From NCBI RefSeq assembly GCF_031181705.1, contig NZ_JAPSKN010000003.1, forward strand, positions 1-64,000: DNA of 64,000 bases, given 5' to 3'. Numbering within the stretch: the first letter of the stretch is position 1; each line of letters begins with the position of its first letter. Below, in pieces: positions 1 through 64,000 of the stretch. Under the pieces are notes generated by a model. The model was not told where the DNA came from. It searched no databases and saw only the letters and a program-made list of their open reading frames with translations. This DNA is from Streptomyces sp. (lineage in GTDB: Bacteria; Actinomycetota; Actinomycetes; Streptomycetales; Streptomycetaceae). Position numbers and translations under genes: made by a program.

Positions 1-344
1 CACCCGACCGTGCAGGCCGCCGAGGACGCCGTGCCCGACGGCGACGACCTGCCGGTACGGATCGGCATCGCGCCGGGCACCTACCGCGAGAAGGTGGTGA
101 TCCCGGCGGGCAAGCCGCACATCGAGCTGCGCGGCACCGGACGCCACCTCACCTTCGGCAACGACTTCGACGAGGCCGCGCACGAGCTGAGGGGCGAGCA
201 GGCCCCGGCGGTGAAGACGACCGGCGAACCCGACGCGATCGGCCAGGTGCTGACCCGCGACACCGAACCGCCGGCCGCGATCAGGGCCTCGCGGTGGCCT
301 GTCTGAAGGGCACGGACGACTGGGCACCCCACGCCCACCACTGA
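1..344 (+). pseudogene. decayed pectinesterase remnant (5' end outside window)
   Basis: The reading frame entering at base 1 carries the N-terminal beta-helix motifs of CE8 pectin methylesterases (VQAAEDAVP, then GTYREKVVIPAGKPHIELRG). It then jumps within a few residues to a second block (LTFGNDFDEAAHELRGEQA) and, after KTTG, to a C-terminal block (GQVLTRDTEPPAAI). It hits a stop at 304-306. A typical enzyme C-terminus (LKGTDDWAPHAHH, stop at 342-344) continues in another frame. The segments holding the catalytic Gln, both Asp and the Arg are absent, so at least two internal deletions plus a frameshift are needed. The remnant cannot be an active esterase. An intact pectinesterase lies at 4101-5228. 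The family assignment rests on remembered motif order; an unusual short paralogue is possible but unlikely. Confidence 0.7.
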
Positions 345-397
345 CCCCCCACACCTTCCGAGTTCCGCTGGATCCAGAAGAAGAAGAGAGCCGACCA

Positions 398-1744
398 ATG
401 AAGATCAGCAATCGCAGAAGCAGGCGCGCCGCCACGGCCGTCGCCCTGGGGGCCGTACTCGCGCTGACCGCGACCGCCTGCGGCGACGACGGCAGCGGGG
501 CGGGCGGCGACAAGGGCGCCGAGGGAAGCGGCAAGGGCAAGATCGTCTTCTGGGACAACAACGGCGGTGTCCGCACCGAGATCTGGAAGGAGATCATCGC
601 CGACTTCGAGAAGGCCAACCCGGACATCGACGTCGAGTACGTCGGGATCGCCTCGACCGAGTACCAGTCGAAGGTCGACACCGCCCTCCAGGGCGGCGGC
701 CTGCCGGACGTCGGCGGCGTGGGATCGGCGATGATCGCCGGGTTCGCCGCGCAGGGCGCGCTGGAGCCGCTCGACGAGCGGCTGGCCGAGTCGTCCCTGG
801 AGGGCAAGCTCAACAAGGACATGGTCGAGTCGCTGAAGGCGGCCGGCGGCGACGACAAGCTGTACTCGATCCCGACCTCCGCGAACAACGGTGTGCTGTA
901 CTACCGCACCGACCTGTTCAAGAAGGCCGGGCTGCAGGAGCCCACGACCTGGGACCGGTTCTACGAGGCCGCGGAAAAGCTGACGAACAAGGGCAGGAAC
1001 GAGTTCGGCTACACCATCCGCGGGGGCGCCGGCTCCATCGCCCAGGCACTGGACGCGATGTACGGGCAGTCCGGGATCACGTCGTTCTGGGACTCCAGCG
1101 GTGAGAAGACCACGCTCAACGACCCGAAGAACGTCGAGGCGCTGGAGAAGTACGCGGCGCTGTACAAGAAGGTCACGCCGGCCGCCGACCTCAACAACGA
1201 CTTCACGAAGATGGTCGCCCAGTGGGACTCCGGCACCATCGGGATGCTGAACCACAACCTCGGGTCGTACCAGGACCACGTGAAGGCGCTCGGGGTCGAC
1301 AAGTTCCGCGGCATCCCGCAGCCGACCGGGCCCGGTGGCAAGCGGGTGCAGGTGTCCAACCCGGTGGACGGGCTGGGGCTGTTCAAGAGCGGCAAGAACA
1401 AGGAAGCCGCCTGGAAGTTCATCGAGTTCGCCACCTCCGAGGCGGAGAACTCGAAGTTCAACGAGGCGGCGGGGCAGGTGCCCTCGAACACCGACGCGGC
1501 GCAGGACGAGTGGATCTCGAAGGCGGAGCCGACGAAGCTGGCCGCGGGCGCGTTGTCGGACGGTTCCACGACGATCGTGCAGCTGCCGTACTACCTGCCG
1601 GACTGGAACACGATCTCCAAGGCCGACAACGAGCCGAACTTCCAGAAGGTGCTGCTCGGGAAGATGAGCGCGAAGGACTTCCTGGACACGATGGCGGAGC
1701 AGCTGAACACCGCGCGAGAGGAGTGGAACCAGCAGAACGGGTGA
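398..1744 (+). CDS. extracellular solute-binding lipoprotein of a sugar ABC transporter
   Basis: The protein has 448 residues, with an Arg-rich n-region, a hydrophobic stretch and a lipobox-like ATAC motif whose Cys (about residue 28) would be lipidated, followed by a Gly/Asp-rich linker. The mature part (GKIVFWDNNGG..., then EIIADFEKANPDIDVEYVG) is a family 1 (MalE-like) binding protein. Such proteins capture oligosaccharides outside the membrane for an ABC importer. The neighbours suggest pectin- or rhamnogalacturonan-derived oligosaccharides, which is inference. A purine-rich AGAAGAAGAGAG sequence precedes the ATG. Unusually, no permease genes follow; they may lie upstream of the window, be encoded elsewhere, or be lost together with the decayed neighbour. 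Confidence 0.88.
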   Translation: MKISNRRSRRAATAVALGAVLALTATACGDDGSGAGGDKGAEGSGKGKIVFWDNNGGVRTEIWKEIIADFEKANPDIDVEYVGIASTEYQSKVDTALQGGGLPDVGGVGSAMIAGFAAQGALEPLDERLAESSLEGKLNKDMVESLKAAGGDDKLYSIPTSANNGVLYYRTDLFKKAGLQEPTTWDRFYEAAEKLTNKGRNEFGYTIRGGAGSIAQALDAMYGQSGITSFWDSSGEKTTLNDPKNVEALEKYAALYKKVTPAADLNNDFTKMVAQWDSGTIGMLNHNLGSYQDHVKALGVDKFRGIPQPTGPGGKRVQVSNPVDGLGLFKSGKNKEAAWKFIEFATSEAENSKFNEAAGQVPSNTDAAQDEWISKAEPTKLAAGALSDGSTTIVQLPYYLPDWNTISKADNEPNFQKVLLGKMSAKDFLDTMAEQLNTAREEWNQQNG

Positions 1745-1801
1745 GGTGCCCGGGTTTCGCCGTGGGACGGCCTGTGCGTGTGCAGGTGCGGGCCGCCCCT
1801 G

Positions 1802-1832
1802 GCTTGTCGCGCAGTTCCCCGCGCCCCCGGGG
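1802..1832. repeat. copy of a dispersed Streptomyces intergenic repeat
   Basis: The gap between the binding-protein gene and the acetylesterase gene contains GTCGCGCAGTTCCCCGCGCC, followed by a C/G-rich palindromic end. A diverged copy lies at 20558-20590. From memory this is a very common intergenic sequence in Streptomyces; its role is unknown. Confidence 0.5.
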
Positions 1833-1865
1833 AACACACCATCCGCTGTCCGGAAGGAACTCCGC

Positions 1866-2660
1866 GTGTCTCTGAGCCGTAGACAAGTGGCTGCCGTGGG
1901 AATGGCCGCTGTCCCTCTCGCGCTGTCCCTCGGCGGGACCGCGCACGCCGGTGACCGTCGCCGCACTCTCCACATCGCCGGTGATTCCACCGCCGCCCAG
2001 AAGTACGCCGACGCCGCGCCCGAGACCGGGTGGGCGATGGCGCTGCCGTTCTTCCTCCGCAAGGACCTGGCCGTCGCCAATCACGCGGTCAACGGCCGGA
2101 GTTCGAAGTCCTTCGTCGACGAGGGGCGGCTCGATGCCGTCCTGTCCGTGATACGGCCCGGGGACGTCCTCCTCGTCCAGTTCGGGCACAACGACGCGAA
2201 GGCGGAGGATCCCGCCCGTCATACCGAGCCCTGGTCGACGTATCAGGACTATCTGCGGCGGTACGTCGACGGGGCCCGGGCCCGTGGGGCGCGGCCGGTG
2301 CTCGCCACGTCCGTGGAGCGGCGCCGGTTCGACGCGAGCGGCAAGGCCCTGCCGACGCACGGGGAGTACCCGGCGGCCATGCGGGCGCTCGCCGCCGAGG
2401 AGGGAGTCGCGCTGCTCGACCTCCAGGCGCTCTCGCTCGCCCTCTGGCAGGAGCTGGGGCCCGAGGAGACGAAGAAGTACTTCAACTGGACCGCCACCGA
2501 GCAGGACAACACGCACTTCAACCCGCCGGGTGCCATCGCCGTGGCCCGGCTCGTGGCACGGGAGTCGCTGCAGCGCCGGGTGCTCGGCCCGCGGGACGTG
2601 CGGCGGCTGGACGAGCCGGTCCCCGAGTCCTGGATCGGCTGGCCGCAGGCCACCTCGTAA
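1866..2660 (+). CDS. secreted rhamnogalacturonan acetylesterase (SGNH/GDSL hydrolase)
   Basis: The protein has 264 residues from a GTG preceded by GGAAGGA; a longer in-frame extension has no ribosome site. An export signal ends near the AHA at about residue 23. The catalytic Ser is in the block I motif GDST (Ser41). Block II is VNGRSS, block III is FGHND, and the Asp-His pair is in DNTHFNPPG (Asp214, His217). The family removes acetyl groups from the rhamnogalacturonan backbone of pectin so that lyases can cut it. It is followed 31 bp later by the pectate lyase gene, probably in one transcript. The family call is secure; the exact substrate is inferred from the neighbours. Confidence 0.88.
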   Translation: MSLSRRQVAAVGMAAVPLALSLGGTAHAGDRRRTLHIAGDSTAAQKYADAAPETGWAMALPFFLRKDLAVANHAVNGRSSKSFVDEGRLDAVLSVIRPGDVLLVQFGHNDAKAEDPARHTEPWSTYQDYLRRYVDGARARGARPVLATSVERRRFDASGKALPTHGEYPAAMRALAAEEGVALLDLQALSLALWQELGPEETKKYFNWTATEQDNTHFNPPGAIAVARLVARESLQRRVLGPRDVRRLDEPVPESWIGWPQATS

Positions 2661-2691
2661 CACCCCGACGACGCAGGAAGAGAGCCGCACC

Positions 2692-4002
2692 ATGAACGTT
2701 CGCAAGTGTCATGATCATGCCATTGGGAGAGCGGTGGTGCTGGCCGGCTGCACCGCGCTCGTCCTCGCCCTCACCGGCACCGGTGCCCAGGCCGGGCCCC
2801 GGGACGCGACCCGCCAGACCCTGGCCGCCGGAGACGGCTGGGGCTCGTACGGCACGGGCACCACGGGCGGGGCCGCCGCCGACGCCGCGCACGTCTACAC
2901 CGTCACCACCTGGGAACAGTTCCGGGCCGCCCTGGAGGACGGCGGGACGGCGCCCCGGATCATCAAGGTGAAGGGGATGATCGACGCCGTCTCCGAGGGC
3001 TGCGACGCGTTCGCGGCCGAGGGGTACGACCTGCAGAAGTACCTCGCCGCCTACGACCCCGCCGTCTGGGGCCACGACCGGCCGGTCAGCGGTGAGCAGG
3101 AGGAGCTGCGGGCCGCGTCCGCGGCCAACCAGGACAAGGCCATCAAGGCGAACGTGCCCGCCGACACCACGATCATCGGCGTCGGCAGGGGCGCGGGCAT
3201 CCTCGGCGGCAGCCTGCAGATCAAGGGCGTCGACAACGTCATCGTCCGCAACCTGACCTTCGAGGCGCCGGTCGACTGCTTCCCGCAGTGGGACCCGACC
3301 GACGACAACAGGACCGGCGCCTGGAACTCCGAGTACGACGGCGTGGTCGTCCACGGGTCGACCCATGTGTGGATCGACCACAACACGCTCACCGACGGCC
3401 GCCACCCGGACAGTTCGCTGCCGACGTACTTCGGCAAGACCTACCAGCAGCACGACGGGCTGCTCGACGTCGTGCGGGGCTCCAACCACGTGACGGTGTC
3501 CTGGAACTCGTTCCGGGACCACGACAAGACCATGCTGATCGGCAACAGCGACAGCGCCACCGCCGACGACACGGGCAAGCTGAAGGTCACCCTGCACCAC
3601 AACCGCTTCGAGGGCATCGTCGAGCGGGCGCCCCGGGTGCGCTTCGGGCAGGTCGACTCGTACAACAACCACTTCGTGGTCACCAAGAATCAGAAGTGGG
3701 GTTACGTCTACGGCGTCGGCAAGGAGTCCCGGCTCGTCGCCGAGCACAACGCCTTCACGCTGGCGAAGGGCCTCAGCCCGGCGAAGATCCTCAAGAAGTG
3801 GAGCGAGGCGCCGGTCACCGCGAACGCCAACGTCGTCAACGGCAGGCCCGTCGACCTGATCGCCGTGCACAACGCGGAGATCCCCGGCGAGACGCTCCAG
3901 TCGGGCGCCGGCTGGACGCCGACGCTGCGGACCCGGATCGACCCCGCGAAGGCCGTGCCCGGCATCGTCGACGCCCGGGCGGGCGCCGGACGCGTGTGCT
4001 GA
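2692..4002 (+). CDS. secreted pectate lyase, polysaccharide lyase family 1
   Basis: The protein has 436 residues from an ATG with GGAAGAG upstream, and a Sec signal peptide probably cleaved after AQA (about residue 34). The parallel beta-helix core shows the PL1 hallmarks: the WIDHNTLTDG motif (from Trp227) with the calcium-binding aspartate region around DGLLDVVRG, and RAPRVRFG (Arg312-Arg317), which supplies the catalytic Arg in this family. It would cleave de-esterified polygalacturonan outside the cell by calcium-dependent beta-elimination. It sits between the acetylesterase and pectinesterase genes. Deacetylation and demethylation by these neighbours create its substrate. Confidence 0.92.
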   Translation: MNVRKCHDHAIGRAVVLAGCTALVLALTGTGAQAGPRDATRQTLAAGDGWGSYGTGTTGGAAADAAHVYTVTTWEQFRAALEDGGTAPRIIKVKGMIDAVSEGCDAFAAEGYDLQKYLAAYDPAVWGHDRPVSGEQEELRAASAANQDKAIKANVPADTTIIGVGRGAGILGGSLQIKGVDNVIVRNLTFEAPVDCFPQWDPTDDNRTGAWNSEYDGVVVHGSTHVWIDHNTLTDGRHPDSSLPTYFGKTYQQHDGLLDVVRGSNHVTVSWNSFRDHDKTMLIGNSDSATADDTGKLKVTLHHNRFEGIVERAPRVRFGQVDSYNNHFVVTKNQKWGYVYGVGKESRLVAEHNAFTLAKGLSPAKILKKWSEAPVTANANVVNGRPVDLIAVHNAEIPGETLQSGAGWTPTLRTRIDPAKAVPGIVDARAGAGRVC

Positions 4003-4100
4003 TCCGATTCCGACGCACCGGCCGGGGCGGGTCCGCGCCGCGTCCCGCCCCGGCCCCTTCCCCCTCCCCGCACATCCGCCGCACGCCAAGGAGCAGCCGC

Positions 4101-5228
4101 ATGCCCGCGCAGCCCCACCGTTCCGTCTCCCGCCGGGGGTTCCTCGCCGCGGGCGCCGCGGCAGGCGCCGCCCTCGGCCTCGCGCCCGGGCCCGCGCGGG
4201 CCGCCGCGCGTCCGCGCCCGTTCGGCCGGTACGGCTCACCGGCCGCCCGCCGGGACCCCCGGACCCTGTACGTCCACCCCGGCGGCGCCGGTGACGTCAC
4301 CACCGTCCGGGACGCCGTGACCGCCGCGAACGGCCCCGGGTACACCCTGGTCATCGCCCCGGGCGTCTACCGGCAGACGGTCTCCGTCGACCCGGCCCGC
4401 ACCGGCATGACCTGGATCGGCGCGAGCGAGGACCCGCGGGACGTGGTGATCGTGTACGACAACGCGGCGGGGACGCCCAAGCCGGGCGGCGGCACCTACG
4501 GCACCAGCGGTTCCGCCACCGCCACCGTCCAGGCCGACGGGTTCACCGCCCGCTGGATCACCTTCGCCAACGACTGGCTGCGCGCCGGCCACCCCGGCGT
4601 CACCGGCACGCAGGCCGTCGCCCTCAAGGTCCAGGGCGACCGGTCGGCCTTCCACCACTGCCGGTTCCTCGGGCACCAGGACACCCTGTACGCCGACTCC
4701 ACGGCCCTCGGCGCCTTCGCCCGCCAGTACTTCGCCCACTGCTACGCCGAGGGGGACGTCGACTTCGTCTTCGGGCGGGCGACGGCCGTGTTCGAGCGGT
4801 GCCACTTCCGGACGCTGTCGCGGACCGACCTGTCCGGCGCCCCGTACGGGTTCGTGTTCGCGCCGTCGACCGCCGGGGCCAACCCGCTCGGCTACCTCGT
4901 CACCCGCAGCCGCGTCAGCAGCGAGGCACCGGACGGCTTCTACAAGCTGGCCCGGCCCTGGGTGCCCAGCTCCGACCTCACCGCCCGGCCCATGCTCACC
5001 GTCCGGGACACCTGGCTCGGCCCGGGCATCGACGCGGTCGCCCCGTACGCCGACATGCGCGCGGCCCACCCCTGGCAGAGCATGCGGTTCGCCGAGTACC
5101 GCAACACCGGCCCGGGCGCGAAGGTGACCGTCCCCGAGAACCGGCCCCAACTCACGGACGAACAGGCCCGGTCCGCGACCCGCGCCGCCCACCTCGGCGA
5201 CTGGGAGCCGTGGAAGGAGAACTGCTGA
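4101..5228 (+). CDS. secreted pectinesterase (carbohydrate esterase family 8)
   Basis: The protein has 375 residues from an ATG 98 bp after the lyase gene. The N-terminus (SRRGFLAAG followed by an Ala-rich h-region ending ARA) is a twin-arginine-type signal. The CE8 active site is complete: GHQDTLY (Gln193, Asp194), DFVFG (nucleophile Asp221) and LARPW (Arg285). The enzyme hydrolyses methyl esters of homogalacturonan, giving substrate for the two pectate lyases in the window. Unlike the remnant at 1-344 it has every catalytic residue. Its length fits bacterial exported CE8 enzymes. Confidence 0.93.
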   Translation: MPAQPHRSVSRRGFLAAGAAAGAALGLAPGPARAAARPRPFGRYGSPAARRDPRTLYVHPGGAGDVTTVRDAVTAANGPGYTLVIAPGVYRQTVSVDPARTGMTWIGASEDPRDVVIVYDNAAGTPKPGGGTYGTSGSATATVQADGFTARWITFANDWLRAGHPGVTGTQAVALKVQGDRSAFHHCRFLGHQDTLYADSTALGAFARQYFAHCYAEGDVDFVFGRATAVFERCHFRTLSRTDLSGAPYGFVFAPSTAGANPLGYLVTRSRVSSEAPDGFYKLARPWVPSSDLTARPMLTVRDTWLGPGIDAVAPYADMRAAHPWQSMRFAEYRNTGPGAKVTVPENRPQLTDEQARSATRAAHLGDWEPWKENC

Positions 5229-5248
5229 GCGGGGCGGAGGCGGGGGTC

Positions 5249-6307
5249 GTGGACGGTCCGCTGCCCGGCTTCCACCCGGCGCTGAAGGACGCCCTGACCT
5301 TCCCGCTCGCCTGGGGCCGGTCCCCGGTCCGCGACGCCCCGGCCTGGCGGAAGACCGCCCGGGCGGCCGTCGAGCGGCACCTGCTCGTCGAGCGGCAGGA
5401 CGGGGTGCCGTTCGCGCCGGAGTTCACCGGCCGCGTCCCGGGCGGGGGGTACGACCGGGAACTGGTGACCGTCTCCCTCACCCGCTACGCACCGGTGCGC
5501 GGCGCCCTGCTCACCCCGCACGGCCGCGGCCCCTTCCCGGCCGTGCTGCTCCTGCACGACCACGGCTCCCGCTTCGACATCGGCAAGGAGAAGCTCGTCC
5601 GCCCCTGGTACGACGACACCCGCCTCGCCTCCGCCACCGCCTGGGCGGACCGCTGCTACGGGGGGCGGTTCGTCGGCGACGAACTGGCCCGGCGGGGGCA
5701 TGTGGTGCTGTGCCTGGACGCGCTCGGCTGGGGCGACCGCGGGCCCCTCGCCTACGAGCAGCAGCAGGCGCTGGCGGCCGGCTTCTTCCACCTCGGCTCC
5801 TCGCTCGCCGGTCTCATGGCCCGGGAGGACGAACGGGCCGCCGCCTTCCTGGCGGGACTCGACCGGGTCGACGCCCGGCGGGTCGCGGCCGTCGGCTTCT
5901 CCATGGGCGCCTACCGGGCCTGGCAGGCCGCCGCCCTCAGCGACCACGTGGCGGCCGCCGCGAGCGTCTGCTGGATGACCGGGCTCAAGGAGATGATGGT
6001 GCCCGGCAACAACACCCTGCGCGGGCAGTCCGCGTACTGCATGCTCCACCCCGGGCTCGCCCGGCACCTCGACCTGCCGGACGTGGCGAGCATCGCCGCG
6101 CCCAAGCCGGCGCTGTTCTTCCACGGCGGCCTGGACCCGCTGTTCCCGGCCGAGGGCGTGCGGGTCGCGTACGACAAGCTGCGTGCCGTGTGGCGTGCGC
6201 GGAACGCCGAGGACCGGATACGGGTGAAGACGTGGCCGGAGCTGGGCCACGTCTTCACCGCCCCGCTGCAGGACGAGGTCTTCAGCTGGCTCGACGACGT
6301 CCTGTGA
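5249..6307 (+). CDS. alpha/beta hydrolase, dienelactone-hydrolase/acetylxylan-esterase type
   Basis: The protein has 352 residues from a GTG preceded by GGCGGAGGCGG. No signal peptide is seen, so it is probably cytoplasmic. The frame stays open upstream into the pectinesterase gene, so the start is uncertain. The nucleophile is in GFSMGAY, the acid in HGGLDPLFP, and the His in ELGHVFTAP near the C-terminus. The order and spacing match the dienelactone hydrolase superfamily, which includes esterases acting on acylated sugars. Its place 20 bp after the pectinesterase gene suggests it de-esterifies imported pectin oligosaccharides, which is inference. It converges on the GH43 gene with a 3-bp gap between stops. 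Confidence 0.75.
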   Translation: MDGPLPGFHPALKDALTFPLAWGRSPVRDAPAWRKTARAAVERHLLVERQDGVPFAPEFTGRVPGGGYDRELVTVSLTRYAPVRGALLTPHGRGPFPAVLLLHDHGSRFDIGKEKLVRPWYDDTRLASATAWADRCYGGRFVGDELARRGHVVLCLDALGWGDRGPLAYEQQQALAAGFFHLGSSLAGLMAREDERAAAFLAGLDRVDARRVAAVGFSMGAYRAWQAAALSDHVAAAASVCWMTGLKEMMVPGNNTLRGQSAYCMLHPGLARHLDLPDVASIAAPKPALFFHGGLDPLFPAEGVRVAYDKLRAVWRARNAEDRIRVKTWPELGHVFTAPLQDEVFSWLDDVL

Positions 6308-6310
6308 GGC

Positions 6311-8527
6311 TCACCGCCGTACCGGCTCGATCCCCCCGAGCGTCGGTGTCACCGGCTCGATGGCGCCGTCGGCCGTGAACTCCATGCGGTCGACGGTCGT
6401 CTCGCGGTGCATGCCGTCGCCGCCCGGCCTGCCGGGGCCGTCGAGGGCGAAGCGGTGGTAGACGACGTACCAGTCGTCGGTGCCGGGGGTGTTCACCACC
6501 GAGTGGTGACCGGTGCCGAGGATGCCGTACTCGGGCCGCTTCTGGAGGATCGTTCCGCGCTTGGTCCACGGGCCGAGCGGGGACGGCCCGGTCGCGTACG
6601 CCACGTGGTAGTTCTCGCTGCGGGTGTCGTCCTCCGACCACATGAGGTAGTACGTGCCCTTCCGCTTGATCACGAAGGAGCCCTCGCGGAAGTTCGCCGG
6701 GGTGATGTCCCGCACCTTCGACGCGTCGAACGACACCATGTCGTCGGCGAGCGGCACCACGTACCCGCGGCCGTTGCCCCAGTACAGGTAGGCCTGGCCG
6801 TCGTCGTCGGTGAAGACCGCCGGATCGATCATCTGGCCCTGCAGGGACCCGCCCTTGGCGACCAGCGGCTCGCCGAGCGCGTCCTTGAAGGGGCCGGCGG
6901 GGGAGTCGGCCACCGCCACGCCGATCTGCTGCTCGGCGCAGAAGTAGAAGTAGTACGTGCCGTTCCGCTCGGCGATCGCGGGCGCCCAGGCGTACTTGTC
7001 GGCCCAGCTCACGTCCGGCCCGAGGTCGAGGATGACACCGTGGTCCTTCCAGTGGACCAGGTCCTTCGACGAGTACGCCTTGAACTTCGTGCCGCTCCAG
7101 CCCTGGAAGCCGTCGGTCGTGGGGTAGATCCAGTAGCGGCCGTTCAGGTGGTGCACGTCGGGGTCGGCGTTCAGGCCGGGCAGCAGCGGGCTGCGGGTGC
7201 GGACCGCCTCGACCGTCCAGGTCCGTTTGGTGCCGTCGGCGGCCGTGACCGTGTACGTCCGCGGCCTGCGGAAGTCGCGGCGGGTGCCCGGCTCCGGGCT
7301 CAGCGTGGCGCCCTCGCCGACCCACAGCTTGGGGGCGAGACGCCGCAGGTCGGCGCCCGGCTCCATCGGCAGCACCACCTTGGAGGCGCTGTCCGTGACG
7401 ATCGCGTACCCCTTCTGGTGCCCGGCCGTCGCGTCCACCACCGAGGTGGGCGTGGCCGGGTACGCGGCCAGCAGACGGTCGTACTCCTCCTGCGTGACCG
7501 GCAGGACCGTGCCGTGCCGGGGGCTCGCCGGGAGCTGGTAGTCCGTCGACGGGGTCCACCGGCCGGAGGCGAGGTCGGTGGTCTCGAAGGGGAGGTAGCC
7601 GCGGCCGCCGTACTCGTCGATGAACAGGTACCACTTCTTCTCGGTGTTCGACTTGAACACCGTCGGCCCCTCACCGCGGTCCATCGCGCCCTTGCCGATG
7701 CAGTCCGCCACGAAGTCGTACCTCGTCGACGTCAGCGAGGCCGACTTCTCGCCGGTGATGAACTTCGAGCAGGGACCGGCGGAGCCGGGGTCCCGCTCGT
7801 CCTTGGTGTAGCGGTAGTACTCGTCCCCGTACTTCACGACCGTGGAGTCGATCACCGAGTAACCCGGGTCGTTCCAGATCTCCGGCTCGCTGAAGGTGCG
7901 GAAGTCCTTCGTCGTCGCGTACAGCATCTTGTTGTACGTGTCGCCCCTGTGCTCCGGGTCGTCGTCGGCGTACAGCTTCGACGCCCAGAAGACGACGTAG
8001 GAGCCGAGCTCGTCGTCCCAGTAGGCCTCCGGTGCCCAGGTGTTGCCCGCGTTGTCCGGGGAGACCCGCACCAGGCGCTGGTCGGTCCAGTGGACCAGGT
8101 CGGTGGACTCCCACACCATGATCGACTTGCTGCCGTGCCGCTGCACCTGGTCCCAGCTGCCGCTGGAGTTGCGGTACATCCGCAGGTCGGTGGCGATCAG
8201 GTAGAACTTGTCGCCCTCCGGGGAGCGGATGACGAACGGGTCGCGCAGGCCCTTCTCGCCGGTCGTGGAGGTCAGGACCGGCTTGCCGGCGTTCAGTTCG
8301 CGCCAGTGCAGCGGATCGTTGCCCCGGCTGAGGGCGTAGCGGATCTGCTCGCCGTCGGCGGTGCCCTCGCCCGTGAAGTAGGCGAAGAGGTAGCCGGCGT
8401 ACTCGGGCTGCTTCACGGGTGGGGCTCCGGGGTCCGCGGTGCTGTGCGGGGCTGTCAGAAGGGTCAGCAGGAGGCCGGCCAGGGCGAGGAACGGAAGCAG
8501 GAGCGTGCGGGCGATGCGGGGGCGCAT
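6311..8527 (-). CDS. secreted tandem glycoside hydrolase family 43 enzyme
   Basis: The protein has 738 residues from an ATG with AGGAAG upstream, and a signal peptide (LLLPFLALAGLLLTLLTA) in the first 30 residues. Two five-bladed propeller modules can be read. The N-terminal one (about 45-360) has LRDPFVI, TWAPEAYWD and VIDSTVV. The C-terminal one (about 455-735) has NADPDVH, AWAPAIAE, MIDPAVF and a final TGHHSVV. Between them is an immunoglobulin-like segment (YTVTAADGTKRTWTVEAV). GH43 enzymes are inverting arabinofuranosidases, arabinanases or xylosidases; one protein with two such modules could strip arabinan side chains from pectin. The specificity of each half cannot be told from motifs alone. 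Confidence 0.85.
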   Translation of the reverse strand: MRPRIARTLLLPFLALAGLLLTLLTAPHSTADPGAPPVKQPEYAGYLFAYFTGEGTADGEQIRYALSRGNDPLHWRELNAGKPVLTSTTGEKGLRDPFVIRSPEGDKFYLIATDLRMYRNSSGSWDQVQRHGSKSIMVWESTDLVHWTDQRLVRVSPDNAGNTWAPEAYWDDELGSYVVFWASKLYADDDPEHRGDTYNKMLYATTKDFRTFSEPEIWNDPGYSVIDSTVVKYGDEYYRYTKDERDPGSAGPCSKFITGEKSASLTSTRYDFVADCIGKGAMDRGEGPTVFKSNTEKKWYLFIDEYGGRGYLPFETTDLASGRWTPSTDYQLPASPRHGTVLPVTQEEYDRLLAAYPATPTSVVDATAGHQKGYAIVTDSASKVVLPMEPGADLRRLAPKLWVGEGATLSPEPGTRRDFRRPRTYTVTAADGTKRTWTVEAVRTRSPLLPGLNADPDVHHLNGRYWIYPTTDGFQGWSGTKFKAYSSKDLVHWKDHGVILDLGPDVSWADKYAWAPAIAERNGTYYFYFCAEQQIGVAVADSPAGPFKDALGEPLVAKGGSLQGQMIDPAVFTDDDGQAYLYWGNGRGYVVPLADDMVSFDASKVRDITPANFREGSFVIKRKGTYYLMWSEDDTRSENYHVAYATGPSPLGPWTKRGTILQKRPEYGILGTGHHSVVNTPGTDDWYVVYHRFALDGPGRPGGDGMHRETTVDRMEFTADGAIEPVTPTLGGIEPVRR

Positions 8528-8631
8528 GACACTTCCTGTCGGAGTCTGGGGGATTCTGTTGGATGGCGGCCCTCGGAGTGTCACCGGACGGGAGCGGTGC
8601 GTCAACGGGTGTGCGGGAGGCCGGTGGTCCG

Positions 8632-8644
8632 GAAACTTTCGAAA
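8632..8644. promoter_or_regulatory. putative repressor operator upstream of GH43 gene
   Basis: GAAACTTTCGAAA combines two overlapping palindromes, GAAACTTTC and TTTCGAAA, about 105 bp upstream of the GH43 start. Palindromes built from GAAA and TTTC arms occur in front of Streptomyces hemicellulase genes and bind sugar-responsive repressors. This supports substrate-dependent control but does not identify the regulator. The same motif was not noticed before the other pectin genes. Confidence 0.45.
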
Positions 8645-8685
8645 CGTGCCGGGCGCCGTCCGGGCGCCGCGCACGCGCACACGAC

Positions 8686-8720
8686 GACGCCCCCGCCGGG
8701 TGCGAACCGGCGGGGGCGTC
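8686..8720 (-). terminator. hairpin terminator after PL3 pectate lyase gene
   Basis: A perfect 14-bp stem (GACGCCCCCGCCGG and its complement) with a 7-base loop lies about 165 bp beyond the stop of the minus-strand lyase gene. There is no T-tract, as is common in Streptomyces. Confidence 0.7.
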
Positions 8721-8885
8721 CCGCGAACCGGCCGAGGGGGGCTCGGCCGGTGCCGTCCGACCGTCCGGAGGGGGGCTCCGGAGGGTCGTGGTGCCGGTGG
8801 TCCGGCTGGGGGGCCGGGCACCCGGCGTCCGGCCGGGCCCAAGGGGGGACCGGGGCCGGCCGGAGTCACAGGGCGGGGGCAGGCC

Positions 8886-9719
8886 CTACTGGTAACTGAT
8901 GTCCGAGGCCTTGAACTTGCAGGTCTTGCCGTCCGGGCCGGCCGGCTTCAGCTCCGTGGGCTCCTTGCCCGTGTTGTTGCCCTCGAAGCGCACACAGGTC
9001 TTGATCTTCTTCTTGCTGTCGCCGTGGATGCGGATCCGCGACAGCGTGGCCGTGTCACCGTAGTTGGCGTTCACCCCGACGATCGAGTTCATCGGCGCCG
9101 TCACGTCGATGTCGTCCAGCACGATCGTGCGCTTGTACTGCGTCTTGCAGTTGCCGCAGGAGCGGACCAGCTTGCCGGCGTCCTGCACCTGGAAGCCCGA
9201 GACGCTCAGCGTGCCGGCGCCGTTGAACTGCAGCACCTTGTCGTCGGCGTTCCTCGCACCGCCGCCGATCACCTTGTACACCGCCGAGGAGGACTTGCCC
9301 TTGAAGCTGGCCGCGTCCTCGCCGACGTCCGTCCACCACACGTTCTGCAGCGTGCAACTGCCCTTGCAGTGCACGCCGTCGGCGGCCGGGGTGCCGATGA
9401 TGACGTTCTTCAGCACCGCGCCGTCGGCGAGCTCGAAGAGGGGGTCCTGGCCCTCGTCCTGGCTGTCGCCGCCGAGCGCGCCGGTGCCGTAGAACATCTT
9501 CATCCCGCCGTCGCGGACACCGGAGACCGCGATGGTCTTCGACACGGGCGTCTTGCCCTTGTCCGTGGGCCAGGAGGACGCGGCGCCCGCCGTCGACAGC
9601 ATCGACGTCGTGATGACCGCCGCTCCGGTGATGCCCAACGCCGACACCCCGGCGATCACCGCCCGCCGCTTGGTGACCCGGCGGCGGTGGCGGACGCGCT
9701 GTTCTGCTGGTGCAGTCAT
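8886..9719 (-). CDS. secreted pectate lyase, polysaccharide lyase family 3
   Basis: The protein has 277 residues from an ATG preceded by GAGGAA; the open frame continues upstream without a ribosome site. An Arg-rich n-region (RVRHRRRVTKRR) leads into a hydrophobic signal. The mature part is a short PL3 beta-helix with the signature DGVHCKGSCTLQNVWW, then TDVGEDAASFKG. Paired cysteines (CKGSC, CGNC) probably form disulphides. PL3 enzymes cut polygalacturonate by calcium-dependent beta-elimination, so this is a second lyase of different fold-family detail from the PL1 enzyme at 2692-4002. It is transcribed separately from the 398-6307 group and ends at its own hairpin. Confidence 0.9.
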   Translation of the reverse strand: MTAPAEQRVRHRRRVTKRRAVIAGVSALGITGAAVITTSMLSTAGAASSWPTDKGKTPVSKTIAVSGVRDGGMKMFYGTGALGGDSQDEGQDPLFELADGAVLKNVIIGTPAADGVHCKGSCTLQNVWWTDVGEDAASFKGKSSSAVYKVIGGGARNADDKVLQFNGAGTLSVSGFQVQDAGKLVRSCGNCKTQYKRTIVLDDIDVTAPMNSIVGVNANYGDTATLSRIRIHGDSKKKIKTCVRFEGNNTGKEPTELKPAGPDGKTCKFKASDISYQ

Positions 9720-9804
9720 GTACCGATTCCTCAGATGGGTGGTGACTCTTGCGCGAAGTGGTCGCCACCGGTGAGGAAAGGGTTGCCGCGTCTTCCGGTT
9801 TTTT

Positions 9805-10650
9805 TCACGAGTCGCCCTCGCCGCCGCCCACGGCGGCGAAACCACCGCCGACCGACAGCTGCCGGGAACCGGTCGCAGCCGTCACCGAGTAGCGGTCCGC
9901 GCCCGCGTCCCGGCCCCCGCGGTCGTGGTCGTACTGCCCGGCGAACACCCACTCGCCCGCCGGGACCGTACGGCCCTCCCTGAGCGTCCAGGTGTAGACG
10001 AGGAAGCCGTCCTCCTCGGCGACCGTGAGCGTGAAGTCGCCCTCGGGCAGGGTGCGCCAGGCGCCCGTCTCGGAGACACCGCCGGTCTGCGCGATCCGCA
10101 ACCGCACGGTCAGCGCGGTCAGTTGCTCGCGGTTCTTGAGGGTGACATTGCTCTGCGCCCAGAAGTCGTTGCTGTGCGGGTCGACCGAGCCGTCCGACCA
10201 CACCGGCCCGTCCTCGGTCGCGGCCGGCGTCCGCTGCGGGGCGGAAGGGCTCGGCGGGCGCGAGGGCGGCGGGCTCGGCCGCCGCTCCTCGGGCGAGCTG
10301 CTCGGCGCGGGGTCCACCGGCGGTGCGGGCGCCCGGCTCGTCGCCCGCGGCGACGGGGTGGGCGTCGGTGACGTCGCCACCTCCCGCTGCTCTGGGGCGG
10401 CCTCCTCCTTCACCGCGGACGCGACCGCGTACCCGCCCACCGCCAGCACCCCCGCCACCGCGGCCGTCGCGCCCGCCACCCGCAGCCAGCCGACCACCGG
10501 CGGACGCGTCGCCCGATGGCCGGAAGCGGCCGGACCGGTCATCCCGCGCTCGATCCGGGCCAGGATCCGCTCCCGGTCCGGCTCGTGGCTCCCGGCCGCC
10601 TCGTGCAGCCGGGCGCGCAGCTCCTCGTGCACGTCCCGCCGCATCGTCAT
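9805..10650 (-). CDS. membrane-anchored protein with extracellular domain, coupled to sigma factor gene
   Basis: The protein has 281 residues; its ATG overlaps the sigma factor stop (ATGA), so the two are translationally coupled. The order is: cytoplasmic N-terminus of about 50 residues (MRRDVHEELRARLHEAAG...), one membrane segment (about 53-75, VAGATAAVAGVLAVGGYAVA), a Pro/Ser/Thr-rich spacer (about 88-145) and a C-terminal beta-rich domain of about 130 residues. That domain (FWAQSNVTLKNREQLTALTV...) has alternating hydrophobic strands like a carbohydrate-binding or fibronectin-like sandwich. No zinc-finger HxxxCxxC motif is seen. The topology fits a membrane regulator of the neighbouring sigma factor that senses something outside the cell. 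This is inference; the family is not recognised. Confidence 0.65.
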   Translation of the reverse strand: MTMRRDVHEELRARLHEAAGSHEPDRERILARIERGMTGPAASGHRATRPPVVGWLRVAGATAAVAGVLAVGGYAVASAVKEEAAPEQREVATSPTPTPSPRATSRAPAPPVDPAPSSSPEERRPSPPPSRPPSPSAPQRTPAATEDGPVWSDGSVDPHSNDFWAQSNVTLKNREQLTALTVRLRIAQTGGVSETGAWRTLPEGDFTLTVAEEDGFLVYTWTLREGRTVPAGEWVFAGQYDHDRGGRDAGADRYSVTAATGSRQLSVGGGFAAVGGGEGDS

Positions 10651-11246
10651 CGGTCCCTTCCTCCGCCCTCACCGGTGCGCAAGCCTTCCACGGCGGGTGA
10701 GCAGCGGGGAGCGCCCAGCGCCGCGTGCATCCGCTGCGGCACCCCCTGCGTACCCAGCAGCCGCTGGAGTTCGGCCATCCCCTTCGAGGTCTGGCTCTTC
10801 ACCGTACCCACCGAGACGCCGAGGGCGAGCGCGGTGTCCTTCTCCGAGAGGTCGAAGGCGTGCCGCAGCACCACACAGGCCCGTTTGCGGAACGGCAGCC
10901 TGCGCAGGGCCTCCCGGACGTCGACGACGCCCGCGACGTCGGGGTTCTCGGTCCGCTCCTCGCGCTGCGACCAGAACAGCGCGACGCGCCGCCGTTCGCG
11001 CACCGCGCTGCGGATGCGGGTACGGGCCAGGTTGGCCACCACCCCGCGCGCGTACGCCGCCGGATGGTCGGCCGCGCGCACCCGGTCCCAGCGGTGCCAC
11101 AGCGCCAGCAACGCGTCCGCCGCCAGGTCGTCGGCGGTGTCCGGTTCGCCCGTCAGCAGGAAGGCCAGCCGGGACAGTTCGGCGTAGTGGCGCTCGAAGA
11201 AGGCGTGGAACTCCACGGAGGCGGCGTCGTCGACGACTGTGCCCAC
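10647..11246 (-). CDS. SigE-family RNA polymerase sigma factor (ECF type)
   Basis: The protein has 199 residues from a GTG with GGAGAGG six bases upstream. Region 2 is FHAFFERHYAELSRLAFLL followed by AADALLALWHRWDRV. Region 4 is REALRRLPFRKRACVVLRHAF, then the helix-turn-helix with ALALGVSVGTVKSQTSKGM. This is the SigE-like ECF group common in actinobacteria. It directs polymerase to its own promoter set. The coupled membrane protein is the likely partner. Whether it controls the adjacent pectate lyase gene or an envelope response cannot be told from sequence. Confidence 0.85.
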   Translation of the reverse strand: MGTVVDDAASVEFHAFFERHYAELSRLAFLLTGEPDTADDLAADALLALWHRWDRVRAADHPAAYARGVVANLARTRIRSAVRERRRVALFWSQREERTENPDVAGVVDVREALRRLPFRKRACVVLRHAFDLSEKDTALALGVSVGTVKSQTSKGMAELQRLLGTQGVPQRMHAALGAPRCSPAVEGLRTGEGGGRDR

Positions 11247-11301
11247 GGGCGACCTCTCCTCGCAGCGGCGCGGGCACTCCCGGACGGGGGCGCCCTGTGA
11301 G

Positions 11302-11317
11302 TGTCATGTAGATGACA
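11302..11317. promoter_or_regulatory. inverted repeat upstream of sigma factor gene
   Basis: TGTCATGTAGATGACA is a 6+4+6 perfect inverted repeat about 56 bp upstream of the sigma factor start, in the 268-bp divergent region shared with the purine permease gene. It may be an operator; the binding protein is unknown. Confidence 0.35.
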
Positions 11318-11514
11318 TGTGGTCATCCGGAGGGGACCGGACGAGATCCGGAAGCGTAGCAGCGATCCCGGGATGGTTCGTACGGAGCTTCGAACGGCGT
11401 GTGGCGGGCCGAACTCTGATTCCGTAACACGGAGAAAACCCGAACCGGGTTCAGCACGGGCACAATCCGGCCAGCATCCGCACACAGATCACCCGGCACC
11501 GAGGAGCACGCACG

Positions 11515-12972
11515 ATGTCCGAACCGCAGCAGGTCACCGACCGGCCGGCCGCCGGCCCGCCCCCGGCCCACAGCGTCGACCGGTTCTTCCGGATCTCCGA
11601 GCGGGGCTCCACCCTCGGCCGGGAGATACGCGGCGGCTTCGCCACCTTCTTCACGATGGCCTACATCCTCGTCCTGAATCCCATCATCCTGGGCAGCGCG
11701 AAGGACATATCCGGGCACCAGCTGGACGCCGTCCAACTCACCACCGCCACCGCCCTGGTGGCCGCCGTCATGACGATCATCATGGGCGTCGCCGGCAACC
11801 TCCCCCTCGCGCTGGCCGCCGGACTCGGCCTGAACGCCGTGCTCGCCTTCCAGATCGCCCCGCTGATGAGCTGGGACGACGCGATGGGCCTGATCGTCCT
11901 CGAAGGCCTGCTGATCTGCCTGCTGGTGGTGACCGGGTTGCGCGAGGCCGTCATGCACGCCATCCCCCAGCCGCTGAAGCAGGCGATCAGCGTCGGCATC
12001 GGCCTGTTCATCGCCTTCATCGGCTTCGTCGACGCCGGGTTCGTCAGCCGCATCCCGGACGCCGCCAACACCACCGTGCCCGTGCAGCTGGGCGGCACCG
12101 GCACCCTCACCGGCTGGCCGATCCTCGTCTTCTGCCTCGGCGTGCTGCTGACGGTCGCCCTGCTCGCCCGCAAGGTCAAGGGCGCCATCCTGATCAGCAT
12201 CGTCACCATGACGGCCGTGGCCATAGTGATCAACGCCACGGCCGACATCAAGTCCTGGGGCCTGACCACACCGTCCTGGCCCGACCGGATCGTCGACGCG
12301 CCCGACTTCGGACTCCTCGGCGACTTCGACCTGTTCGGCGCCTTCAGCGCTCCCGGCGTCGGCGTCGTCACCGTCGTCCTGCTGGTCTTCACGCTGATCC
12401 TGTCCGACTTCTTCGACACCATGGGCACGGTCGTCGGCATCAGCGCCGAGGCGGGCCTGCTCGACGAGGAGGGCAAGGTCCCGAACCTCGGCCGGGTGCT
12501 GCTGATCGACGGCGCCGCGGCCGTCGCGGGCGGAGCCGCCTCCGCCTCCTCCGCGACCTCCTACATCGAGTCCGCTGCCGGTGTCGGCGAGGGCGCGCGC
12601 ACCGGCTTCTCCAACCTGGTCACCGGCGGCCTGTTCGCCCTCGCCCTGTTCCTGACGCCGCTGCTGACCATCGTCCCGCTGCAGGCGGCCGCCCCCGCCC
12701 TGGTCGCGGTCGGCTTCCTGATGATGACCCAGGTCAAGCACATCGACTGGGACCGCTACGACATCGCGGTCCCCGCGTTCCTCACCATCGCCGTGATGCC
12801 GTTCACCTACTCCATCACCAACGGCATCGGCGCCGGCTTCCTCGCCTACGTCGTCATCAAGACCGTCCTCGGCAAGGCCAGGGAGGTGCACTGGCTGCTG
12901 TGGGCGACCTCGGCGCTGTTCCTCGTGTACTTCGCGATCGATCCGATCGAGCAGCTTCTGGGAGCGAAGTAG
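11515..12972 (+). CDS. NCS2-family purine permease (AzgA-like)
   Basis: The protein has 485 residues from an ATG preceded by GAGGAG. It has about twelve to fourteen hydrophobic segments and the motifs of the adenine/guanine/hypoxanthine branch of NCS2 transporters: FATFFTMAYILVLNP near the N-terminus, AAGLGLNAVLAF, DFFDTMGTVVGI and the SATSYIESAAGVGEGARTG loop that contributes to the substrate site. It would import purine bases with protons across the cytoplasmic membrane. It is transcribed alone and ends at a strong shared terminator. Confidence 0.9.
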   Translation: MSEPQQVTDRPAAGPPPAHSVDRFFRISERGSTLGREIRGGFATFFTMAYILVLNPIILGSAKDISGHQLDAVQLTTATALVAAVMTIIMGVAGNLPLALAAGLGLNAVLAFQIAPLMSWDDAMGLIVLEGLLICLLVVTGLREAVMHAIPQPLKQAISVGIGLFIAFIGFVDAGFVSRIPDAANTTVPVQLGGTGTLTGWPILVFCLGVLLTVALLARKVKGAILISIVTMTAVAIVINATADIKSWGLTTPSWPDRIVDAPDFGLLGDFDLFGAFSAPGVGVVTVVLLVFTLILSDFFDTMGTVVGISAEAGLLDEEGKVPNLGRVLLIDGAAAVAGGAASASSATSYIESAAGVGEGARTGFSNLVTGGLFALALFLTPLLTIVPLQAAAPALVAVGFLMMTQVKHIDWDRYDIAVPAFLTIAVMPFTYSITNGIGAGFLAYVVIKTVLGKAREVHWLLWATSALFLVYFAIDPIEQLLGAK

Positions 12973-12992
12973 GCGAAGCAGGCGAAGCAACG

Positions 12993-13032
12993 GCGAAGGG
13001 CCGCCCCCGGGGGGAAGGGGGCGGCCCTTCGC
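12993..13032. terminator. bidirectional terminator
   Basis: A perfect 16-bp stem (GCGAAGGGCCGCCCCC and its complement) with an 8-base loop lies between the convergent purine permease and penicillin-binding protein genes. It probably ends both transcripts. Confidence 0.85.
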
Positions 13033-13062
13033 TCGTACAGACGCCTTTCGCCCGGCCGGGGT

Positions 13063-14520
13063 TCAGTCCTTCAGCGCCGCTTCCATCATCGCCTTCGCGA
13101 CCGGCGCCGCGAGCCCGTTGCCGCTGACCTCCGAGCGGGCCGCGTCCGACTGCTCCACGACCACCGCCACGGCGACCTCCTTGCCCGACGCGTCGGACTT
13201 CCCGTACGAGGTGAACCAGGCGTACGGCACCTGGCTGTTGTTCTCGCCGTGCTGCGCCGTGCCCGTCTTGCCGCCCACCGTCGCGCCCGGGACCCGCGCG
13301 TTCGTGCCCGTGCCCGTCTCCACGACCGTCCGCATCGCCGACTGCAGCTGCTCGGCGGTCGAGGCGGAGACGATCTCCTTTGCACCCGCCTGGTCGTCGT
13401 AGTCCTGCAGCACGTCACCGCCGCTGCCGGTGATCTGCGAAACCAGGTGCGGCGCGACCAGCTTGCCGCCGTTGGCGATGGCCGCCGACACCATGGCCAT
13501 CTGCAGGGGCGTGGCGGTGACGTCGAACTGGCCGATGCCCGTCAGGGCCGTCTCCGACGGGTACATGTCGGAGGGGTACACGCTCGTGTAGGCCCGGACC
13601 GGCACGTCCTGCTCGTCGTCGTTGAAGCCGAACCTCTCGGCCATCGCCCTGACCTTGTCCTCGCCGAGCTTCACGGCCATCTTCGCGAAGACGTTGTTGC
13701 ACGAGTACTCCAGCGCCGTGCGGATCGTGGCGTTGGTGCAGGGCGCGTTCGGGTTCTCGTTGGTCAGCTGCCGGGTGGTGCCCGGCAGGGTGTACGGGTC
13801 CGGGCTGTCGGTGCGCTCGTCGACCGACGAGTACAGCCCGTCCTCCAGCGCCGCAGCGGCCACGACCAGCTTGAACGTCGAACCGGGCGGCAGTGGCTGC
13901 CGCAGCGCGCGGTTGGTCAGCGGCTTGTCCGGATCCCCGGTGAGCTTCTTCCAGGCCGCCCCCGCCGTGTTGGCGTCGGTCAGCGACGAGGGATCGTAGG
14001 ACGGCGTCGACACGACCGCCAGGATCCTCCCGGTCCGCGGGTCGAGGGCGACGGCCCCGCCCTTCTTGTCGCCGAGCGCGTCGTACGCCGCCTTCTGCAC
14101 GTCCGGGTCGATCGTCGTCACCACGTTGCCCGGGTCGGCCCGCTGGTTGGTGAGCGTGTCCAGCACCGACTTCAGACGGCTGTCCGTGCCGTTGAGCAGG
14201 TCGGTGTAGATGCCCTCCAGCTGGGTCGGCGCGTAGGCCTGCGACGCGTATCCCGTCACCGCCGCGTACAGCGGGCCGTCCGTGTACGTGCGTTTGTACC
14301 TGAGGTCGCCCGTCTTCGTCGGGGCCGAGCCGGTGACCGACCGGCCGCCCACGATGATGTTCCCGAGCGGCGCCGAGTACGTCAGAATCGCGTTCCGCCG
14401 GTTGTCCTTGTCGTCTGCCAGCGCCCGGCCCTCGTAGAACTGCACCCAGGTCGCCCTGACCAGCAGGGCCAACACCAGCAGCAGTGTGAAGACCGATGCG
14501 CGCCTGATCGTCTTGTTCAT
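13063..14520 (-). CDS. class B penicillin-binding protein (transpeptidase)
   Basis: The protein has 485 residues with one N-terminal membrane anchor (VFTLLLVLALLVRATWV). An N-terminal dimerisation-like module is followed by the transpeptidase domain from about residue 150. The acylation motif is STFK (Ser214, Lys217), the second motif is SCN (Ser273-Asn275) and the third is KTGTAQ (Lys418). All three are intact, so it should cross-link peptidoglycan outside the membrane and bind beta-lactams. It resembles the PbpA/FtsI-like proteins with which Streptomyces is richly supplied; no cell-division or rodA-like gene is adjacent. Its specific role is unknown. Confidence 0.92.
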   Translation of the reverse strand: MNKTIRRASVFTLLLVLALLVRATWVQFYEGRALADDKDNRRNAILTYSAPLGNIIVGGRSVTGSAPTKTGDLRYKRTYTDGPLYAAVTGYASQAYAPTQLEGIYTDLLNGTDSRLKSVLDTLTNQRADPGNVVTTIDPDVQKAAYDALGDKKGGAVALDPRTGRILAVVSTPSYDPSSLTDANTAGAAWKKLTGDPDKPLTNRALRQPLPPGSTFKLVVAAAALEDGLYSSVDERTDSPDPYTLPGTTRQLTNENPNAPCTNATIRTALEYSCNNVFAKMAVKLGEDKVRAMAERFGFNDDEQDVPVRAYTSVYPSDMYPSETALTGIGQFDVTATPLQMAMVSAAIANGGKLVAPHLVSQITGSGGDVLQDYDDQAGAKEIVSASTAEQLQSAMRTVVETGTGTNARVPGATVGGKTGTAQHGENNSQVPYAWFTSYGKSDASGKEVAVAVVVEQSDAARSEVSGNGLAAPVAKAMMEAALKD

Positions 14521-14595
14521 ACCGAACTGGAAGACGAGTCGCGCGGGGCGGATCGTTCCCGTCCGTCCGGGTTCACCTCCGCCCGCCCCCTTTTC

Positions 14596-15258
14596 TCATC
14601 CGCCGTTCAGGAAGCCCGCCTCGTACGCCGCGATCACCGCCTGCGTCCGGTCCCGGGTGCCCGTCTTGGCCAGGACCGCCGCGACGTGCGACTTCACCGT
14701 GGCCGGGCCGACCCGAAGCCGGCGCGCGATCTCCGCGTTGGTCAGGCCCCGCGCCAGGTGCCGCAGCACCTCCCCCTCGCGCGCCGTGAGCTTCGCCACC
14801 CACGTGGGCGGGGCCGGGTGCGCGCGGGCGTGCTCGGTGGCCAGGGTGCGCACGGCCGCCGGGAAGAGCAGGCTGTCGCTGCGCGCCACCAGCCGGACCG
14901 CCTGCACGAGCGCGTCGGCGTCGGCCCGCTTCAGCAGGAACCCGGCGGCCCCGGCGCGCAGCGCGTCGTACACGTAGGAGTCGTTCTCGAACGTCGTCAC
15001 GACGACGATCCGGGGCGGCTCGGCCAGGGTGGCCAGGATCTGCTCGGTGGCGCGGATGCCGTCGATGCCCGGCATCCGGACGTCCATGAGGACGACGTCC
15101 GGACGCAGGTCCCGCACGAGGGAGACGGCCTCCGCGCCGGTGGCCGCCTCGCCCGCCACCTCCAGGTCGGGCTCGGCCGAGAGGATGGCGCGCAGCGCGG
15201 TGCGGACCATGCGCTCATCGTCGGCCAGGACGACGCGGATCGGGCTCGGGCGGCTCAT
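14596..15258 (-). CDS. NarL/LuxR-family response regulator
   Basis: The protein has 220 residues. The receiver domain has the acidic pair Asp13-Asp14, the phospho-acceptor Asp59 in VLMDVRMPG, and a conserved Lys in FLLKRADAD. The C-terminal LuxR helix-turn-helix is LTAREGEVLRHLARG, then LTNAEIARRLRVGPATVKSH. The ATG overlaps the kinase stop (ATGA), so the two form a co-translated pair. It would bind DNA when phosphorylated by that kinase. Targets are unknown; the overlapping upstream membrane-protein gene is the obvious candidate part of the same pathway. Confidence 0.92.
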   Translation of the reverse strand: MSRPSPIRVVLADDERMVRTALRAILSAEPDLEVAGEAATGAEAVSLVRDLRPDVVLMDVRMPGIDGIRATEQILATLAEPPRIVVVTTFENDSYVYDALRAGAAGFLLKRADADALVQAVRLVARSDSLLFPAAVRTLATEHARAHPAPPTWVAKLTAREGEVLRHLARGLTNAEIARRLRVGPATVKSHVAAVLAKTGTRDRTQAVIAAYEAGFLNGG

Positions 15259-16514
15259 GCGGGTCCCTTCAGCGGCAGGCGTACGTGCAGACGGAAGACC
15301 TCCCGGGCCGGTCCGGTGGTTCCCGCCGTCATCGTGCCGCCCAGCAGCCTGACCCGGTCCGCGATGCCCCGCAGGCCGTGGCCGCCGCCGGGCCGGGAGG
15401 ACACCGGCCCGGTCACCGGGTTCTCCACGGTGATCGTCAGTTCCCCGTCCGCCACCCCGATCCGCACGTCCACGGCGACCCCCTCACCGGCGTGCCTGAG
15501 GGCGTTGCTCAGCCCCTCCTGCACGATGCGGTAGGCCTCGCGGGACACGAGCGGGGGCAGCGCCCCGACGTCGGCGGCGACCGTGGCGGACACGCGCTGC
15601 CCGCCCGCCCGGGTCCGGGCCAGCAGGCCGTCCAGGTCGGCGGCGAGGGTGGGCGCCAGGGCTGTGCCCGGACCGTCGCCCTCGCGCAACACGCCCAGCA
15701 CGGCGTCGAGTTCGCCCACCGTGCGCCGGGTCGTGTCCTCGATCGCGGCGAGGGCCTCGCGCACGAACTCCGGGTCGGAGTCCAGGACCCGGCGGGCCGC
15801 GCCCGCCTGCAGGGTGACCGCGCTCAGCGCGTGCCCGACGGAGTCGTGCAGCTCCCGCGCCAGCCGGTTGCGCACGGCGAGGTCGGCGGCGCGTGCCTCG
15901 GCGGCGGCCAGCCGGTCCTGCGGCGTGGGCCCCAGCAGCCTCGGCGCCCAGTGGGCCAGCAGGGCGCCGCAGCCGGCCGCGCAGCCCGCCAGAGCCGCGA
16001 GCGAGACCAGGCCCACGACCGGAGCGAGGGCCAGCGCCCAGGTGTGGTCGAGGACCTGGGGCAGCCCGAGCCGGGTACCGCGCAGTCCCGCGAAGACCGG
16101 CAGCGCGATCAGCACGGCGGCGAACGGCGGCAGGGCCAGCGACATCCCCGCGATGATCCCGCCGACGCCTAGGTGCAGCGTGAACCAGGCCGCCGTGCGC
16201 CCCTTCTCACCGCGCGTGCGGGCCGGTTCGAGGGCGAGCCGCTCCGCGTCGACCCCGCACAGCCAGCGCACGGCGGCGGCCTCCAGCGGCCGGGTCAGCG
16301 GGAACAGGGACGTGACGGCGGCGATCGGCAGTCCCACACCGAACGAGGCGAGCTGGAGCGGGAAGGACCCGAAGACGTTCCGCGATCCGGTGACCGGGCC
16401 GATGACCGCCTCCCCGACCAGGACGTAGGGCATGGCGAGCGCGCCGCCGAGGATCAGATGCACCCAGCGCAGCCGCGCCCGCCGGCCGAACAGGAACCGG
16501 GCGGCACCCTTCAC
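15255..16514 (-). CDS. sensor histidine kinase (HisKA_3 type)
   Basis: The protein has 419 residues starting at a GTG that overlaps the preceding stop (GTGA). Four or more hydrophobic segments fill residues 18-190. The dimerisation/phospho-acceptor helix is RNRLARELHDSVGHALS (His223). The ATP-binding domain has N-box-like EGLSNALRHA and a G-box GGGHGLRGIADRV. It has no periplasmic sensing domain, so the signal is probably sensed within the membrane. It phosphorylates the adjacent NarL-type regulator. Confidence 0.9.
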   Translation of the reverse strand: MKGAARFLFGRRARLRWVHLILGGALAMPYVLVGEAVIGPVTGSRNVFGSFPLQLASFGVGLPIAAVTSLFPLTRPLEAAAVRWLCGVDAERLALEPARTRGEKGRTAAWFTLHLGVGGIIAGMSLALPPFAAVLIALPVFAGLRGTRLGLPQVLDHTWALALAPVVGLVSLAALAGCAAGCGALLAHWAPRLLGPTPQDRLAAAEARAADLAVRNRLARELHDSVGHALSAVTLQAGAARRVLDSDPEFVREALAAIEDTTRRTVGELDAVLGVLREGDGPGTALAPTLAADLDGLLARTRAGGQRVSATVAADVGALPPLVSREAYRIVQEGLSNALRHAGEGVAVDVRIGVADGELTITVENPVTGPVSSRPGGGHGLRGIADRVRLLGGTMTAGTTGPAREVFRLHVRLPLKGPA

Positions 16515-17509
16515 GCCGTCCGCCGCGCGGACCCGGCCGCACGCTCCGCGAAGAAGTAGGCGCCGAGGGCCGCGACGAGGAAGCCGGAGAGCATCTGCCC
16601 AGCGTAGGCGAGGCTCATCAGCGGCGTCGGCCGGTCCGCGACGTCCTTGACACCTCCGAGGGAGGCGAGCGAGAGCCAGCCGCCCCAACAGGCCACGGCC
16701 CCGGAACCGACCCAGGCGAGGCCCAGCGGCACGGCCACGGGCAGGGCCCGGCCGCGCCGGAAGGCCAGCGACAGCGCTCCGGCGACGGCCGCCAGCAGGA
16801 AGCACGCGAAGACGGCCTCCAGGACGTGGAAGTCACCGGTGCGGCCGGCGGCCCGCCCGGCGCCGAGCCCGGCGGTGCCGCCGCAGGCCCACAGCAGGTG
16901 CAGGGTGAGCGGCGGCAGGGCGGCGACGGTGGCGGCGACGGCGAGGGCGCGATGGGCCGGTTTGAGGTCGCCGACGGGCAGCTCCCACACCCGCCCGCGC
17001 CACAGCCGCCCCCAGCGGTCCCGTGCGTGGAGCGCGAACAGCCCGCCCAGGGCGAGGCCCTGGAGGAGGAACCCCGCGTACACGACGGCGAACACCCACT
17101 CCGCCAGGAAGGGCTCCCGCCCCGCCGGCCGCGCACCGCCGCCGCCGCCGAACGCCCGCACGGCCAGCTGTGCCGGGAAGCCCGCCATGATCGGCGCGAG
17201 CAGCCCGGTGGCGACCCAGACCGGGAACGCGAGCAGCCACGCGGGCACCCTGAGCCCCCACGGCCGGGTCAGCACCAGCGCCAGCACGATCACCGCGCTG
17301 TCCAGCAGCACGGAGAGGGTGTTGATCACAGCCATGGTGAGGCGGTCGTCCAGCAGCGCGCTGCCCGCGGGGATCCCGAGGTGACTCCCGGCGATCCAGG
17401 CGGCCTTGAGCCCGAGGTAGGGCAGGCAGGAGACGACGGCGACGGCACGGAGGATCCGCCGGGTGCGACCGGGACCGGCAGTGGTGCGGGGAGGGAGCGA
17501 CTGCGTCAT
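16511..17509 (-). CDS. multi-pass membrane protein of unknown function in the two-component operon
   Basis: The protein has 332 residues from ATG (MTQSLPPRTT). About seven hydrophobic segments are visible, for example ILRAVAVVSCLPYLGLKAAWI, TLSVLLDSAVIVLALVLT and LSGFLVAALGAYFFAE at the C-terminus. No family motif is recognised. It is the first gene of a three-gene operon and its stop overlaps the kinase start (GTGA), so it is made in step with the kinase. It may be an accessory sensor or the output of the pathway; both are guesses. Confidence 0.7.
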   Translation of the reverse strand: MTQSLPPRTTAGPGRTRRILRAVAVVSCLPYLGLKAAWIAGSHLGIPAGSALLDDRLTMAVINTLSVLLDSAVIVLALVLTRPWGLRVPAWLLAFPVWVATGLLAPIMAGFPAQLAVRAFGGGGGARPAGREPFLAEWVFAVVYAGFLLQGLALGGLFALHARDRWGRLWRGRVWELPVGDLKPAHRALAVAATVAALPPLTLHLLWACGGTAGLGAGRAAGRTGDFHVLEAVFACFLLAAVAGALSLAFRRGRALPVAVPLGLAWVGSGAVACWGGWLSLASLGGVKDVADRPTPLMSLAYAGQMLSGFLVAALGAYFFAERAAGSARRTA

Positions 17510-17598
17510 GCGCCCAGGCTGCCGTGGCGAAGCCCGCGGCCACCTCCTGCGCGCCGACGATCCGTCTCCGCCGCACGGGGGAGACCCTCCCGCCCGGC

Positions 17599-18069
17599 TC
17601 AGCCCTCCAGGACCAGCACCGTCTCGTCGGTCTCGGCGCCCCGCGCCTGCGCGTAGCCGCTGACCGAGGCCACCGCGCGGAACCCGCACTTCTCCAGCAC
17701 CCGCAGCGATCCCGCGTTGTCCGCGGCCGCCCGGGCGTACAGCGGACGCTCGGGCACCTCCGTCAGCAGCGCCCGCAGGGCGGCCGTCGCCAGGCCCTTG
17801 CCCCAGTACGCGCGGTCGATCCAGTACGTCACCTCGCGCTCGCCCGGCACCCCGTACACCGCCGCGCTGCCCACCACGTCACCGTCGGCCAGCACCGTGC
17901 GCACCACGTCCGAGGAGGAACGGATCCGGGCCCAGTGGGCGTCGAAGGCGTCCCGGTCCGACGGATCCGCCGGGGTGAAGGCCGCCATGTGGAGCGACTC
18001 GGGGTCGTTCAGCTGCCGGAAGAAGACCGGCAGGTCGCTGTCGTGGACCGCGCGCAGCTCGACGTTCAT
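17599..18069 (-). CDS. GNAT-family N-acetyltransferase (RimJ/RimL-like)
   Basis: The protein has 156 residues. It starts with LRAVHDSDLPVFFRQLND and has the acetyl-CoA-binding element YWGKGLATAALRALL followed by the conserved NAGSLRVLEKCGFR. It starts 3 bp after the IclR regulator stop, so it is probably co-transcribed with it. The substrate is unknown; similar enzymes acetylate protein N-termini or small amines. Confidence 0.82.
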   Translation of the reverse strand: MNVELRAVHDSDLPVFFRQLNDPESLHMAAFTPADPSDRDAFDAHWARIRSSSDVVRTVLADGDVVGSAAVYGVPGEREVTYWIDRAYWGKGLATAALRALLTEVPERPLYARAAADNAGSLRVLEKCGFRAVASVSGYAQARGAETDETVLVLEG

Positions 18070-18072
18070 GCC

Positions 18073-18846
18073 TCAGAGCCTACGGGTGGCCAGGGTCAGC
18101 CGGTCCCGGGCGTCGAACAGCGCGTCCTTCACCAGCTGCTCGTGCGCCGGCGTCAGCCGGGCCACGGGCACCGAGCAGCTGATCGCGTCCCGCGCCGGGG
18201 TCCGGTAGGGGATCGCCACGCCGAAGCAGCGCAGCCCCAGCGTGTTCTCCTCGCGGTCCACGGCGAAGCCCTGCTCGCGCACCTGGTGCAGCTCCTCGAT
18301 GAGCTTCTCCCGGTCGGTGATCGTGTTCTCGGTCAGCGCGGGCAGCGTCTCCGGGAGCATCTTGCGGACCTGCTCGTCGGAGTACGTGCTCAGCAGCGCC
18401 TTGCCGAGGGACGTGGAGTGCGCGGGCAGCCGGCGGCCGACCCGGGTGAAGGGGCGCAGGTAGTGCTGCGACTGGCGGGTGGCGAGGTAGACGACGTTGG
18501 TGCCGTCGAGGCGGGCGAGGTGGATGGTCTCCGTGGTGTCGTCCGAGAGCCGGTCCAGGGTCGGGCGGGCCGCGGCGACGACCTCGTCACCGTCGATGTA
18601 CGACGTGCCCACCAGCAGGGCCCGCACCCCGATGCCGTAGCGGGTGCCCGTGGCGTCCGTCTCCACCCAGCCCAGCTCGACGAGCGTGCGCAGCAGCATG
18701 TAGAGGCTGGACTTGGGGTAGCCGACGGCCTCCTGGACCGCCGCGAGCGAGTGCATACCGGGACGCCCGGCGAAGTATTCGAGCAGTTCAACCGTGCGTA
18801 CCGCGGACTTGACCTGCGCCCCGCCGCCCGTCTCGCCAGCCGACAT
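18073..18846 (-). CDS. IclR-family transcriptional regulator
   Basis: The protein has 257 residues. The N-terminal winged helix is KSAVRTVELLEYFA, then LAAVQEAVGYPKSSLYMLLRTL. The C-terminal effector-binding GAF-like domain includes RRLPAHSTSLGKALLS and EENTLGLRCFGVAIP. It is divergent from an aldehyde dehydrogenase gene across 132 bp holding two inverted repeats (18878-18906, 18908-18927). IclR proteins next to this dehydrogenase type usually respond to a sugar-acid intermediate. Repression of the dehydrogenase and of itself is the likely arrangement. Confidence 0.9.
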   Translation of the reverse strand: MSAGETGGGAQVKSAVRTVELLEYFAGRPGMHSLAAVQEAVGYPKSSLYMLLRTLVELGWVETDATGTRYGIGVRALLVGTSYIDGDEVVAAARPTLDRLSDDTTETIHLARLDGTNVVYLATRQSQHYLRPFTRVGRRLPAHSTSLGKALLSTYSDEQVRKMLPETLPALTENTITDREKLIEELHQVREQGFAVDREENTLGLRCFGVAIPYRTPARDAISCSVPVARLTPAHEQLVKDALFDARDRLTLATRRL

Positions 18847-18877
18847 CGCCCTTGACCCCTTCGTTCGACGGGAAATA

Positions 18878-18906
18878 GTCTCCGAAGCATATTCATCATC
18901 GGAGAC
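18878..18906. promoter_or_regulatory. putative IclR operator 1
   Basis: GTCTCCGA and its exact complement TCGGAGAC are separated by 13 AT-richer bases, 32 bp upstream of the IclR start and 72 bp upstream of the dehydrogenase start. An 8-bp perfect dyad at this site fits an IclR-type operator. Confidence 0.55.
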
Positions 18907-18907
18907 A

Positions 18908-18927
18908 GCGTTCAGTATATCGAACGC
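18908..18927. promoter_or_regulatory. putative IclR operator 2 / promoter element
   Basis: GCGTTC and GAACGC flank an AT-rich 8-base core, directly after the first dyad. It may be a second site for the same regulator or overlap the dehydrogenase promoter. Confidence 0.45.
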
Positions 18928-18978
18928 CCCTGGTGGATGACCCAGTACTGCGGCATTACATGTGTGGAGGGACCCGCG

Positions 18979-20508
18979 GTGGCAGCAGCACCAGTCTGGA
19001 GTGTCGATCCCCGAACCGGGAAGCAGCGCGAGCAGGTTGCGGTGGAGGCCACAGCCCAGGAGGTGGACGCCGCCGTCCGTGCCGCGCACGAGGCGCGCGG
19101 CTCGCTCGCGGACCGTACCGTCCGCGCGGCCTTCCTGCGCAGCGCCGCCGAGGAGCTGCAGGCGGCCAAGGACGGACTCGTCGAGACCGCCGACGCGGAG
19201 ACCGCGCTCGGCCCGGTCCGGCTGACCGGCGAACTCGCCCGCACCTGCTACCAGCTGCGGGCCTTCGCCGACATCGTCGACGAGGGCGCCTTCCTCGACG
19301 TCGTCATCAACCACCCCGACGACACCGCCACCCCGCCGATCCCGGACCTGCGCCGCTACAAGGTCCCCCTCGGCGTCGTCGCCGTCTACTCGGCCTCGAA
19401 CTTCCCCTTCGCCTTCTCCGTCGCCGGCGGCGACACCGCGAGCGCCCTCGCGGCCGGCTGCCCCGTGGTGGTCAAGGCCCACCCGGACCACCCGGCCCTG
19501 TCCGAGTACGTCGCCAAGGTGCTGCGCCGCGCCGCCGCCCGGCACGACATCCCCGAGGGCGTCGTGGGCCTGGTCCACGGCTTCGAGGCCGGCGTCGAGC
19601 TGATCAAGCACCCGCTGGTCGCGGCGGCCGGCTTCACCGGGTCCGTGCGCGGCGGCCGGGCCCTGTTCGACGCGGCGGCCGCCCGCCCCGTGCCGATCCC
19701 GTTCCACGGTGAGCTGGGCTCGCTGAACCCGGTCGTCGTCACCGAGGCCGCGGCCGCCGAGCGCGCCGAGGCCATCGGCTCGGGCCTCGCCGGCTCGATG
19801 ACGCTGGGCGTCGGCCAGTTCTGTGTGAAGCCGGGCCTCGTCCTCGCGCCCTCCGGCGCCGCCGGCGACGCCCTGCTCAAGTCGCTGACCGACGCCGTCA
19901 GCGACACCGAGGCCGGGGTCCTGCTCGACCACCGCATGCGCGACAACTTCGTCGCCGGTGTCGCCGAGCGGGCCGAACTGCCCGACGTCGAGTCGCCGGT
20001 CACGCCCGGCGCGGGCGGCGAGCACACCGTCAGCGCGGGCTTCCTCACGGTCCCCGCGAGCAGGCTGGCCCAGGAGGGCGAGCACGACCTGCTCCTGGAG
20101 GAGTGCTTCGGGCCGGTCACCGTGGTGGCCCGCTACGAGGACGAGGCCGAGGTCAAGGCCGTGCTGTCGCGGCTGCCGGGCAACCTGACCGCGACGGTGC
20201 AGCTGTCCGAGGAGGAGGCCGCGGGCCAGGGCCGTGGCGCCGAGCTGCTGCGGGAACTGACGCCGCTGGCCGGGCGGGTGCTCGTCAACGGCTGGCCGAC
20301 GGGGGTCGCGGTCGCGCCCGCGCAGCACCACGGTGGGCCGTACCCGGCGACGACGTCGACATCCACGTCGGTGGGCGGCACGGCGATCGAGCGGTGGCTG
20401 CGGCCGGTGGTGTATCAGAACGCCCCGGAGGCGTTGCTCCCGGCGGAGCTGCGGGACGAGAACCCGCTGGGGCTGCCGCGGCGGTTCAACGGGCGGCTCG
20501 AGCGCTGA
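18979..20508 (+). CDS. NADP-dependent aldehyde dehydrogenase, 2,5-dioxovalerate (ketoglutarate semialdehyde) type
   Basis: The protein has 509 residues from a GTG seven bases after GTGGAGGGA; a longer in-frame ATG at 18937 lacks a ribosome site. Motifs are SASNFPFAFSVAGGDTASALAAG, FTGSVRGGRAL for the dinucleotide, and the nucleophile Cys in GQFCVKPGLV. This layout is characteristic of alpha-ketoglutarate semialdehyde dehydrogenases, which oxidise the last intermediate of oxidative uronate, aldarate and pentose breakdown to 2-oxoglutarate. A link to galacturonate from the pectin genes in this window is plausible, but the upstream pathway enzymes are not here. Confidence 0.88.
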   Translation: MAAAPVWSVDPRTGKQREQVAVEATAQEVDAAVRAAHEARGSLADRTVRAAFLRSAAEELQAAKDGLVETADAETALGPVRLTGELARTCYQLRAFADIVDEGAFLDVVINHPDDTATPPIPDLRRYKVPLGVVAVYSASNFPFAFSVAGGDTASALAAGCPVVVKAHPDHPALSEYVAKVLRRAAARHDIPEGVVGLVHGFEAGVELIKHPLVAAAGFTGSVRGGRALFDAAAARPVPIPFHGELGSLNPVVVTEAAAAERAEAIGSGLAGSMTLGVGQFCVKPGLVLAPSGAAGDALLKSLTDAVSDTEAGVLLDHRMRDNFVAGVAERAELPDVESPVTPGAGGEHTVSAGFLTVPASRLAQEGEHDLLLEECFGPVTVVARYEDEAEVKAVLSRLPGNLTATVQLSEEEAAGQGRGAELLRELTPLAGRVLVNGWPTGVAVAPAQHHGGPYPATTSTSTSVGGTAIERWLRPVVYQNAPEALLPAELRDENPLGLPRRFNGRLER

Positions 20509-20557
20509 GCGCCGCGGGGGCGCGGGTGGATCGCGGGCTGCCGGTACGTCGTGGCCG

Positions 20558-20590
20558 TCCGCGCGGTTCCCCGCGCCCCTGAAGGGCGCG
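20558..20590. repeat. diverged copy of a dispersed Streptomyces repeat with hairpin
   Basis: The core GCGCGGTTCCCCGCGCCCC matches the element at 1802-1832. It is followed by GCGCCCCTGAAGGGCGC, which can fold. It lies between the aldehyde dehydrogenase and DUF1349 genes and may help to end the former transcript. Confidence 0.45.
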
Positions 20591-20608
20591 TCTGGAAGAG
20601 TGGGCCGA

Positions 20609-21217
20609 ATGGATCTCGAACTTCCCGAACTGCCGTTCCCGCTGCGCTCCTACGGGCCCGAGGCGCACTGGTCCTACGAGGACGGCGTGCTCACCGGCTG
20701 GGCCGGGGCGCGGCAGGACCGGTTCGTGCCGCCCACCGGGGAGGGGCTGGACCCGGCCTCCGACGCGCCGCGGCTGCTGGGGGCGCCCGAAGGGGACTTC
20801 CAGCTGATCGCCAGGGTCACGGTCGGGTTCGCGGCGGCCTTCGACGCGGGGGTGCTCTACGTCCACGTGGGCGAGCGGGCCTGGGCCAAGCTCTGCCTGG
20901 AGTACTCCCCGGACGTCCCCACCGTCTGCACGGTCGTCACCCGCGGCCACTCGGACGACGCCAACTCCTTCACGGTGGACGGCAGTTCCGTCTGGCTCCG
21001 GGTGAGCCGCACCGGCCGGGCGTTCGCCTTCCACGCCTCACGCGACGGGGAGCGCTGGACCTTCGTCCGCCTGTTCACCCTGGGCGACGAGAAGGAGACG
21101 GGCGCGGCCCTGGTCGGGTTCATGACGCAGTCGCCGATGGGGGAGGGCTGCGTGGTGACCTACGACCACATCGAGTTCAGGCCGCACTGGCCGGCCGACC
21201 TGCGGGACGGCAGCTGA
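20609..21217 (+). CDS. DUF1349-family beta-sandwich protein
   Basis: The protein has 202 residues from an ATG preceded by GGAAGAG, with no signal peptide. The pattern of DFQLIARVTVGF, AGVLYVHVGERAWAKLCLEYS and GFMTQSPMGEGCVVTYDHI matches the concanavalin-like DUF1349 family. These proteins are thought to bind carbohydrates, but no activity is firmly known. It is cytoplasmic by sequence. It has a probable separate promoter in the 100-bp gap before it. Confidence 0.75.
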   Translation: MDLELPELPFPLRSYGPEAHWSYEDGVLTGWAGARQDRFVPPTGEGLDPASDAPRLLGAPEGDFQLIARVTVGFAAAFDAGVLYVHVGERAWAKLCLEYSPDVPTVCTVVTRGHSDDANSFTVDGSSVWLRVSRTGRAFAFHASRDGERWTFVRLFTLGDEKETGAALVGFMTQSPMGEGCVVTYDHIEFRPHWPADLRDGS

Positions 21218-21263
21218 ACCCGGGCGCGGAACCGCCTCCCGGCCGGATATCGTCCTCCGTTCC

Positions 21264-21758
21264 ATGATCAGGGACAGAGTGACCTCCGGCCGCGTGATCC
21301 GTACGGTGCTGCCCGCCGAGGTGGAGCACGTCGTCGCGCTGCACGCCCGGGCCCGGGCGACGTACTACCCCGGCGGGGTGCCGCAGGACGGCACCGACTG
21401 GCACGCCGCCTGGCGCAGCGCCCTCACCCGGCCGGACGGGCGGGTGCTGTGCGTCGTGGAGGAGGGGCGCATCGCGGGCCTGGCGTCCTTCCGCACCCCC
21501 GAGGGCGCCCCGTCGGACGCGGTGAAGCTCTTCCAGTTCCACGTCGACCCGGACCACTGGCGCCGGGGCGTCGGCAGCGCCCTGCACGCCGCCTGCGTCG
21601 AGGAGTGGCAGGCCGACCGCAGGCGCACCGCCGTGCTCGACGTGCACGTGGACAACCGGCGGGCGCAGGACTTCTACCGGCGGCACGGCTGGGTGCCCGA
21701 ACCGGCGGAGCCGGGGGACCACCACCTGCGGATGCGGTTCGCCCTGCCCCGGGAATGA
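21264..21758 (+). CDS. GNAT-family N-acetyltransferase
   Basis: The protein has 164 residues. The GNAT core is visible as RVLCVVEEGRIAGLASF, the acetyl-CoA site DPDHWRRGVGSALHAACVE, and the C-terminal NRRAQDFYRRHGW. The start is taken at ATG 21264, 46 bp after the DUF1349 gene; an internal GTG at 21295 is possible. The substrate is unknown. Confidence 0.8.
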   Translation: MIRDRVTSGRVIRTVLPAEVEHVVALHARARATYYPGGVPQDGTDWHAAWRSALTRPDGRVLCVVEEGRIAGLASFRTPEGAPSDAVKLFQFHVDPDHWRRGVGSALHAACVEEWQADRRRTAVLDVHVDNRRAQDFYRRHGWVPEPAEPGDHHLRMRFALPRE

Positions 21759-21832
21759 AACGCCCTGCTTGAACGTTCACATACCCGGCGGAGGGAGCCT
21801 CCGTACCCCGAGAGCTGGAGAGAGCCGAAGTC

Positions 21833-22549
21833 ATGCGCGTCGAGATCTGGAGCGACATCGCCTGCCCCTGGTGCTACGTGGGCAAGGCCCGCTTCGACAA
21901 GGCGCTGCGGGAGTTCCCGCACGGCGACGAGGTCGAGGTGGTGCACCGCTCCTTCGAGCTGGACCCGGGGCGCGCCAAGGACGACGTCCAGCCCGTGATC
22001 GACATGCTCACCAGGAAGTACGGGATGAGCCCCGCGCAGGCCGAGGCCGGTGAGGACAACCTGGGCGCCCAGGCCGCCGCCGAGGGGCTCGACTACCGCA
22101 CCCGCGGCCGCGACCACGGCAGCACCTTCGACATGCACCGCCTGCTCCACTTCGCCAAGGAACAGGGCCGCCAGGAGCGGCTGCTCGACCTGCTGTACCG
22201 GGCCAACTTCGCCGACGAGCGCTCCGTCTTCAACGACGACGAGCGTCTGGTGGAACTCGCCGTCGCCGCCGGCCTGGAGGAGCAGGCCGCACGGGCGGTG
22301 CTCGCCGACCCCCGCGCGTACGCCGACGACGTCCGCGCCGACGAGCGGGAGGCCGCGCAGCTCGGCGCCGGCGGGGTGCCGTTCTTCGTCCTCGACCGCA
22401 AGTACGGCGTCTCCGGCGCCCAGCCCGCGGAGGTCTTCACCCGGGCCCTCGCCCAGGCCTACGGCGACCGCGCGCCCCTGGAGACCGTCGACGGCGCGGA
22501 CACCGACGGCGCCTGCGGCCCGGACGGCTGTGCGGTGCCCCAGCGCTGA
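21833..22549 (+). CDS. DsbA-family oxidoreductase (FrnE-like)
   Basis: The protein has 238 residues from an ATG preceded by GGAGAGAG. The thioredoxin-fold active site is CPWC (Cys11, Cys14) in the first strand-helix turn, with a helical insertion and the cis-Pro region GGVPFFVLDRKYGVSGAQP. The extra Cys residues near the end (ACGPDGC) resemble the FrnE branch. No signal peptide is seen, so it is cytoplasmic and probably a disulphide isomerase or redox protein for stress. Its first gap neighbour is the GNAT gene, 74 bp upstream. Confidence 0.88.
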   Translation: MRVEIWSDIACPWCYVGKARFDKALREFPHGDEVEVVHRSFELDPGRAKDDVQPVIDMLTRKYGMSPAQAEAGEDNLGAQAAAEGLDYRTRGRDHGSTFDMHRLLHFAKEQGRQERLLDLLYRANFADERSVFNDDERLVELAVAAGLEEQAARAVLADPRAYADDVRADEREAAQLGAGGVPFFVLDRKYGVSGAQPAEVFTRALAQAYGDRAPLETVDGADTDGACGPDGCAVPQR

Positions 22550-22645
22550 AACACCCAGCTCAGGGCGCATCCATAAGCGATTCTTGGCGACATCACGCAG
22601 AAATCGGCAATGGACGGGGACATCGAGGGGACGCAGAGTGGTCCC

Positions 22646-23698
22646 ATGGAGACCTTCGACAACCTCGTCCGTGCCGAGTTCGCCCCGAAGCACACCTACC
22701 TCAACACCGCGAGCAACGGGCTCCTGCCCGCCCGTACCGTCACCGCCGTGCAGCAGGCGGTGCGGATGCGGGCCGACGGCACGCCCCTGGGTCCCCTGCA
22801 CGAGGACGTGGAGGCGGCCCGCGCCTCCTTCGCCCGGCTCGCCGGTGTGCCCGCCGAGCGGGTCGCGACCGGGGCCTCGGTCGCCGAGTACGGCGCCCTG
22901 ATCGCCGCCTCCCTGCCCGCCGGGGCCGAAGTCCTCACCGCCGAGGGCGACTTCGCCTCCCTGGTCAACCCGTTCCACGAGCGCGGCGACCTCAAGGTGC
23001 GGGCCGTGCCCCTGGAACGGCTCGCCGAGTCCGTCCGGCCCGGCACCGCGCTGGTCGCGGTCAGCAGCGCCCAGTCCGCCGACGGCCGGCTCGCGGACCT
23101 GCCCGCGGTGCGCGACGCGGCCCGGACGCACGGGGCGCGCACGTACGTCGACGTCTCCCAGTCCGCCGGCTGGCTGCCGATGGACGGAGACGCCGACGAC
23201 TTCCTCGCCTCCGTCGGCTTCAAATGGCTCCTCGGGCCGCACGGCGCCGCGTTCTTCGTCGCCCCCCGGGACTTCGGCGGGCTCACGCCGCTGCTCGCCG
23301 GCTGGGTCGCCGGCGAGCTGCCCTGGGACAGCTGCTACGGCCCGGTGCAGGAACACGCCCACTCCGCGCGGCGGTTCGACATCAGTCCGTCCCTGTTCAG
23401 CCACGCCGGGCTGCGGGCCTCCCTGGAACTCCTCGAGGAGATCGGCGTCGACGCGGTGCACGCCCACGACGTCGCGCTGGCGGACCGCTTCCGGACCGGG
23501 CTCGCCGAGCTGGGACACGAGCCGGTGCCCGCGCCGGGCTCGGCGATCGTGTCCGTGCCCGGGCTCGGCCACCGGCAGCGGGAGCTGAGCGAGGCGGGCA
23601 TCCAGGTGTCCGACCGGGCGGGGAACCTGCGGGCCGCGTTCCACCTCTACAACACGGCGGCGGACGTCGACCGGCTGCTGGACGCCCTCAAGGCATGA
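22646..23698 (+). CDS. class V aminotransferase-family PLP enzyme
   Basis: The protein has 350 residues from ATG 22646 (METFDNLVRAEF); an in-frame ATG at 22610 would add 12 residues. N-terminal YLNTASNGLLP and the PLP-binding lysine in SVGFKWLLGPHGAAFF are typical of class V (NifS/CsdA/kynureninase-like) enzymes, with DVSQSAGWLP upstream of the lysine for the cofactor pyridine nitrogen. There is no conserved mobile Cys loop, so it is unlikely to be a cysteine desulphurase. The substrate is unknown. Its stop lies inside the first copy of a three-copy repeat. Confidence 0.8.
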   Translation: METFDNLVRAEFAPKHTYLNTASNGLLPARTVTAVQQAVRMRADGTPLGPLHEDVEAARASFARLAGVPAERVATGASVAEYGALIAASLPAGAEVLTAEGDFASLVNPFHERGDLKVRAVPLERLAESVRPGTALVAVSSAQSADGRLADLPAVRDAARTHGARTYVDVSQSAGWLPMDGDADDFLASVGFKWLLGPHGAAFFVAPRDFGGLTPLLAGWVAGELPWDSCYGPVQEHAHSARRFDISPSLFSHAGLRASLELLEEIGVDAVHAHDVALADRFRTGLAELGHEPVPAPGSAIVSVPGLGHRQRELSEAGIQVSDRAGNLRAAFHLYNTAADVDRLLDALKA

Positions 23699-23739
23699 GG
23701 GCGTGACGGCATGAGGGCGTGACGGCATGAGGGCGTGAA
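23692..23739. repeat. three tandem 16-bp repeats at the end of the aminotransferase gene
   Basis: GGCATGAGGGCGTGAC occurs three times head to tail (the last base differs in copy 3). The first copy includes the last sense codon and stop codon of the aminotransferase gene, so the array duplicates the gene's own 3' end. It looks like replication slippage. Confidence 0.85.
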
Positions 23740-23743
23740 AAAA

Positions 23744-23785
23744 CCGGGTGGGGTCTCCCGTCCCACACGAGGAGGCCCCACCCGG
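23744..23785. terminator. bidirectional terminator between aminotransferase and ectD
   Basis: A 10-bp perfect stem (CCGGGTGGGG with CCCCACCCGG) has a 22-base loop and follows a run of A on the plus strand. It lies between convergent genes and would serve both. Confidence 0.7.
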
Positions 23786-23801
23786 CAGCTTGTTCACGCG
23801 C

Positions 23802-24716
23802 TCACTTCACCGGCGTGAAGTCCCGCGCCCCGATGAACTCCGGCCGCCGCACCGGTGCCGCGAACGGTTCCACCGCCGTGTTCTCCACGCTGTTGAACAC
23901 GATGAACACGTTGCTGCGCGGGAACGGCGTGATGTTGTCGCCGGAGCCGTGCATGCAGTTGCAGTCGAACCACGTCGCCGAACCGGCCCTGCCCGTGAAC
24001 AACTTGATGCCGTGCTCGGTGGCGAACCGGGTCAGCGCCTCGTCCGAGGGCGTGCCCGCGTCCTGCATCTGCAGCGACTTCTTGTAGTTGTCCTTCGGCG
24101 TGGCCCCCGCGCACCCGAGGAACGTCTTGTGCGACCCCGGCATGATCATGAGCCCGCCGTTGGTGTCGTGGTTCTCGGTCAGCGCGATCGAGACCGACAC
24201 CGTGCGCATCCGCGGCAGACCGTCCTCGGCGTGCCACGTCTCGAAGTCCGAGTGCCAGTAGAAGCCACTGGCGCCGAACCCCGGCTTGACGTTGATCCGC
24301 GACTGGTGGACGTAGACGTCCGAGCCGAGGATCTGCCGCGCCCGGCCCACGACCCGCTCGTCACGGACCAGCTTGGCGAAGACCTCGCTGATCTTGTGCA
24401 CCTCGAAGACCGAGCGGATCTCCTTGGACTTCGGCTCGACGATCGACCGCTCGTCGGCACGGATGTCCGGGTCGTTCACCAGCCGGTTCAGCTCGTCGCG
24501 GTAGACGGTGACCTCGTCGTCCGTGATGAGCTGGTCGATGGCGAGGAAGCCGTCGCGCTCAAAGGACAGCAGGTCGGCCGGCACGATCGGCCCGGGCGCG
24601 TCGGGCGCGCCCCAGACGACCGGGTCCTGCCGCGGGGTGAGCACCTCGGCGGTACCGCGCGTGGGGTAGAGGTCGGGCATACCGGTGGTGGTGGTCGTGT
24701 CGGTCGTGGCGGTCAT
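23802..24716 (-). CDS. ectD: ectoine 5-hydroxylase
   Basis: The protein has 304 residues. It is an Fe(II)/2-oxoglutarate dioxygenase with the iron triad in HSD (His155, Asp157) and in CMHGSGDN (His256), and the 2-oxoglutarate-binding Arg267 in PFPRSN. The EctD signature from WHSDFETWH through LPRMR is present. It converts ectoine to 5-hydroxyectoine in the cytoplasm. It is the last gene of the ect operon, 7 bp after ectC, so hydroxyectoine is made under the same control as ectoine. A low-complexity Thr-rich start (TTDTTTTT) precedes the fold. Confidence 0.96.
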   Translation of the reverse strand: MTATTDTTTTTGMPDLYPTRGTAEVLTPRQDPVVWGAPDAPGPIVPADLLSFERDGFLAIDQLITDDEVTVYRDELNRLVNDPDIRADERSIVEPKSKEIRSVFEVHKISEVFAKLVRDERVVGRARQILGSDVYVHQSRINVKPGFGASGFYWHSDFETWHAEDGLPRMRTVSVSIALTENHDTNGGLMIMPGSHKTFLGCAGATPKDNYKKSLQMQDAGTPSDEALTRFATEHGIKLFTGRAGSATWFDCNCMHGSGDNITPFPRSNVFIVFNSVENTAVEPFAAPVRRPEFIGARDFTPVK

Positions 24717-24723
24717 GGAAACG

Positions 24724-25122
24724 TCACACCTCCTCGGTGAGCAGCGGGTAGACGCCGTTCTCGTCGTGGTCCTCCCGTCCGGTCACGGGCGGGTTGAACA
24801 CGCAGAGGCAGCGGAAGTCCTCCTTGACCCGCAGCGTGTGCCTCTCGTGCCCGTCCAGGAGGTACATGGTGCCGGGCGTGATGGTGTGTTTCCGCCCGGT
24901 CTCGTGGTCGGTCAGCTCGGCCTCGCCCTCGACGCAGACCACGGCCTCGATGTGGTTCGCGTACCACATCGACGTCTCCGTACCCGCGTACAGGATCGTC
25001 TCGTGCAGGGAGAAGCCGACCTTCTCCTTGGCGAGGACGATGCGTTTGCTCTCCCACGTACCGGACGCCGCCTTCACGTGCCGGTCGGTACCCTCGATCT
25101 CCTTGAACGAACGGACAATCAC
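24724..25122 (-). CDS. ectC: L-ectoine synthase
   Basis: The protein has 132 residues, the usual length of EctC, from a GTG 11 bases after AGGAGG. The cupin barrel starts [18 protein letters not shown] and includes [34 protein letters not shown] and [12 protein letters not shown], which carry the metal and substrate ligands. The enzyme cyclises N-gamma-acetyl-diaminobutyrate to ectoine. It lies third in the ectABCD operon. Confidence 0.97.
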
Positions 25123-25169
25123 GGTGCTGCGATGCCTCCTAGGTGGGTGGTGCTGTGGTGCCGGTGAGG

Positions 25170-26441
25170 TCAGGCGGTCTCGCGGACGGCGCGGGCCAGC
25201 GTGCTGAGGCCCTCGTCCAGTTCCTCGGGCGTGATGGTGAGCGCGGGAAGCAGTTTCACGACCTCGCTCTCCGGGCCGGACGTCTCGATGAGCAACCCGA
25301 GTTCGAAGGCGCGCTTGGCGACCTTGCCGGCGCGGGCCTTGTCGTGGAACTCCATGCCCCACACCAGGCCGCGGCCCCGGTACTCCTTCACGTCGGCCAG
25401 GTTCTCCTCGGTGATGGAGATCAGCGCCTGCTCGACCTGCTCGCCCCGCGTGCGGGTCTGCTTCTCCATCGCGGAGCCGTCGGCCCAGTACGTCTCCAGG
25501 GCCGCGGTCGCCGTGACGAACGCGGGGTTGTTGCCGCGGAAGGTGCCGTTGTGCTCGCCGGGCTCCCAGATGTCGAGCTCGGGCTTGAACAGGCACAGCG
25601 ACATGGGCAGGCCGTAGCCGCTGATGGACTTGGAGACGGTGACGATGTCCGGGGTGATGCCCGCCTCCTCGAAGGAGAAGAACGCGCCGGTGCGGCCGCA
25701 GCCCATCTGGATGTCGTCGACGATCAGCAGCATGTCCTGCCGCTCGCACAGGTCGGCCAGCGCGCGCAGCCACTCGGGCCGGGCCACGTTGATGCCGCCC
25801 TCGCCCTGCACGGTCTCCACGATCACCGCGGCCGGCTTGTTCAGGCCTGAGCCCTGGTCCTCCAGGAGCCGCTCGAACCACAGGAAGTCCGGGACCTGGC
25901 CGTCGAAGTAGTTGTCGAACGGCATCGGTGTGCCGTGCACCAGCGGGATGCCCGCGCCGGCCCGCTTGAAGGCGTTGCCGGTGACGGCCAGCGAGCCCAG
26001 CGACATGCCGTGGAAGGCGTTGGTGAACGACACGATCGCCTCGCGCCCCTTCACCTTCCGCGCCAGCTTCAGCGCGGACTCCACGGCGTTGGTGCCGGTC
26101 GGGCCCGGGAACATGACCTTGTACGGCAGGTCGCGCGGGCGCAGCAGCAGGTTCTGGAAGGTCTCGAGGAAGCGGCGCTTGGCCGTGGTCGACATGTCGA
26201 GCCCGTGCGTGACGCCGTCCCGCTCCAGGTAGTCGATCAGCGCGCGTTTCAGGACGGGGTTGTTGTGCCCGTAGTTCAGTGACCCCGCTCCGGCGAAGAA
26301 GTCGAGGTACTCGTGGCCGTCCTCGTCGTACATGCGGCTGCCCACCGCACGGTCGAAGACGGTCGGCCAGCCGCGGCAGTAGCTGCGCACCTCGGACTCC
26401 AGGGTCTCGAAGACGCTCAGGTCGGGCTGGGTGATGGTCAC
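25170..26441 (-). CDS. ectB: diaminobutyrate-2-oxoglutarate transaminase
   Basis: The protein has 423 residues from a GTG with GAGGAG nearby. It is a class III aminotransferase: [15 protein letters not shown] at the start, [16 protein letters not shown] for the phosphate of [20 protein letters not shown], and the Schiff-base lysine in [12 protein letters not shown]. It makes L-2,4-diaminobutyrate from aspartate semialdehyde and glutamate, the first step of ectoine synthesis. It is second in the operon, 95 bp after ectA; that gap holds a short tandem repeat. Confidence 0.97.
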
Positions 26442-26470
26442 GACGAATCGCTCCTCGGTGCGTGGGGGAA

Positions 26471-26502
26471 GTGTGCGAACTGCGAAGTGTGCGAACTGCG
26501 AA
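26471..26502. repeat. two tandem 16-bp repeats between ectA and ectB
   Basis: GTGTGCGAACTGCGAA is repeated exactly twice, and a related GTCTGTGAA/GTCTGCGG follows. The repeats lie in the ectA-ectB gap of the operon mRNA, upstream of the ectB ribosome site. Confidence 0.8.
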
Positions 26503-26536
26503 GTCTGTGAAGTCTGCGGGGGGCGGGCGGGACGTC

Positions 26537-27043
26537 TCAGCGGGGCAGCGGTCCGATGCGGTACAGGACCTCCGGGTCGTGCGGCCCGTCGGGGAACAGG
26601 CCCGTGTCGAACAGCACCTCGCGCTCCAGCGGCGCGCCGTGCCGCTCGGCGAAGGACGTGAACAGGCGCTCCGAGGCGGCGTTGCCCGGAGTGATGGTCG
26701 TCTCCACCGTCGTCACCGCGCGCTCGGCGACGGTCCGCGCGACCAGACCGTCGAGCAGCGCCGCGGCCAGACCGCGCCCGCGGTGCGCCTCGTCCACGGC
26801 CACCTGCCACACCAGCAGGGTGTGCGGGCTGTCCGGTCGCACGTACCCGGTGAGGAAGCCCATCGGCTCGCCGCGCTCGTCACGCGCGACGGCCGACGTG
26901 GCGGCGAAGTCGCGGCACCACAGCAGATAGCTGTAGGACGAGTTCAGGTCGAGAACCTTCGAGTCCTTGGCCATCCGCCACAGTGCGGCCCCGTCGGCCA
27001 CTGTGGGTCGGTCGATTTGCACATCAGCTTGAACGGCGGTCAT
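26537..27043 (-). CDS. ectA: diaminobutyrate acetyltransferase
   Basis: The protein has 168 residues. The GNAT fold shows the EctA signature [20 protein letters not shown], the acetyl-CoA element [18 protein letters not shown] and [17 protein letters not shown]. It acetylates diaminobutyrate at the gamma nitrogen, the second step of ectoine synthesis. The chosen ATG has no clear ribosome site; a -10-like TAAGTT lies 8 bases upstream, so the mRNA may be leaderless. It is first in the ectABCD operon, whose product protects against salt and desiccation. Confidence 0.95.
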
Positions 27044-27393
27044 GCAAATCGAACTTACCCAGCGATATTCAAAAATGCATCGCCGATCGGGGTTACGGAT
27101 GACCCCGCTCTGTGTTATCGCGCGAACGCGAGGCTGGGGCGGGAGGTGCGGCGGGATGCCCGAGAATGTCCGGGTAATACCGGGCAAAAGGGGCGCTGTG
27201 TGTAACGCGTCACAGCCATGTAGCCCCCACGGGATCTGCCGGAATTACCTCGCGAAAGGTCCTCGAAATCTGCGCGTTTAGGACCTGCAAAAGCGGGCAG
27301 AAGAGTACGGGAAGCTATTCTTGGAAGAATTCTTCATTGTGTTCCAGCTTACATGCGGGCAAACTCGGAAAACACCTGGAATTCACCGGCCGG
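27044..27393. other. ect promoter region, 350 bp without a convincing gene
   Basis: This gap between ectA and the aminotransferase gene (both minus strand) is less GC-rich than its surroundings. It contains the ect promoter and probably the end of the upstream transcript. An overlapping 79-codon frame on the plus strand starts one base inside ectA's start region but has no ribosome site or coding pattern. A -10-like hexamer is annotated at 27052-27057. Confidence 0.55.
27052..27057 (-). promoter_or_regulatory. putative -10 element of the ectABCD operon
   Basis: Read on the minus strand, TAAGTT (TAnnnT pattern) ends 8 bases before the ectA ATG, with GGG before it. Transcription would start at or next to the A of the start codon, consistent with the missing ribosome site. 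No convincing -35 hexamer is seen. Confidence 0.4.
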
Positions 27394-28509
27394 TCACCGG
27401 CGGGCCGGGGACCGCCACGCGTCCTCGACAGCCCGCAGCGCCCCCTGCACGTCCACCGTCACGCCCTGCTCGGCCAGCGCCGCCCCGAGCGCCGTCAGGC
27501 CGGCCCGGACGGCCCCGGGCGTCGCGTCGGCGCCGTAGTGGTTGACCCGGATCATCTCCTTGGCCAGCGCACCCCCGCCGGCGGCGATCGGCAGCGCCGG
27601 GTCCGCCGCCAGCGCCCGCCCCACCAGCTCCGAGGCGACCACCCCGGCCGGGACGCGCAGGGTCGTGGCGACCGGAGCCGCGTCCCGGGCCTCGCGCACG
27701 TACGGCTCCAGCCCGCCGCCGAGCGCGACCGCCCCGGCGCGGGTGGCCGCAGCGGCCGACGCGTGCCGCGCCATCACCACGTCCAGGCCCACCGCCTCGA
27801 TCCGCTCCACGCACGCCTCCAGCGCGAGCATCTCCAACTGCGCCGGAGCGTGCAGCAGCGCCTTGCGGCCGCCGTCGATCCACCGCTCCTTCCAGTCCAG
27901 CAGCGACAGGTACGACCGCCGCGGCGCCCGCGGGTTCCCCGCCATCCGGGCCCAGGCCCGCTCGCTCACCGACACCGCCGACACCCCGGCCGGGCCGCCC
28001 ATCGCCTTCTGCGCGCCGATGACGCACAGGTCGACGCCCCACGCGTCCGGCAGCACCGGCTCGGCCCCGATCGACGCCACCGCGTCCAGGTAGAACAGCG
28101 CCCCGTGCGCCCGCACCACCTCGCCGATCTCCGCGACCGGGTTGGTGTTGCCGGTGGCCGCCTCCGCGTGCACCAGGGACACGAAGTCGATCTCCGGGTG
28201 CGCGGCGAAGGACTCCCGGATCTGCTCGGCGGTCACCGCCGTGTGGAAGGGCACCGCCAGGTCGATCACCGTCGCGCCGCAGTCCCGCAGCCAGTCGCCG
28301 AAGGTCTGCCCGTAGGGGCCCGTGATGACGTTCAGCGCCGTCGTTCCCGGACCGGCCGTGGCGCGGATCGCGCCCTCCAACGGCAGCAGCGCCTCGCCCT
28401 GCATGATCACGACGTCCTGCTCGGTGCTCAGCAGCCGCGCCACACGGTCCTCGATCGCGGCGAAACGGTCCGCGCCGAGCGGGGCCAGGTCCAGAAACGG
28501 ATGCGTCAC
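27394..28509 (-). CDS. alanine-glyoxylate/serine-pyruvate aminotransferase-like enzyme (class V)
   Basis: The protein has 371 residues from a GTG placed after GAAGAGAG. Motifs include MQGEALLPLEGAIRATAGPG, NVITGPYGQTFGDW, DAVASIGAEPV and the PLP lysine in GAQKAMGGPAG. These match the class V branch that moves the amino group of alanine or serine to glyoxylate. It is transcribed toward the ect operon but separated from ectA by 350 bp, so co-transcription is unlikely. The real substrate pair cannot be fixed from sequence. Confidence 0.85.
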   Translation of the reverse strand: MTHPFLDLAPLGADRFAAIEDRVARLLSTEQDVVIMQGEALLPLEGAIRATAGPGTTALNVITGPYGQTFGDWLRDCGATVIDLAVPFHTAVTAEQIRESFAAHPEIDFVSLVHAEAATGNTNPVAEIGEVVRAHGALFYLDAVASIGAEPVLPDAWGVDLCVIGAQKAMGGPAGVSAVSVSERAWARMAGNPRAPRRSYLSLLDWKERWIDGGRKALLHAPAQLEMLALEACVERIEAVGLDVVMARHASAAAATRAGAVALGGGLEPYVREARDAAPVATTLRVPAGVVASELVGRALAADPALPIAAGGGALAKEMIRVNHYGADATPGAVRAGLTALGAALAEQGVTVDVQGALRAVEDAWRSPARR

Positions 28510-28645
28510 AGCAATGCTCTCTTCACTCACAGGTTCGACGGCAACGAGGGTAACCGGCGGGTACCGCGCCCCCCGTACGCGAGGCCCAGGGGGGACCGCC
28601 CGCCCCCCTGCGAGGTGCCGCCCGCGGCTCACTAAGGTGCCGTGC

Positions 28646-29743
28646 ATGAGCGATCACGCGGTGCTGCACGTGAAGGGACGGGTGCTCGTCGGGCCCGAGG
28701 ACGTCCGGGACGAACTGTGGGTCGTCGACGGCCGTATCTCCTACGACCGGCCGGCCGGTGCCCGCGACGTCCGCACGGTCGAGGGCTGGGCGCTGCCCGG
28801 CCTCGTCGACGCGCACTGCCACGTCGGGCTCGACCGGCACGGCGCGGTCCCGCGGGACGTCGCCGAGCAGCAGGCGCTGACCGACCGGGACGCGGGCACC
28901 CTGCTGATCCGCGACGCGGGCTCGCCCTCCGACACCCGCTGGGTCGACGACCGCGAGGACCTGCCGAAGATCATCCGTGCGGGGCGGCACATCGCCCGCA
29001 CCCGGCGCTACATCCGCAACTACGCCTGGGAGATCGAACCGGACGACCTGGTCGCCTACGTCGCCCAGGAGGCCCGGCGCGGCGACGGCTGGGTCAAGCT
29101 GGTCGGCGACTGGATCGACCGCGACCTCGGCGATCTGTCGGCCTGCTGGCCCCGCGGCGCGGTGGAGGCGGCGATCGCCGAGGCGCACCGGCTCGGCGCC
29201 CGCGTCACCGCGCACTGCTTCGCCGAGAGCTCCCTGCGCGACCTCGTCGAGGCGGGCATCGACTGCATCGAGCACGCGACGGGCCTGACCGAGGACCTCG
29301 TCCCGCTGTTCGCCGAGCGGGGCGTCGCCATCGTGCCGACCCTCGTCAACATCGCCACCTTCCCGCGGCTCGCCGACGGCGGCGAGGCCAAGTTCCCGCG
29401 CTGGTCGGCTCATATGCGCCGGCTCCACGCCCGCCGCTACGACACGGTCCGGGGCGCCTACGACGCCGGGATCCCCGTCTTCGTCGGCACCGACGCCGGC
29501 GGCGGACTCGCCCACGGCCTGGCGGCGGCCGAGGTCGCCGAACTGGTCACCGCGGGCATCCCGCCCGTCGAGGCCCTGGCGGCCGGCACCTGGAAGGCGC
29601 GCGCCTGGCTCGGCCGGCCCGGCCTGGACGAGGGCGCCCCGGCCGACCTCGTCGTCTACGACGAGGACCCGCGCGCGGACGTGCGCGTGCTGGCGGCCCC
29701 GCGTCGGGTGGTGCTCAACGGGCGTGTGGTGGGCGGGGCGTGA
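28646..29743 (+). CDS. metal-dependent amidohydrolase
   Basis: The protein has 365 residues. The amidohydrolase barrel shows the metal-binding HxH in VDAHCHVG, an activating Lys in WVKLVGDW, a His in VTAHCFAES, another in CIEHATGL and the metal Asp in FVGTDAGGG. It hydrolyses an amide or imide bond of an unknown small molecule (imidazolonepropionase/prolidase-like branch). A TAAGGT -10-like hexamer ends 7 bases before the ATG and no ribosome site is seen, so the transcript may be leaderless. It is divergent from the aminotransferase gene. Confidence 0.85.
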   Translation: MSDHAVLHVKGRVLVGPEDVRDELWVVDGRISYDRPAGARDVRTVEGWALPGLVDAHCHVGLDRHGAVPRDVAEQQALTDRDAGTLLIRDAGSPSDTRWVDDREDLPKIIRAGRHIARTRRYIRNYAWEIEPDDLVAYVAQEARRGDGWVKLVGDWIDRDLGDLSACWPRGAVEAAIAEAHRLGARVTAHCFAESSLRDLVEAGIDCIEHATGLTEDLVPLFAERGVAIVPTLVNIATFPRLADGGEAKFPRWSAHMRRLHARRYDTVRGAYDAGIPVFVGTDAGGGLAHGLAAAEVAELVTAGIPPVEALAAGTWKARAWLGRPGLDEGAPADLVVYDEDPRADVRVLAAPRRVVLNGRVVGGA

Positions 29744-29895
29744 GGGCCACGCCGGGGAACGCCTGTGCCGCGAGATTCGCATCCATTGGCGATATCGCCC
29801 CGTTGGGGTGAAGCGCTGTCGGATCGCTGACGGGGGGCGCGCGGCGGGGTGATTCTGTCCGGGTCCCGAGCCTGTCTCTTCTGGGAGTCCCCGCC

Positions 29896-30789
29896 GTGAA
29901 CAGCACTTCCTTCCGCATGCCCGCACACCGTCTGGCGGTCCTCGCCACGGCGACGGCCCTCGCCGCCGGACCCGCGGTCCTGGCCGGCGCGAGCCCGGCG
30001 CACGCCACCGGCGACCACGGGCGCGCGAGCGCCGCCGTCCTGCGCACCGGCCTCGACGTCTCGCTGCTGAACAAGTCGGTCAACGCCCCGCTGGCCGTCT
30101 CCCTCAACGAGGTCGAGGCCCCGGGCAGCGCCGAGAAGACCACGCTGACGGCCCGTCTGGACGCGGTGGACGGCGGCCGGCCGTTCAGCGTGCTGCGCGC
30201 GGAGGTGGCCCGGGCGACGGCCACCACGACCGCCGCGAAGGCCGAGGGGAAGACCACCCTGGCCCACGCCCGCCTGCACGTCCCGGGCCTGCCGCTGCTG
30301 TCGCTGATCGAGATCGAGCAGGTCACCTCCACGGCCACGTGCGAGGTGGGGAGGAAGCCGGTCGCCACGACCGACCTGCCCGGCTCGGTCACCGTGCTGG
30401 GCAAGCGCGTGAACCTGACCGCCGGCGGCCCGACCGACGTCACGGTGCCGGGCGTCGGCGAGGTGCGCCTGGACCTGTCGAACACCCGGACGACGGCCCG
30501 CTCGGCCGCCGCCACCGCCCTCGAACTCAAGGTCTCCGTCAACCCGCTGAAGCTGAACGTCGCCGAGGTCGACGGCACGCTCACCCTGGCCGAGGCGACC
30601 TGCAAGACTCCCAGCCCCGCGACGACCCCCTCCGCCCCACCCGCCGGCATCGAGCCCCAGGGCGCCCCCGCAGAGGCCGACCTGGCCGAGACGGGCGGCG
30701 GTTCGTCGACGCCCTACCTCGTGGGCGGCGCGGTGGTCTTGCTGGCCGGGGGCGGGGGAGCGGTGCTCCTGGCCCGGCGGCGCGGGTGA
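29896..30789 (+). CDS. SCO1860-family sortase-anchored LAETG surface protein
   Basis: The protein has 297 residues from a GTG preceded by GGGAG. A signal peptide is cleaved after AHA (about residue 37). The body is Thr/Val/Ala-rich and probably all beta. It has two Cys residues (about 149 and 235), a Pro/Thr/Ala spacer, and at the C-terminus LAETG, a hydrophobic helix (YLVGGAVVLLAGGGGAVLLA) and the RRRG tail. This is the class E sortase signal of Streptomyces (LAxTG), so the protein should be covalently linked to peptidoglycan. Its function is unknown. A perfect palindrome, GGCGATATCGCC, lies at 29788-29799 upstream. Confidence 0.88.
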   Translation: MNSTSFRMPAHRLAVLATATALAAGPAVLAGASPAHATGDHGRASAAVLRTGLDVSLLNKSVNAPLAVSLNEVEAPGSAEKTTLTARLDAVDGGRPFSVLRAEVARATATTTAAKAEGKTTLAHARLHVPGLPLLSLIEIEQVTSTATCEVGRKPVATTDLPGSVTVLGKRVNLTAGGPTDVTVPGVGEVRLDLSNTRTTARSAAATALELKVSVNPLKLNVAEVDGTLTLAEATCKTPSPATTPSAPPAGIEPQGAPAEADLAETGGGSSTPYLVGGAVVLLAGGGGAVLLARRRG

Positions 30790-31229
30790 CGCCGTAGCCG
30801 GGCGTCGCCGGTGTCGTCGCAGGCTGGCGGCGCGGGTGACGCTGCAGCCCGGCGCCGCGGCTGCTTCGCGGCCGGCTTCGCGGGTGTCGCCGCAAGCTGG
30901 CGGCGTGGCCGGCGCCGCGGCCCGGCGTCGCGGGGGTCGCCGCAGTGGGCCCCGTGTCGTCCTGGCCGGGGCGGCGGCCGCACGGGGACCCGATCGACCG
31001 GGCCGAGGGGGCGGACCTCGAGGGGGCCCATCGTCCTGGCCGGGGCGGCGGCCGCACGGGGACCCGATCGATCCGGCCGTGACGGCGACGGCACGGGGAC
31101 CCGATCGACCCCGGCCGAAGGGGCGGGCCGCACGGGCATCCCGTGCCCCGGGGGAGGGAGACCGCGGCGCGTGCCCTCCGCGGTCGTGCGGAACCTCGCG
31201 TGCTCGGGGGCTCACGCCACAGCGCCCGG
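30790..31229. other. repeat-rich 440-bp gap downstream of LAETG gene and cobalamin operon
   Basis: No gene is convincing here. The first part (about 30776-30940) is a degenerate tandem series beginning with the 3' end of the LAETG gene (GGCGGCGCGGGTGACGC recurring at about 30828). The second part holds the 41-bp direct repeats annotated separately. The gap separates convergent transcripts (LAETG gene and cobC), where an extended terminator would be expected. Confidence 0.6.
30957..31108. repeat. 41-bp direct repeats with a third partial copy
   Basis: An exact 41-base unit occupies 30957-30997 and 31031-31071. Its last 18 bases (GCACGGGGACCCGATCGA) recur at 31091-31108. Spacing between unit starts is 74 then about 60 bases. 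The repeats are non-coding by every test I could apply by eye. Confidence 0.85.
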
Positions 31230-32285
31230 TCAGCTCCTCAGGGCCCGCTCCAGCGCCGTCAGGAAGCCGTCGACGGTCGTGCGGTCCCGGACCGCCAGGC
31301 GCAGCCACTCCTCGTCCAGGCCCGGGAACGTGTCCCCGCGGCGCACGGCGTAGCCGAGGTCGCGCAGGCGGCGGCGCACGGCCCCCGCCCGCGGCAGGCG
31401 GATCAGCAGGAACGGGCCCTGCGCGGGTTCGACCACCCGCAGCCCGGCCGGGGTGAAGCGGGCCAGGCCGGCCAGCAGGTACGCGCGGTCCGCCGCGACG
31501 CGGTGGGCCGCGTGCGCGGCCTCGGTCACCGCCCGGGGCGCCACGCACGCCTCGGCCGCCGCCAGCGCCGGTGTCGACACCGGCCACAGCGGCTGGGCCC
31601 GCTCCAGGTCCGCCACGGTCTCGGGCGCCGCCAGCACGTACCCGATGCGCAGCCCGGCCAGCCCCCAGGTCTTGGTCAGGCTGCGCAGCACCACGAGACC
31701 GGGCACGTCGACCCGCCCGGCCAGGGACTCCCGTTCACCGGGCACGGCGTCCATGAACGCCTCGTCCACCACGAGCACCCGCCCGGGCCGCGCGAGGGAG
31801 GCCACGGCGTCCGCCGCGTGCAGCACCGACGTCGGGTTCGTGGGGTTGCCGATCACCACGAGGTCCGCGTCCTCGGGGACGGCCGCCGGGTCGAGCCGGA
31901 AGCCGTCCTCCTCCCGCAGCAGCACCCGCCCGACCGTGTGCCCCGCGTCCCGCAGCGCCGCCTCCGGCTCCGTGAACTGCGGATGCACCACGACCGGCCG
32001 CCGTACCTTCAGCGCCCGGGCCAGCAGCACGAACGCCTCCGCGGCGCCCGCCGTCAGCAGCACCCGCTCCACCGGCACACCGTGCCGCGCCGCCACCGCC
32101 GCGCGCGCCGCCCGCCCGTCCGGGTAGGCGGCCAGTCCGGTGAGCGACGCCGCGATGTGCTCCCGCAGCCACACCGGCGGCGTGTCCGCGCGGACGTTCA
32201 CGGCCAGGTCGACCAGCGAGCCGCCGTGGTCCCGGACCTCCGCGTCCCCGTGGTGGCGCAGGTCGTGCCCGCTGTCAGCGCGCAT
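31230..32285 (-). CDS. cobC: CobC-like PLP enzyme (threonine-phosphate decarboxylase family)
   Basis: The protein has 351 residues; its ATG lies 11 bases inside the cbiX gene. It is a class I/II aminotransferase-fold protein with LDYNVN-like SLVDLAVNVRAD at the N-terminus, VIGNPTNPTS, DEAFMD and the PLP lysine in SLTKTWGLAGLRIGYV. In cobalamin operons this family decarboxylates threonine phosphate to aminopropanol phosphate, the arm that joins the nucleotide loop. It resembles histidinol-phosphate aminotransferase, which is the main alternative, but the operon position favours CobC. It is last in the 13-gene operon. Confidence 0.85.
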   Translation of the reverse strand: MRADSGHDLRHHGDAEVRDHGGSLVDLAVNVRADTPPVWLREHIAASLTGLAAYPDGRAARAAVAARHGVPVERVLLTAGAAEAFVLLARALKVRRPVVVHPQFTEPEAALRDAGHTVGRVLLREEDGFRLDPAAVPEDADLVVIGNPTNPTSVLHAADAVASLARPGRVLVVDEAFMDAVPGERESLAGRVDVPGLVVLRSLTKTWGLAGLRIGYVLAAPETVADLERAQPLWPVSTPALAAAEACVAPRAVTEAAHAAHRVAADRAYLLAGLARFTPAGLRVVEPAQGPFLLIRLPRAGAVRRRLRDLGYAVRRGDTFPGLDEEWLRLAVRDRTTVDGFLTALERALRS

Positions 32286-33213
32286 GCGAGTGCGCGCCGT
32301 GGTGATGACCGTGCCCGTGGCCATGACCGTGGTGGTGGTCGTCGTCGTCCGGGTGGAAGTGCGGCTGCTGCGGCATCCCCACCTTGTCCTCGAAGCCAGG
32401 CAGCGCGATGCGGTACACGCACGAGTCGCAGTTCATCCGCAGGTCGCCCTTGACGGCCTCCTCGTACCGCTCCCACACCAGGTCCAGCAGCTCCGGCTCG
32501 GGACCGATGACGTCGGCCGAGCGCACCTCGACCTCCGGGTGCGCGGCCGCCCAGCCCTCCGTCTGCTGCCGCACCCGGTCCGGCAGGATGCCCGTGAACA
32601 GGAAGTAGGGCAGTACCACGATCCGGCGGGCGCCCAGCCGCACGCACCGGTCGAGCCCGCTCGGCACGTCCGGCGCCGCCAGCGACACGAACGCCGTCTC
32701 CACGCCCGCGTAGCCGCGCCCCTCCCACAGCAGCCGCGCCGCCTTGTGCACCTCGGCGTTGGCGTCCGGGTCCGTCGACCCGCGCCCCACCAGCAGCACC
32801 GTCACCTCGGACCGGTCCCCGGGCGTGCGCCCGGGGCCGGCGCCCAGCGCCTCGTCCAGCCGCCGCTCCAGCACGCTCAGCAGCGCCGGGTGCGGGCCGA
32901 GGGGACGCCCGTAGGTGTACGAGATGCCGGGGTGGCGCTCCTTCTCGCGGGCCAGCGCGGCCGGGATGTCGCCCTTGGCGTGCCCGGCCGACACCAGCAT
33001 CAGCGGCACGGCGGCGAAGCGCCGCACGCCCCGCTCCACGAGTTCGGTCACGGCCTCGCCCAGCGGCGGCGGGGACAGTTCGATGAAGCCGCCCGCGACG
33101 GGCAGTTCGGGGTGGCGGGCCCCCAGCTCCCGTACGAAGTCGCGGAACGCCTCGGCTCCGGCGTCGTCCCGGGTGCCGTGGCCGGCGATGAGCAGGGCGG
33201 GCGGGGTGGTCAC
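32275..33213 (-). CDS. cbiX: sirohydrochlorin cobalt/ferrochelatase-like CbiX with His-rich tail
   Basis: The protein has 312 residues from a GTG overlapping the cobH stop (GTGA). It contains two CbiX-type halves: the first has AGHGTRDDAG with a metal-binding His, the second VLLVGRGSTDPD followed by VLPYFLFTGILPDRV. A CDSC motif (MNCDSCVYR) comes next. The end is a histidine-rich tail (FHPDDDDHHHGHGHGHG, then HHHGAHSHAR) of about 30 residues, likely to hold or buffer cobalt or nickel. The enzyme would insert cobalt early, as in the anaerobic pathway, although CobN for late insertion is also encoded. Confidence 0.88.
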   Translation of the reverse strand: MTTPPALLIAGHGTRDDAGAEAFRDFVRELGARHPELPVAGGFIELSPPPLGEAVTELVERGVRRFAAVPLMLVSAGHAKGDIPAALAREKERHPGISYTYGRPLGPHPALLSVLERRLDEALGAGPGRTPGDRSEVTVLLVGRGSTDPDANAEVHKAARLLWEGRGYAGVETAFVSLAAPDVPSGLDRCVRLGARRIVVLPYFLFTGILPDRVRQQTEGWAAAHPEVEVRSADVIGPEPELLDLVWERYEEAVKGDLRMNCDSCVYRIALPGFEDKVGMPQQPHFHPDDDDHHHGHGHGHGHHHGAHSHAR

Positions 33214-33797
33214 AGTTTCTCCTCGGCGGAAGCGGGGTGGTACAGCAGGGCGTTGAGCGCGGCGGCGGCGACCGCCGAGCCGCCCTTCTCGGACACGTTG
33301 CTCACGGCGGGCAGCCCGCTCTCGCGCAGCGCGGCCTTCGATTCGACGGCGCCGACGAACCCGACGGGCAGGCCGATGACGAGCGCCGGTTCGGCGTCCA
33401 GGGTCAGCAGTTCCTCCAGCGCGGTCGGGGCGTTGCCGATCACCCACAGGGCGCCCGGCCCGACCTGCTCGTAGGCGAGCCGGATCGCGTGCGCGGACCG
33501 GGTCAGCCCGGGCCCGGACTCGGCGTCCCTCAGCCGGCAGACGGTCTCGCGGCGGGTGATGCCGGCCCCGACCATCTCCACGTCCACGACGACGGGCGCC
33601 CCGGCGTGCAGCGCGGCGTGCGCCTTCTCCAGGTCGGCCTCGGCCATCACCAGGTCGGTGGCGTAGTCGAGGTCGGCGGCGGAGTGGATGACCCGCTCCA
33701 CGACCGCCCGGGTCAGCGGCGGGAGGTGCGAGGTGTCCAGCCGGGCGCGCAGCCGACGGTAGGACTCCACCTCGATGGGGTGCACGACGCGGTTCAC
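33210..33797 (-). CDS. cobH: precorrin-8X methylmutase
   Basis: The protein has 195 residues, slightly short for the family, from a GTG that overlaps the preceding stop. It has the catalytic His in ERVIHSAADLDY, then DVEMVGAGITRR and IGLPVGFVGAVESK, where the corrin ring is bound. It moves the methyl group from C11 to C12 to form hydrogenobyrinate or its cobalt form. Both overlaps (with the cbiG/cobJ gene and with cbiX) are 4 bp. Confidence 0.93.
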   Translation of the reverse strand: MNRVVHPIEVESYRRLRARLDTSHLPPLTRAVVERVIHSAADLDYATDLVMAEADLEKAHAALHAGAPVVVDVEMVGAGITRRETVCRLRDAESGPGLTRSAHAIRLAYEQVGPGALWVIGNAPTALEELLTLDAEPALVIGLPVGFVGAVESKAALRESGLPAVSNVSEKGGSAVAAAALNALLYHPASAEEKL

Positions 33798-35494
33798 GCG
33801 GCGCCCTCCCGCCCGCTCTGCCACCGGTAGCCGCGCGGCGTCACCATGCGCCCCGCGATCTCCCGGGTCGCCGTGTTGCCCACGGTCACGACCGTCATCA
33901 TGTCGACCGTCGCCGGGTCGAGAGCGCCCAGCGTGGTGAGCCGGCTGGACTCGTCCGGCCGGGAGGCGTTGCGGACCACACCGACCGGCGTGGCCGGCGC
34001 CCGGTGCTCGGCGAGGATCGCCAGGGCCTTCGGCAACTGCCAGTCCCGGCCGCGTGAACGGGGGTTGTAGAAGGTGACGACGATGTCCGCCTCGGCCGCC
34101 GCCCGCACCCGGCGCTCGATGACCTCCCACGGCGTGTGCAGGTCGGACAGGCTGATCGACACGTGGTCGTGGCCGAGCGGCGCACCGAGGATCGCGGCCG
34201 CCGCGAGGGCCGCCGTCACCCCGGGCACACCGACCACGTCGATGTCGTCGGACGCCTCGGCGAGCGCGGGCGAGGCCATGGCGTACACGCCCGCGTCGCC
34301 GCTGCCGATCAGCGCGACGGCCTGCCCCTTGCGGGCCTCCTCGACGGCGGTGCGGGCCCGCTCCTCCTCGGCCCCGAGCCCCGACTCCAGCACCCGCGTG
34401 CCGGGCCGCAGCAGGTCCCGGATCTGGTCGACGTACTGGTCGAGCCCGACGAGCACGGCGGCGCGCCGCAGTTCGGCCTTCGCACGCGGCGTCAGCAGGT
34501 CCCGGGCGCCCGGCCCGAGCCCGACCACCGCCAGCCGCCCGCGCCCGGGCCGCCGTACGACGGCACAGGTCGCCATCGCCGGGGTGCCGTCGACGCGCTC
34601 CGACTTCCGCTTCGGCACGAGGAGTTCGCCGCCGCGCAGGAGGGCCGCGGCCTCCGCGACGGAGGGCGTGCCGACGGCGGCGAGGGGCGCGTCGGACGGA
34701 TTGGGCACCTCGATCCCGGCCAGCTCCCCGGCCGGGTACGTCACCAGCGGCACCCCGAGGCGCCGCGCGGCCTCGACGATCCCGGGCTCCTCGGCCTTGG
34801 CGTCGACGGTGGCGACCTCGGCGAGGCTGCGGGCGGACAGCCCCGCCTCCCGCAACGCCGTCTCGACCAGCCCCAGCACCTCCTCGGCCGGCACGCCCGA
34901 GGAGGCGCCCACGCCGACGACGAGGGACGGGGGCCGCAGCACCACTTCACCCGGCGCCGCCCCGACGAGCCGGTCGGTCAGCCGGATCGTGTACGCCCCC
35001 TCGGCCCCGACCGGGAGCGGCGGCAGCGGCCAGGGCACCTCGGCCCGCAGCGCCACCGGCTCACCGTCGAGCAGGGCCCGCGAGACCCCGGCGACATCGC
35101 CCTCCACGGGCAGTCCGAGCGTGTCGAGGCCGGGCAGGTCGGCGGCGTCCGTCGCCGTGGTCACCACGGGCTCCGCGCCCAGCACCTCACCGACCGCGCG
35201 GGCCAGTTCGTTCGCGCCGCCGCCGTGCCCGCCGGCCAGCGGCACGGCGAACCGCCCGGCCTCGTCCACGCAGACCACGCCCGGGTCGCTCGCCTTGTCG
35301 GCCAGCAGCGGGCCGACGATCCGGACGACCGCCCCGGCCGCCAGGAAGCACACGAGTTGCTCGCACTCCGCGAACGCCCGCCGGACGGCGTCCCCCACGG
35401 GCCCTTCGTACACGCGGGTGCGGTCCGGCCACGCCGCGGCCAGCCGGTCGCGTGCCGCCGCCCCCGCCGCGGTGGCGGAAATGAGGCCGATCAC
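33794..35494 (-). CDS. cobJ: CbiG-CobJ fusion: ring-opening protein and precorrin-3B C17-methyltransferase
   Basis: The protein has 566 residues. The N-terminal half (about 1-290) is CbiG-like: MIGLISATAAG, CFLAAGAVVRIVGPLL, PLAGGHGGGANELAR and VVGVGASSGVPAEEVL. The C-terminal half (about 310-566) is a SAM-dependent tetrapyrrole methylase with VGLGPGARDLLTPRAK, GSGDAGVYAMA and FYNPRSRGRDWQL. CbiG opens the lactone in ring contraction and CobJ methylates C17, so the fusion joins consecutive steps. CbiG is a marker of the anaerobic route. It is coupled by ATGA to cobL. Confidence 0.93.
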   Translation of the reverse strand: MIGLISATAAGAAARDRLAAAWPDRTRVYEGPVGDAVRRAFAECEQLVCFLAAGAVVRIVGPLLADKASDPGVVCVDEAGRFAVPLAGGHGGGANELARAVGEVLGAEPVVTTATDAADLPGLDTLGLPVEGDVAGVSRALLDGEPVALRAEVPWPLPPLPVGAEGAYTIRLTDRLVGAAPGEVVLRPPSLVVGVGASSGVPAEEVLGLVETALREAGLSARSLAEVATVDAKAEEPGIVEAARRLGVPLVTYPAGELAGIEVPNPSDAPLAAVGTPSVAEAAALLRGGELLVPKRKSERVDGTPAMATCAVVRRPGRGRLAVVGLGPGARDLLTPRAKAELRRAAVLVGLDQYVDQIRDLLRPGTRVLESGLGAEEERARTAVEEARKGQAVALIGSGDAGVYAMASPALAEASDDIDVVGVPGVTAALAAAAILGAPLGHDHVSISLSDLHTPWEVIERRVRAAAEADIVVTFYNPRSRGRDWQLPKALAILAEHRAPATPVGVVRNASRPDESSRLTTLGALDPATVDMMTVVTVGNTATREIAGRMVTPRGYRWQSGREGAA

Positions 35495-36726
35495 TGGGCA
35501 ACTCCCTCACGATCCAGGGGCTCACGGACACCCCACAACAGGAAAACCGGATTGGTCGCCGCCAGCCGGGTCACATCGCCCGGCAGCGGCGCGAGCCGGG
35601 ACGACTGCGACAGCACCCCGTCGCAGGAGAACCCGGCGCTCGTCAGGGCCCCGCGGACGGCCGGCACCCGGTCGAGCGCGGCCATCGCGACGACCACCGC
35701 GCGCCGGGCCCGCCGGGCGCACGCGGCGACGATCGCGGGCAGTTCCCGCCCGCCGCCCCCGACGAACACGGCGTCCGGGTCGTCGGCGAGCCCGTCCAGC
35801 GCGGCCGGCGCCGTGCCGTGCACCACGCGCACGTCCACCCCGTGCGCGGCGGCGTTGGCGCGGACGCGCTCGACCCCGTCGGGCGTCTTCTCCACGGCGA
35901 CGGCCGCCGCCCCGAGCCGGGCGCACTCCACGGCCACCGAGCCGGAGCCCGCGCCCACGTCCCACACCAGGTCGCCCAGCCGGGGACCCAGCCGGGCCAG
36001 GGCCAGCGCCCGCACCTCGAACTTGGTGATCATCGAGTCGCGGTGGGCGAACTCCGCCTCATCCAGGGCCCAGCCGGCCGGCTGCTCCCCGGGTCCCGCG
36101 ACCGTGCGCACGGGCCCGAGCGCCCGCGTCTCCTCCAGGCACAGCACCACGTTCACCGCCGTGCCCCAGTCCCGGACGGCGGCCTCGGCGGGCGTCACCC
36201 GCTCCACGCGTTCGTCCGCCGAGCCGAGCCCGCAGGCGACGACCAGCACCCGGTTCCAGCCCGCCAGGGCCGCACCCAGCTCGGCCGGACCGGCACCCGG
36301 CCCGGTCAGCACGGCCGTCTTGGCCCGCGCCCGGCACACGTTGACGGCCGTGCGCAGCCCACGCCCGTGGGCGCTCACCACCACGGCGTCGTCCCACGGC
36401 AGCCCGGTCCGCGCGAACGCGGCGGCGACCGACGACACCCCGGGCCGCACGTCCAGCCGCTCCGGCCCGAACCGCTCGGCCAGCACCCGGACGATCCCGA
36501 AGAACCCGGGGTCCCCGGAGGCCAGCACCACCACCGGCCGGTCCTTCGCGAGGTACTCCCCGATGGTGTCGAGGGCAGGTGCGAGCGGTCCGAGCACGAC
36601 CCGCTCGGCGCCGTCCGGCAGCCGGGCGGCGTCCAGGTGCCGCCGCCCGCCCACGACCAGTCCGGCACCGGCGAGGACGTCACCGGAAGGCACCGCCCCC
36701 GTCCCCGTACCGATCACCGTGATCAC
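35491..36726 (-). CDS. cobL: precorrin-6Y C5,15-methyltransferase (decarboxylating), CbiE-CbiT fusion
   Basis: The protein has 411 residues from a GTG overlapping the cobM stop (GTGA). The N-terminal CbiE-type methylase has VIGTGTGAVPSG and LASGDPGFFGIV. The C-terminal CbiT-type domain (from about 230) has the Rossmann SAM motif DVGAGSGSVAVECAR and VFVGGGGRELPAIV. Together they methylate C5 and C15 and decarboxylate the acetate side chain. Domain order and length match CobL. Confidence 0.94.
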   Translation of the reverse strand: MITVIGTGTGAVPSGDVLAGAGLVVGGRRHLDAARLPDGAERVVLGPLAPALDTIGEYLAKDRPVVVLASGDPGFFGIVRVLAERFGPERLDVRPGVSSVAAAFARTGLPWDDAVVVSAHGRGLRTAVNVCRARAKTAVLTGPGAGPAELGAALAGWNRVLVVACGLGSADERVERVTPAEAAVRDWGTAVNVVLCLEETRALGPVRTVAGPGEQPAGWALDEAEFAHRDSMITKFEVRALALARLGPRLGDLVWDVGAGSGSVAVECARLGAAAVAVEKTPDGVERVRANAAAHGVDVRVVHGTAPAALDGLADDPDAVFVGGGGRELPAIVAACARRARRAVVVAMAALDRVPAVRGALTSAGFSCDGVLSQSSRLAPLPGDVTRLAATNPVFLLWGVREPLDREGVAQ

Positions 36727-37541
36727 GTACTCGCCCCCCGCTCGCGCAGCGCCCGGCGGGCCTGAGGGTCGGCCTTGCGGTAGCCGTGGAAGTGCCCCGG
36801 GTGGTACAGGTGCGAGCGCGTGCCGTGCGCGTCGAGGGCCGGGCCGACCAGGAACAGCGTGTGCTTCCAGAGCTTGTGCTCCTTGACCGTCTCCTCCAGC
36901 GTGCCGATCGTGCACTTCACGACCAGTTCCTCCGGCCAGGTCGCCTGGTAGGCCACCACGACCGGGGTCGTCGTCGGATACCCGCCCTCCAGCAGCTCCC
37001 GCACCAGCTGCCCGCTGCGGGCGGCGGACAGGAACACGGCCATGGTCGTGCCGTGCTTGGCGAACTCGCGGACCTCCTCGCCGGGCGGCATGGGCGTCTT
37101 GCCGCCGCCGAGCCGGGTCAGCACCACGGACTGCGCGACCTCCGGGATGGTCAGCTCGCGCTGCGCCAGCGCCGCCACGGCCGAGAAGGAGGAGACACCG
37201 GGCACGATCTCGGTGGCGATGCCGAGCTCGGCGCACCGGTCGAGCTGCTCCTGCGTGCCGCCCCACAGGGCGGGGTCGCCGGAGTGGATACGGGCCACCT
37301 TCAGGCCGTCGCGGCGGGCCCGTTCGTACACGGCGACGACGTCCTCCAGGGACATGGTCGCCGAGTCGAGGACCTCCGCGTCCTCGCGCGCGTGGTCGAG
37401 GACCTCGGCCTGGACCAGGCTGGCCGCCCAGATCACGACGTCGGCCTCGGCGATGGCGCGCGCGGCGCGGAACGTCAGCAGGTCGGCGGCGCCGGGGCCG
37501 GCACCGACGAAGGTCACTTTGCCGGCGGGGGCGTCGGCCAT
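36723..37541 (-). CDS. cobM: precorrin-4 C11-methyltransferase
   Basis: The protein has 272 residues from an ATG with AGGACC upstream. It is a tetrapyrrole methylase with VTFVGAGPGAADLLT, VIWAASLV, RIHSGDPALWGGTQEQ and VVVAYQATWPEE. It adds the C11 methyl group after ring contraction. It is separated from cobI by 50 bp, the only non-overlapping junction in this part of the operon. Confidence 0.94.
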   Translation of the reverse strand: MADAPAGKVTFVGAGPGAADLLTFRAARAIAEADVVIWAASLVQAEVLDHAREDAEVLDSATMSLEDVVAVYERARRDGLKVARIHSGDPALWGGTQEQLDRCAELGIATEIVPGVSSFSAVAALAQRELTIPEVAQSVVLTRLGGGKTPMPPGEEVREFAKHGTTMAVFLSAARSGQLVRELLEGGYPTTTPVVVAYQATWPEELVVKCTIGTLEETVKEHKLWKHTLFLVGPALDAHGTRSHLYHPGHFHGYRKADPQARRALRERGAST

Positions 37542-37591
37542 GGGTGGGTCCTCTCGTACAGGGGTTTGACGGTGATGAACGGGCGGCCGGG

Positions 37592-38323
37592 TCAGAGCTT
37601 TCCGCCCCGGCCGCCCTCGCGCCGGGCGGGCGCGATGAGCGTCGACAGGTAGGGCAGGGGAGCGCCGTCGAGGTCGGCGGCCGGTCGGATCGACTCCTCC
37701 GCCAGCCCCAGCGCCGACCCCCACACCGCGTCCTCGATCCGCCCGGTCTCGCGCAGCGCCTCGGCGACCTCGTGCGCCTGCCGGCCGAACTTGTACGCGA
37801 CGACGGTCCCGGGCCCGGCGAGGGCCTCCTTGAGCACGGTCGCCCCCGCGGTGACGGGCACCAGCGTGAGCGGCTCGGTCCCCTCGGTCAGCACGGCACC
37901 CGACCGGGCGGCGAGGTCCTGCATGGCGGTGATCCCGGGCACGGTCTCGACGACGGTCCCCGGCACCAGTCCGGCGACGGTCTGGGCGAGATAGGTGAAG
38001 GTCGAGTAGACGTTGGGGTCGCCGATGGTCGCGAACGCCACCGTGGCGTGGGCACGCAGCAGCTCGGCGACCCGTTCGCCCGCCGCGTCCCAGGCGGCCT
38101 CGCGCCGGGCCCGGTCGCTCCGCTCGTTCAGCGCGAACACGACCCGGACGACCTTCTCCTCGGGCACGTAGTGCACCACGGTCGCCTCGGCCCGCCCGCG
38201 CTCGCCCGTGTCCATCACGGGCACGACGACCACGTCCGCCGCGCGCAGGGCGTTGACGCCCTTGACGGTCACCAGCTCCGGATCCCCGGGGCCGACCCCG
38301 ACCCCCACCAGCCTGCTGCTCAT
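37592..38323 (-). CDS. cobI: precorrin-2 C20-methyltransferase
   Basis: The protein has 243 residues from the ATG that overlaps the cobB stop (ATGA); an in-frame GTG 12 bases upstream is possible. Motifs are GVGVGPGDPELVTVKGV, FATIGDPNVYSTFTYLAQ and VPGITAMQDLAARSG. It transfers methyl from S-adenosylmethionine to C20, the first step committing precorrin-2 to the corrin pathway. Confidence 0.94.
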   Translation of the reverse strand: MSSRLVGVGVGPGDPELVTVKGVNALRAADVVVVPVMDTGERGRAEATVVHYVPEEKVVRVVFALNERSDRARREAAWDAAGERVAELLRAHATVAFATIGDPNVYSTFTYLAQTVAGLVPGTVVETVPGITAMQDLAARSGAVLTEGTEPLTLVPVTAGATVLKEALAGPGTVVAYKFGRQAHEVAEALRETGRIEDAVWGSALGLAEESIRPAADLDGAPLPYLSTLIAPARREGGRGGKL

Positions 38324-39702
38324 GACGTGCGGCACCTCTCCACGAACCGACGGGCGACACCGGGCTGGGACGCCCAGTGCGTGTGCAGATAACTCGCGTG
38401 CACACCGCGCTGTACGAAACCTTCGACCCGCGGCCGGGGTGTGCGGACGCCCCAGGCGGGCTCCGCCCCAGACCCGGGCTCCACGACGGTCCGGTGGAAC
38501 TCGTGCGCGCGCATCCGCGTCCCGGCCGCCGCGAGCACGCTGTCACCGACGGCCACGGCGTCCCGGTAGCCCAGCGTGAGCCGCTCGCTCATCCGCGCCC
38601 CGGCGTCCAGCACCCCGCACATCGGCAGCCCGTCCAGCTCCCGGCACAGATACAGCAGCCCGGCGCACTCGGCGGCCACGGGAGCGCCGCTCAGCGCCAG
38701 CTCGGCGACGGCCTTGCGCAACGGCTCGTTGGCGGACAGCTCGGCGGCGTACACCTCGGGGAACCCGCCCCCGATCACCAACCCGCGGGTCTCTTCGGGC
38801 AGTTCCTCGTCCCGGAGAGGATCGAAGGTCACGACGTCGGCCCCGGCGGCCCGAAGCAACTCGGCGTGCTCGGCATAGGAGAAGGTGAAGGCGGGCCCGC
38901 CGGCCACGGCGATCCTCGGTGGGAAGCGGTCATCCGGCCGTGTCGGGTGCCGGGTGGGCGGAGCGACCGCCTCAGCCGCGTCCCACGCCGCACACGGCAA
39001 CGCGCCCGCACTTCGCGCCAGCGCGGCCAACGCCTCCAGATCGCACCCGGCGGCGACCTGCGCCCCCATCGCCGCCACGGCCTCCACCGCCGCCGCCTGC
39101 CGCTCGGCGACCGGCACCAGCCCCAGATGCCGCGACGGCGTCTCCACCTGCCCCGCCCGCCGCAACACCCCCAGCACAGGCACCCCGGCCGAATCCAGCG
39201 CCTCCCGCAGCAGCTCCTCGTGCCGGTCGGACCCGACCTTGTTCAGGATCACGCCCCCGACCCGCACCTCCGGGTCCCAGGACGCGAACCCGTGCACCAG
39301 CGCCGCCACCGACCGCGACTGCGACGACGCGTCGACGACCAGCACCACCGGTGCCCGCAGCAGCTTCGCGACATGAGCGGTGGAGGCCAGCTCCCCTTCC
39401 CCGGCCGCCCCGTCGTACAGCCCCATCACGCCCTCGACGACGGCGACGTCACACCCCCGCGCCCCGTGCAGGAACAACGGCCCGACCATCTCGGGCCCGC
39501 ACAGGTAGGCGTCCAGGTTCCGCCCCACCCGCCCGGTCGCGAGCGCGTGGTACCCGGGGTCGATGTAGTCCGGCCCGACCTTGTGCGCGGACACGGCGAG
39601 CCCCCGCGCGGCGAACGCGGCCATCAGCCCCGTGGCGACGGTGGTCTTGCCGCTGCCGGACGACGGCGCGGCGACGACCAGCCGGGGGACGGAAGGACTC
39701 AC
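38320..39702 (-). CDS. cobB: cobyrinate a,c-diamide synthase
   Basis: The protein has 460 residues from a GTG overlapping the cobO stop (GTGA). The N-terminal P-loop NTPase domain has VVAAPSSGSGKTTVATGL and YIDPGYHALATGR. The C-terminal glutaminase-type domain has GGGFPEVYA and the nucleophile Cys in AAECAGLLYLC. It amidates the a and c side chains using glutamine and ATP. It precedes cobI and follows the adenosyltransferase, matching pathway logic. Confidence 0.95.
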   Translation of the reverse strand: MSPSVPRLVVAAPSSGSGKTTVATGLMAAFAARGLAVSAHKVGPDYIDPGYHALATGRVGRNLDAYLCGPEMVGPLFLHGARGCDVAVVEGVMGLYDGAAGEGELASTAHVAKLLRAPVVLVVDASSQSRSVAALVHGFASWDPEVRVGGVILNKVGSDRHEELLREALDSAGVPVLGVLRRAGQVETPSRHLGLVPVAERQAAAVEAVAAMGAQVAAGCDLEALAALARSAGALPCAAWDAAEAVAPPTRHPTRPDDRFPPRIAVAGGPAFTFSYAEHAELLRAAGADVVTFDPLRDEELPEETRGLVIGGGFPEVYAAELSANEPLRKAVAELALSGAPVAAECAGLLYLCRELDGLPMCGVLDAGARMSERLTLGYRDAVAVGDSVLAAAGTRMRAHEFHRTVVEPGSGAEPAWGVRTPRPRVEGFVQRGVHASYLHTHWASQPGVARRFVERCRTS

Positions 39703-40298
39703 CACTCGATGCCCCTCTGCCCCTTCTGCCCGACGTCCATGGGGTGCTTGACCTTGGACATGTCGGTCACGAGGTCGGCGAAGTCCACGAGCCTCTCCGG
39801 GGCGTTGCGCCCGGTGATCACCACATGCTGCGTCCCGGGCCGGTTGCGCAGGACGTCGACGACCTCGTCGGTGTCGACCCACCCCCAGTGCATCGGGTAC
39901 GCGAACTCGTCGAGCACGTACAGCTGATACGTCTCGTTCGCCAGGTCCCGCTTGACCTGCTCCCAGCCCTCCCGGGCCTTCTCCTCGTTGTCCATCTGCG
40001 CGTCGCGCTGCACCCAGGACCAGCCCTCGCCCATCTTGTGCCAGGCCACGGTGCCGCCCTCGCCGGAGTCGCCGAGCACGCGCAGCGCCCGCTCCTCGCC
40101 GACCTTCCACTTCGCCGACTTGACGAACTGGAACACCCCGATCGGCCACCCCTGGTTCCAGGCCCGCAGCGCGAGCCCGAACGCGGCGGTGGACTTGCCC
40201 TTGCCGACGCCCGTGTGCACCACGACCAGCGGCCGGTTGCGCCGCTGCCGGGTCGTCAGTCCGTCGTCGGGCACCACACTCGGCTGTCCCTGCGGCAT
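39699..40298 (-). CDS. cobO: cob(I)yrinic acid a,c-diamide adenosyltransferase
   Basis: The protein has 199 residues. Its ATG shares a base with the stop of the chelatase gene (TAATG). A P-loop VVHTGVGKGKSTAAFG near residue 30 and LYVLDEFAYPMHWGW are typical of the CobA/CobO family. It transfers the 5'-deoxyadenosyl group of ATP to cobalt. N-terminal residues ([13 protein letters not shown]) are disordered-looking, as in other CobO proteins. Confidence 0.95.
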   Translation of the reverse strand: MPQGQPSVVPDDGLTTRQRRNRPLVVVHTGVGKGKSTAAFGLALRAWNQGWPIGVFQFVKSAKWKVGEERALRVLGDSGEGGTVAWHKMGEGWSWVQRDAQMDNEEKAREGWEQVKRDLANETYQLYVLDEFAYPMHWGWVDTDEVVDVLRNRPGTQHVVITGRNAPERLVDFADLVTDMSKVKHPMDVGQKGQRGIEW

Positions 40299-42292
40299 TA
40301 CGCGGCCCTCCTCTGCACGTCCTTCACCAGCCCGGCGATGCTGTCCGCCCGCAGCTCCTCCAGGGTCACGGCCGTGCCGCCCAGCTCACCCGCGAGCTGC
40401 CCGGCGAGCCCCAGCCTGACGGGCCCCGACTCGCAGTCCACGACCACACAGGCGACCCCTTCGGCCGCGAACAGCCGAGCCGCGCGCGAGGCCAGCGCGA
40501 CAGGCTCCGGCCCGCCCGTCGCCCGCCCGTCCGTCACCACCACGACCAGCGGCCGCCGCGCCGGATCCCGCAGCCGCTCCACGCGCAGCACGTCGTGCGC
40601 CCGCAGCAGCCCCGCGGCGAGCGGTGTCCGCCCACCGGTCGGCAGCGACTCCAGCCGGGCCGCCGCCGCGTCCACCGACGAGGTCGGCGGCAGCGCGACG
40701 TCCGCGCCGGTGCCCCGGAAGGTCACCAGACCCACCTTGTCCCGCCGCTGGTAGGCGTCCAGCAGCAGCGACAGCACGGCGCCCTTCACGGCGCTCATCC
40801 GCTGCCGCGCCGCCATCGACCCGGAGGCGTCCACCACGAACAGCACGAGATTGCCCTCGCGCCCCTCGCGGGTGGCCTGCCGCAGATCGTCCCGGCGCAC
40901 CACCAGACCCGGCCCGGACCGTCCACGTGCCCGCTGGTGGGGCGCCGCGGCCTGCACGGTCGCGGCCAGGTGCAGCTTGGTGAGCGCGCCCCGGGGCCGC
41001 CTGGCCCCGGTGGTGCGCCCGTGCTCGGTCCGCGCCCGCGAGCGCCGCCCGGCCGCGCCCTCGCCGATCCCGGGCACGCTCAGCACCTTCGTGCGGAACG
41101 GCTCGGCGGGCCGTGCGGCCGGCTGCTCGCCGCCGCCGGACGGCTGCGGCCGCCCGCCCTCCCCGGCCTCGGGCCGGGCACCGGTGTCACCGCCCTCGGG
41201 ACCCTCGCCGGGGTCCGGCTGTCCGCCGCCCCCGCCGGGCCCGTCCGGCCCAGGGTCCGGATCCGGGTCGTCGTCCTGCGAGCCGCCGAACTCCTCCAGC
41301 GTCTCGTCCAGCTTGTCCTCGTCCAGCCCGGGCGCGTCGAACGGGTTGCGCCGCCGCCGGTGCGGCAGCGCCAGCAGCGCCGCCTGCCGGACGTCCTCCG
41401 CGAGCACGTCCGTCCGCCCGGCCCAGGCCGCCAGCGCGGTCGCGGTCCGGGCCATCACGATGTCGGCGCGCATGCCGTCCACCTCGAAGGCCGCGCAGGT
41501 CGCGGCGATCTGCCGCAGCGCCCCGTCACCCAGCCGCACCGACGGCAGCAGCTCCCGCGCCGCCACGATCCGCGCCCGGACGGCGGCCTCCTCCTCGGCC
41601 CAGCGGGCCGCGAAGGCGGCCGGGTCGTCGTCGTAGGCCAGTCGCCGGCGCACGACCTCGACCCGCTGGTCCGGCTCCCGGGAGGCCGCGACCTCGACGG
41701 TCAGCCCGAACCGGTCGAGCAACTGCGGCCGCAGCTCGCCCTCTTCGGGGTTCATGGTGCCGACGAGCAGGAACCGCGCGGCGTGCCGCACGGAGACGCC
41801 CTCGCGCTCGACGTACGAGGCGCCCATCGCGGCGGCGTCCAGCAGCAGGTCGACCAGGTGGTCGTGGAGGAGGTTGACCTCGTCGACGTAGAGGATCCCG
41901 CGGTGCGCGTCGGCGAGCAGGCCGGGCTCGAAGGCCTTCACGCCCTCCGACAGCGCCCGCTCGATGTCCAGCGCGCCGACGAGCCGGTCCTCGGAGGCGC
42001 CGACGGGCAGCTCCACCATGCGGGCGGGCCGTTCGACACCGCCGCCGGCCTCGTGGGGCCCGTCCGGGCACCCCGGGTCGGGGGAGGCGGGGTCGCAGGA
42101 GAAACGGCAGCCGGGGACGACCGGGACCGCCGGCAGCAGCGCCGACAGGGCCCGCACCGCAGTCGACTTGGCGGTGCCCTTCTCGCCGCGCACCAGCACA
42201 CCGCCGACCGCCGGCGACACGGCGTTCAGCAGCAGCGCGAGCCGCAGATCGTCCTGGCCGACGACGGCCGTGAACGGAAAGGGGGTGGTCAC
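40298..42292 (-). CDS. ChlI/ChlD-type chelatase ATPase subunit (fused AAA and VWA), partner of CobN
   Basis: The protein has 664 residues from a GTG overlapping the cobN stop (GTGA). The N-terminal AAA domain has Walker [10 protein letters not shown] (about 36-44), Walker [12 protein letters not shown] and [19 protein letters not shown] Gly/Asp/Pro-rich acidic linker spans about 345-400. The C-terminal von Willebrand A domain has the MIDAS motif VVDASGSM. This is the architecture of magnesium-chelatase I plus D subunits in one chain. Next to cobN, and with no cobS or cobT present, it very likely supplies ATP-driven cobalt insertion. Gene symbols for it vary, so none is given. Confidence 0.9.
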
Positions 42293-45200
42293 TTGTCGTC
42301 GCCCTCCAGGTCGCCTTCGAGTTCCAGGTAGGTGGCGCGCAGCCGCTCCAGCGTCTCGGCGTCCGGCTCGGCCCACAGCCCGCGCTCGGCGGCCTCCAGC
42401 AGCCGCTCGGTGATCCCGCGCAGCGCCCACGGGTTGGACTTCTTCATGAAGTCCCGGTTCTCCGGGTCGAAGACGTACTCGGCGCTGAGCTTCTCGTACA
42501 TCCAGTCGTCCACGACCCCGGCCGTGGCGTCGTACCCGAACAGGTAGTCGACGGTCGCCGCCATCTCGAAGGCGCCCTTGTAGCCGTGCCGCCGCATGGC
42601 CGCCATCCAGCGCGGGTTGACCACCCGGGCCCGGAACACGCGGTGCGTCTCCTCGCCGAGCGTGCGGGTCTTCACCTGGTCCGGGGTGGCCGAGTCGCCG
42701 ACGTACGCCTCGGGGCTCGTGCCGGTGAGGTGGCGGACCATGGCGACCATGCCGCCGTGGTACTGGAAGTAGTCGTCGGCGTCGACCAGGTCGTGCTCGC
42801 GGGTGTCGACGTTCTTCGCGGCGACCGCGATCCGCCTGAACGCCGTCTCCATGTCCCCGCGCGCGGCCCGTCCGTCGAGCCCCCGACCGTAGGCGTAGCC
42901 GCCCCACACCGCGTACACCTCGGCGAGGTCCGCGTCCGAGCGCCAGTTGCGGGCGTCGATCAGCGGCAGCAGACCGGCCCCGTAGGCGCCCGGCTTGGAG
43001 CCGAAGATCCGGGCGGTGGCGCGGCGCCGGTCGCCGTGCTCGGCGGTGTCCTCGTCGGCGTGCGCCCGTACGTAGTTGGCGTCGGCGGGCTCGTCCAGTT
43101 CGGCCACCGTGCGCACGGCGTCGTCGATCAGGCCCACCACGTGCGGGAACGCGTCCCGGAAGAACCCGGAGATGCGGACCGTGACGTCGATGCGCGGCCG
43201 GCCGAGTTCCGCCAGGGGGATCACCTCGAACCCGGTCACCCGGCGCGAGGCGTCGTCCCACACCGGCCGGCAGCCCAGCAGCGCCAGGATCTCGGCGATG
43301 TCGTCGCCCTGGGTGCGCATGGCGGAGGTGCCCCACACCGTCAGGCCGACGGACTTCGGGTACTCCCCGGTGTCCTGGAGGTAGCGCTGCACCAGCGAGT
43401 CCGCGAGCGACTGCCCGACCTCCCAGCTGAGCCGGGACGGGATGGCCTTGGGGTCGACGGAGTAGAAGTTGCGGCCCGTCGGCAGGACGTTGACCAGACC
43501 GCGGGTGGGCGAGCCGGAGGGACCGGCCGGGACGTAACCGCCGTCCAGGGCGCGCAGGATGTGCCCGATCTCGTCGGTGGTGCGCGCCAGCCGCGGCACG
43601 ACCTCGGCGCAGGCGAACTCCAGCACGGCCACCGCCTCGGGCAGGTCGGCGCCGAGGACCTCCCGTACCAGCGGCGCGCTCTCGGCGACCGCCCAGCCGC
43701 GCTCCTCCAGGCCCTCGGCGAACCGCCGGCACAACTGCTCCAGCAGGTCGATCGCGTCGGCGGCGCTGCGGGCGGGGCCGTCCACCAGGTCCGTCAGCTC
43801 GGCCGGCACCTTCACCGGGGCGCCCGGCTCGGCCAGCAGCTCCTTCTCCACCAGCCCGAAGTGCTCCGCCAGCGCCGCCCGGAGCCCGGGCAGCGCCCCG
43901 GCCCGCCCGCCCCACACCTGCGAGGCGCGCAGCACGGCCAGCACCAGGTTGACGCGCGGTTCGCCGACCGGACCGCCGCCCAGGACGTGCAGGCCGTCGC
44001 GGATCTGCACGTCCTTGATCTCGCACAGGTAGCCGTCGATGTGCATGACGAACTCGTCGAACGCCTCGTCGTCCGGCTGCTCGTCGACGTGCAGGTCGTG
44101 GTGGAGTTCGGCCGCCTTCACCAGCGTCCAGATCTGCGCCCGCACGGCCGGGGCCTTGGCCGGGTCCAGGTCGGAGACGAGCGCGTACTCGTCCAGGAGC
44201 TGCTCCAGCTTGGCCAGGTCGCCGTAGGTGTCGGCGCGGGCCATCGGCGGCACGAGGTGGTCGACGACGGTGGCGTGCCCGCGGCGCTTGGCCTGGGTGC
44301 CCTCGCCCGGGTCGTTGACGATGAACGGGTAGACCAGCGGCAGGTCGCCGAGGACCGCGTCCGGGGCGCAGCCGCCGCTGAGCCCGAGGCCCTTGCCCGG
44401 CAGCCACTCCATGGTGCCGTGCTTGCCCATGTGCACGATGGCGTCGGCGCCGAAGCTGTGTTCCAGCCAGCGGTAGGCCGCCATGTAGTGGTGCGAGGGC
44501 GGCATGTCCGGGTCGTGGTAGATCGCGATCGGGTTCTCGCCGAAGCCGCGCGGCGGCTGGATCATCACCACGACGTTCCCGAACTGCAGGGACGCCAGCA
44601 CGATGTCGTCCCCGTCGACGTAGAGGCCGCCCGGCGGCTCGCCCCACGCCTGGGTCATGGCGTCCCGCAGCTCAGGGTCGAGCCTGTCGAACCAGGCCCG
44701 GTAGTCCGCCAGCGGCACCCGCGCGGGCGCCGAGGCGAGCTGCTCCTCCGTCAGCCACTCCACGTCGTGCCCGCCGGCCTCGATCAGCCGGTGGATCAGC
44801 TCGTCCCCGTTGTCCGGGTACCCCTCTACGGCGTACCCGGCGTCCCGCAGCGCGTCCAGCACCCGCACCGCCGACGCCGGGGTGTCGAGCCCGACCGCGT
44901 TGCCGACCCGCGAGTGCTTGGTCGGGTACGCGGTGAAGACCAGCGCGAGCTTCTTCTCGCCGTTCTCCTTGTGCTTCAGCCGGGCGTGCCGTACGGCGAT
45001 GCCGGCGACCCGCGCGGCCCGCTCCGGGTCGGCCACGTACACGGGCACGTCGTCCGGGCCCTGCTCCTTGAAGGAGAACGGCACGGTGATCAGCCGCCCG
45101 TCGAACTCCGGGATCGCCACCTGCATCGCGGCGTCCATGGGGGACAGGGCGGCGTCCGACTCCTCCCAGGCCTGCCGGGAGGACGTCAGGCACAGCCCCT

Positions 45201-45945
45201 GCAGCACGGGGACGTTCATCTCGGCCAGGGCGCCGATGTCCCAGGCCTCCTCGTCCCCGCCGGCCGAGGCCTGCGAGGCGTGCGTGCCGCCGGCGGCCAG
45301 GACGGTGGCGACCAGGGCGTCCGCCCGGCCCAGGATCTCGTACAGCCCCTCGTCCGCCCCGCGCAGCGAACCGCAGTACACGGGCAGCGCGTTGGCGCCG
45401 TGGGCCTCGATCGCGTCGCACAGCGTGTCCACGAAGGCGGTGTTGCCGCTCAGTTCGTGGGCCCGGTAGAAGAGCACACCGACCGTCGGGCGTCCCTCGG
45501 TGTGCGCCCGCTCGCCGTGCACGCCGTACTCGGGCATCTCGCGCGGCGCGGCGAAGCCCTCGCCGGTGAGCAGCACGGTGTCGGACAGGAACCGGGCCAG
45601 TTCGGTGAGGTTCTCCGGGCCGCCCTCCACGAGGTACTTCAGCGCCTCCGCGACGACCCCGGCGGGCACGGACGACTCGGCCATCAGCTCCGCGTCCGGC
45701 ACGGTCTCGCCGCCCAGCAGCACGGTGGGGATCCCAAAGGCCCTCAGCGCGGCGAGCCCGTCCTCCCAGGCCCGCTTGCCGCCGAGCAGCCGCACCACGG
45801 CGATGTCCGCCCCCTGCAGCAGCGCCGGCAGCTCCTCGCGCACGTCCACGCGGGTGGGATTGCCGATCCGGTACGAGGCGCCCGAGGCGGCCCGGGCCGC
45901 CAGCAGGTCCGTGTCGGCGGTCGACAACAACAACACAGTGCTCAT
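42289..45945 (-). CDS. cobN: cobaltochelatase large subunit CobN
   Basis: The protein has 1218 residues, the usual CobN length, from an ATG overlapping the cobQ stop. It matches the CobN/ChlH family throughout: [74 protein letters not shown] and [19 protein letters not shown]. It binds hydrogenobyrinate diamide and inserts cobalt late in the aerobic route, working with the ATPase encoded next. Confidence 0.96.
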
Positions 45946-47450
45946 GCGGGTGCTCCCGGTGGGATGAAGGGCAGTCCTTGCGGCGCGCCGGACTCGATGA
46001 GCCGCCACAGCGCGTCGGTGTCCGCGTGCTGTTCGATCAGGTCGCCGAGCCGGTCGAGCTGCTCCTCGCGCAGCGCGGCGAACGAGGTGTCGGGAGCCGG
46101 CGCGAAACGGCGGCCCGCGGCGGCCGCCACCTCGCGCAGGAACGCCCGCCGGAAGCCGTCCGACTCCAGCGAGCCGTGCCAGTGGGTGCCCCAGGTCTGG
46201 CCGACCCGGCAGCCGTCCAGGAAGGGGTCGCCACCGGTGACGTCGGCGACCCCGTGGTGGATCTCGTAGCCCTCGACCCGCTCGCCGAGGGCCTCGCCCT
46301 GCGGCCTTGTGAGGGTCTTGTCGCGGGCGAACCGCACCCGCACGGGCAGGATCCCCAGCCCGTCGACCCGGCCCCGGCGGCTCTCGACGTCGTCCTCGAT
46401 GCGCTCGCCGAGGATCTGGAAGCCGCCGCAGACGCCGAGCACGGGCCGCTGCTCGGCGGCCCTGCGCACCAGGGCGTCGGCGAGCCCCCGCTCGCGCAGC
46501 CAGTCCAGCGCGCGGACCGTGCCGCGGGTGCCGGGCACGATGACGAGATCGGCGTCGGCCAGCTCCTCCGGCCGGTCCACGAACCGCACCACGACGCCGG
46601 GTTCGGCGGCCAGCGCGTCGACGTCCGTGAAGTTGGACATGAGGGGGACCGCGCACACGGCGACGCGCAGCACGTCCTGTCCGACGGGCGGCGCGACGAC
46701 GGACTCGCGCACCGCGCCGCGCAGGGACACCCGCAGCCCGTCCTCCTCGTCGATCCCGAGCCCGTGCCGGAAGGGCAGCACGCCGTACGTCCGCCGCCCC
46801 GTGAGGCCCTGCAGCATCTCCAGCCCGGGCTCCAGCAGGGAGACGTCCCCGCGGAACTTGTTGACCAGGAACCCGGCGACGCACTCCTGGTCCTCGCGGG
46901 ACAGCAGCGCCACCGTCCCGAAGAACGAGGCGAAGACACCGCCCCGGTCGATGTCGCCGACGACGAGCACCGGGAGCCCGGCGTTCCGGGCGATGCCCAT
47001 GTTGACGATGTCGGTCCGCCGCAGGTTGATCTCGGCGGGAGAACCGGCCCCCTCACAGATCACCGCGTCATACGTGCCCCGCAACTGCTCCAGGCAGTCC
47101 AGCACCGTCCCGAGCAACTTCCGCTGCCGCCCGCCGTGGTAGCCGCGCGCGCTCATCTCGCCGACCGGCTTGCCCAGCAGCACGACCTGACTGCTCTGCT
47201 CGCCACCGGGCTTGAGCAGCACGGGGTTCATCAGCGCGGTCGGCTCGACCCGGCAGGCCTGCGCCTGCATGGCCTGCGCCCGCCCGATCTCGGCGCCCTC
47301 CCGCGTCACGAAGGAGTTCAGGGACATGTTCTGCGCCTTGAAGGGCGCGACCTTGACGCCCTGGCGCACCAGCCACCGGCAGATACCGGCCGTCACGACG
47401 CTCTTGCCCGCGTCGGAGGTGGTCCCGGCGACGAGAAGCCCACCGCTCAT
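45942..47450 (-). CDS. cobQ: cobyric acid synthase (glutamine-hydrolysing)
   Basis: The protein has 502 residues from an ATG overlapping the cobD stop (ATGA). The P-loop domain has [16 protein letters not shown] and [12 protein letters not shown]. The GATase domain has VIVPGTRGT and the Cys nucleophile in [11 protein letters not shown], with the His in YEIHHGV. It amidates the four remaining side chains (b, d, e, g) to give cobyric acid. Confidence 0.96.
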
Positions 47451-48388
47451 GACGTACGCCCCTTCGTGATGTGGCGCGCGGCGACACAGACGCCGAGCGC
47501 GAGCCAGCCGACGCGGCGGGACAGCCGCACGGCCCGTTCGACGTCCCGGACGCCGACGCCCCGCCCCGCCTCGTTGAGCACGGGCCGGTGCTCCACCCGC
47601 CCGCCGTACGACAGGGTCCCGCCCAGCCGCACGCCGAGCGCCCCGGCGAACGAGGCCTCCACGGGACCGGCGTTGGGGCTCGGGTGCTGCGCCGCGTCCG
47701 CCCGCCAGGCGCGCACGGCGCCGCGCGGATCCGGCCCGGCCAGCGTCGCCAGGACGGCCGTCAGCCGAGCCCCCGGCCACCCCATGACGTCGTCCAGCCG
47801 CGCGGAGGCCCACCCGAAGCGGCGGTAACGGGCCGACTTGTGCCCGACCATGGCGTCCAGGGTGTTGACGGCCCGGAACCCGAGCAGCCCCGGCACCCCG
47901 CCCAGGGCCCCCCACACCAGCGCCCCCACCACCGCGTCGGAGGTGTTCTCGGCGACGGACTCGACCACGGCCCGGGCGATGCCGTCGGCGTCCAGGGCCT
48001 GCGGGTCGCGTCCGCACAGATGCGGCAGCCGCGCCCGGGCCGCCTCGACGTCGCCCGCCTCCAGGGCACGTCCGATGGTCCGCGCCTCACGCGCGAGTGA
48101 AGTCCCCCCGACGACGGCCCAGGTGGCGGCACCGGTGAGCGCGACGGAGGCGACGGCGGAGGACCGCACCGCACGCTGGGCGACAGCCCCCAGCGCGACG
48201 GCGCCTGACGCGCACACCCCGGCGTGCAGCGCGCCCCACCCGCGGTGGTTCCGCCACACCACTCGTTCCACGGCACCCGCGGCCCGCCCGAACGCGGCGA
48301 CCGGATGCCCTCGGCGGGGGTCGCCGAGCAGCAGGTCACCGATCAGGCCGGCGGCGGCACCGTACGCGAAGACGCGACCGGCACCCAT
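47447..48388 (-). CDS. cobD: adenosylcobinamide-phosphate synthase
   Basis: The protein has 313 residues, with several membrane helices (for example [18 protein letters not shown] and [18 protein letters not shown]). The CobD/CbiB signature includes [28 protein letters not shown] and [11 protein letters not shown]. It attaches aminopropanol (or its phosphate) to cobyric acid at the membrane. It is the first gene of the operon, 117 bp downstream of the riboswitch. Confidence 0.94.
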
Positions 48389-48504
48389 GGGGTCAGCCGC
48401 CCAACGGGGCAGGCGGGGGTGGGGTGCTGAACCTCGGTCGGCAGCCGCGCATGGCGATACGTGTCCTCACTCAGGGTGTCCGCGCCCTGGTTCGACGTGA
48501 CCGG

Positions 48505-48640
48505 CGGTGAGAGTTCCTGGCTCCCGGGGATGGCTACCCCGGTGACAGTGGCGGGACCGCGCCGGACTCGCACCGGCTTCCTCTCCTGCCGCCGTACTGG
48601 CCCCGGAAGTCCACCACGGGCGCGAACCGCCGTCAACTTG
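48505..48640 (-). promoter_or_regulatory. cobalamin riboswitch in the leader of the cobalamin operon
   Basis: On the minus strand the conserved core reads GGAAGCCGGTGCGAGTCC, GGCGCGGTCCCGCCACTGTC, a hairpin (CCGGGGTAGCCATCCCCGG) and then the B12-box-like GAGCCAGGAACTCTC at 48523-48509. These are in the order and spacing of adenosylcobalamin riboswitches. Outer boundaries are approximate. The 117 bases between it and cobD would hold the expression platform. B12 binding should shut off the operon. The region 48641-48702, upstream, contains GTGTGG/CCACAC arms (48663-48680) and probably the promoter. Confidence 0.9.
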
Positions 48641-48702
48641 CCCTTGACCTGCGAGGGGAGAGTGTGGAGAACCCCACACCGTCCCTTTCGCGCACACGAC
48701 GA

Positions 48703-48738
48703 CCGGGCGGCACGGGACCGAGGTCCCGTGCCGCCCGG
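48703..48738 (-). terminator. strong terminator after the phosphate transporter operon
   Basis: A perfect 17-bp stem (CCGGGCGGCACGGGACC and its complement) has only a two-base apex. It lies 25 bp beyond the stop of the small membrane-protein gene and just upstream of the riboswitch, insulating the two minus-strand transcripts. Confidence 0.85.
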
Positions 48739-48762
48739 CGGACACGATGTGCGGTCGGGCCG

Positions 48763-48984
48763 TCAGGCCACGATCAGGTAGATGCCGTACGCCACGGCCG
48801 CCGCGCACGCGGCGAAGCAGGCGTAGGCGCCCGTCACCGCCAGGCCCGCGGACCCGCCCTGCGCCACCGCCCGTTCGCGGCGCGACAGACCGGTGATGCC
48901 GAGGGTGAACAGGCCCACGAGGGCCACGGTGACCACGAGGCTGACGCCGAAGACGGAGCCGAGGGCCGCCCAGTCGATCTTCAT
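48763..48984 (-). CDS. small membrane protein co-transcribed with the phosphate transporter
   Basis: The protein has 73 residues from ATG with GGAAGAAG upstream. Two hydrophobic segments (FGVSLVVTVALVGLFTLGI and AYACFAACAAAVAYGIYLIV) are joined by a basic loop (LSRRERAVAQ). It starts 32 bp after the PiT transporter stop. No family name is certain. It is probably an accessory of the transporter. Confidence 0.75.
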   Translation of the reverse strand: MKIDWAALGSVFGVSLVVTVALVGLFTLGITGLSRRERAVAQGGSAGLAVTGAYACFAACAAAVAYGIYLIVA

Positions 48985-49016
48985 CTCTGCTTCTTCCTTG
49001 TAACCGGTGGGCGGGG

Positions 49017-50267
49017 TCAGACCGTGGTGGTCGTGGTGGGCGTCCGTTCGGCGGCCGCCTGGGCGGGGAACGTCGGGACGTCGCCGGCCGTGGGGCCCGC
49101 GGGCGGCGGCGTCACCGCGGCCATCGCCGCGGTCACCACGCCGGCCGGCTCCTCGTCGGCTTCGGCGCCGGTGTCGTTGACGTTGGTGTGGTCGACGACC
49201 TCGCGCCGGGAGAGCTTCCAGATCGCCGCGGAGGAGGCGACCAGGAAGACGGCCACCACGGCGGTGCCCCAGTTCCCGAAGCCGGTGACGTACTCGGCGA
49301 GCGCGCCCACCAGGGCGGCCGCCGGCAGGGTCAGGCCCCAGGCGACGAACATCCGCGTCGCGGTCGACCAGCGGACGACACCGCCCTTGCGGCCGAGGCC
49401 CGCGCCCATCACCGAGCCGGACACGGAGTGGGTGGTGGAGAGGGAGAAGCCGAGGTGCGAGGAGGCCAGGATGACCGTGGCCGCGCTGGTCTGGGCGGCG
49501 AAGCCCTGCTGCGGCCGGAGGTCGGTCAGGCCCTTGCCCATGGTCCGGATGATGCGCCAGCCGCCCAGGTAGGTGCCGAGCGCGATCGCGATGCCCGCGG
49601 AGAGGATGACCCACATGGGCGGGTCGGAGTCGGGGGCGACGGCGCCGCCGGCGACCAGGGCCAGGGTGATGACACCCATCGTCTTCTGCGCGTCGTTGGT
49701 GCCGTGCGCCAGGGAGACCAGGCCCGCCGAGGCGATCTGGCCGGCCCGGTAACCCTTCTCGGACGCCTTGCCGTCGGCCTTGCGGCCCAGCGAGTACGTC
49801 AGCCGCGTGGCCAGCATCGCCGCGATGCCCGCCACCAGCGGGGCGGCGATCGCCGGGATGAGCACCTTGGTCACCAGCACGTCGCCGTGCACCGCGCCGA
49901 CGCCCGCCGAGGCGATCGTGGCGCCGATCAGACCGCCCATGAGGGCGTGCGAGGAACTGGACGGCAGGCCGACCAGCCACGTCAGCAGGTTCCACAGGAT
50001 CGCGCCGACCAGGGCGGCGAAGATGACTTCGGGACGGATGCCGGCCTCGTCGACGAGGCCCTTGGAGATCGTGTTGGCGACTTCGACGGACAGGAAGGCG
50101 CCGACCAGGTTCAGGACCGCGGACATGGCGACCGCGGCCTTCGGTCGCATGGCGCCCGTGGAAATGGTCGTGGCCATCGCGTTCGCGGTGTCGTGGAAAC
50201 CGTTCGTGAAATCGAACGCGAGTGCGGTTACCACCACAATCGCGAGGATCAGCGAGAAGCTTTCCAT
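49017..50267 (-). CDS. pitH2: low-affinity inorganic phosphate transporter, PiT family
   Basis: The protein has 416 residues with about ten membrane segments. The PiT signature occurs twice: AFDFTNGFHDTANAMATTI at the N-terminus and SLAHGTNDAQKTMGVI in the second half. The WLVGLPSSSSHALMGGLIGA and SLSTTHSVSGSVMGAG repeats match. It imports metal-phosphate with protons. The cytoplasmic C-terminus is Thr/Pro/Ala-rich. The symbol follows my recollection of SCO1845 synteny. An 11-bp direct repeat resembling a PHO box lies 48 bp upstream. Confidence 0.93.
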   Translation of the reverse strand: MESFSLILAIVVVTALAFDFTNGFHDTANAMATTISTGAMRPKAAVAMSAVLNLVGAFLSVEVANTISKGLVDEAGIRPEVIFAALVGAILWNLLTWLVGLPSSSSHALMGGLIGATIASAGVGAVHGDVLVTKVLIPAIAAPLVAGIAAMLATRLTYSLGRKADGKASEKGYRAGQIASAGLVSLAHGTNDAQKTMGVITLALVAGGAVAPDSDPPMWVILSAGIAIALGTYLGGWRIIRTMGKGLTDLRPQQGFAAQTSAATVILASSHLGFSLSTTHSVSGSVMGAGLGRKGGVVRWSTATRMFVAWGLTLPAAALVGALAEYVTGFGNWGTAVVAVFLVASSAAIWKLSRREVVDHTNVNDTGAEADEEPAGVVTAAMAAVTPPPAGPTAGDVPTFPAQAAAERTPTTTTTV

Positions 50268-50314
50268 TTACCCAGGCAATCGTTCGAGGTCATTGGCTGG
50301 ACGAACGTAAGTAA

Positions 50315-50336
50315 CCCGAGTGAACGGAAGATGAAC
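50315..50336 (-). promoter_or_regulatory. putative PHO box (PhoP operator) for the phosphate transporter
   Basis: On the minus strand two adjacent 11-base units read GTTCATCTTCC and then GTTCACTCGGG. Streptomyces PhoP sites are 11-nt direct repeats starting GTTCA. The units end 48 bp before the transporter start. This supports phosphate-dependent control. Confidence 0.65.
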
Positions 50337-50499
50337 TGGGAGGGGCGCATGGGTGTCCACAACGGGGGTTCGACGTTCCGGCGTGCTGTGAGACTCCCCA
50401 CGCCCCCGCGGCCTAGGCTCGACGCGCCCACCTCTTCAGCCGATCGAGTGACCTGTCGAGGACGCCGTGCGCAGGGCCTGCGCCTGGCAGGATCGCCGC

Positions 50500-51231
50500 A
50501 TGGCTGAGCAGCGAGACGACGAGCGGGACACGCGGCACGTCCGGGGCGGCACTGAGGACGTGGGGGAGGCGCGGCGCAGGAGCGTGCGCCCCGAGGAGGC
50601 CCGCGCCTGGGAGGACCTCGTCGCGACGGCCCGCCGCACGGTCGCGGAGGGACTCGTCGTCGGCACGTCCGGCAATGTCTCGGTGCGCGTCGGGGACACC
50701 GTCCTGGTCACGCCGTCCGGCGTCCCCTACGACCGCCTCACGCCCGGCGACGTCACCGGCGTCGACCTCGACGGCCGGCAGGTCCTCGGCACGCTCGTCC
50801 CCACCAGCGAGCTGCCCATGCACCTGGCCGTCCACCGCACGACCGACGCCCGTGCCGTCGTGCACACCCACGCCGTGCACGCCACGGCCGTGTCCACGCT
50901 CGTGACCGAGCTGCCGCTGATCCACTACATGGCCGCCGCGCTCGGCGGACCCGTCAGGGTCGCCCCCTACGCCACGTACGGCACCGACGAGCTGGCCGCG
51001 CACATGCTGCGCGCCCTCGCCGGCCGCTCCGGCTGCCTCCTGCAGAACCACGGCACCGTCACCTACGGCACCACCCTCGACCAGGCCTACGACCGCACGG
51101 CCCAGCTGGAGTGGATGTGCCGCCTGTGGCTCACCGCCACGTCGGTGCCGGGCCTCACGCCGAGCCTGCTGTCCGGCCGGCAACTGGCGGAGGTGCGGGA
51201 GCGGCTGCGCGGTTACGGCCAGCGGCCCTGA
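50500..51231 (+). CDS. class II aldolase/adducin-family protein (fuculose-phosphate aldolase-like)
   Basis: The protein has 243 residues. The phosphate-binding loop is GTSGNVSVRV, the catalytic acid is in PTSELPMHLAVH, and the zinc histidines are in VVHTHAVHATA with a third in LQNHGTVTYG. These are all ligands of class II sugar-phosphate aldolases. The first 30 residues are charged and low-complexity (RDDERDTRHVRGG), so a later start is possible. It would cleave a sugar 1-phosphate such as fuculose or rhamnulose phosphate. The substrate is not determinable. Confidence 0.85.
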   Translation: MAEQRDDERDTRHVRGGTEDVGEARRRSVRPEEARAWEDLVATARRTVAEGLVVGTSGNVSVRVGDTVLVTPSGVPYDRLTPGDVTGVDLDGRQVLGTLVPTSELPMHLAVHRTTDARAVVHTHAVHATAVSTLVTELPLIHYMAAALGGPVRVAPYATYGTDELAAHMLRALAGRSGCLLQNHGTVTYGTTLDQAYDRTAQLEWMCRLWLTATSVPGLTPSLLSGRQLAEVRERLRGYGQRP

Positions 51232-51302
51232 CCCGGCGCGCGACGTCACCCCGCCGCCGCCTCCCACTGGTCGCCCGCTCGCCCCGCCGGGACACTGGAG
51301 CC

Positions 51303-52424
51303 GTGCGCACTGTCAGAGCGACGGCCGCTGCCGTCACCGCCGTGCTAGGGGCCGGCGCCGCCGCGGTGGCGGCCGGCCGGCTCGCCAGCGACGCCGCGCT
51401 CAAGGCGCCCGCGGGCCGGCCGCTGCCCACCGAACCCCGGCTCACCGTGCACGGCACCGCCGCCGGGCAGATCACCCTCACCCGGGACCTGGCCGCCCTG
51501 CGACCCGGCCGCTACGGCCTGTCCGGCGACGGCTCCCACGCGATCGTCGGCCCCGTCCTGGCCGGCGCCACGCCCTCCGCCGACACCGTCGTGCGCCGCC
51601 TGGAGAGCGTGACGCACGGCACCCTGAAACCCGGTGACAAGGTCTGGCTCACCCCCAACGCGCACGTCGGCGACCCGGGCTCCGCCCTCGGCATCGAACA
51701 CGCCGACGTCGACGTCCCCGGCGAACTCGGCGCCCTGCCCGCGTGGTTCGTGCCCGGCGCCCGGGACACCTGGGTGATCGCCGTGCACGGCCTGGGCACC
51801 ACCCGCGAACTCGCCCTCAACGTCATGGGGTTTCTGCACCGCAGCCGCTTCCCGGTGCTCGCCCTCGCCTACCGCGGCGACCTCGGCGCACCCCGCCCCG
51901 CCGACGGCCTGAACCACCTCGGCGAGACCGAGTGGCGCGACCTCGACGCGGCGATCCGCTACGCCGTGCGCTACGGCGCCCGCCAGGTCGTCCTGCACGG
52001 CTGGTCCACCGGCGCCACCATGGCCCTGCGCGCCGCCGAGCGCTCGGGGCTGCGCGAGCGGGTCTCCGGGCTCGTCCTGGACTCGCCGGTGCTCAGCTGG
52101 GAGACCACCCTGCGCGCCCTGGCCGCGGCCCGGCGCACCCCGGGCGCGCTGCTGCCCCTCGCCGTGCGCGCCGCCCGGGGCCGCACCGGCCTGTCCGGCG
52201 ACCGCGCCACCGCCCCCTACGACGGCCTCCGCGTCCCGGCCCTGGTCATCCACGGCCCCGGCGACACGGTCGCCCCCTGGCGGTTCTCCCGCCGGCTCGC
52301 CGACGCCCGCCCCGACATGGTCTCCCTCCACACCGTCGGCGACGCCCCGCACGGAGCCATGTGGAACGCCGACCCCCGGGCCTACGAGGAAGCCCTCCGG
52401 CGCTTCTTGACCCCGCTCATGTGA
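51303..52424 (+). CDS. secreted or membrane-anchored alpha/beta hydrolase
   Basis: The protein has 373 residues from a GTG after CTGGAG. An N-terminal hydrophobic stretch (AAAVTAVLGAGAAAVAAGRLA) is a signal or anchor. The catalytic Ser is in HGWSTGATMAL, the Asp in HGPGDTVAPW and the His in DAPHGAMW. The oxyanion region is AVHGLGTTRE. Residues 45-145 form an additional N-terminal domain. The substrate is unknown; serine peptidase S9/esterase-like enzymes share this arrangement. Confidence 0.8.
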   Translation: MRTVRATAAAVTAVLGAGAAAVAAGRLASDAALKAPAGRPLPTEPRLTVHGTAAGQITLTRDLAALRPGRYGLSGDGSHAIVGPVLAGATPSADTVVRRLESVTHGTLKPGDKVWLTPNAHVGDPGSALGIEHADVDVPGELGALPAWFVPGARDTWVIAVHGLGTTRELALNVMGFLHRSRFPVLALAYRGDLGAPRPADGLNHLGETEWRDLDAAIRYAVRYGARQVVLHGWSTGATMALRAAERSGLRERVSGLVLDSPVLSWETTLRALAAARRTPGALLPLAVRAARGRTGLSGDRATAPYDGLRVPALVIHGPGDTVAPWRFSRRLADARPDMVSLHTVGDAPHGAMWNADPRAYEEALRRFLTPLM

Positions 52425-52656
52425 CCCGCCCTCGGCGCCCGGCCGCACGCACCCCCCGTTCACGCCCCCTTCGCCCCCTCGCAACCACGTCCCGGCCCGG
52501 CCCCCACCGACCGGTCGTGATGATTCCGTTTAGCGTCGTACGACTGGCCTGTTCCCGGCCGGGGACCACTCCGGCGAGCCGGTGCGTTGGCCATCCCCGT
52601 CGCCCGCCGTGACATTCCGTTTGGGTTTTCGGACCGTCAACCGGAAGACTGCCCCC

Positions 52657-54057
52657 GTGACGTCCCGTATCCCGCGCGACTCCAGGCTCCGACTCGTCCG
52701 CCCGCGACCCCTGGCCGCCGCCCCCGCAGCGATGAACCAGCGGCGCTCGCGCCGACCCGCCCCGCGCCCCCCGGAGGGCACCCCGGCACCGGCGGAACTG
52801 GCCAGAATGGCACGCTCAGGTCTGGCCGGCGCGGCCCGCGTCGCCCGCTGGGCCGACGCCGCGCTCGGCCCCGGCGGGGACAGCGCCACCGCCGACGGCA
52901 AGGCCACCCTCTCCGAGGCGACCGCCGAACGGGCCGCCCGCGACCTCGGCCTGACCCCCGCTCAGGTCAGAGCCGACTGGGACACCGCCCGGCTCGCCGG
53001 TCTCGTCGAGGTGCACGGCGACAGCGCCCGCCCCGGCTGGCGGCTGCGCGCCTGGAACCGCGACGACAGCGCCGTCCTGCGCGGCTGGGTCGCCCTCTTC
53101 GACGCCTGGTCGCTGGCCTGCCCGGAGCCCGAGGAACACGAGCCCGCCGCCGTCGCCGAGGTCGTCTCGGCCATGCCCCAGGTGCTCTCCTTCCTCCAGC
53201 TGTCCGCCGGCCCCGTCCCCGTCGAGCAGCTCCTCGACCTCCTGGAGCAGCGCGTCACCGAGCTGCGCACCGCCCGCTGCGAGATCCCCTACGGCCCCCA
53301 GCCCGAGCCCACGGCCGAACCGGAGCCCACCGACGCCCCGCTCGCGCCCCTGCTGGACTGGGCCCTGCGCGCCCTCGCCTCCGTCGGTGCCCTCACCTAC
53401 GGCGACGGGCAGGCCACGCTCACCCCGCTCGGCAGCTGGGCCGTCTGGGTCAAGCTGGAGCAGATCTGCGTCGCCGCGCAGAGCCCCGCCGGGAACATCG
53501 AGCAGGGCGCCGAGGACATGCTCCGCGGCTGCGCCCAGCTGCGCCCGAACGCGGCCCGCGCCGAGTACCGCGCCTGGCTCGCCGCCCGCACCGTCGGCAG
53601 CGCCGTCACCGAGCTCCTCGACGCCGCCCGCGGTGAGGACGCCCTGCTGCGGGGCCTGGCCTTCGAGGCGCTGCGCGTCGTCGGCGCCCCCGCCGAGCCG
53701 GACGTCCGCGCCGTGCTGGACGAGCCCACGCTGCGGCCGTACGCGCTGCTGTGGCTCGCCGAGCACGACGGCGCCGACCCGGAGGACGCCCACGAGGTCC
53801 TCACCCGGCAGGAGGCGACCTGGCTGTGGGTGGACACCGCCGCCGCCGTCGCCGACCACGGGGAGGCCCCGCTGCTCGTGCGGCACCTGGAGTCCGCCGT
53901 GCAGCCGACGGTCCCGATGCTGCTGGACGAGGTCCGCGCCGTGGGACACCCGCGCACCGTGCAGGTCCTGGTCGCGCTCGCCGCGGCCCACCCCGACCCG
54001 GCCCTCGCCAAGGCCGTCCGCCGGGCCGCCTTCCAGGTGCACACGGGCGGCAGCTAG
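52657..54057 (+). CDS. conserved hypothetical protein, helical
   Basis: The protein has 466 residues from a GTG 8 bases after GGAAGA; the ATG at 52732 is an alternative. The first 60 residues are basic and Pro-rich. The rest is Ala/Leu-rich and mostly helical: a winged-helix-like part (TLSEATAERAARDLGLTPAQVRADW) and, after residue 350, HEAT-like repeats (LRGLAFEALRVVGAPAEPDVR, LLDEVRAVGHPRTVQVLVALA). I do not recognise a family. Its stop overlaps that of the convergent VOC gene. Confidence 0.7.
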   Translation: MTSRIPRDSRLRLVRPRPLAAAPAAMNQRRSRRPAPRPPEGTPAPAELARMARSGLAGAARVARWADAALGPGGDSATADGKATLSEATAERAARDLGLTPAQVRADWDTARLAGLVEVHGDSARPGWRLRAWNRDDSAVLRGWVALFDAWSLACPEPEEHEPAAVAEVVSAMPQVLSFLQLSAGPVPVEQLLDLLEQRVTELRTARCEIPYGPQPEPTAEPEPTDAPLAPLLDWALRALASVGALTYGDGQATLTPLGSWAVWVKLEQICVAAQSPAGNIEQGAEDMLRGCAQLRPNAARAEYRAWLAARTVGSAVTELLDAARGEDALLRGLAFEALRVVGAPAEPDVRAVLDEPTLRPYALLWLAEHDGADPEDAHEVLTRQEATWLWVDTAAAVADHGEAPLLVRHLESAVQPTVPMLLDEVRAVGHPRTVQVLVALAAAHPDPALAKAVRRAAFQVHTGGS

Positions 54058-54467
54058 GCGCCCGTGTCGGGCGCGTAGGTGCCGAAGCTCCAGACGTTGC
54101 CCTCGGCGTCCCGGGCCATGTAGTCCCGGGAGCCGTAGTCCTGGTCCGTCGGGGGCATCAGGATCTCCACGCCGTGCTCCACGGCGTGGCGGTGGTGCGC
54201 GTCGACGTCGTCCACCACGACGTACACCCCCGTGGTGCCGGCGCCTTTCATGGCTCTGTCGAAGACGCTGCCGGTGCCGCGGGTGCCGATCATCACCGCG
54301 CCGTTGCCCTGCGCCAGCTCGGCGTGCAGCACCGAGCCGTCCTCGCCCTCGTACACCGACAGCTCGGTGAAGCCGAGGGCCTCCGTCAGCTGGCGGATCG
54401 CCGCCTTCGCGTCCCCGTACAGCAGCGTCGGGTAGACGCTCGGGCGCCCGCCGGAGGTGCCTGCCAT
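54054..54467 (-). CDS. VOC-superfamily (glyoxalase/bleomycin-resistance-like) protein
   Basis: The protein has 137 residues from ATG 54467, 8 bases after AGGGAG; a GTG at 54476 is an alternative. It has two beta-alpha-beta-beta-beta units: VYPTLLYGDAKAAIRQLTEALGF and GVYVVVDDVDAHHRHAVEHGVE, ending in YMARDAEGNVWSFGTY. It is YdeM/PhnB-like. The ligand and activity are unknown. It converges on the hypothetical gene with overlapping stops. Confidence 0.8.
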   Translation of the reverse strand: MAGTSGGRPSVYPTLLYGDAKAAIRQLTEALGFTELSVYEGEDGSVLHAELAQGNGAVMIGTRGTGSVFDRAMKGAGTTGVYVVVDDVDAHHRHAVEHGVEILMPPTDQDYGSRDYMARDAEGNVWSFGTYAPDTGA

Positions 54468-54606
54468 GCCGATCACTCCCTTGTGCTCGGTCGCCGTGAT
54501 CCTCGATGGTCCGGACCCGTTGTCCAGTCTGGCAGCGGGTCCGGACGACGACCCGTCGGGACGAACCGCGCGTCCGCACGCAGAAAAACTGGTTGCACCG
54601 CCCCGT

Positions 54607-54612
54607 TAGACT
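54607..54612 (+). promoter_or_regulatory. putative -10 element of the leader ORF/ABC-F transcript
   Basis: TAGACT (TAnnnT) ends 6 bases before the ATG of the leader ORF. Initiation about 7 bases downstream would make the transcript begin at that ATG. A matching -35 was not found. Confidence 0.4.
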
Positions 54613-54618
54613 GTCCCC

Positions 54619-54642
54619 ATGGCCTTTCTCCTCGCGCATTAG
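54619..54642 (+). CDS. seven-codon leader ORF upstream of ABC-F gene
   Basis: ATG to TAG encodes MAFLLAH, 58 bp upstream of the ABC-F start. It has no ribosome site but sits right after a -10-like element, as a leaderless ORF would. It is followed at once by a hairpin. The arrangement resembles translated leaders that control antibiotic-response ABC-F genes. That function is inference. Confidence 0.45.
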   Translation: MAFLLAH

Positions 54643-54644
54643 AC

Positions 54645-54675
54645 GGCGGGAACGTCCTCAGCCGCCCTTCCCGCC
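54645..54675 (+). promoter_or_regulatory. hairpin between leader ORF and ABC-F gene
   Basis: GGCGGGAA and TTCCCGCC form a perfect 8-bp stem with a 15-base loop, starting 3 bases after the leader stop codon and ending 15 bases before the ribosome site. It could be an attenuator or translation-control structure. It has no T-tract. Confidence 0.45.
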
Positions 54676-54700
54676 CCCGTATCCGCCCTGGAGTCTGTCC

Positions 54701-56299
<1,599 letters not shown>

Positions 56300-56651
56300 G
56301 CGTCAGTACCGCTTGATCGAATGCGTGATCAACGGCGTATGGATCATTCGGCCCATCGGTGATCCATCATCTGTGTGAGATCTCCTCGTACCGAGGTGTG
56401 TCCTACATCGATTTCGCGGCCGAGCCCCTGATCCTTCCGGGCTCGGCCGCGACGTCTTTCTGACCTGGCATTTCCCGGGACGATGCGTTCGGCCTCGGGA
56501 ACGAGGCTCTTCGGAATTTCGCATTCCGCATGTGGGGATGCGCTCCCGTCGTCACCACCGTGTCTCACGGACCTTGCCGAATGGGTGGCCATCAGGGCCC
56601 GGAGGGGTGATCATGAGGAGACCAGAGCGCACTTCCCATGAGGAGGCACGG
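56300..56651. other. gbn upstream region with six GATC sites
   Basis: This 352-bp region between the ABC-F gene and gbn contains GATC at 56315, 56327, 56342, 56361, 56379 and 56430, about six in 119 bp where chance predicts well under one at this base composition. The site at 56342 reads GATCAT. The hairpin terminator (56415-56451) lies among them. No gene is seen. Confidence 0.7.
56415..56451 (+). terminator. hairpin terminator after ABC-F gene
   Basis: A perfect 13-bp stem (CGCGGCCGAGCCC with its complement) and an 11-base loop, followed by ACGTCTTT, lies 116 bp after the ABC-F stop. Confidence 0.8.
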
Positions 56652-56870
56652 GTGGCCGAGACTCTGAAGAAGGGCAGCCGGGTGACCGGCGCCGCGCGCG
56701 ACAAGCTCGCGGCAGACCTGAAGAAGAAGTACGACGCCGGTGCGAGCATCCGGGCGTTGGCCGAGGAGACCGGCCGCTCGTATGGCTTTGTGCACCGCAT
56801 GCTCAGTGAGTCGGGCGTCACGCTGCGAGGGCGTGGCGGGGCGACCCGGGGCAAGAAGGCCACGGCCTGA
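56652..56870 (+). CDS. gbn: small GATC-binding nucleoid-associated protein Gbn
   Basis: The protein has 72 residues from a GTG 5-6 bases after a strong GAGGAGG; an in-frame ATG at 56613 would add a non-conserved arm. It has a basic N-terminus (ETLKKGSRVTGAARDKL), a helix-turn-helix (AGASIRALAEETGRSYGFVHRML) and a basic Gly/Arg/Lys tail (RGRGGATRGKKATA). It matches, from memory, S. coelicolor SCO1839, described as a nucleoid protein binding GATC followed by A/T and T, with effects on development and antibiotic production. The neighbours (ABC-F, enoyl-CoA hydratase) agree. Confidence 0.88.
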   Translation: MAETLKKGSRVTGAARDKLAADLKKKYDAGASIRALAEETGRSYGFVHRMLSESGVTLRGRGGATRGKKATA

Positions 56871-56900
56871 CCCCGGGTGGCCCCACGGCTTCGATGGTGG

Positions 56901-56932
56901 CCACCCGGTCGTTCACCTGACCGACCGGGTGG
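56901..56932. promoter_or_regulatory. 11-bp inverted repeat between gbn and enoyl-CoA hydratase gene
   Basis: CCACCCGGTCG and CGACCGGGTGG are perfect complements separated by 10 bases, 30 bp after the gbn stop. It may be the gbn terminator or an operator for the next gene; the TTAGCT further on (56947) could be a -10 for that gene. Confidence 0.5.
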
Positions 56933-57020
56933 TTACTGTGCAGTCACTTAGCTGTGTCGTGCCCCGGTGCACCAGCCGGCGTACGGCGCGGATGACGACC
57001 GCACACATCGGAGGCGTCCC

Positions 57021-57824
57021 ATGGCTTCGCCCGACCAGGACCTCGTTCCCGTACTCGACAAGGACGGCGTACGGCTCACCGTCGACGACGTGATCGCCAC
57101 GGTGACGCTGACCAACCCGGCCAAGCGCAACGCGCAGAGCCCCGCTCTGTGGCGGGCGCTGACCGAGGCGGGGCGGCTGCTGCCGGGCTCCGTCCGCGTC
57201 GTGGTCCTGCGGGCCGAGGGCAAGTCCTTCTCGGCCGGGCTCGACCGGCAGGCGTTCACGCCCGAGGGCTTCGACGGGGAACCGTCGTTCATCGACCTCG
57301 CGCGCGGCGGCGACGCCGAGTTGGACGCGACCATCGCCGAGTACCAGGAGGCGTTCACCTGGTGGCGGCGCAGCGACATCGTCTCCGTCGCCGCTGTCCA
57401 GGGGCATGCCATCGGGGCGGGCTTCCAGCTCGCCCTCGCCTGCGACCTGCGCGTCGTCGCCGACGACGTGCAGTTCGCCATGCGCGAGACCAGCCTCGGA
57501 CTCGTGCCCGACCTGACGGGTACGCATCCGCTGGTGGGGCTCGTCGGCTACGCCCGCGCACTGGAGATCTGCGTGACCGGGCGCTTCGTTGCGGCCGAGG
57601 AGGCCGTCAGCACCGGGCTCGCCAACGTGGCCGTGCCCGCCGGACAGCTCGACGACACGGTCCGCGACCTCACCGCGGCCGTCCTCGCCGCGCCCCGCGA
57701 CGCCGTCATCGAGACCAAGGCCCTGCTGCGCGGCGCCCAGGACCGCACCTACGAGGAGCAGCGCCGCGCCGAGCGCCAGTCCCAGGCCCGCCGGCTGCGG
57801 GACCTCGCGGGCGTCGGCGACTGA
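57021..57824 (+). CDS. enoyl-CoA hydratase/isomerase (crotonase) family protein
   Basis: The protein has 267 residues from an ATG 6 bases after CGGAGG. Crotonase motifs: ATVTLTNPAKRNAQSP, the first oxyanion loop GKSFSAGLDRQAF, the second in GHAIGAGFQLALACDLRVV, and SLGLVPDLTGTHPLVGLVGYARA, where an Asp follows the proline. It hydrates or isomerises enoyl-CoA thioesters; the physiological substrate is unknown. It stands alone between gbn and a divergent Asp23 cluster, ending 29 bp before a convergent stop. Confidence 0.88.
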   Translation: MASPDQDLVPVLDKDGVRLTVDDVIATVTLTNPAKRNAQSPALWRALTEAGRLLPGSVRVVVLRAEGKSFSAGLDRQAFTPEGFDGEPSFIDLARGGDAELDATIAEYQEAFTWWRRSDIVSVAAVQGHAIGAGFQLALACDLRVVADDVQFAMRETSLGLVPDLTGTHPLVGLVGYARALEICVTGRFVAAEEAVSTGLANVAVPAGQLDDTVRDLTAAVLAAPRDAVIETKALLRGAQDRTYEEQRRAERQSQARRLRDLAGVGD

Positions 57825-57853
57825 GACCCCCGCCGCGGCCGGCCGGAGCGCGG

Positions 57854-58570
57854 TCAGCCGAGCGCGCTCACCACGACCGCCACCGTCGGGTGGTCCGGCA
57901 GGACCTGCCCGACCGCCGTGCGGACCGCGCGGGCCACGTCAGCGGCCCGCCGGTCCGCGGCCACCGCCACCTCCAGCCGGACGTGGCGGCGCGTCAGCGC
58001 GGCGTCGCCGGCCGGCACCTCCTCGATGTGCACCGGGTGACCCAGCGTGCCGGTCAGCCGGAGCACGCCCGGCACCTCCAGCGCGGCGCCGGCCACGCGG
58101 CCCTCGTCGCCGCCCTCCACCCGTTCGGCCCGCGGCGGTTCGGGGGACGCGGCCCCGGGCTCCCCGTCCGGGTCCTCCTCCAGCAGGCCCGTCACCTTCA
58201 GGTCCACCTCCGCGACCGCCAGGCCGAGCCGCTGTGTCGCCGCGCTCGCCAGTGCCGCCCGCAGCAGCGACGCCGTCTCGGGCAGCGGCCGCGAGGCCGT
58301 GGCCGTGAACTGCGCGGTCACCCGCAGCGGTCCCGGCGGCAGGGCACTCGGCGGCGCCGGCACGGCCGGTTCATGGATCTCCTCGACGTCCGCGAGCGCG
58401 ATCCGGAGCGCGTCGAGGCGTACTCCCGGGGCGTCGCGCGCCGCGCGCTCCAGCACCGTCTCGACCGCCCGTTCGGCGATCCAGGCGCCGTCCCGCGCCT
58501 CACCCAGCGGCAGAAGCCTGCCCAGACCCAGTTGATGTCTCACTGCTCGCGTCCATCGGTCGGCCGTCAT
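57854..58570 (-). CDS. Asp23-cluster protein with two degenerate Asp23-like halves
   Basis: The protein has 238 residues. No catalytic motif is recognised; homologues carry the uninformative label nucleopolyhedrovirus P10 family, as I recall. Each half follows the Asp23 pattern. Half one is APGVRLDALRIAL with LRVTAQFTATASRPLPETA and LGLAVAEVDLKVTGL. Half two is ALEVPGVLRLTGTLG with RHVRLEVAVAADRRAADVAR and HPTVAVVVSAL. An acidic Pro-rich linker separates them. It is divergent from the Asp23 gene at 58658, so control may be shared. The Asp23 reading is my inference. Confidence 0.65.
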   Translation of the reverse strand: MTADRWTRAVRHQLGLGRLLPLGEARDGAWIAERAVETVLERAARDAPGVRLDALRIALADVEEIHEPAVPAPPSALPPGPLRVTAQFTATASRPLPETASLLRAALASAATQRLGLAVAEVDLKVTGLLEEDPDGEPGAASPEPPRAERVEGGDEGRVAGAALEVPGVLRLTGTLGHPVHIEEVPAGDAALTRRHVRLEVAVAADRRAADVARAVRTAVGQVLPDHPTVAVVVSALG

Positions 58571-58657
58571 TCCTCCAGCCTGCCGCATCAGAGGCGCGCT
58601 TCCACGTAACCGTGCATACGGTAGTCGAAGGACGACGACCGAAAGGGACGTGCGGCG

Positions 58658-59134
58658 ATGACTGACATGACCGAGAACCGGGGCGGGGAGAGCGAGACGG
58701 CGGCGGCGCGCAGAAGCCCTCTGACCAAGCGAGGTGGGGGAGACCCGGGCTCCCGGGGGCGGACGACCATCGCCGACGGCGTCGTCGAGAAGATCGCCGG
58801 GCTCGCCGCGCGCGACGTGGACGGCGTGCACGCCATGGGCAGCGGACTGTCCCGCACCTTCGGAGCCGTGCGCGACCGGGTGCCCGGCGGCCAGAAGTCG
58901 GGGGTGACCCGCGGTGTGAAGGCGGAGGTCGGCGAGGTGCAGGCCGCCCTCGACCTGGAGATCGTCGTCGTGTACGGCGTGTCGATCGCCGACGTGGCGC
59001 GGGACGTGCGGGAGAACGTCATCACGGCCGTCGAGCGGATGACCGGCCTGGAGGTCGTCGAGGTCAACATCGCGGTGAGCGACGTGAAGCTGCCGGACGA
59101 GGAGGAAGAGGAACCGGAGCGCCGGATCCAGTGA
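58658..59134 (+). CDS. Asp23/Gls24-family envelope stress response protein
   Basis: The protein has 158 residues. After a Gly/Arg/Asp-rich N-terminus of about 35 residues the Asp23 domain is clear: TTIADGVVEKIAGLAARDVDG, VEVQAALDLEIVVVYGVS, then DVARDVRENVITAVERMTG and LEVVEVNIAVSDVKL. The C-terminus is acidic (DEEEEEPE). In Firmicutes such proteins gather at the membrane through AmaP, which is encoded at the end of this cluster. TACGGT at 58617-58622 is a possible -10. It begins a five-gene run 58658-61031. Confidence 0.9.
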   Translation: MTDMTENRGGESETAAARRSPLTKRGGGDPGSRGRTTIADGVVEKIAGLAARDVDGVHAMGSGLSRTFGAVRDRVPGGQKSGVTRGVKAEVGEVQAALDLEIVVVYGVSIADVARDVRENVITAVERMTGLEVVEVNIAVSDVKLPDEEEEEPERRIQ

Positions 59135-59180
59135 GGCACGGGCCAGGACACGGCACAGCGGATGAGGAGCTGAGGAGCGC

Positions 59181-59366
59181 ATGAGCATGGGCGTGGCCGG
59201 GATGATCGCCGGCATGGCGCTGGCATTCGCCGGATACTTCGGCGGGTTCGGGGCGTTTTTGCTGGTGGCGGCGCTGGGCGCCGTCGGCTTCGGCGTCGGC
59301 CGGTTCCTCGAGGGGGACATGGACCTCGGCGACTTCTTCCGCAACCGTGACGAACGGTGGCGGTGA
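59181..59366 (+). CDS. small integral membrane protein of the Asp23 cluster
   Basis: The protein has 61 residues from ATG preceded by GAGGAGC. Two hydrophobic segments (MIAGMALAFAGYFGGFGAFLLV, AALGAVGFGVGRFL) form a Gly-rich hairpin with an acidic C-terminus (EGDMDLGDFFRNRDE). It resembles the DUF2273-type small membrane proteins found beside asp23 genes. Its stop overlaps the next start. Confidence 0.78.
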   Translation: MSMGVAGMIAGMALAFAGYFGGFGAFLLVAALGAVGFGVGRFLEGDMDLGDFFRNRDERWR

Positions 59367-59746
59367 CGCCCGTGAGCACGGGTGCCGGTGAGCTCGACAG
59401 ACCACTGACCGTCGTCCCGCCGGGCGAGCGCGGGGCGACCAGGATCGCCGACCGGGTCGTCGCGAAGATCGCCTCCCAGGCGGCCCGCGAGGCCGTCGGG
59501 ACGCTGCCGCCCGACGTCGACCGGCCGTCGGCCAGCGTCACCGTCCACCGCGACGTCGTCCACGTCCGGGTGCACGTGGAGCTCGCCTACCCCTGCGACA
59601 TCGGCGACCGCTGCCGGAGCGTGCGGCGTCAGGTGGTCGAGCGCGTGGGCGCTCTGGTGGGCATGCGGGTGCCGGAGGTCGTCGTCCAGGTGGAGGGGCT
59701 GCATCTGGCCGGGGCACCCGGAGCCGGACAGCGGAGGACGCGATGA
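59363..59746 (+). CDS. second Asp23-like protein
   Basis: The protein has 127 residues from GTG 59363, overlapping the previous stop (GTGA); a GTG at 59357 is also in frame. The Asp23 fold is readable: ATRIADRVVAKIASQAAREAVG, SASVTVHRDVVHVRVHVELAYP, then RSVRRQVVERVGALVGM and VPEVVVQVEGLHL. It lacks the acidic tail of the first paralogue. Its stop overlaps the next start (ATGA). Confidence 0.8.
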   Translation: MTPVSTGAGELDRPLTVVPPGERGATRIADRVVAKIASQAAREAVGTLPPDVDRPSASVTVHRDVVHVRVHVELAYPCDIGDRCRSVRRQVVERVGALVGMRVPEVVVQVEGLHLAGAPGAGQRRTR

Positions 59747-60447
59747 GCGAACCCCGGGGCACCGACCCCCAAGGCACCGAACCGCGGGGCACCGAGCGCG
59801 AGGGCACGACACAGCGCCTGCCCCTCCTGGAGAAGCCGGAGACGGACGAGGGCACCGGACCCGGCCGGCCGGCGCCACAGGCGGAGGCCGGGGGCGAGGG
59901 GGGCCGCGCGGGCCGCTTCTGGTCGGCACGCCGCGTCCCCGCGGGCATCGTCGCGCTGCTGCTCCTGGGCCTGGCGGGGCTGTTCCTCTACGACATCGTC
60001 TCGGTGCGCGCCGGCCGGCCCGGCATGAGCTGGCGCCGGGACCTGACCCGGCAGCTCGCCGAACGGCCGCTGGACGACACCTGGGTGCTCGTCGGGGCCG
60101 GGGTCGCCGCCGCGCTCGGCCTCTGGCTGATCGCCCTGGCCGTCACCCCCGGCCTGCGGCACGTGCTGCCGATGCGCCGCACGCACGCCGGGGTACGGGC
60201 GGGCCTGGACCGGGACGCCGCCGCGAGCGCCCTGCGCGACCGGGCCGTGGAGGTCGCCGGCGTGCAGTCGGCACGGGTCCGGGTGCGCCGGCGCCGCGCG
60301 AAGGTCCGCGCCCTGTCGCACTTCCGGGAACTGGACGAGGTACGGAGCGACCTGGACGCCGTGCTCGGCGACGCCGTGCGCGGCCTGGGACTGTCCCGGC
60401 CGCCCTCGCTGTCGGTGCGGGTACGGCGCCCGGGCCGGAAGGAGTGA
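59743..60447 (+). CDS. DUF6286-type membrane protein of the Asp23 cluster
   Basis: The protein has 234 residues. The N-terminal 60 residues are low-complexity with a GTExxGTE repeat. Two membrane segments follow (PAGIVALLLLGLAGLFLYDIV at about 65-86; WVLVGAGVAAALGLWLIALAV at about 110-132). The C-terminal cytoplasmic region (ALRDRAVEVAGVQSARVRVRR, VRSDLDAVLGDAVRGLGL, SLSVRVRRPG) follows the Asp23-like strand-helix pattern. It is coupled to both neighbours by overlaps. Confidence 0.75.
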   Translation: MSEPRGTDPQGTEPRGTEREGTTQRLPLLEKPETDEGTGPGRPAPQAEAGGEGGRAGRFWSARRVPAGIVALLLLGLAGLFLYDIVSVRAGRPGMSWRRDLTRQLAERPLDDTWVLVGAGVAAALGLWLIALAVTPGLRHVLPMRRTHAGVRAGLDRDAAASALRDRAVEVAGVQSARVRVRRRRAKVRALSHFRELDEVRSDLDAVLGDAVRGLGLSRPPSLSVRVRRPGRKE

Positions 60448-60452
60448 CGACG

Positions 60453-61031
60453 ATGCTCAGAGGCGTCAACCGTGTCTTCCTCGGGCTGGTGGGCCTGGTG
60501 CTGCTGGTGCTGGGCGGCTCGGTCCTGGCCGCCGGCCTCGGCGTGTCGCTGCCCTCCTGGTGGATCCACGACAGCGAGCACGACGTGCTGCTCAGCGATG
60601 CCGAGCGCACCCGCTGGCGGGAGGCCGGCTGGTGGTGGCCGGTCGTCATCGCCGCGCTGGCGGTCCTGCTGCTGCTCGCCCTGTGGTGGCTGGTCGCGGT
60701 CCTGCGCAGGCGCCGCCTCGCCGAGGTCCTGGTCGACACCGGCGACGGCGAGGGCGCCCTGCTGCGGGGCCGGGCCCTGGAGCAGGTGCTCACCCAGGAG
60801 GCGGAGCGGATCGACGGCGTCGACCGGCCCCGGGCCCATCTGACGGGCCGTCGCACCGCCCCCGAGGCCCACGTACGCCTCGCTCTGGAGCCGCACGTGG
60901 ACCCGGGAACCGCCCTGACCGACTTCACGACCGGTGCCCTGCACCACGCCAGGACGTCGGCGGGGCTCGCGTCGCTCCCGGCGGAGGTGAGACTGCGCGC
61001 GGTCAAGCACGGCGCCGAACGGGTCAGTTGA
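60453..61031 (+). CDS. amaP: alkaline shock response membrane anchor protein AmaP-like
   Basis: The protein has 192 residues from ATG 60453, 8 bases after GGAAGGA; GTG 60444 is an alternative that overlaps the previous stop. Two membrane segments (VFLGLVGLVLLVLGGSVLAAGL and WWPVVIAALAVLLLLALWWLVAVL) flank an extracellular loop of about 35 residues. A cytoplasmic domain (ALEQVLTQEAERIDGV, EAHVRLALEPHVDP, LPAEVRLRAV) follows. This is the AmaP layout, which tethers Asp23 to the membrane in Staphylococcus. It is the last gene of the run. Confidence 0.78.
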   Translation: MLRGVNRVFLGLVGLVLLVLGGSVLAAGLGVSLPSWWIHDSEHDVLLSDAERTRWREAGWWWPVVIAALAVLLLLALWWLVAVLRRRRLAEVLVDTGDGEGALLRGRALEQVLTQEAERIDGVDRPRAHLTGRRTAPEAHVRLALEPHVDPGTALTDFTTGALHHARTSAGLASLPAEVRLRAVKHGAERVS

Positions 61032-61041
61032 GCCCGGCCGC

Positions 61042-61797
61042 TCAGAACCCGTGCCGTGCCCCGCCGTCCACCGGCACCATGACACCGGTCAGATAGGACG
61101 CGGCCGGCGACAGCAGGAAGGCGGCGACCCGCCCGAACTCCTCGGGCGTCCCGTACCGCCGCAACGGGATCCGCGACTCAGAAGCCGCCCGGGTCGCCCC
61201 GGGGTCGGCCGACAGCGAGTCCAGCTCGCGCACCCGGTCGGTGTCGATCCGCCCCGGCAGCACACCGACCACCCGGACGCCGCGCGGCCCGAGTTCGTCG
61301 GAGAGCGACTTGGCGAACCCGGCCAGTCCCGGCCGCAGCCCGTTGGAGATGGTCAGGCCCGGGATCGGCTCGTACACCGACCCGGACAGCACGAACCCGA
61401 TGACGCCCCCGGCCTCCAGCTCGGCCGCCGCGGCGCGCGCCAGCCGCACCGCGCCGAGGAACACCGACTCGAACGCCGTCTGCCACTGCTCGTCGGTGTT
61501 GTCGGCGACGAACCCGGCGGGCGGCCCGCCCACGCTGACGAGGACACCGTCGAAGCGCCCGAAGTGCTCCCGCGCGGCCGAGATCAGCACGGCCGCCGCG
61601 TCGGGGTCGGCGTTGTCGACGGCCACCCCGACCGCGTTCGGGCCCAGCGCGGCGGCCGCCTCGGCGGCACTCTTCTCGTCCCGCCCCGAGACGACCACCT
61701 TCGCCCCGTCCGCGACGAGCTCACGCGCGGAGGCGTTGCCGAGGCCGCGCGTGGCCCCGGTGACGACGTACACCCGGTCCTTCAGTCCAAGATCCAT
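61042..61797 (-). CDS. SDR-family oxidoreductase with atypical active site
   Basis: The protein has 251 residues. The Rossmann motif is VVTGATRGLGNASARELV, with a dinucleotide-specific SGRD, DNAD, and LSGSVYEPIPGL holding the catalytic Ser. Where most family members have YxxxK this protein reads SNGLR (SxxxR), followed by PGLAGFAKSLSDELGPRGVRV. The C-terminal PVDGGARHGF is typical of FabG-like SDRs. The altered Tyr/Lys pair suggests changed chemistry or a sub-family with its own mechanism. It converges on the amaP gene with a 10-bp gap. Confidence 0.85.
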   Translation of the reverse strand: MDLGLKDRVYVVTGATRGLGNASARELVADGAKVVVSGRDEKSAAEAAAALGPNAVGVAVDNADPDAAAVLISAAREHFGRFDGVLVSVGGPPAGFVADNTDEQWQTAFESVFLGAVRLARAAAAELEAGGVIGFVLSGSVYEPIPGLTISNGLRPGLAGFAKSLSDELGPRGVRVVGVLPGRIDTDRVRELDSLSADPGATRAASESRIPLRRYGTPEEFGRVAAFLLSPAASYLTGVMVPVDGGARHGF

Positions 61798-61801
61798 GGC
61801 C

Positions 61802-63595
61802 CTATCCTGCCCCGTCCTCCCCGAACAGGGCGAGGGCGGTGTTCACCAGGCCGATGTGGCTGAACGCCTGCGGGAAGTTGCCCAGCTGCCGGCCGGCCAC
61901 CGGGTCGTACTCCTCGGACAGCAGGCCGACGTCGTTGGCCAGCCCCACCAGCCGTTCGAACAGCTCGCGGGCCTCCTTCGTGCGGCCCGTCATGTGCAGG
62001 GCGTCCGCGAGCCAGAACGAGCACACCAGGAAGGTGCCCTCGCTGCCGGGCAGTCCGTCGACGTCCGTGGAGTCCGCCTCGGTGGTGCTGTAGCGCCGCA
62101 GCAGGCCGCGGTGGTCCAGCTCCTCGCGGACCGCGTCGATCGTGCCGATCACCCGGGGATCGTCCGGCGGCAGGAAGCCCACGCGCGGGATGAGCAGCAG
62201 CGCGGCGTCCAGCTCCCGTGAGCCGTAGGACTGCGTGAAGGTGTTGCGCTCGGGGTCGTAGCCCTTCTCGCACACCTCGCGGTGCACCTCCTCGCGCAGC
62301 GCGCGCCAGGCGTCCACGTCGCCGTGCAGCTCCGGATGGCTCTCCAGGGTGCGCACGGCGCGGTCGGCGGCCACCCACACCATCACCTTGGAGTGCACGA
62401 ACTGGCGCCGGCCGCCGCGCACCTCCCACAGCCCCTCGTCCGGCTGCCGCCAGTTCGTCCGCAGGAAGTCCATCAGGGCCGTCTGCAGTGCCCACACGTC
62501 CGGCTGGGGCGACAGGCCCGACTCGCGGGCCAGCGACAGGGAGTCCATGACCTCGCCGTAGACGTCCAGCTGGAGCTGGTTCACGGCGTCGTTGCCGATG
62601 CGGACGGGCGTGGACTCGTCGAAGCCGGACAGCCAGGGCAGCTCGAACTCGGGCAGCCGCCGCTCGCCCGCCAGCCCGTACATGATCTGCAGGTCGGCCG
62701 GGTCGCCCGCGACCGCGCGCAGCAGCCAGTTCCGCCAGGCCTCCGCCTCCTCCTGGTAGCCCGCCGCCAGCAGCGCGTTCAGGGTGAGGGTGGAGTCGCG
62801 CAGCCAGCAGAAGCGGTAGTCCCAGTTGCGCACGCCGCCCGGCTCCTCGGGCAGCGAGGTCGTGGCGGCGGCGACGATGCCGCCGGTCGGGGCGTAGGTC
62901 AGGGCCTTGAGGGTGATCAGGGAGCGGACGACGGCGTCCCGGTACGGCCCCTCGTAGCGGCAGCGCGACGCCCAGGTCCGCCAGTCCTCCACGCTGTGGC
63001 GCAGCGACTCGAAGGGGTCGACCAGCGGCGGGCGCGGCTGGTGGGAGGGGTGCCAGGTCAGCACGAACGCGACCTTCTCGCCCTTCTTCACGGTGAACTC
63101 CGCGTGCGTGCCGAAGTCCTCGCCCCAGCTGGTCACTTCCGGCTCGCTGCGCAGCCAGGTGGAGTCCGGCCCGGCGACGGCGACCCGGTGGCCGTCCGAG
63201 CGGCGCATCCACGGGACGACCGAGCCGTAGTCGAAGCGCAGCTTCAGCACGCTGTGCAGCGTCACCTCGCCGTCCAGGCCCTCGACGATCCGCACGAGAT
63301 CGGGGGCCTCGTCGCGCTGGGGCATCAGGTCGGTGACCCGGACCGCCCCCTGCCCGGTCTCCCACTCGGTGTCGAGGACGAGGGTGTCGCGGCGGTAGGC
63401 GCGCCGGGTGCACCGGTCCGCCCCCACGGGGGCGATGCGCCAGTGGCCGTTGTCCTCGTCACCGAGCAGTTTCGCGAAGCAGGCGGCCGAGTCGAAACGG
63501 GGCAGGCACAGCCAGTCCACCGATCCGTCCGTGCCGACCAGGGCCGCGGTCTGTTCGTCGCCGATGATCGCGTAGTCCTCGATGCTGGGGTGCAC
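61802..63595 (-). CDS. glycoside hydrolase family 15 protein (trehalase/glucoamylase-like)
   Basis: The protein has 597 residues from GTG 63595; a TTG at 63628 would add 11 residues. N-terminal IEDYAIIGDEQTAALVGTDGSVDWLCLPRFDS, the (alpha/alpha)6 barrel motifs NWDYRFCWLRDSTLTLNALL and FVHSKVMVWVAADRAV, and a C-terminal GSEGTFLVCSFWLADAL with the catalytic Glu are as in cytoplasmic actinobacterial GH15 enzymes, several of which are trehalases. No signal peptide is seen. It lies 4 bp from the SDR gene stop-start and could be co-transcribed with it. Confidence 0.88.
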   Translation of the reverse strand: MHPSIEDYAIIGDEQTAALVGTDGSVDWLCLPRFDSAACFAKLLGDEDNGHWRIAPVGADRCTRRAYRRDTLVLDTEWETGQGAVRVTDLMPQRDEAPDLVRIVEGLDGEVTLHSVLKLRFDYGSVVPWMRRSDGHRVAVAGPDSTWLRSEPEVTSWGEDFGTHAEFTVKKGEKVAFVLTWHPSHQPRPPLVDPFESLRHSVEDWRTWASRCRYEGPYRDAVVRSLITLKALTYAPTGGIVAAATTSLPEEPGGVRNWDYRFCWLRDSTLTLNALLAAGYQEEAEAWRNWLLRAVAGDPADLQIMYGLAGERRLPEFELPWLSGFDESTPVRIGNDAVNQLQLDVYGEVMDSLSLARESGLSPQPDVWALQTALMDFLRTNWRQPDEGLWEVRGGRRQFVHSKVMVWVAADRAVRTLESHPELHGDVDAWRALREEVHREVCEKGYDPERNTFTQSYGSRELDAALLLIPRVGFLPPDDPRVIGTIDAVREELDHRGLLRRYSTTEADSTDVDGLPGSEGTFLVCSFWLADALHMTGRTKEARELFERLVGLANDVGLLSEEYDPVAGRQLGNFPQAFSHIGLVNTALALFGEDGAG

Positions 63596-63698
63596 GCAGT
63601 GCGGGTTCCCGGCAACTCGGCGTGGCAATCAGGGCAGGGCCGGGGGAGTGACATTCCGTCGGCGGCCGTGGCACCGCCGCCCCAGGAGACGACATCCG

Positions 63699-63720
63699 GC
63701 CCGGCCGGGTCCGGCCGGGC
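63699..63720 (-). terminator. possible terminator after SURF1 gene
   Basis: GCCCGGCCGG and its exact complement with a 2-base apex lie about 58 bp downstream of the SURF1-like stop. The gap 63596-63777 holds nothing else obvious. Confidence 0.45.
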
Positions 63721-63777
63721 ACCCGCCGGCCGCGCGCGCCTCGGTGACGCGAGGGCCGCCGGGACGGCCCGCGGTCG

Positions 63778-64000
63778 TCACACCGCCGCCGGTTCCGCCT
63801 CGCTGGAGTCCTGCTTCTCGGCCGCCTGCGCCCGCTCCCGGGCCTCACGGCGGGCCAGGATCACCCAGCCGACCGGGACGGCGGCGGAGAACAGCCACCA
63901 CTGGACGGCGTACGCGTAGTTCAGCGCCGCGTCCTCCTTGCCGGGGTCGCCCAGCAGCTCGGGGGTGTCGCCCTTGGGCTCGGGCGCCGTCAGGGCGATG
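63778..64000 (-). CDS. SURF1-family protein, C-terminal part (gene continues beyond window)
   Basis: The last 73 codons read IALTAPEPKGDTPELLGDPGK, then NYAYAVQWWLFSAAVPVGWVILARREARERA and an acidic Ala-rich tail. The YAVQWWLF motif before the second membrane helix is the SURF1 hallmark. SURF1 proteins assist heme insertion into cytochrome c oxidase in the membrane. The N-terminal half lies outside the window. Confidence 0.8.
   Translation of the reverse strand, partial: IALTAPEPKGDTPELLGDPGKEDAALNYAYAVQWWLFSAAVPVGWVILARREARERAQAAEKQDSSEAEPAAV

Follow-up and report, generated by a model that had tools for sequence, protein, structure and literature searches.

Zinc-type (ZAS) anti-sigma factors carry an HxxxCxxC motif in the cytoplasmic domain, and RsgI proteins are membrane anti-sigma proteins that present an outer, polysaccharide-facing domain. 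In Clostridium thermocellum, the text available to us describes such an outer-domain membrane protein (RsgI) together with a sigma factor (SigI) for plant-wall enzyme genes (PMC10766802). A similar set of parts was described in actinobacteria for ECF52 (SCO4117), in which a sigma factor, a membrane span, a proline-rich outer stretch and a carbohydrate-type outer domain are joined in one fused protein with a zinc finger; according to the accessible part of the report, SCO4117 controls differentiation and secondary metabolism (PMC5826349). The RsbN protein of the Streptomyces BldN/RsbN pair is a membrane-anchored anti-sigma factor that was assigned, in the accessible text of two reports, to a new structural class, ASDIII (PMC8103513, PMC7406223). 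Finally, sigma-E of Streptomyces coelicolor uses promoters such as GGCAACC-N16-CGTC, with N17 in some; its −10 sequence is mostly CGTC and about half of its targets are envelope genes (PMC6767563, as far as available to us).

The window, i.e., the whole stretch of 64,000 nucleotides analysed here, is the first 64 kb of its contig in a Streptomyces genome (G000; 5.8 Mb, 247 contigs, about 81% complete). It contains an ECF sigma factor gene followed by a gene for a membrane protein, termed RSX, and we consider it likely that sigma factor and membrane anti-sigma factor together form a switch by which Streptomyces controls the breakdown of plant cell walls.

Organization of the locus

On the minus strand the sigma gene is followed by RSX, a pectate lyase of family PL3 and a two-domain GH43 protein, and the plus strand of the cluster encodes a solute-binding protein, a GDSL esterase, a PL1 pectate lyase, a pectinesterase and an alpha/beta hydrolase:

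10647..11246, minus strand: ECF sigma factor, TIGR02983 (SigE-fam_strep), 199 aa, GTG start (NCBIfam and Pfam)
9805..10650, minus strand: RSX, single-span membrane protein, 281 aa, proposed anti-sigma factor and sensor
8886..9719, minus strand: pectate lyase PL3 (PF03211, E 1.2e-77), proposed main target in this genome
6311..8530, minus strand: secreted two-domain GH43 protein (Pfam), exact start uncertain
398..1744, plus strand: ABC solute-binding protein (PF01547)
1860..2660, plus strand: GDSL esterase
2692..4002, plus strand: pectate lyase PL1 (PF00544), start codon uncertain
4101..5228, plus strand: pectinesterase (PF01095)
5246..6307, plus strand: alpha/beta hydrolase (DLH-like)

The initial annotation had placed a sigma gene and a membrane protein gene beside pectate lyase genes, and this picture holds: PL3 adjoins RSX, with GH43, PL1 and the pectinesterase beyond it. 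The GH43 gene may possibly be read through from PL3 upstream of it, and the GDSL esterase is possibly rhamnogalacturonan acetylesterase-like in function.

The sigma factor is a member of the TIGR02983 SigE-type ECF sigma factors, in agreement with its earlier naming as an ECF factor. It matches TIGR02983 above the curated cut-off (E 4.3e-51, 173 bits against 141.55), and both Pfam regions 2 and 4 (Sigma70_r2 and r4_2) are recognized. TIGR02983 is also the best NCBIfam match and, with TIGR02937, the sole one above cut-off among the 25 of 73 families listed; in this the factor differs from its clostridial analogues, which belong to the SigI family. The GC3 values of the two genes (0.905 and 0.94) are those of coding sequence. 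The two genes overlap by 4 bp (ATGA), as had been noted before, and the overlap is kept in all 78 measurable loci among 83 related ones (the in-frame start codon nearest the sigma stop was taken as the RSX start; of the other five loci, four are cut at contig ends and one has a broken frame). From gene order and numbering, SCO1876 is presumably the S. coelicolor counterpart of the sigma gene. The accessible text of two papers mentions SCO1876 once each, in the legend of a microarray figure and within a network model of germination, with no function given there (PMC2631018, PMC3902916).

At L103:341-1495 (minus strand) the window's genome holds a second TIGR02983 sigma gene with a 4-bp overlap to a 384-aa partner that lacks a Pfam match. 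The two pairs seem to share their architecture and to differ in the outer part; the 384-aa partner was considered as RsbN or as DUF4232-like, and neither reading could be confirmed.

Structure of RSX

Four parts can be distinguished in RSX, all on the minus strand:

10540..10650, minus strand: residues 1-37, conserved cytoplasmic segment ELRARLHEAA.xHEPDRxRILARVERGM, proposed to bind the sigma factor
10411..10497, minus strand: residues 52-80, single hydrophobic span, seen in the sequence (the model has low confidence here and shows no helix)
10213..10410, minus strand: residues 81-146, Pro/Ser-rich linker by composition (20 Pro and 10 Ser per 66 residues)
9808..10209, minus strand: residues 148-281, outer beta-sandwich domain (predicted fold)

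Among relatives, conservation is strong in residues 6-37 and across the outer domain but not in the linker. The full-length model (pLDDT 55 overall) places two N-terminal helices at residues 5-19 and 26-36, with low confidence (pLDDT about 50-56). The RSX of the window contains no Cys, and neither CxxC nor HxxxCxxC occurs in the first 90 residues of any of the 78 partners measured. The single span, the Pro/Ser spacer and the missing zinc motif that the initial annotation described are thus all borne out, and by its motif content RSX does not appear to be a zinc-type (ZAS) anti-sigma factor. In ECF52 sigma factor and zinc finger are parts of a single polypeptide; here the functions are divided between two genes. 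The RsbN class has a helical, zinc-free N-terminal domain for sigma binding. With RsbN, RSX has membrane anchoring in common, and apart from this the two predicted helices, modelled at low confidence, gave no convincing sequence match in the PDB.

Does RSX hold the sigma factor at all? It could instead be a polysaccharide-binding surface protein that is merely co-expressed with it and has no anti-sigma activity. The inner segment is short (about 50 residues) and matched no known anti-sigma domain; a comparison with PDB sequences and with the L103 partner yielded nothing convincing, a Pfam search with the whole of RSX gave no family at E 1 or below, and its NCBIfam matches lie far below cut-off. 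Yet the inner segment is strongly conserved, and the overlapping, sigma-first order recurs in every measurable locus, which makes a mere surface protein improbable, and an anti-sigma role of RSX is the reading followed below. The best PDB match to the whole protein in a phmmer search, the amylase chain 2c3v (a CBM25; E 0.17), was absent when the domain profile was used.

The outer domain had been noted as beta-rich, and AlphaFold2, run on a 34-sequence alignment, predicts an eight-stranded beta-sandwich (mean pLDDT 80, pTM 0.76), of which the first 14 residues are conserved yet modelled with low confidence. The best Foldseek matches, tied near E 1e-3 with TM below 0.5, were mu-adaptin, CBM3, adhesins, pilins, cohesin and CBM2. 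The CBM3 match (E 1.3e-3, TM 0.36) is tied with mu-adaptin and adhesins, and the RsgI-like CBM3 4b9c takes rank 26. With VIA-align the 50 matches listed, mostly pilins, adhesins and mu-adaptin, span Z 8.7 to 10.1, and in the fold search no match stands well above unrelated ones. Most of these folds belong to one broad SCOP fold (b.2), which includes cellulose-binding domains as well as protein-binding adhesins. The fold comparison that had been proposed therefore bears out a beta-sandwich, but its likeness to carbohydrate-binding modules is weak and equalled by adhesins, pilins and mu-adaptin. Since the fold is common to both kinds of domain, carbohydrate binding is allowed, not proven, and as judged from the model we regard it as plausible. 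Against the Pfam CBM families, none of 37 outer domains gave a match at E up to 10, in a search where HMMER filters drop most weak matches. By sequence, an assignment to CBM2 was rejected, as hhalign, run with six of the ten CBM2 matches of the same genome, gave E 0.24 over 12 columns and showed no homology.

The initial annotation had likened the pair to SigI/RsgI. As possible working logic the likeness is fair, but a search for features of the SigI and RsgI families found none: RSX has no RsgI family match in Pfam or NCBIfam, its stalk is rich in Pro and Ser, and no separate autoproteolytic domain is seen. By analogy, the arrangement would work like SigI/RsgI, and by the features tested it is not a member of that family.

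Linkage to plant cell wall genes

Relatives were collected by scanning one genome per species (84,980 species) with the outer domain, which gave 229; the best 80, all labelled Streptomyces, were kept and three plasmid loci were added, to give 83 loci. Since only the best 80 of 229 were used, distant pairs in other settings may be missed. The sigma gene precedes RSX in 76 of the 80 genome loci, and the other four contigs begin inside RSX. At least one of PL3, PL1, pectinesterase and GH43 was found by tblastn in 79 of the 80, and in the exception (L084) a homologue of PL4 lies next to RSX (PL4 by Pfam on L050), so that all of these best 80 loci have a pectin-type gene nearby, as the expected co-occurrence with lyase genes would have it. 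PL3 itself is present in 62. In the 18 loci that lack it, RSX is followed by PL4 in three (L050, L055, L084), by a PL1-pectinesterase fusion in one (L059) and by GH43 in two (L058, L071); in the remaining 12 the next predicted gene is oppositely oriented. In one locus as deposited (L038:183-1481) the RSX outer domain runs in frame into PL3 with no stop between, which is either an assembly error or a real fusion.

As the loci were found via the pair, much of this linkage is shared descent, and because descent of the whole gene block could explain it, loci with other surroundings were examined. A neighbouring permease gene is missing from 22 loci, in six of them through a contig end, and the other 16 all have pectin-type genes. 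Six of these 16 loci have neither the permease nor the neighbouring penicillin-binding protein (PBP) gene (L048, L059, L061, L079, L081, L083), and pectin-type genes are kept in all six. In the three plasmid loci an expansin gene lies directly upstream of the pair; in two it is annotated, and in the third tblastn located it. Two of these loci also encode a protein with ricin-type lectin and BNR repeats, which may be GH74-like by its repeats. Five further pairs, with RSX 46-51% identical, came with the promoter search described below: two stand beside GH12, one has a GH10 xylanase and the remnant of an expansin gene (38 residues, 68%) for neighbours, and two lie behind expansin remnants that were read by eye. 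The suggested link to plant polysaccharide is strongly supported by the 80 genome loci, by these eight more distant pairs, with their expansin genes or remnants, GH12, GH10 and GH74-like neighbours, and by the promoter-like element described next.

A shared promoter-like element

Between RSX and PL3 lies a short sequence that is conserved over the PL3 loci:

9761..9787, minus strand: promoter-like element GGCAACCCTTTCCTCACCGGTGGCGAC, 41 bp upstream of the PL3 start codon and proposed to be read by the sigma factor

Its consensus is GGCAACC-N16/17-CRAC, and sites of this form are also present ahead of PL4, the PL1-pectinesterase fusion and expansin. Searched with a looser pattern, the 83 loci yielded 165 hits and the reversed sequence two; 104 of the 165 lie away from marker genes, some at further lyase genes and many in coding sequence. 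A stricter pattern gave 104 sites in the window and the 83 loci (84 sequences, 1.63 Mb) and none in either reversed or complemented sequence, though it was drawn from the same 83 loci, with CRAC and the spacing range built in. Of these sites, 95 have a predicted gene downstream: PL3 in 51, PL9-like in 36 (named by Pfam on the homologues L037 and L144), PL4 in three, the ricin/BNR protein in two, PL1-pectinesterase in one, and two frames taken as spurious. The element ends 25-101 bp before the predicted start codon in 90 of the 95. Among the nine sites that lack a predicted gene, one belongs to the L002 expansin, 118 bp further on, and the L003 expansin has a near variant that the pattern missed. 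All but one of the 104 sites have a spacing of 16 or 17 (the exception has 15), and the −10 is CGAC or CAAC.

Strict sites occur in 69 of the 80 genome loci. Four of the other 11 show a near variant in place (L018, L035, L039, L046); in the remaining seven, including the PL3-bearing L014, no element was found just after RSX. In the window's own genome a slightly different strict pattern gave one exact site, before PL3. The element is also kept after the RSX stop in L064, L167, L223 and L079, where PL3 is not in the slot (L167 is on the same contig as L037, and L223 on that of L059).

Across 150 Streptomyces genomes the pattern was found at least 325 times in at least 113 genomes, against 42 for the reversed pattern. 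Among the sites listed we examined 110 distinct ones, from 30 returned loci and 80 chosen regions, the latter mostly GGCAACCYTT sites with 10 others, a choice that favours the strong form; the count over the 83 loci had included 15 of them. At 56 of the 110 sites a plant-wall gene follows, and nine kinds of such genes are represented; 43 of the 56 are new to this set and 13 were counted before. The genes are PL3 (17), PL1 or PL1-pectinesterase (15), PL9-like (10), PL11 (6), expansin, GH12 and PL4 (2 each), GH10 (1) and GH62 (1, with its predicted start 213 bp away). The families were named by Pfam on one member per cluster and, for PL3, on the window protein. As most of these families have no relation to one another, simple inheritance does not account for the element they share. 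No gene was assigned to 24 sites. Another 22, of similar sequence (GGCAACCTTCACGCCGTCGGCGGCGAC and variants, in L150, L160, L206 and others), are antisense in long coding frames and were counted as background; they probably reflect one conserved gene and chance. Three more, in L139, L158 and L202, directly precede the gene for one unnamed protein family, about 460 aa in length; Pfam and PDB searches with the L158 protein gave nothing at E 1 or below, and the family is a candidate new plant-wall protein.

Five of the 110 sites lead into the sigma operon. A clean element directly before the sigma gene occurs in G036 and G048 alone; in L184, L215 and L226 an apparent decayed expansin gene lies between the two, clearly so in L184 and as judged by eye in L215 and L226, and the site seems to be that gene's former promoter, now leading into the operon. 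Autoregulation as a general rule was rejected, as no element was found upstream of the sigma gene in the window's clade.

Which protein, then, reads the element? The GGCAACC of its −35 is that of sigma-E, and with CRAC at −10 the element fits well with a sigma-E paralogue of changed −10 preference, which the sigma factor of the pair may be. We take sigma-E to belong to the same NCBIfam subfamily, and in the window's genome, where six TIGR02983 genes exceed the cut-off, two loci that adjoin response regulators (L101, L102) are presumably sigE-like. The element could be the property of another factor of this family, e.g., sigma-E, and the pair a mere neighbour. The −35 and the N16/17 spacing are common to sigma-E promoters, and the class B PBP gene sco1875 of S. 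coelicolor, probably the counterpart of the PBP gene beside the pair, is a sigma-E target in the accessible text (PMC6767563). Such ownership is nevertheless unlikely: sigma-E sites mostly have CGTC at −10 (same source, available part), but the element has CGAC or CAAC (a pattern that itself fixes CRAC), it accompanies the pair into plasmid loci, and it directly precedes the sigma gene in the two genomes named above. The element can also be read as an imperfect GGCRAC direct repeat about 21 bp apart, with perfect GGCAAC repeats at several sites, and for this reason the site of a DNA-binding regulator stands as a rival. We give it a small chance, since sites differ by one base in their spacing, just as sigma-E promoters do, the distance to the start codon is as confined as described, and in an unsystematic look no regulator common to the loci was noticed besides the pair. 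A promoter read by the sigma factor of the pair is the interpretation we retain.

Upstream region of the sigma operon

Two conserved features lie ahead of the sigma gene:

11302..11317, no strand assigned: palindrome TGTCAT-N4-ATGACA, upstream of the sigma operon, proposed operator
11345..11362, minus strand: conserved CTGCTACGCTTCCGGATC, which includes a TACGCT box and may be a housekeeping-type promoter for the sigma operon

The TACGCT box is presumably a −10 box. A second copy of the palindrome, with one mismatch, lies at 2707-2722, at the 5′ end of PL1, and these two are the only copies in the window with at most two mismatches (0.38 expected). When no more than one mismatch is allowed, 53 copies lie in the 83 loci (1.57 Mb), namely 48 before the sigma gene, four at PL1 and one elsewhere, and the window's genome has seven such places, two of them in this cluster (sigma gene and PL1). 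This distribution suggests that another regulator probably ties the sigma operon and PL1 together.

A proposed model of plant cell wall sensing

In the model that we favour, RSX would reside in the membrane and hold the sigma factor by its short, zinc-free, two-helix inner segment, and the outer beta-sandwich, raised on the Pro/Ser stalk, would meet a cue from the plant wall. The cue would most likely be a pectic or other wall polysaccharide or a fragment of one, which would relax or destroy RSX and so free the sigma factor. The freed factor would then read GGCAACC-N16/17-CRAC and bring about the expression of secreted lyases, hydrolases and expansins; its exact site would be the one before PL3 in this genome and, in related genomes, those before other plant-wall genes and, in some, the sigma operon. 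As the same element precedes many unrelated plant-wall genes in relatives, the switch probably turns on wall-degrading enzymes. In the window's clade the TACGCT box and, at most loci, the palindrome suggest a second layer of control by another regulator. The initial annotation named wall state as an alternative cue; RSX would then monitor the wall of the bacterium itself, and the lyases would be a side branch. This reading has one neighbour in its favour, the PBP gene (matched in 67 of the 80 genome loci), whose probable counterpart sco1875 is vancomycin-induced in the accessible text (PMC6767563), but it is very improbable, as the six loci that lack PBP and permease, with sufficient upstream DNA, keep their pectin-type genes and none of the element targets that could be assigned was a gene of wall synthesis.

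Concluding remarks

Streptomyces are major soil degraders and plant associates, and in our judgement it is poorly understood how they detect plant-wall polymers that are too large to enter the cell. No plant-wall sigma regulon of this kind was found in the literature searched, which leaves most subscription papers outside; the element, the list of genes behind it and the proposed regulon are the new part, and the main value of the finding is that this regulon is specific and testable. A named candidate sensor, a named sigma factor, an explicit promoter-like sequence and a list of putative targets open every link of the chain to experiment. RSX also offers, in its outer domain, a candidate new family of carbohydrate-binding domains, and the element a way to predict functions of the unnamed secreted proteins that carry it.

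One may ask how far this reaches. Tentatively, and with the balance somewhat against it, the sigma factor may govern a genus-wide regulon against plant walls, with the RSX outer domain as a new family of carbohydrate-binding sensors and with two differently tuned clades. If this is true, one clade would be tuned to pectin (PL3, PL9, PL4) and the other to the hemicellulose/cellulose network (expansin, GH12, GH10, GH74-like), and the element would make the regulon readable from sequence alone.
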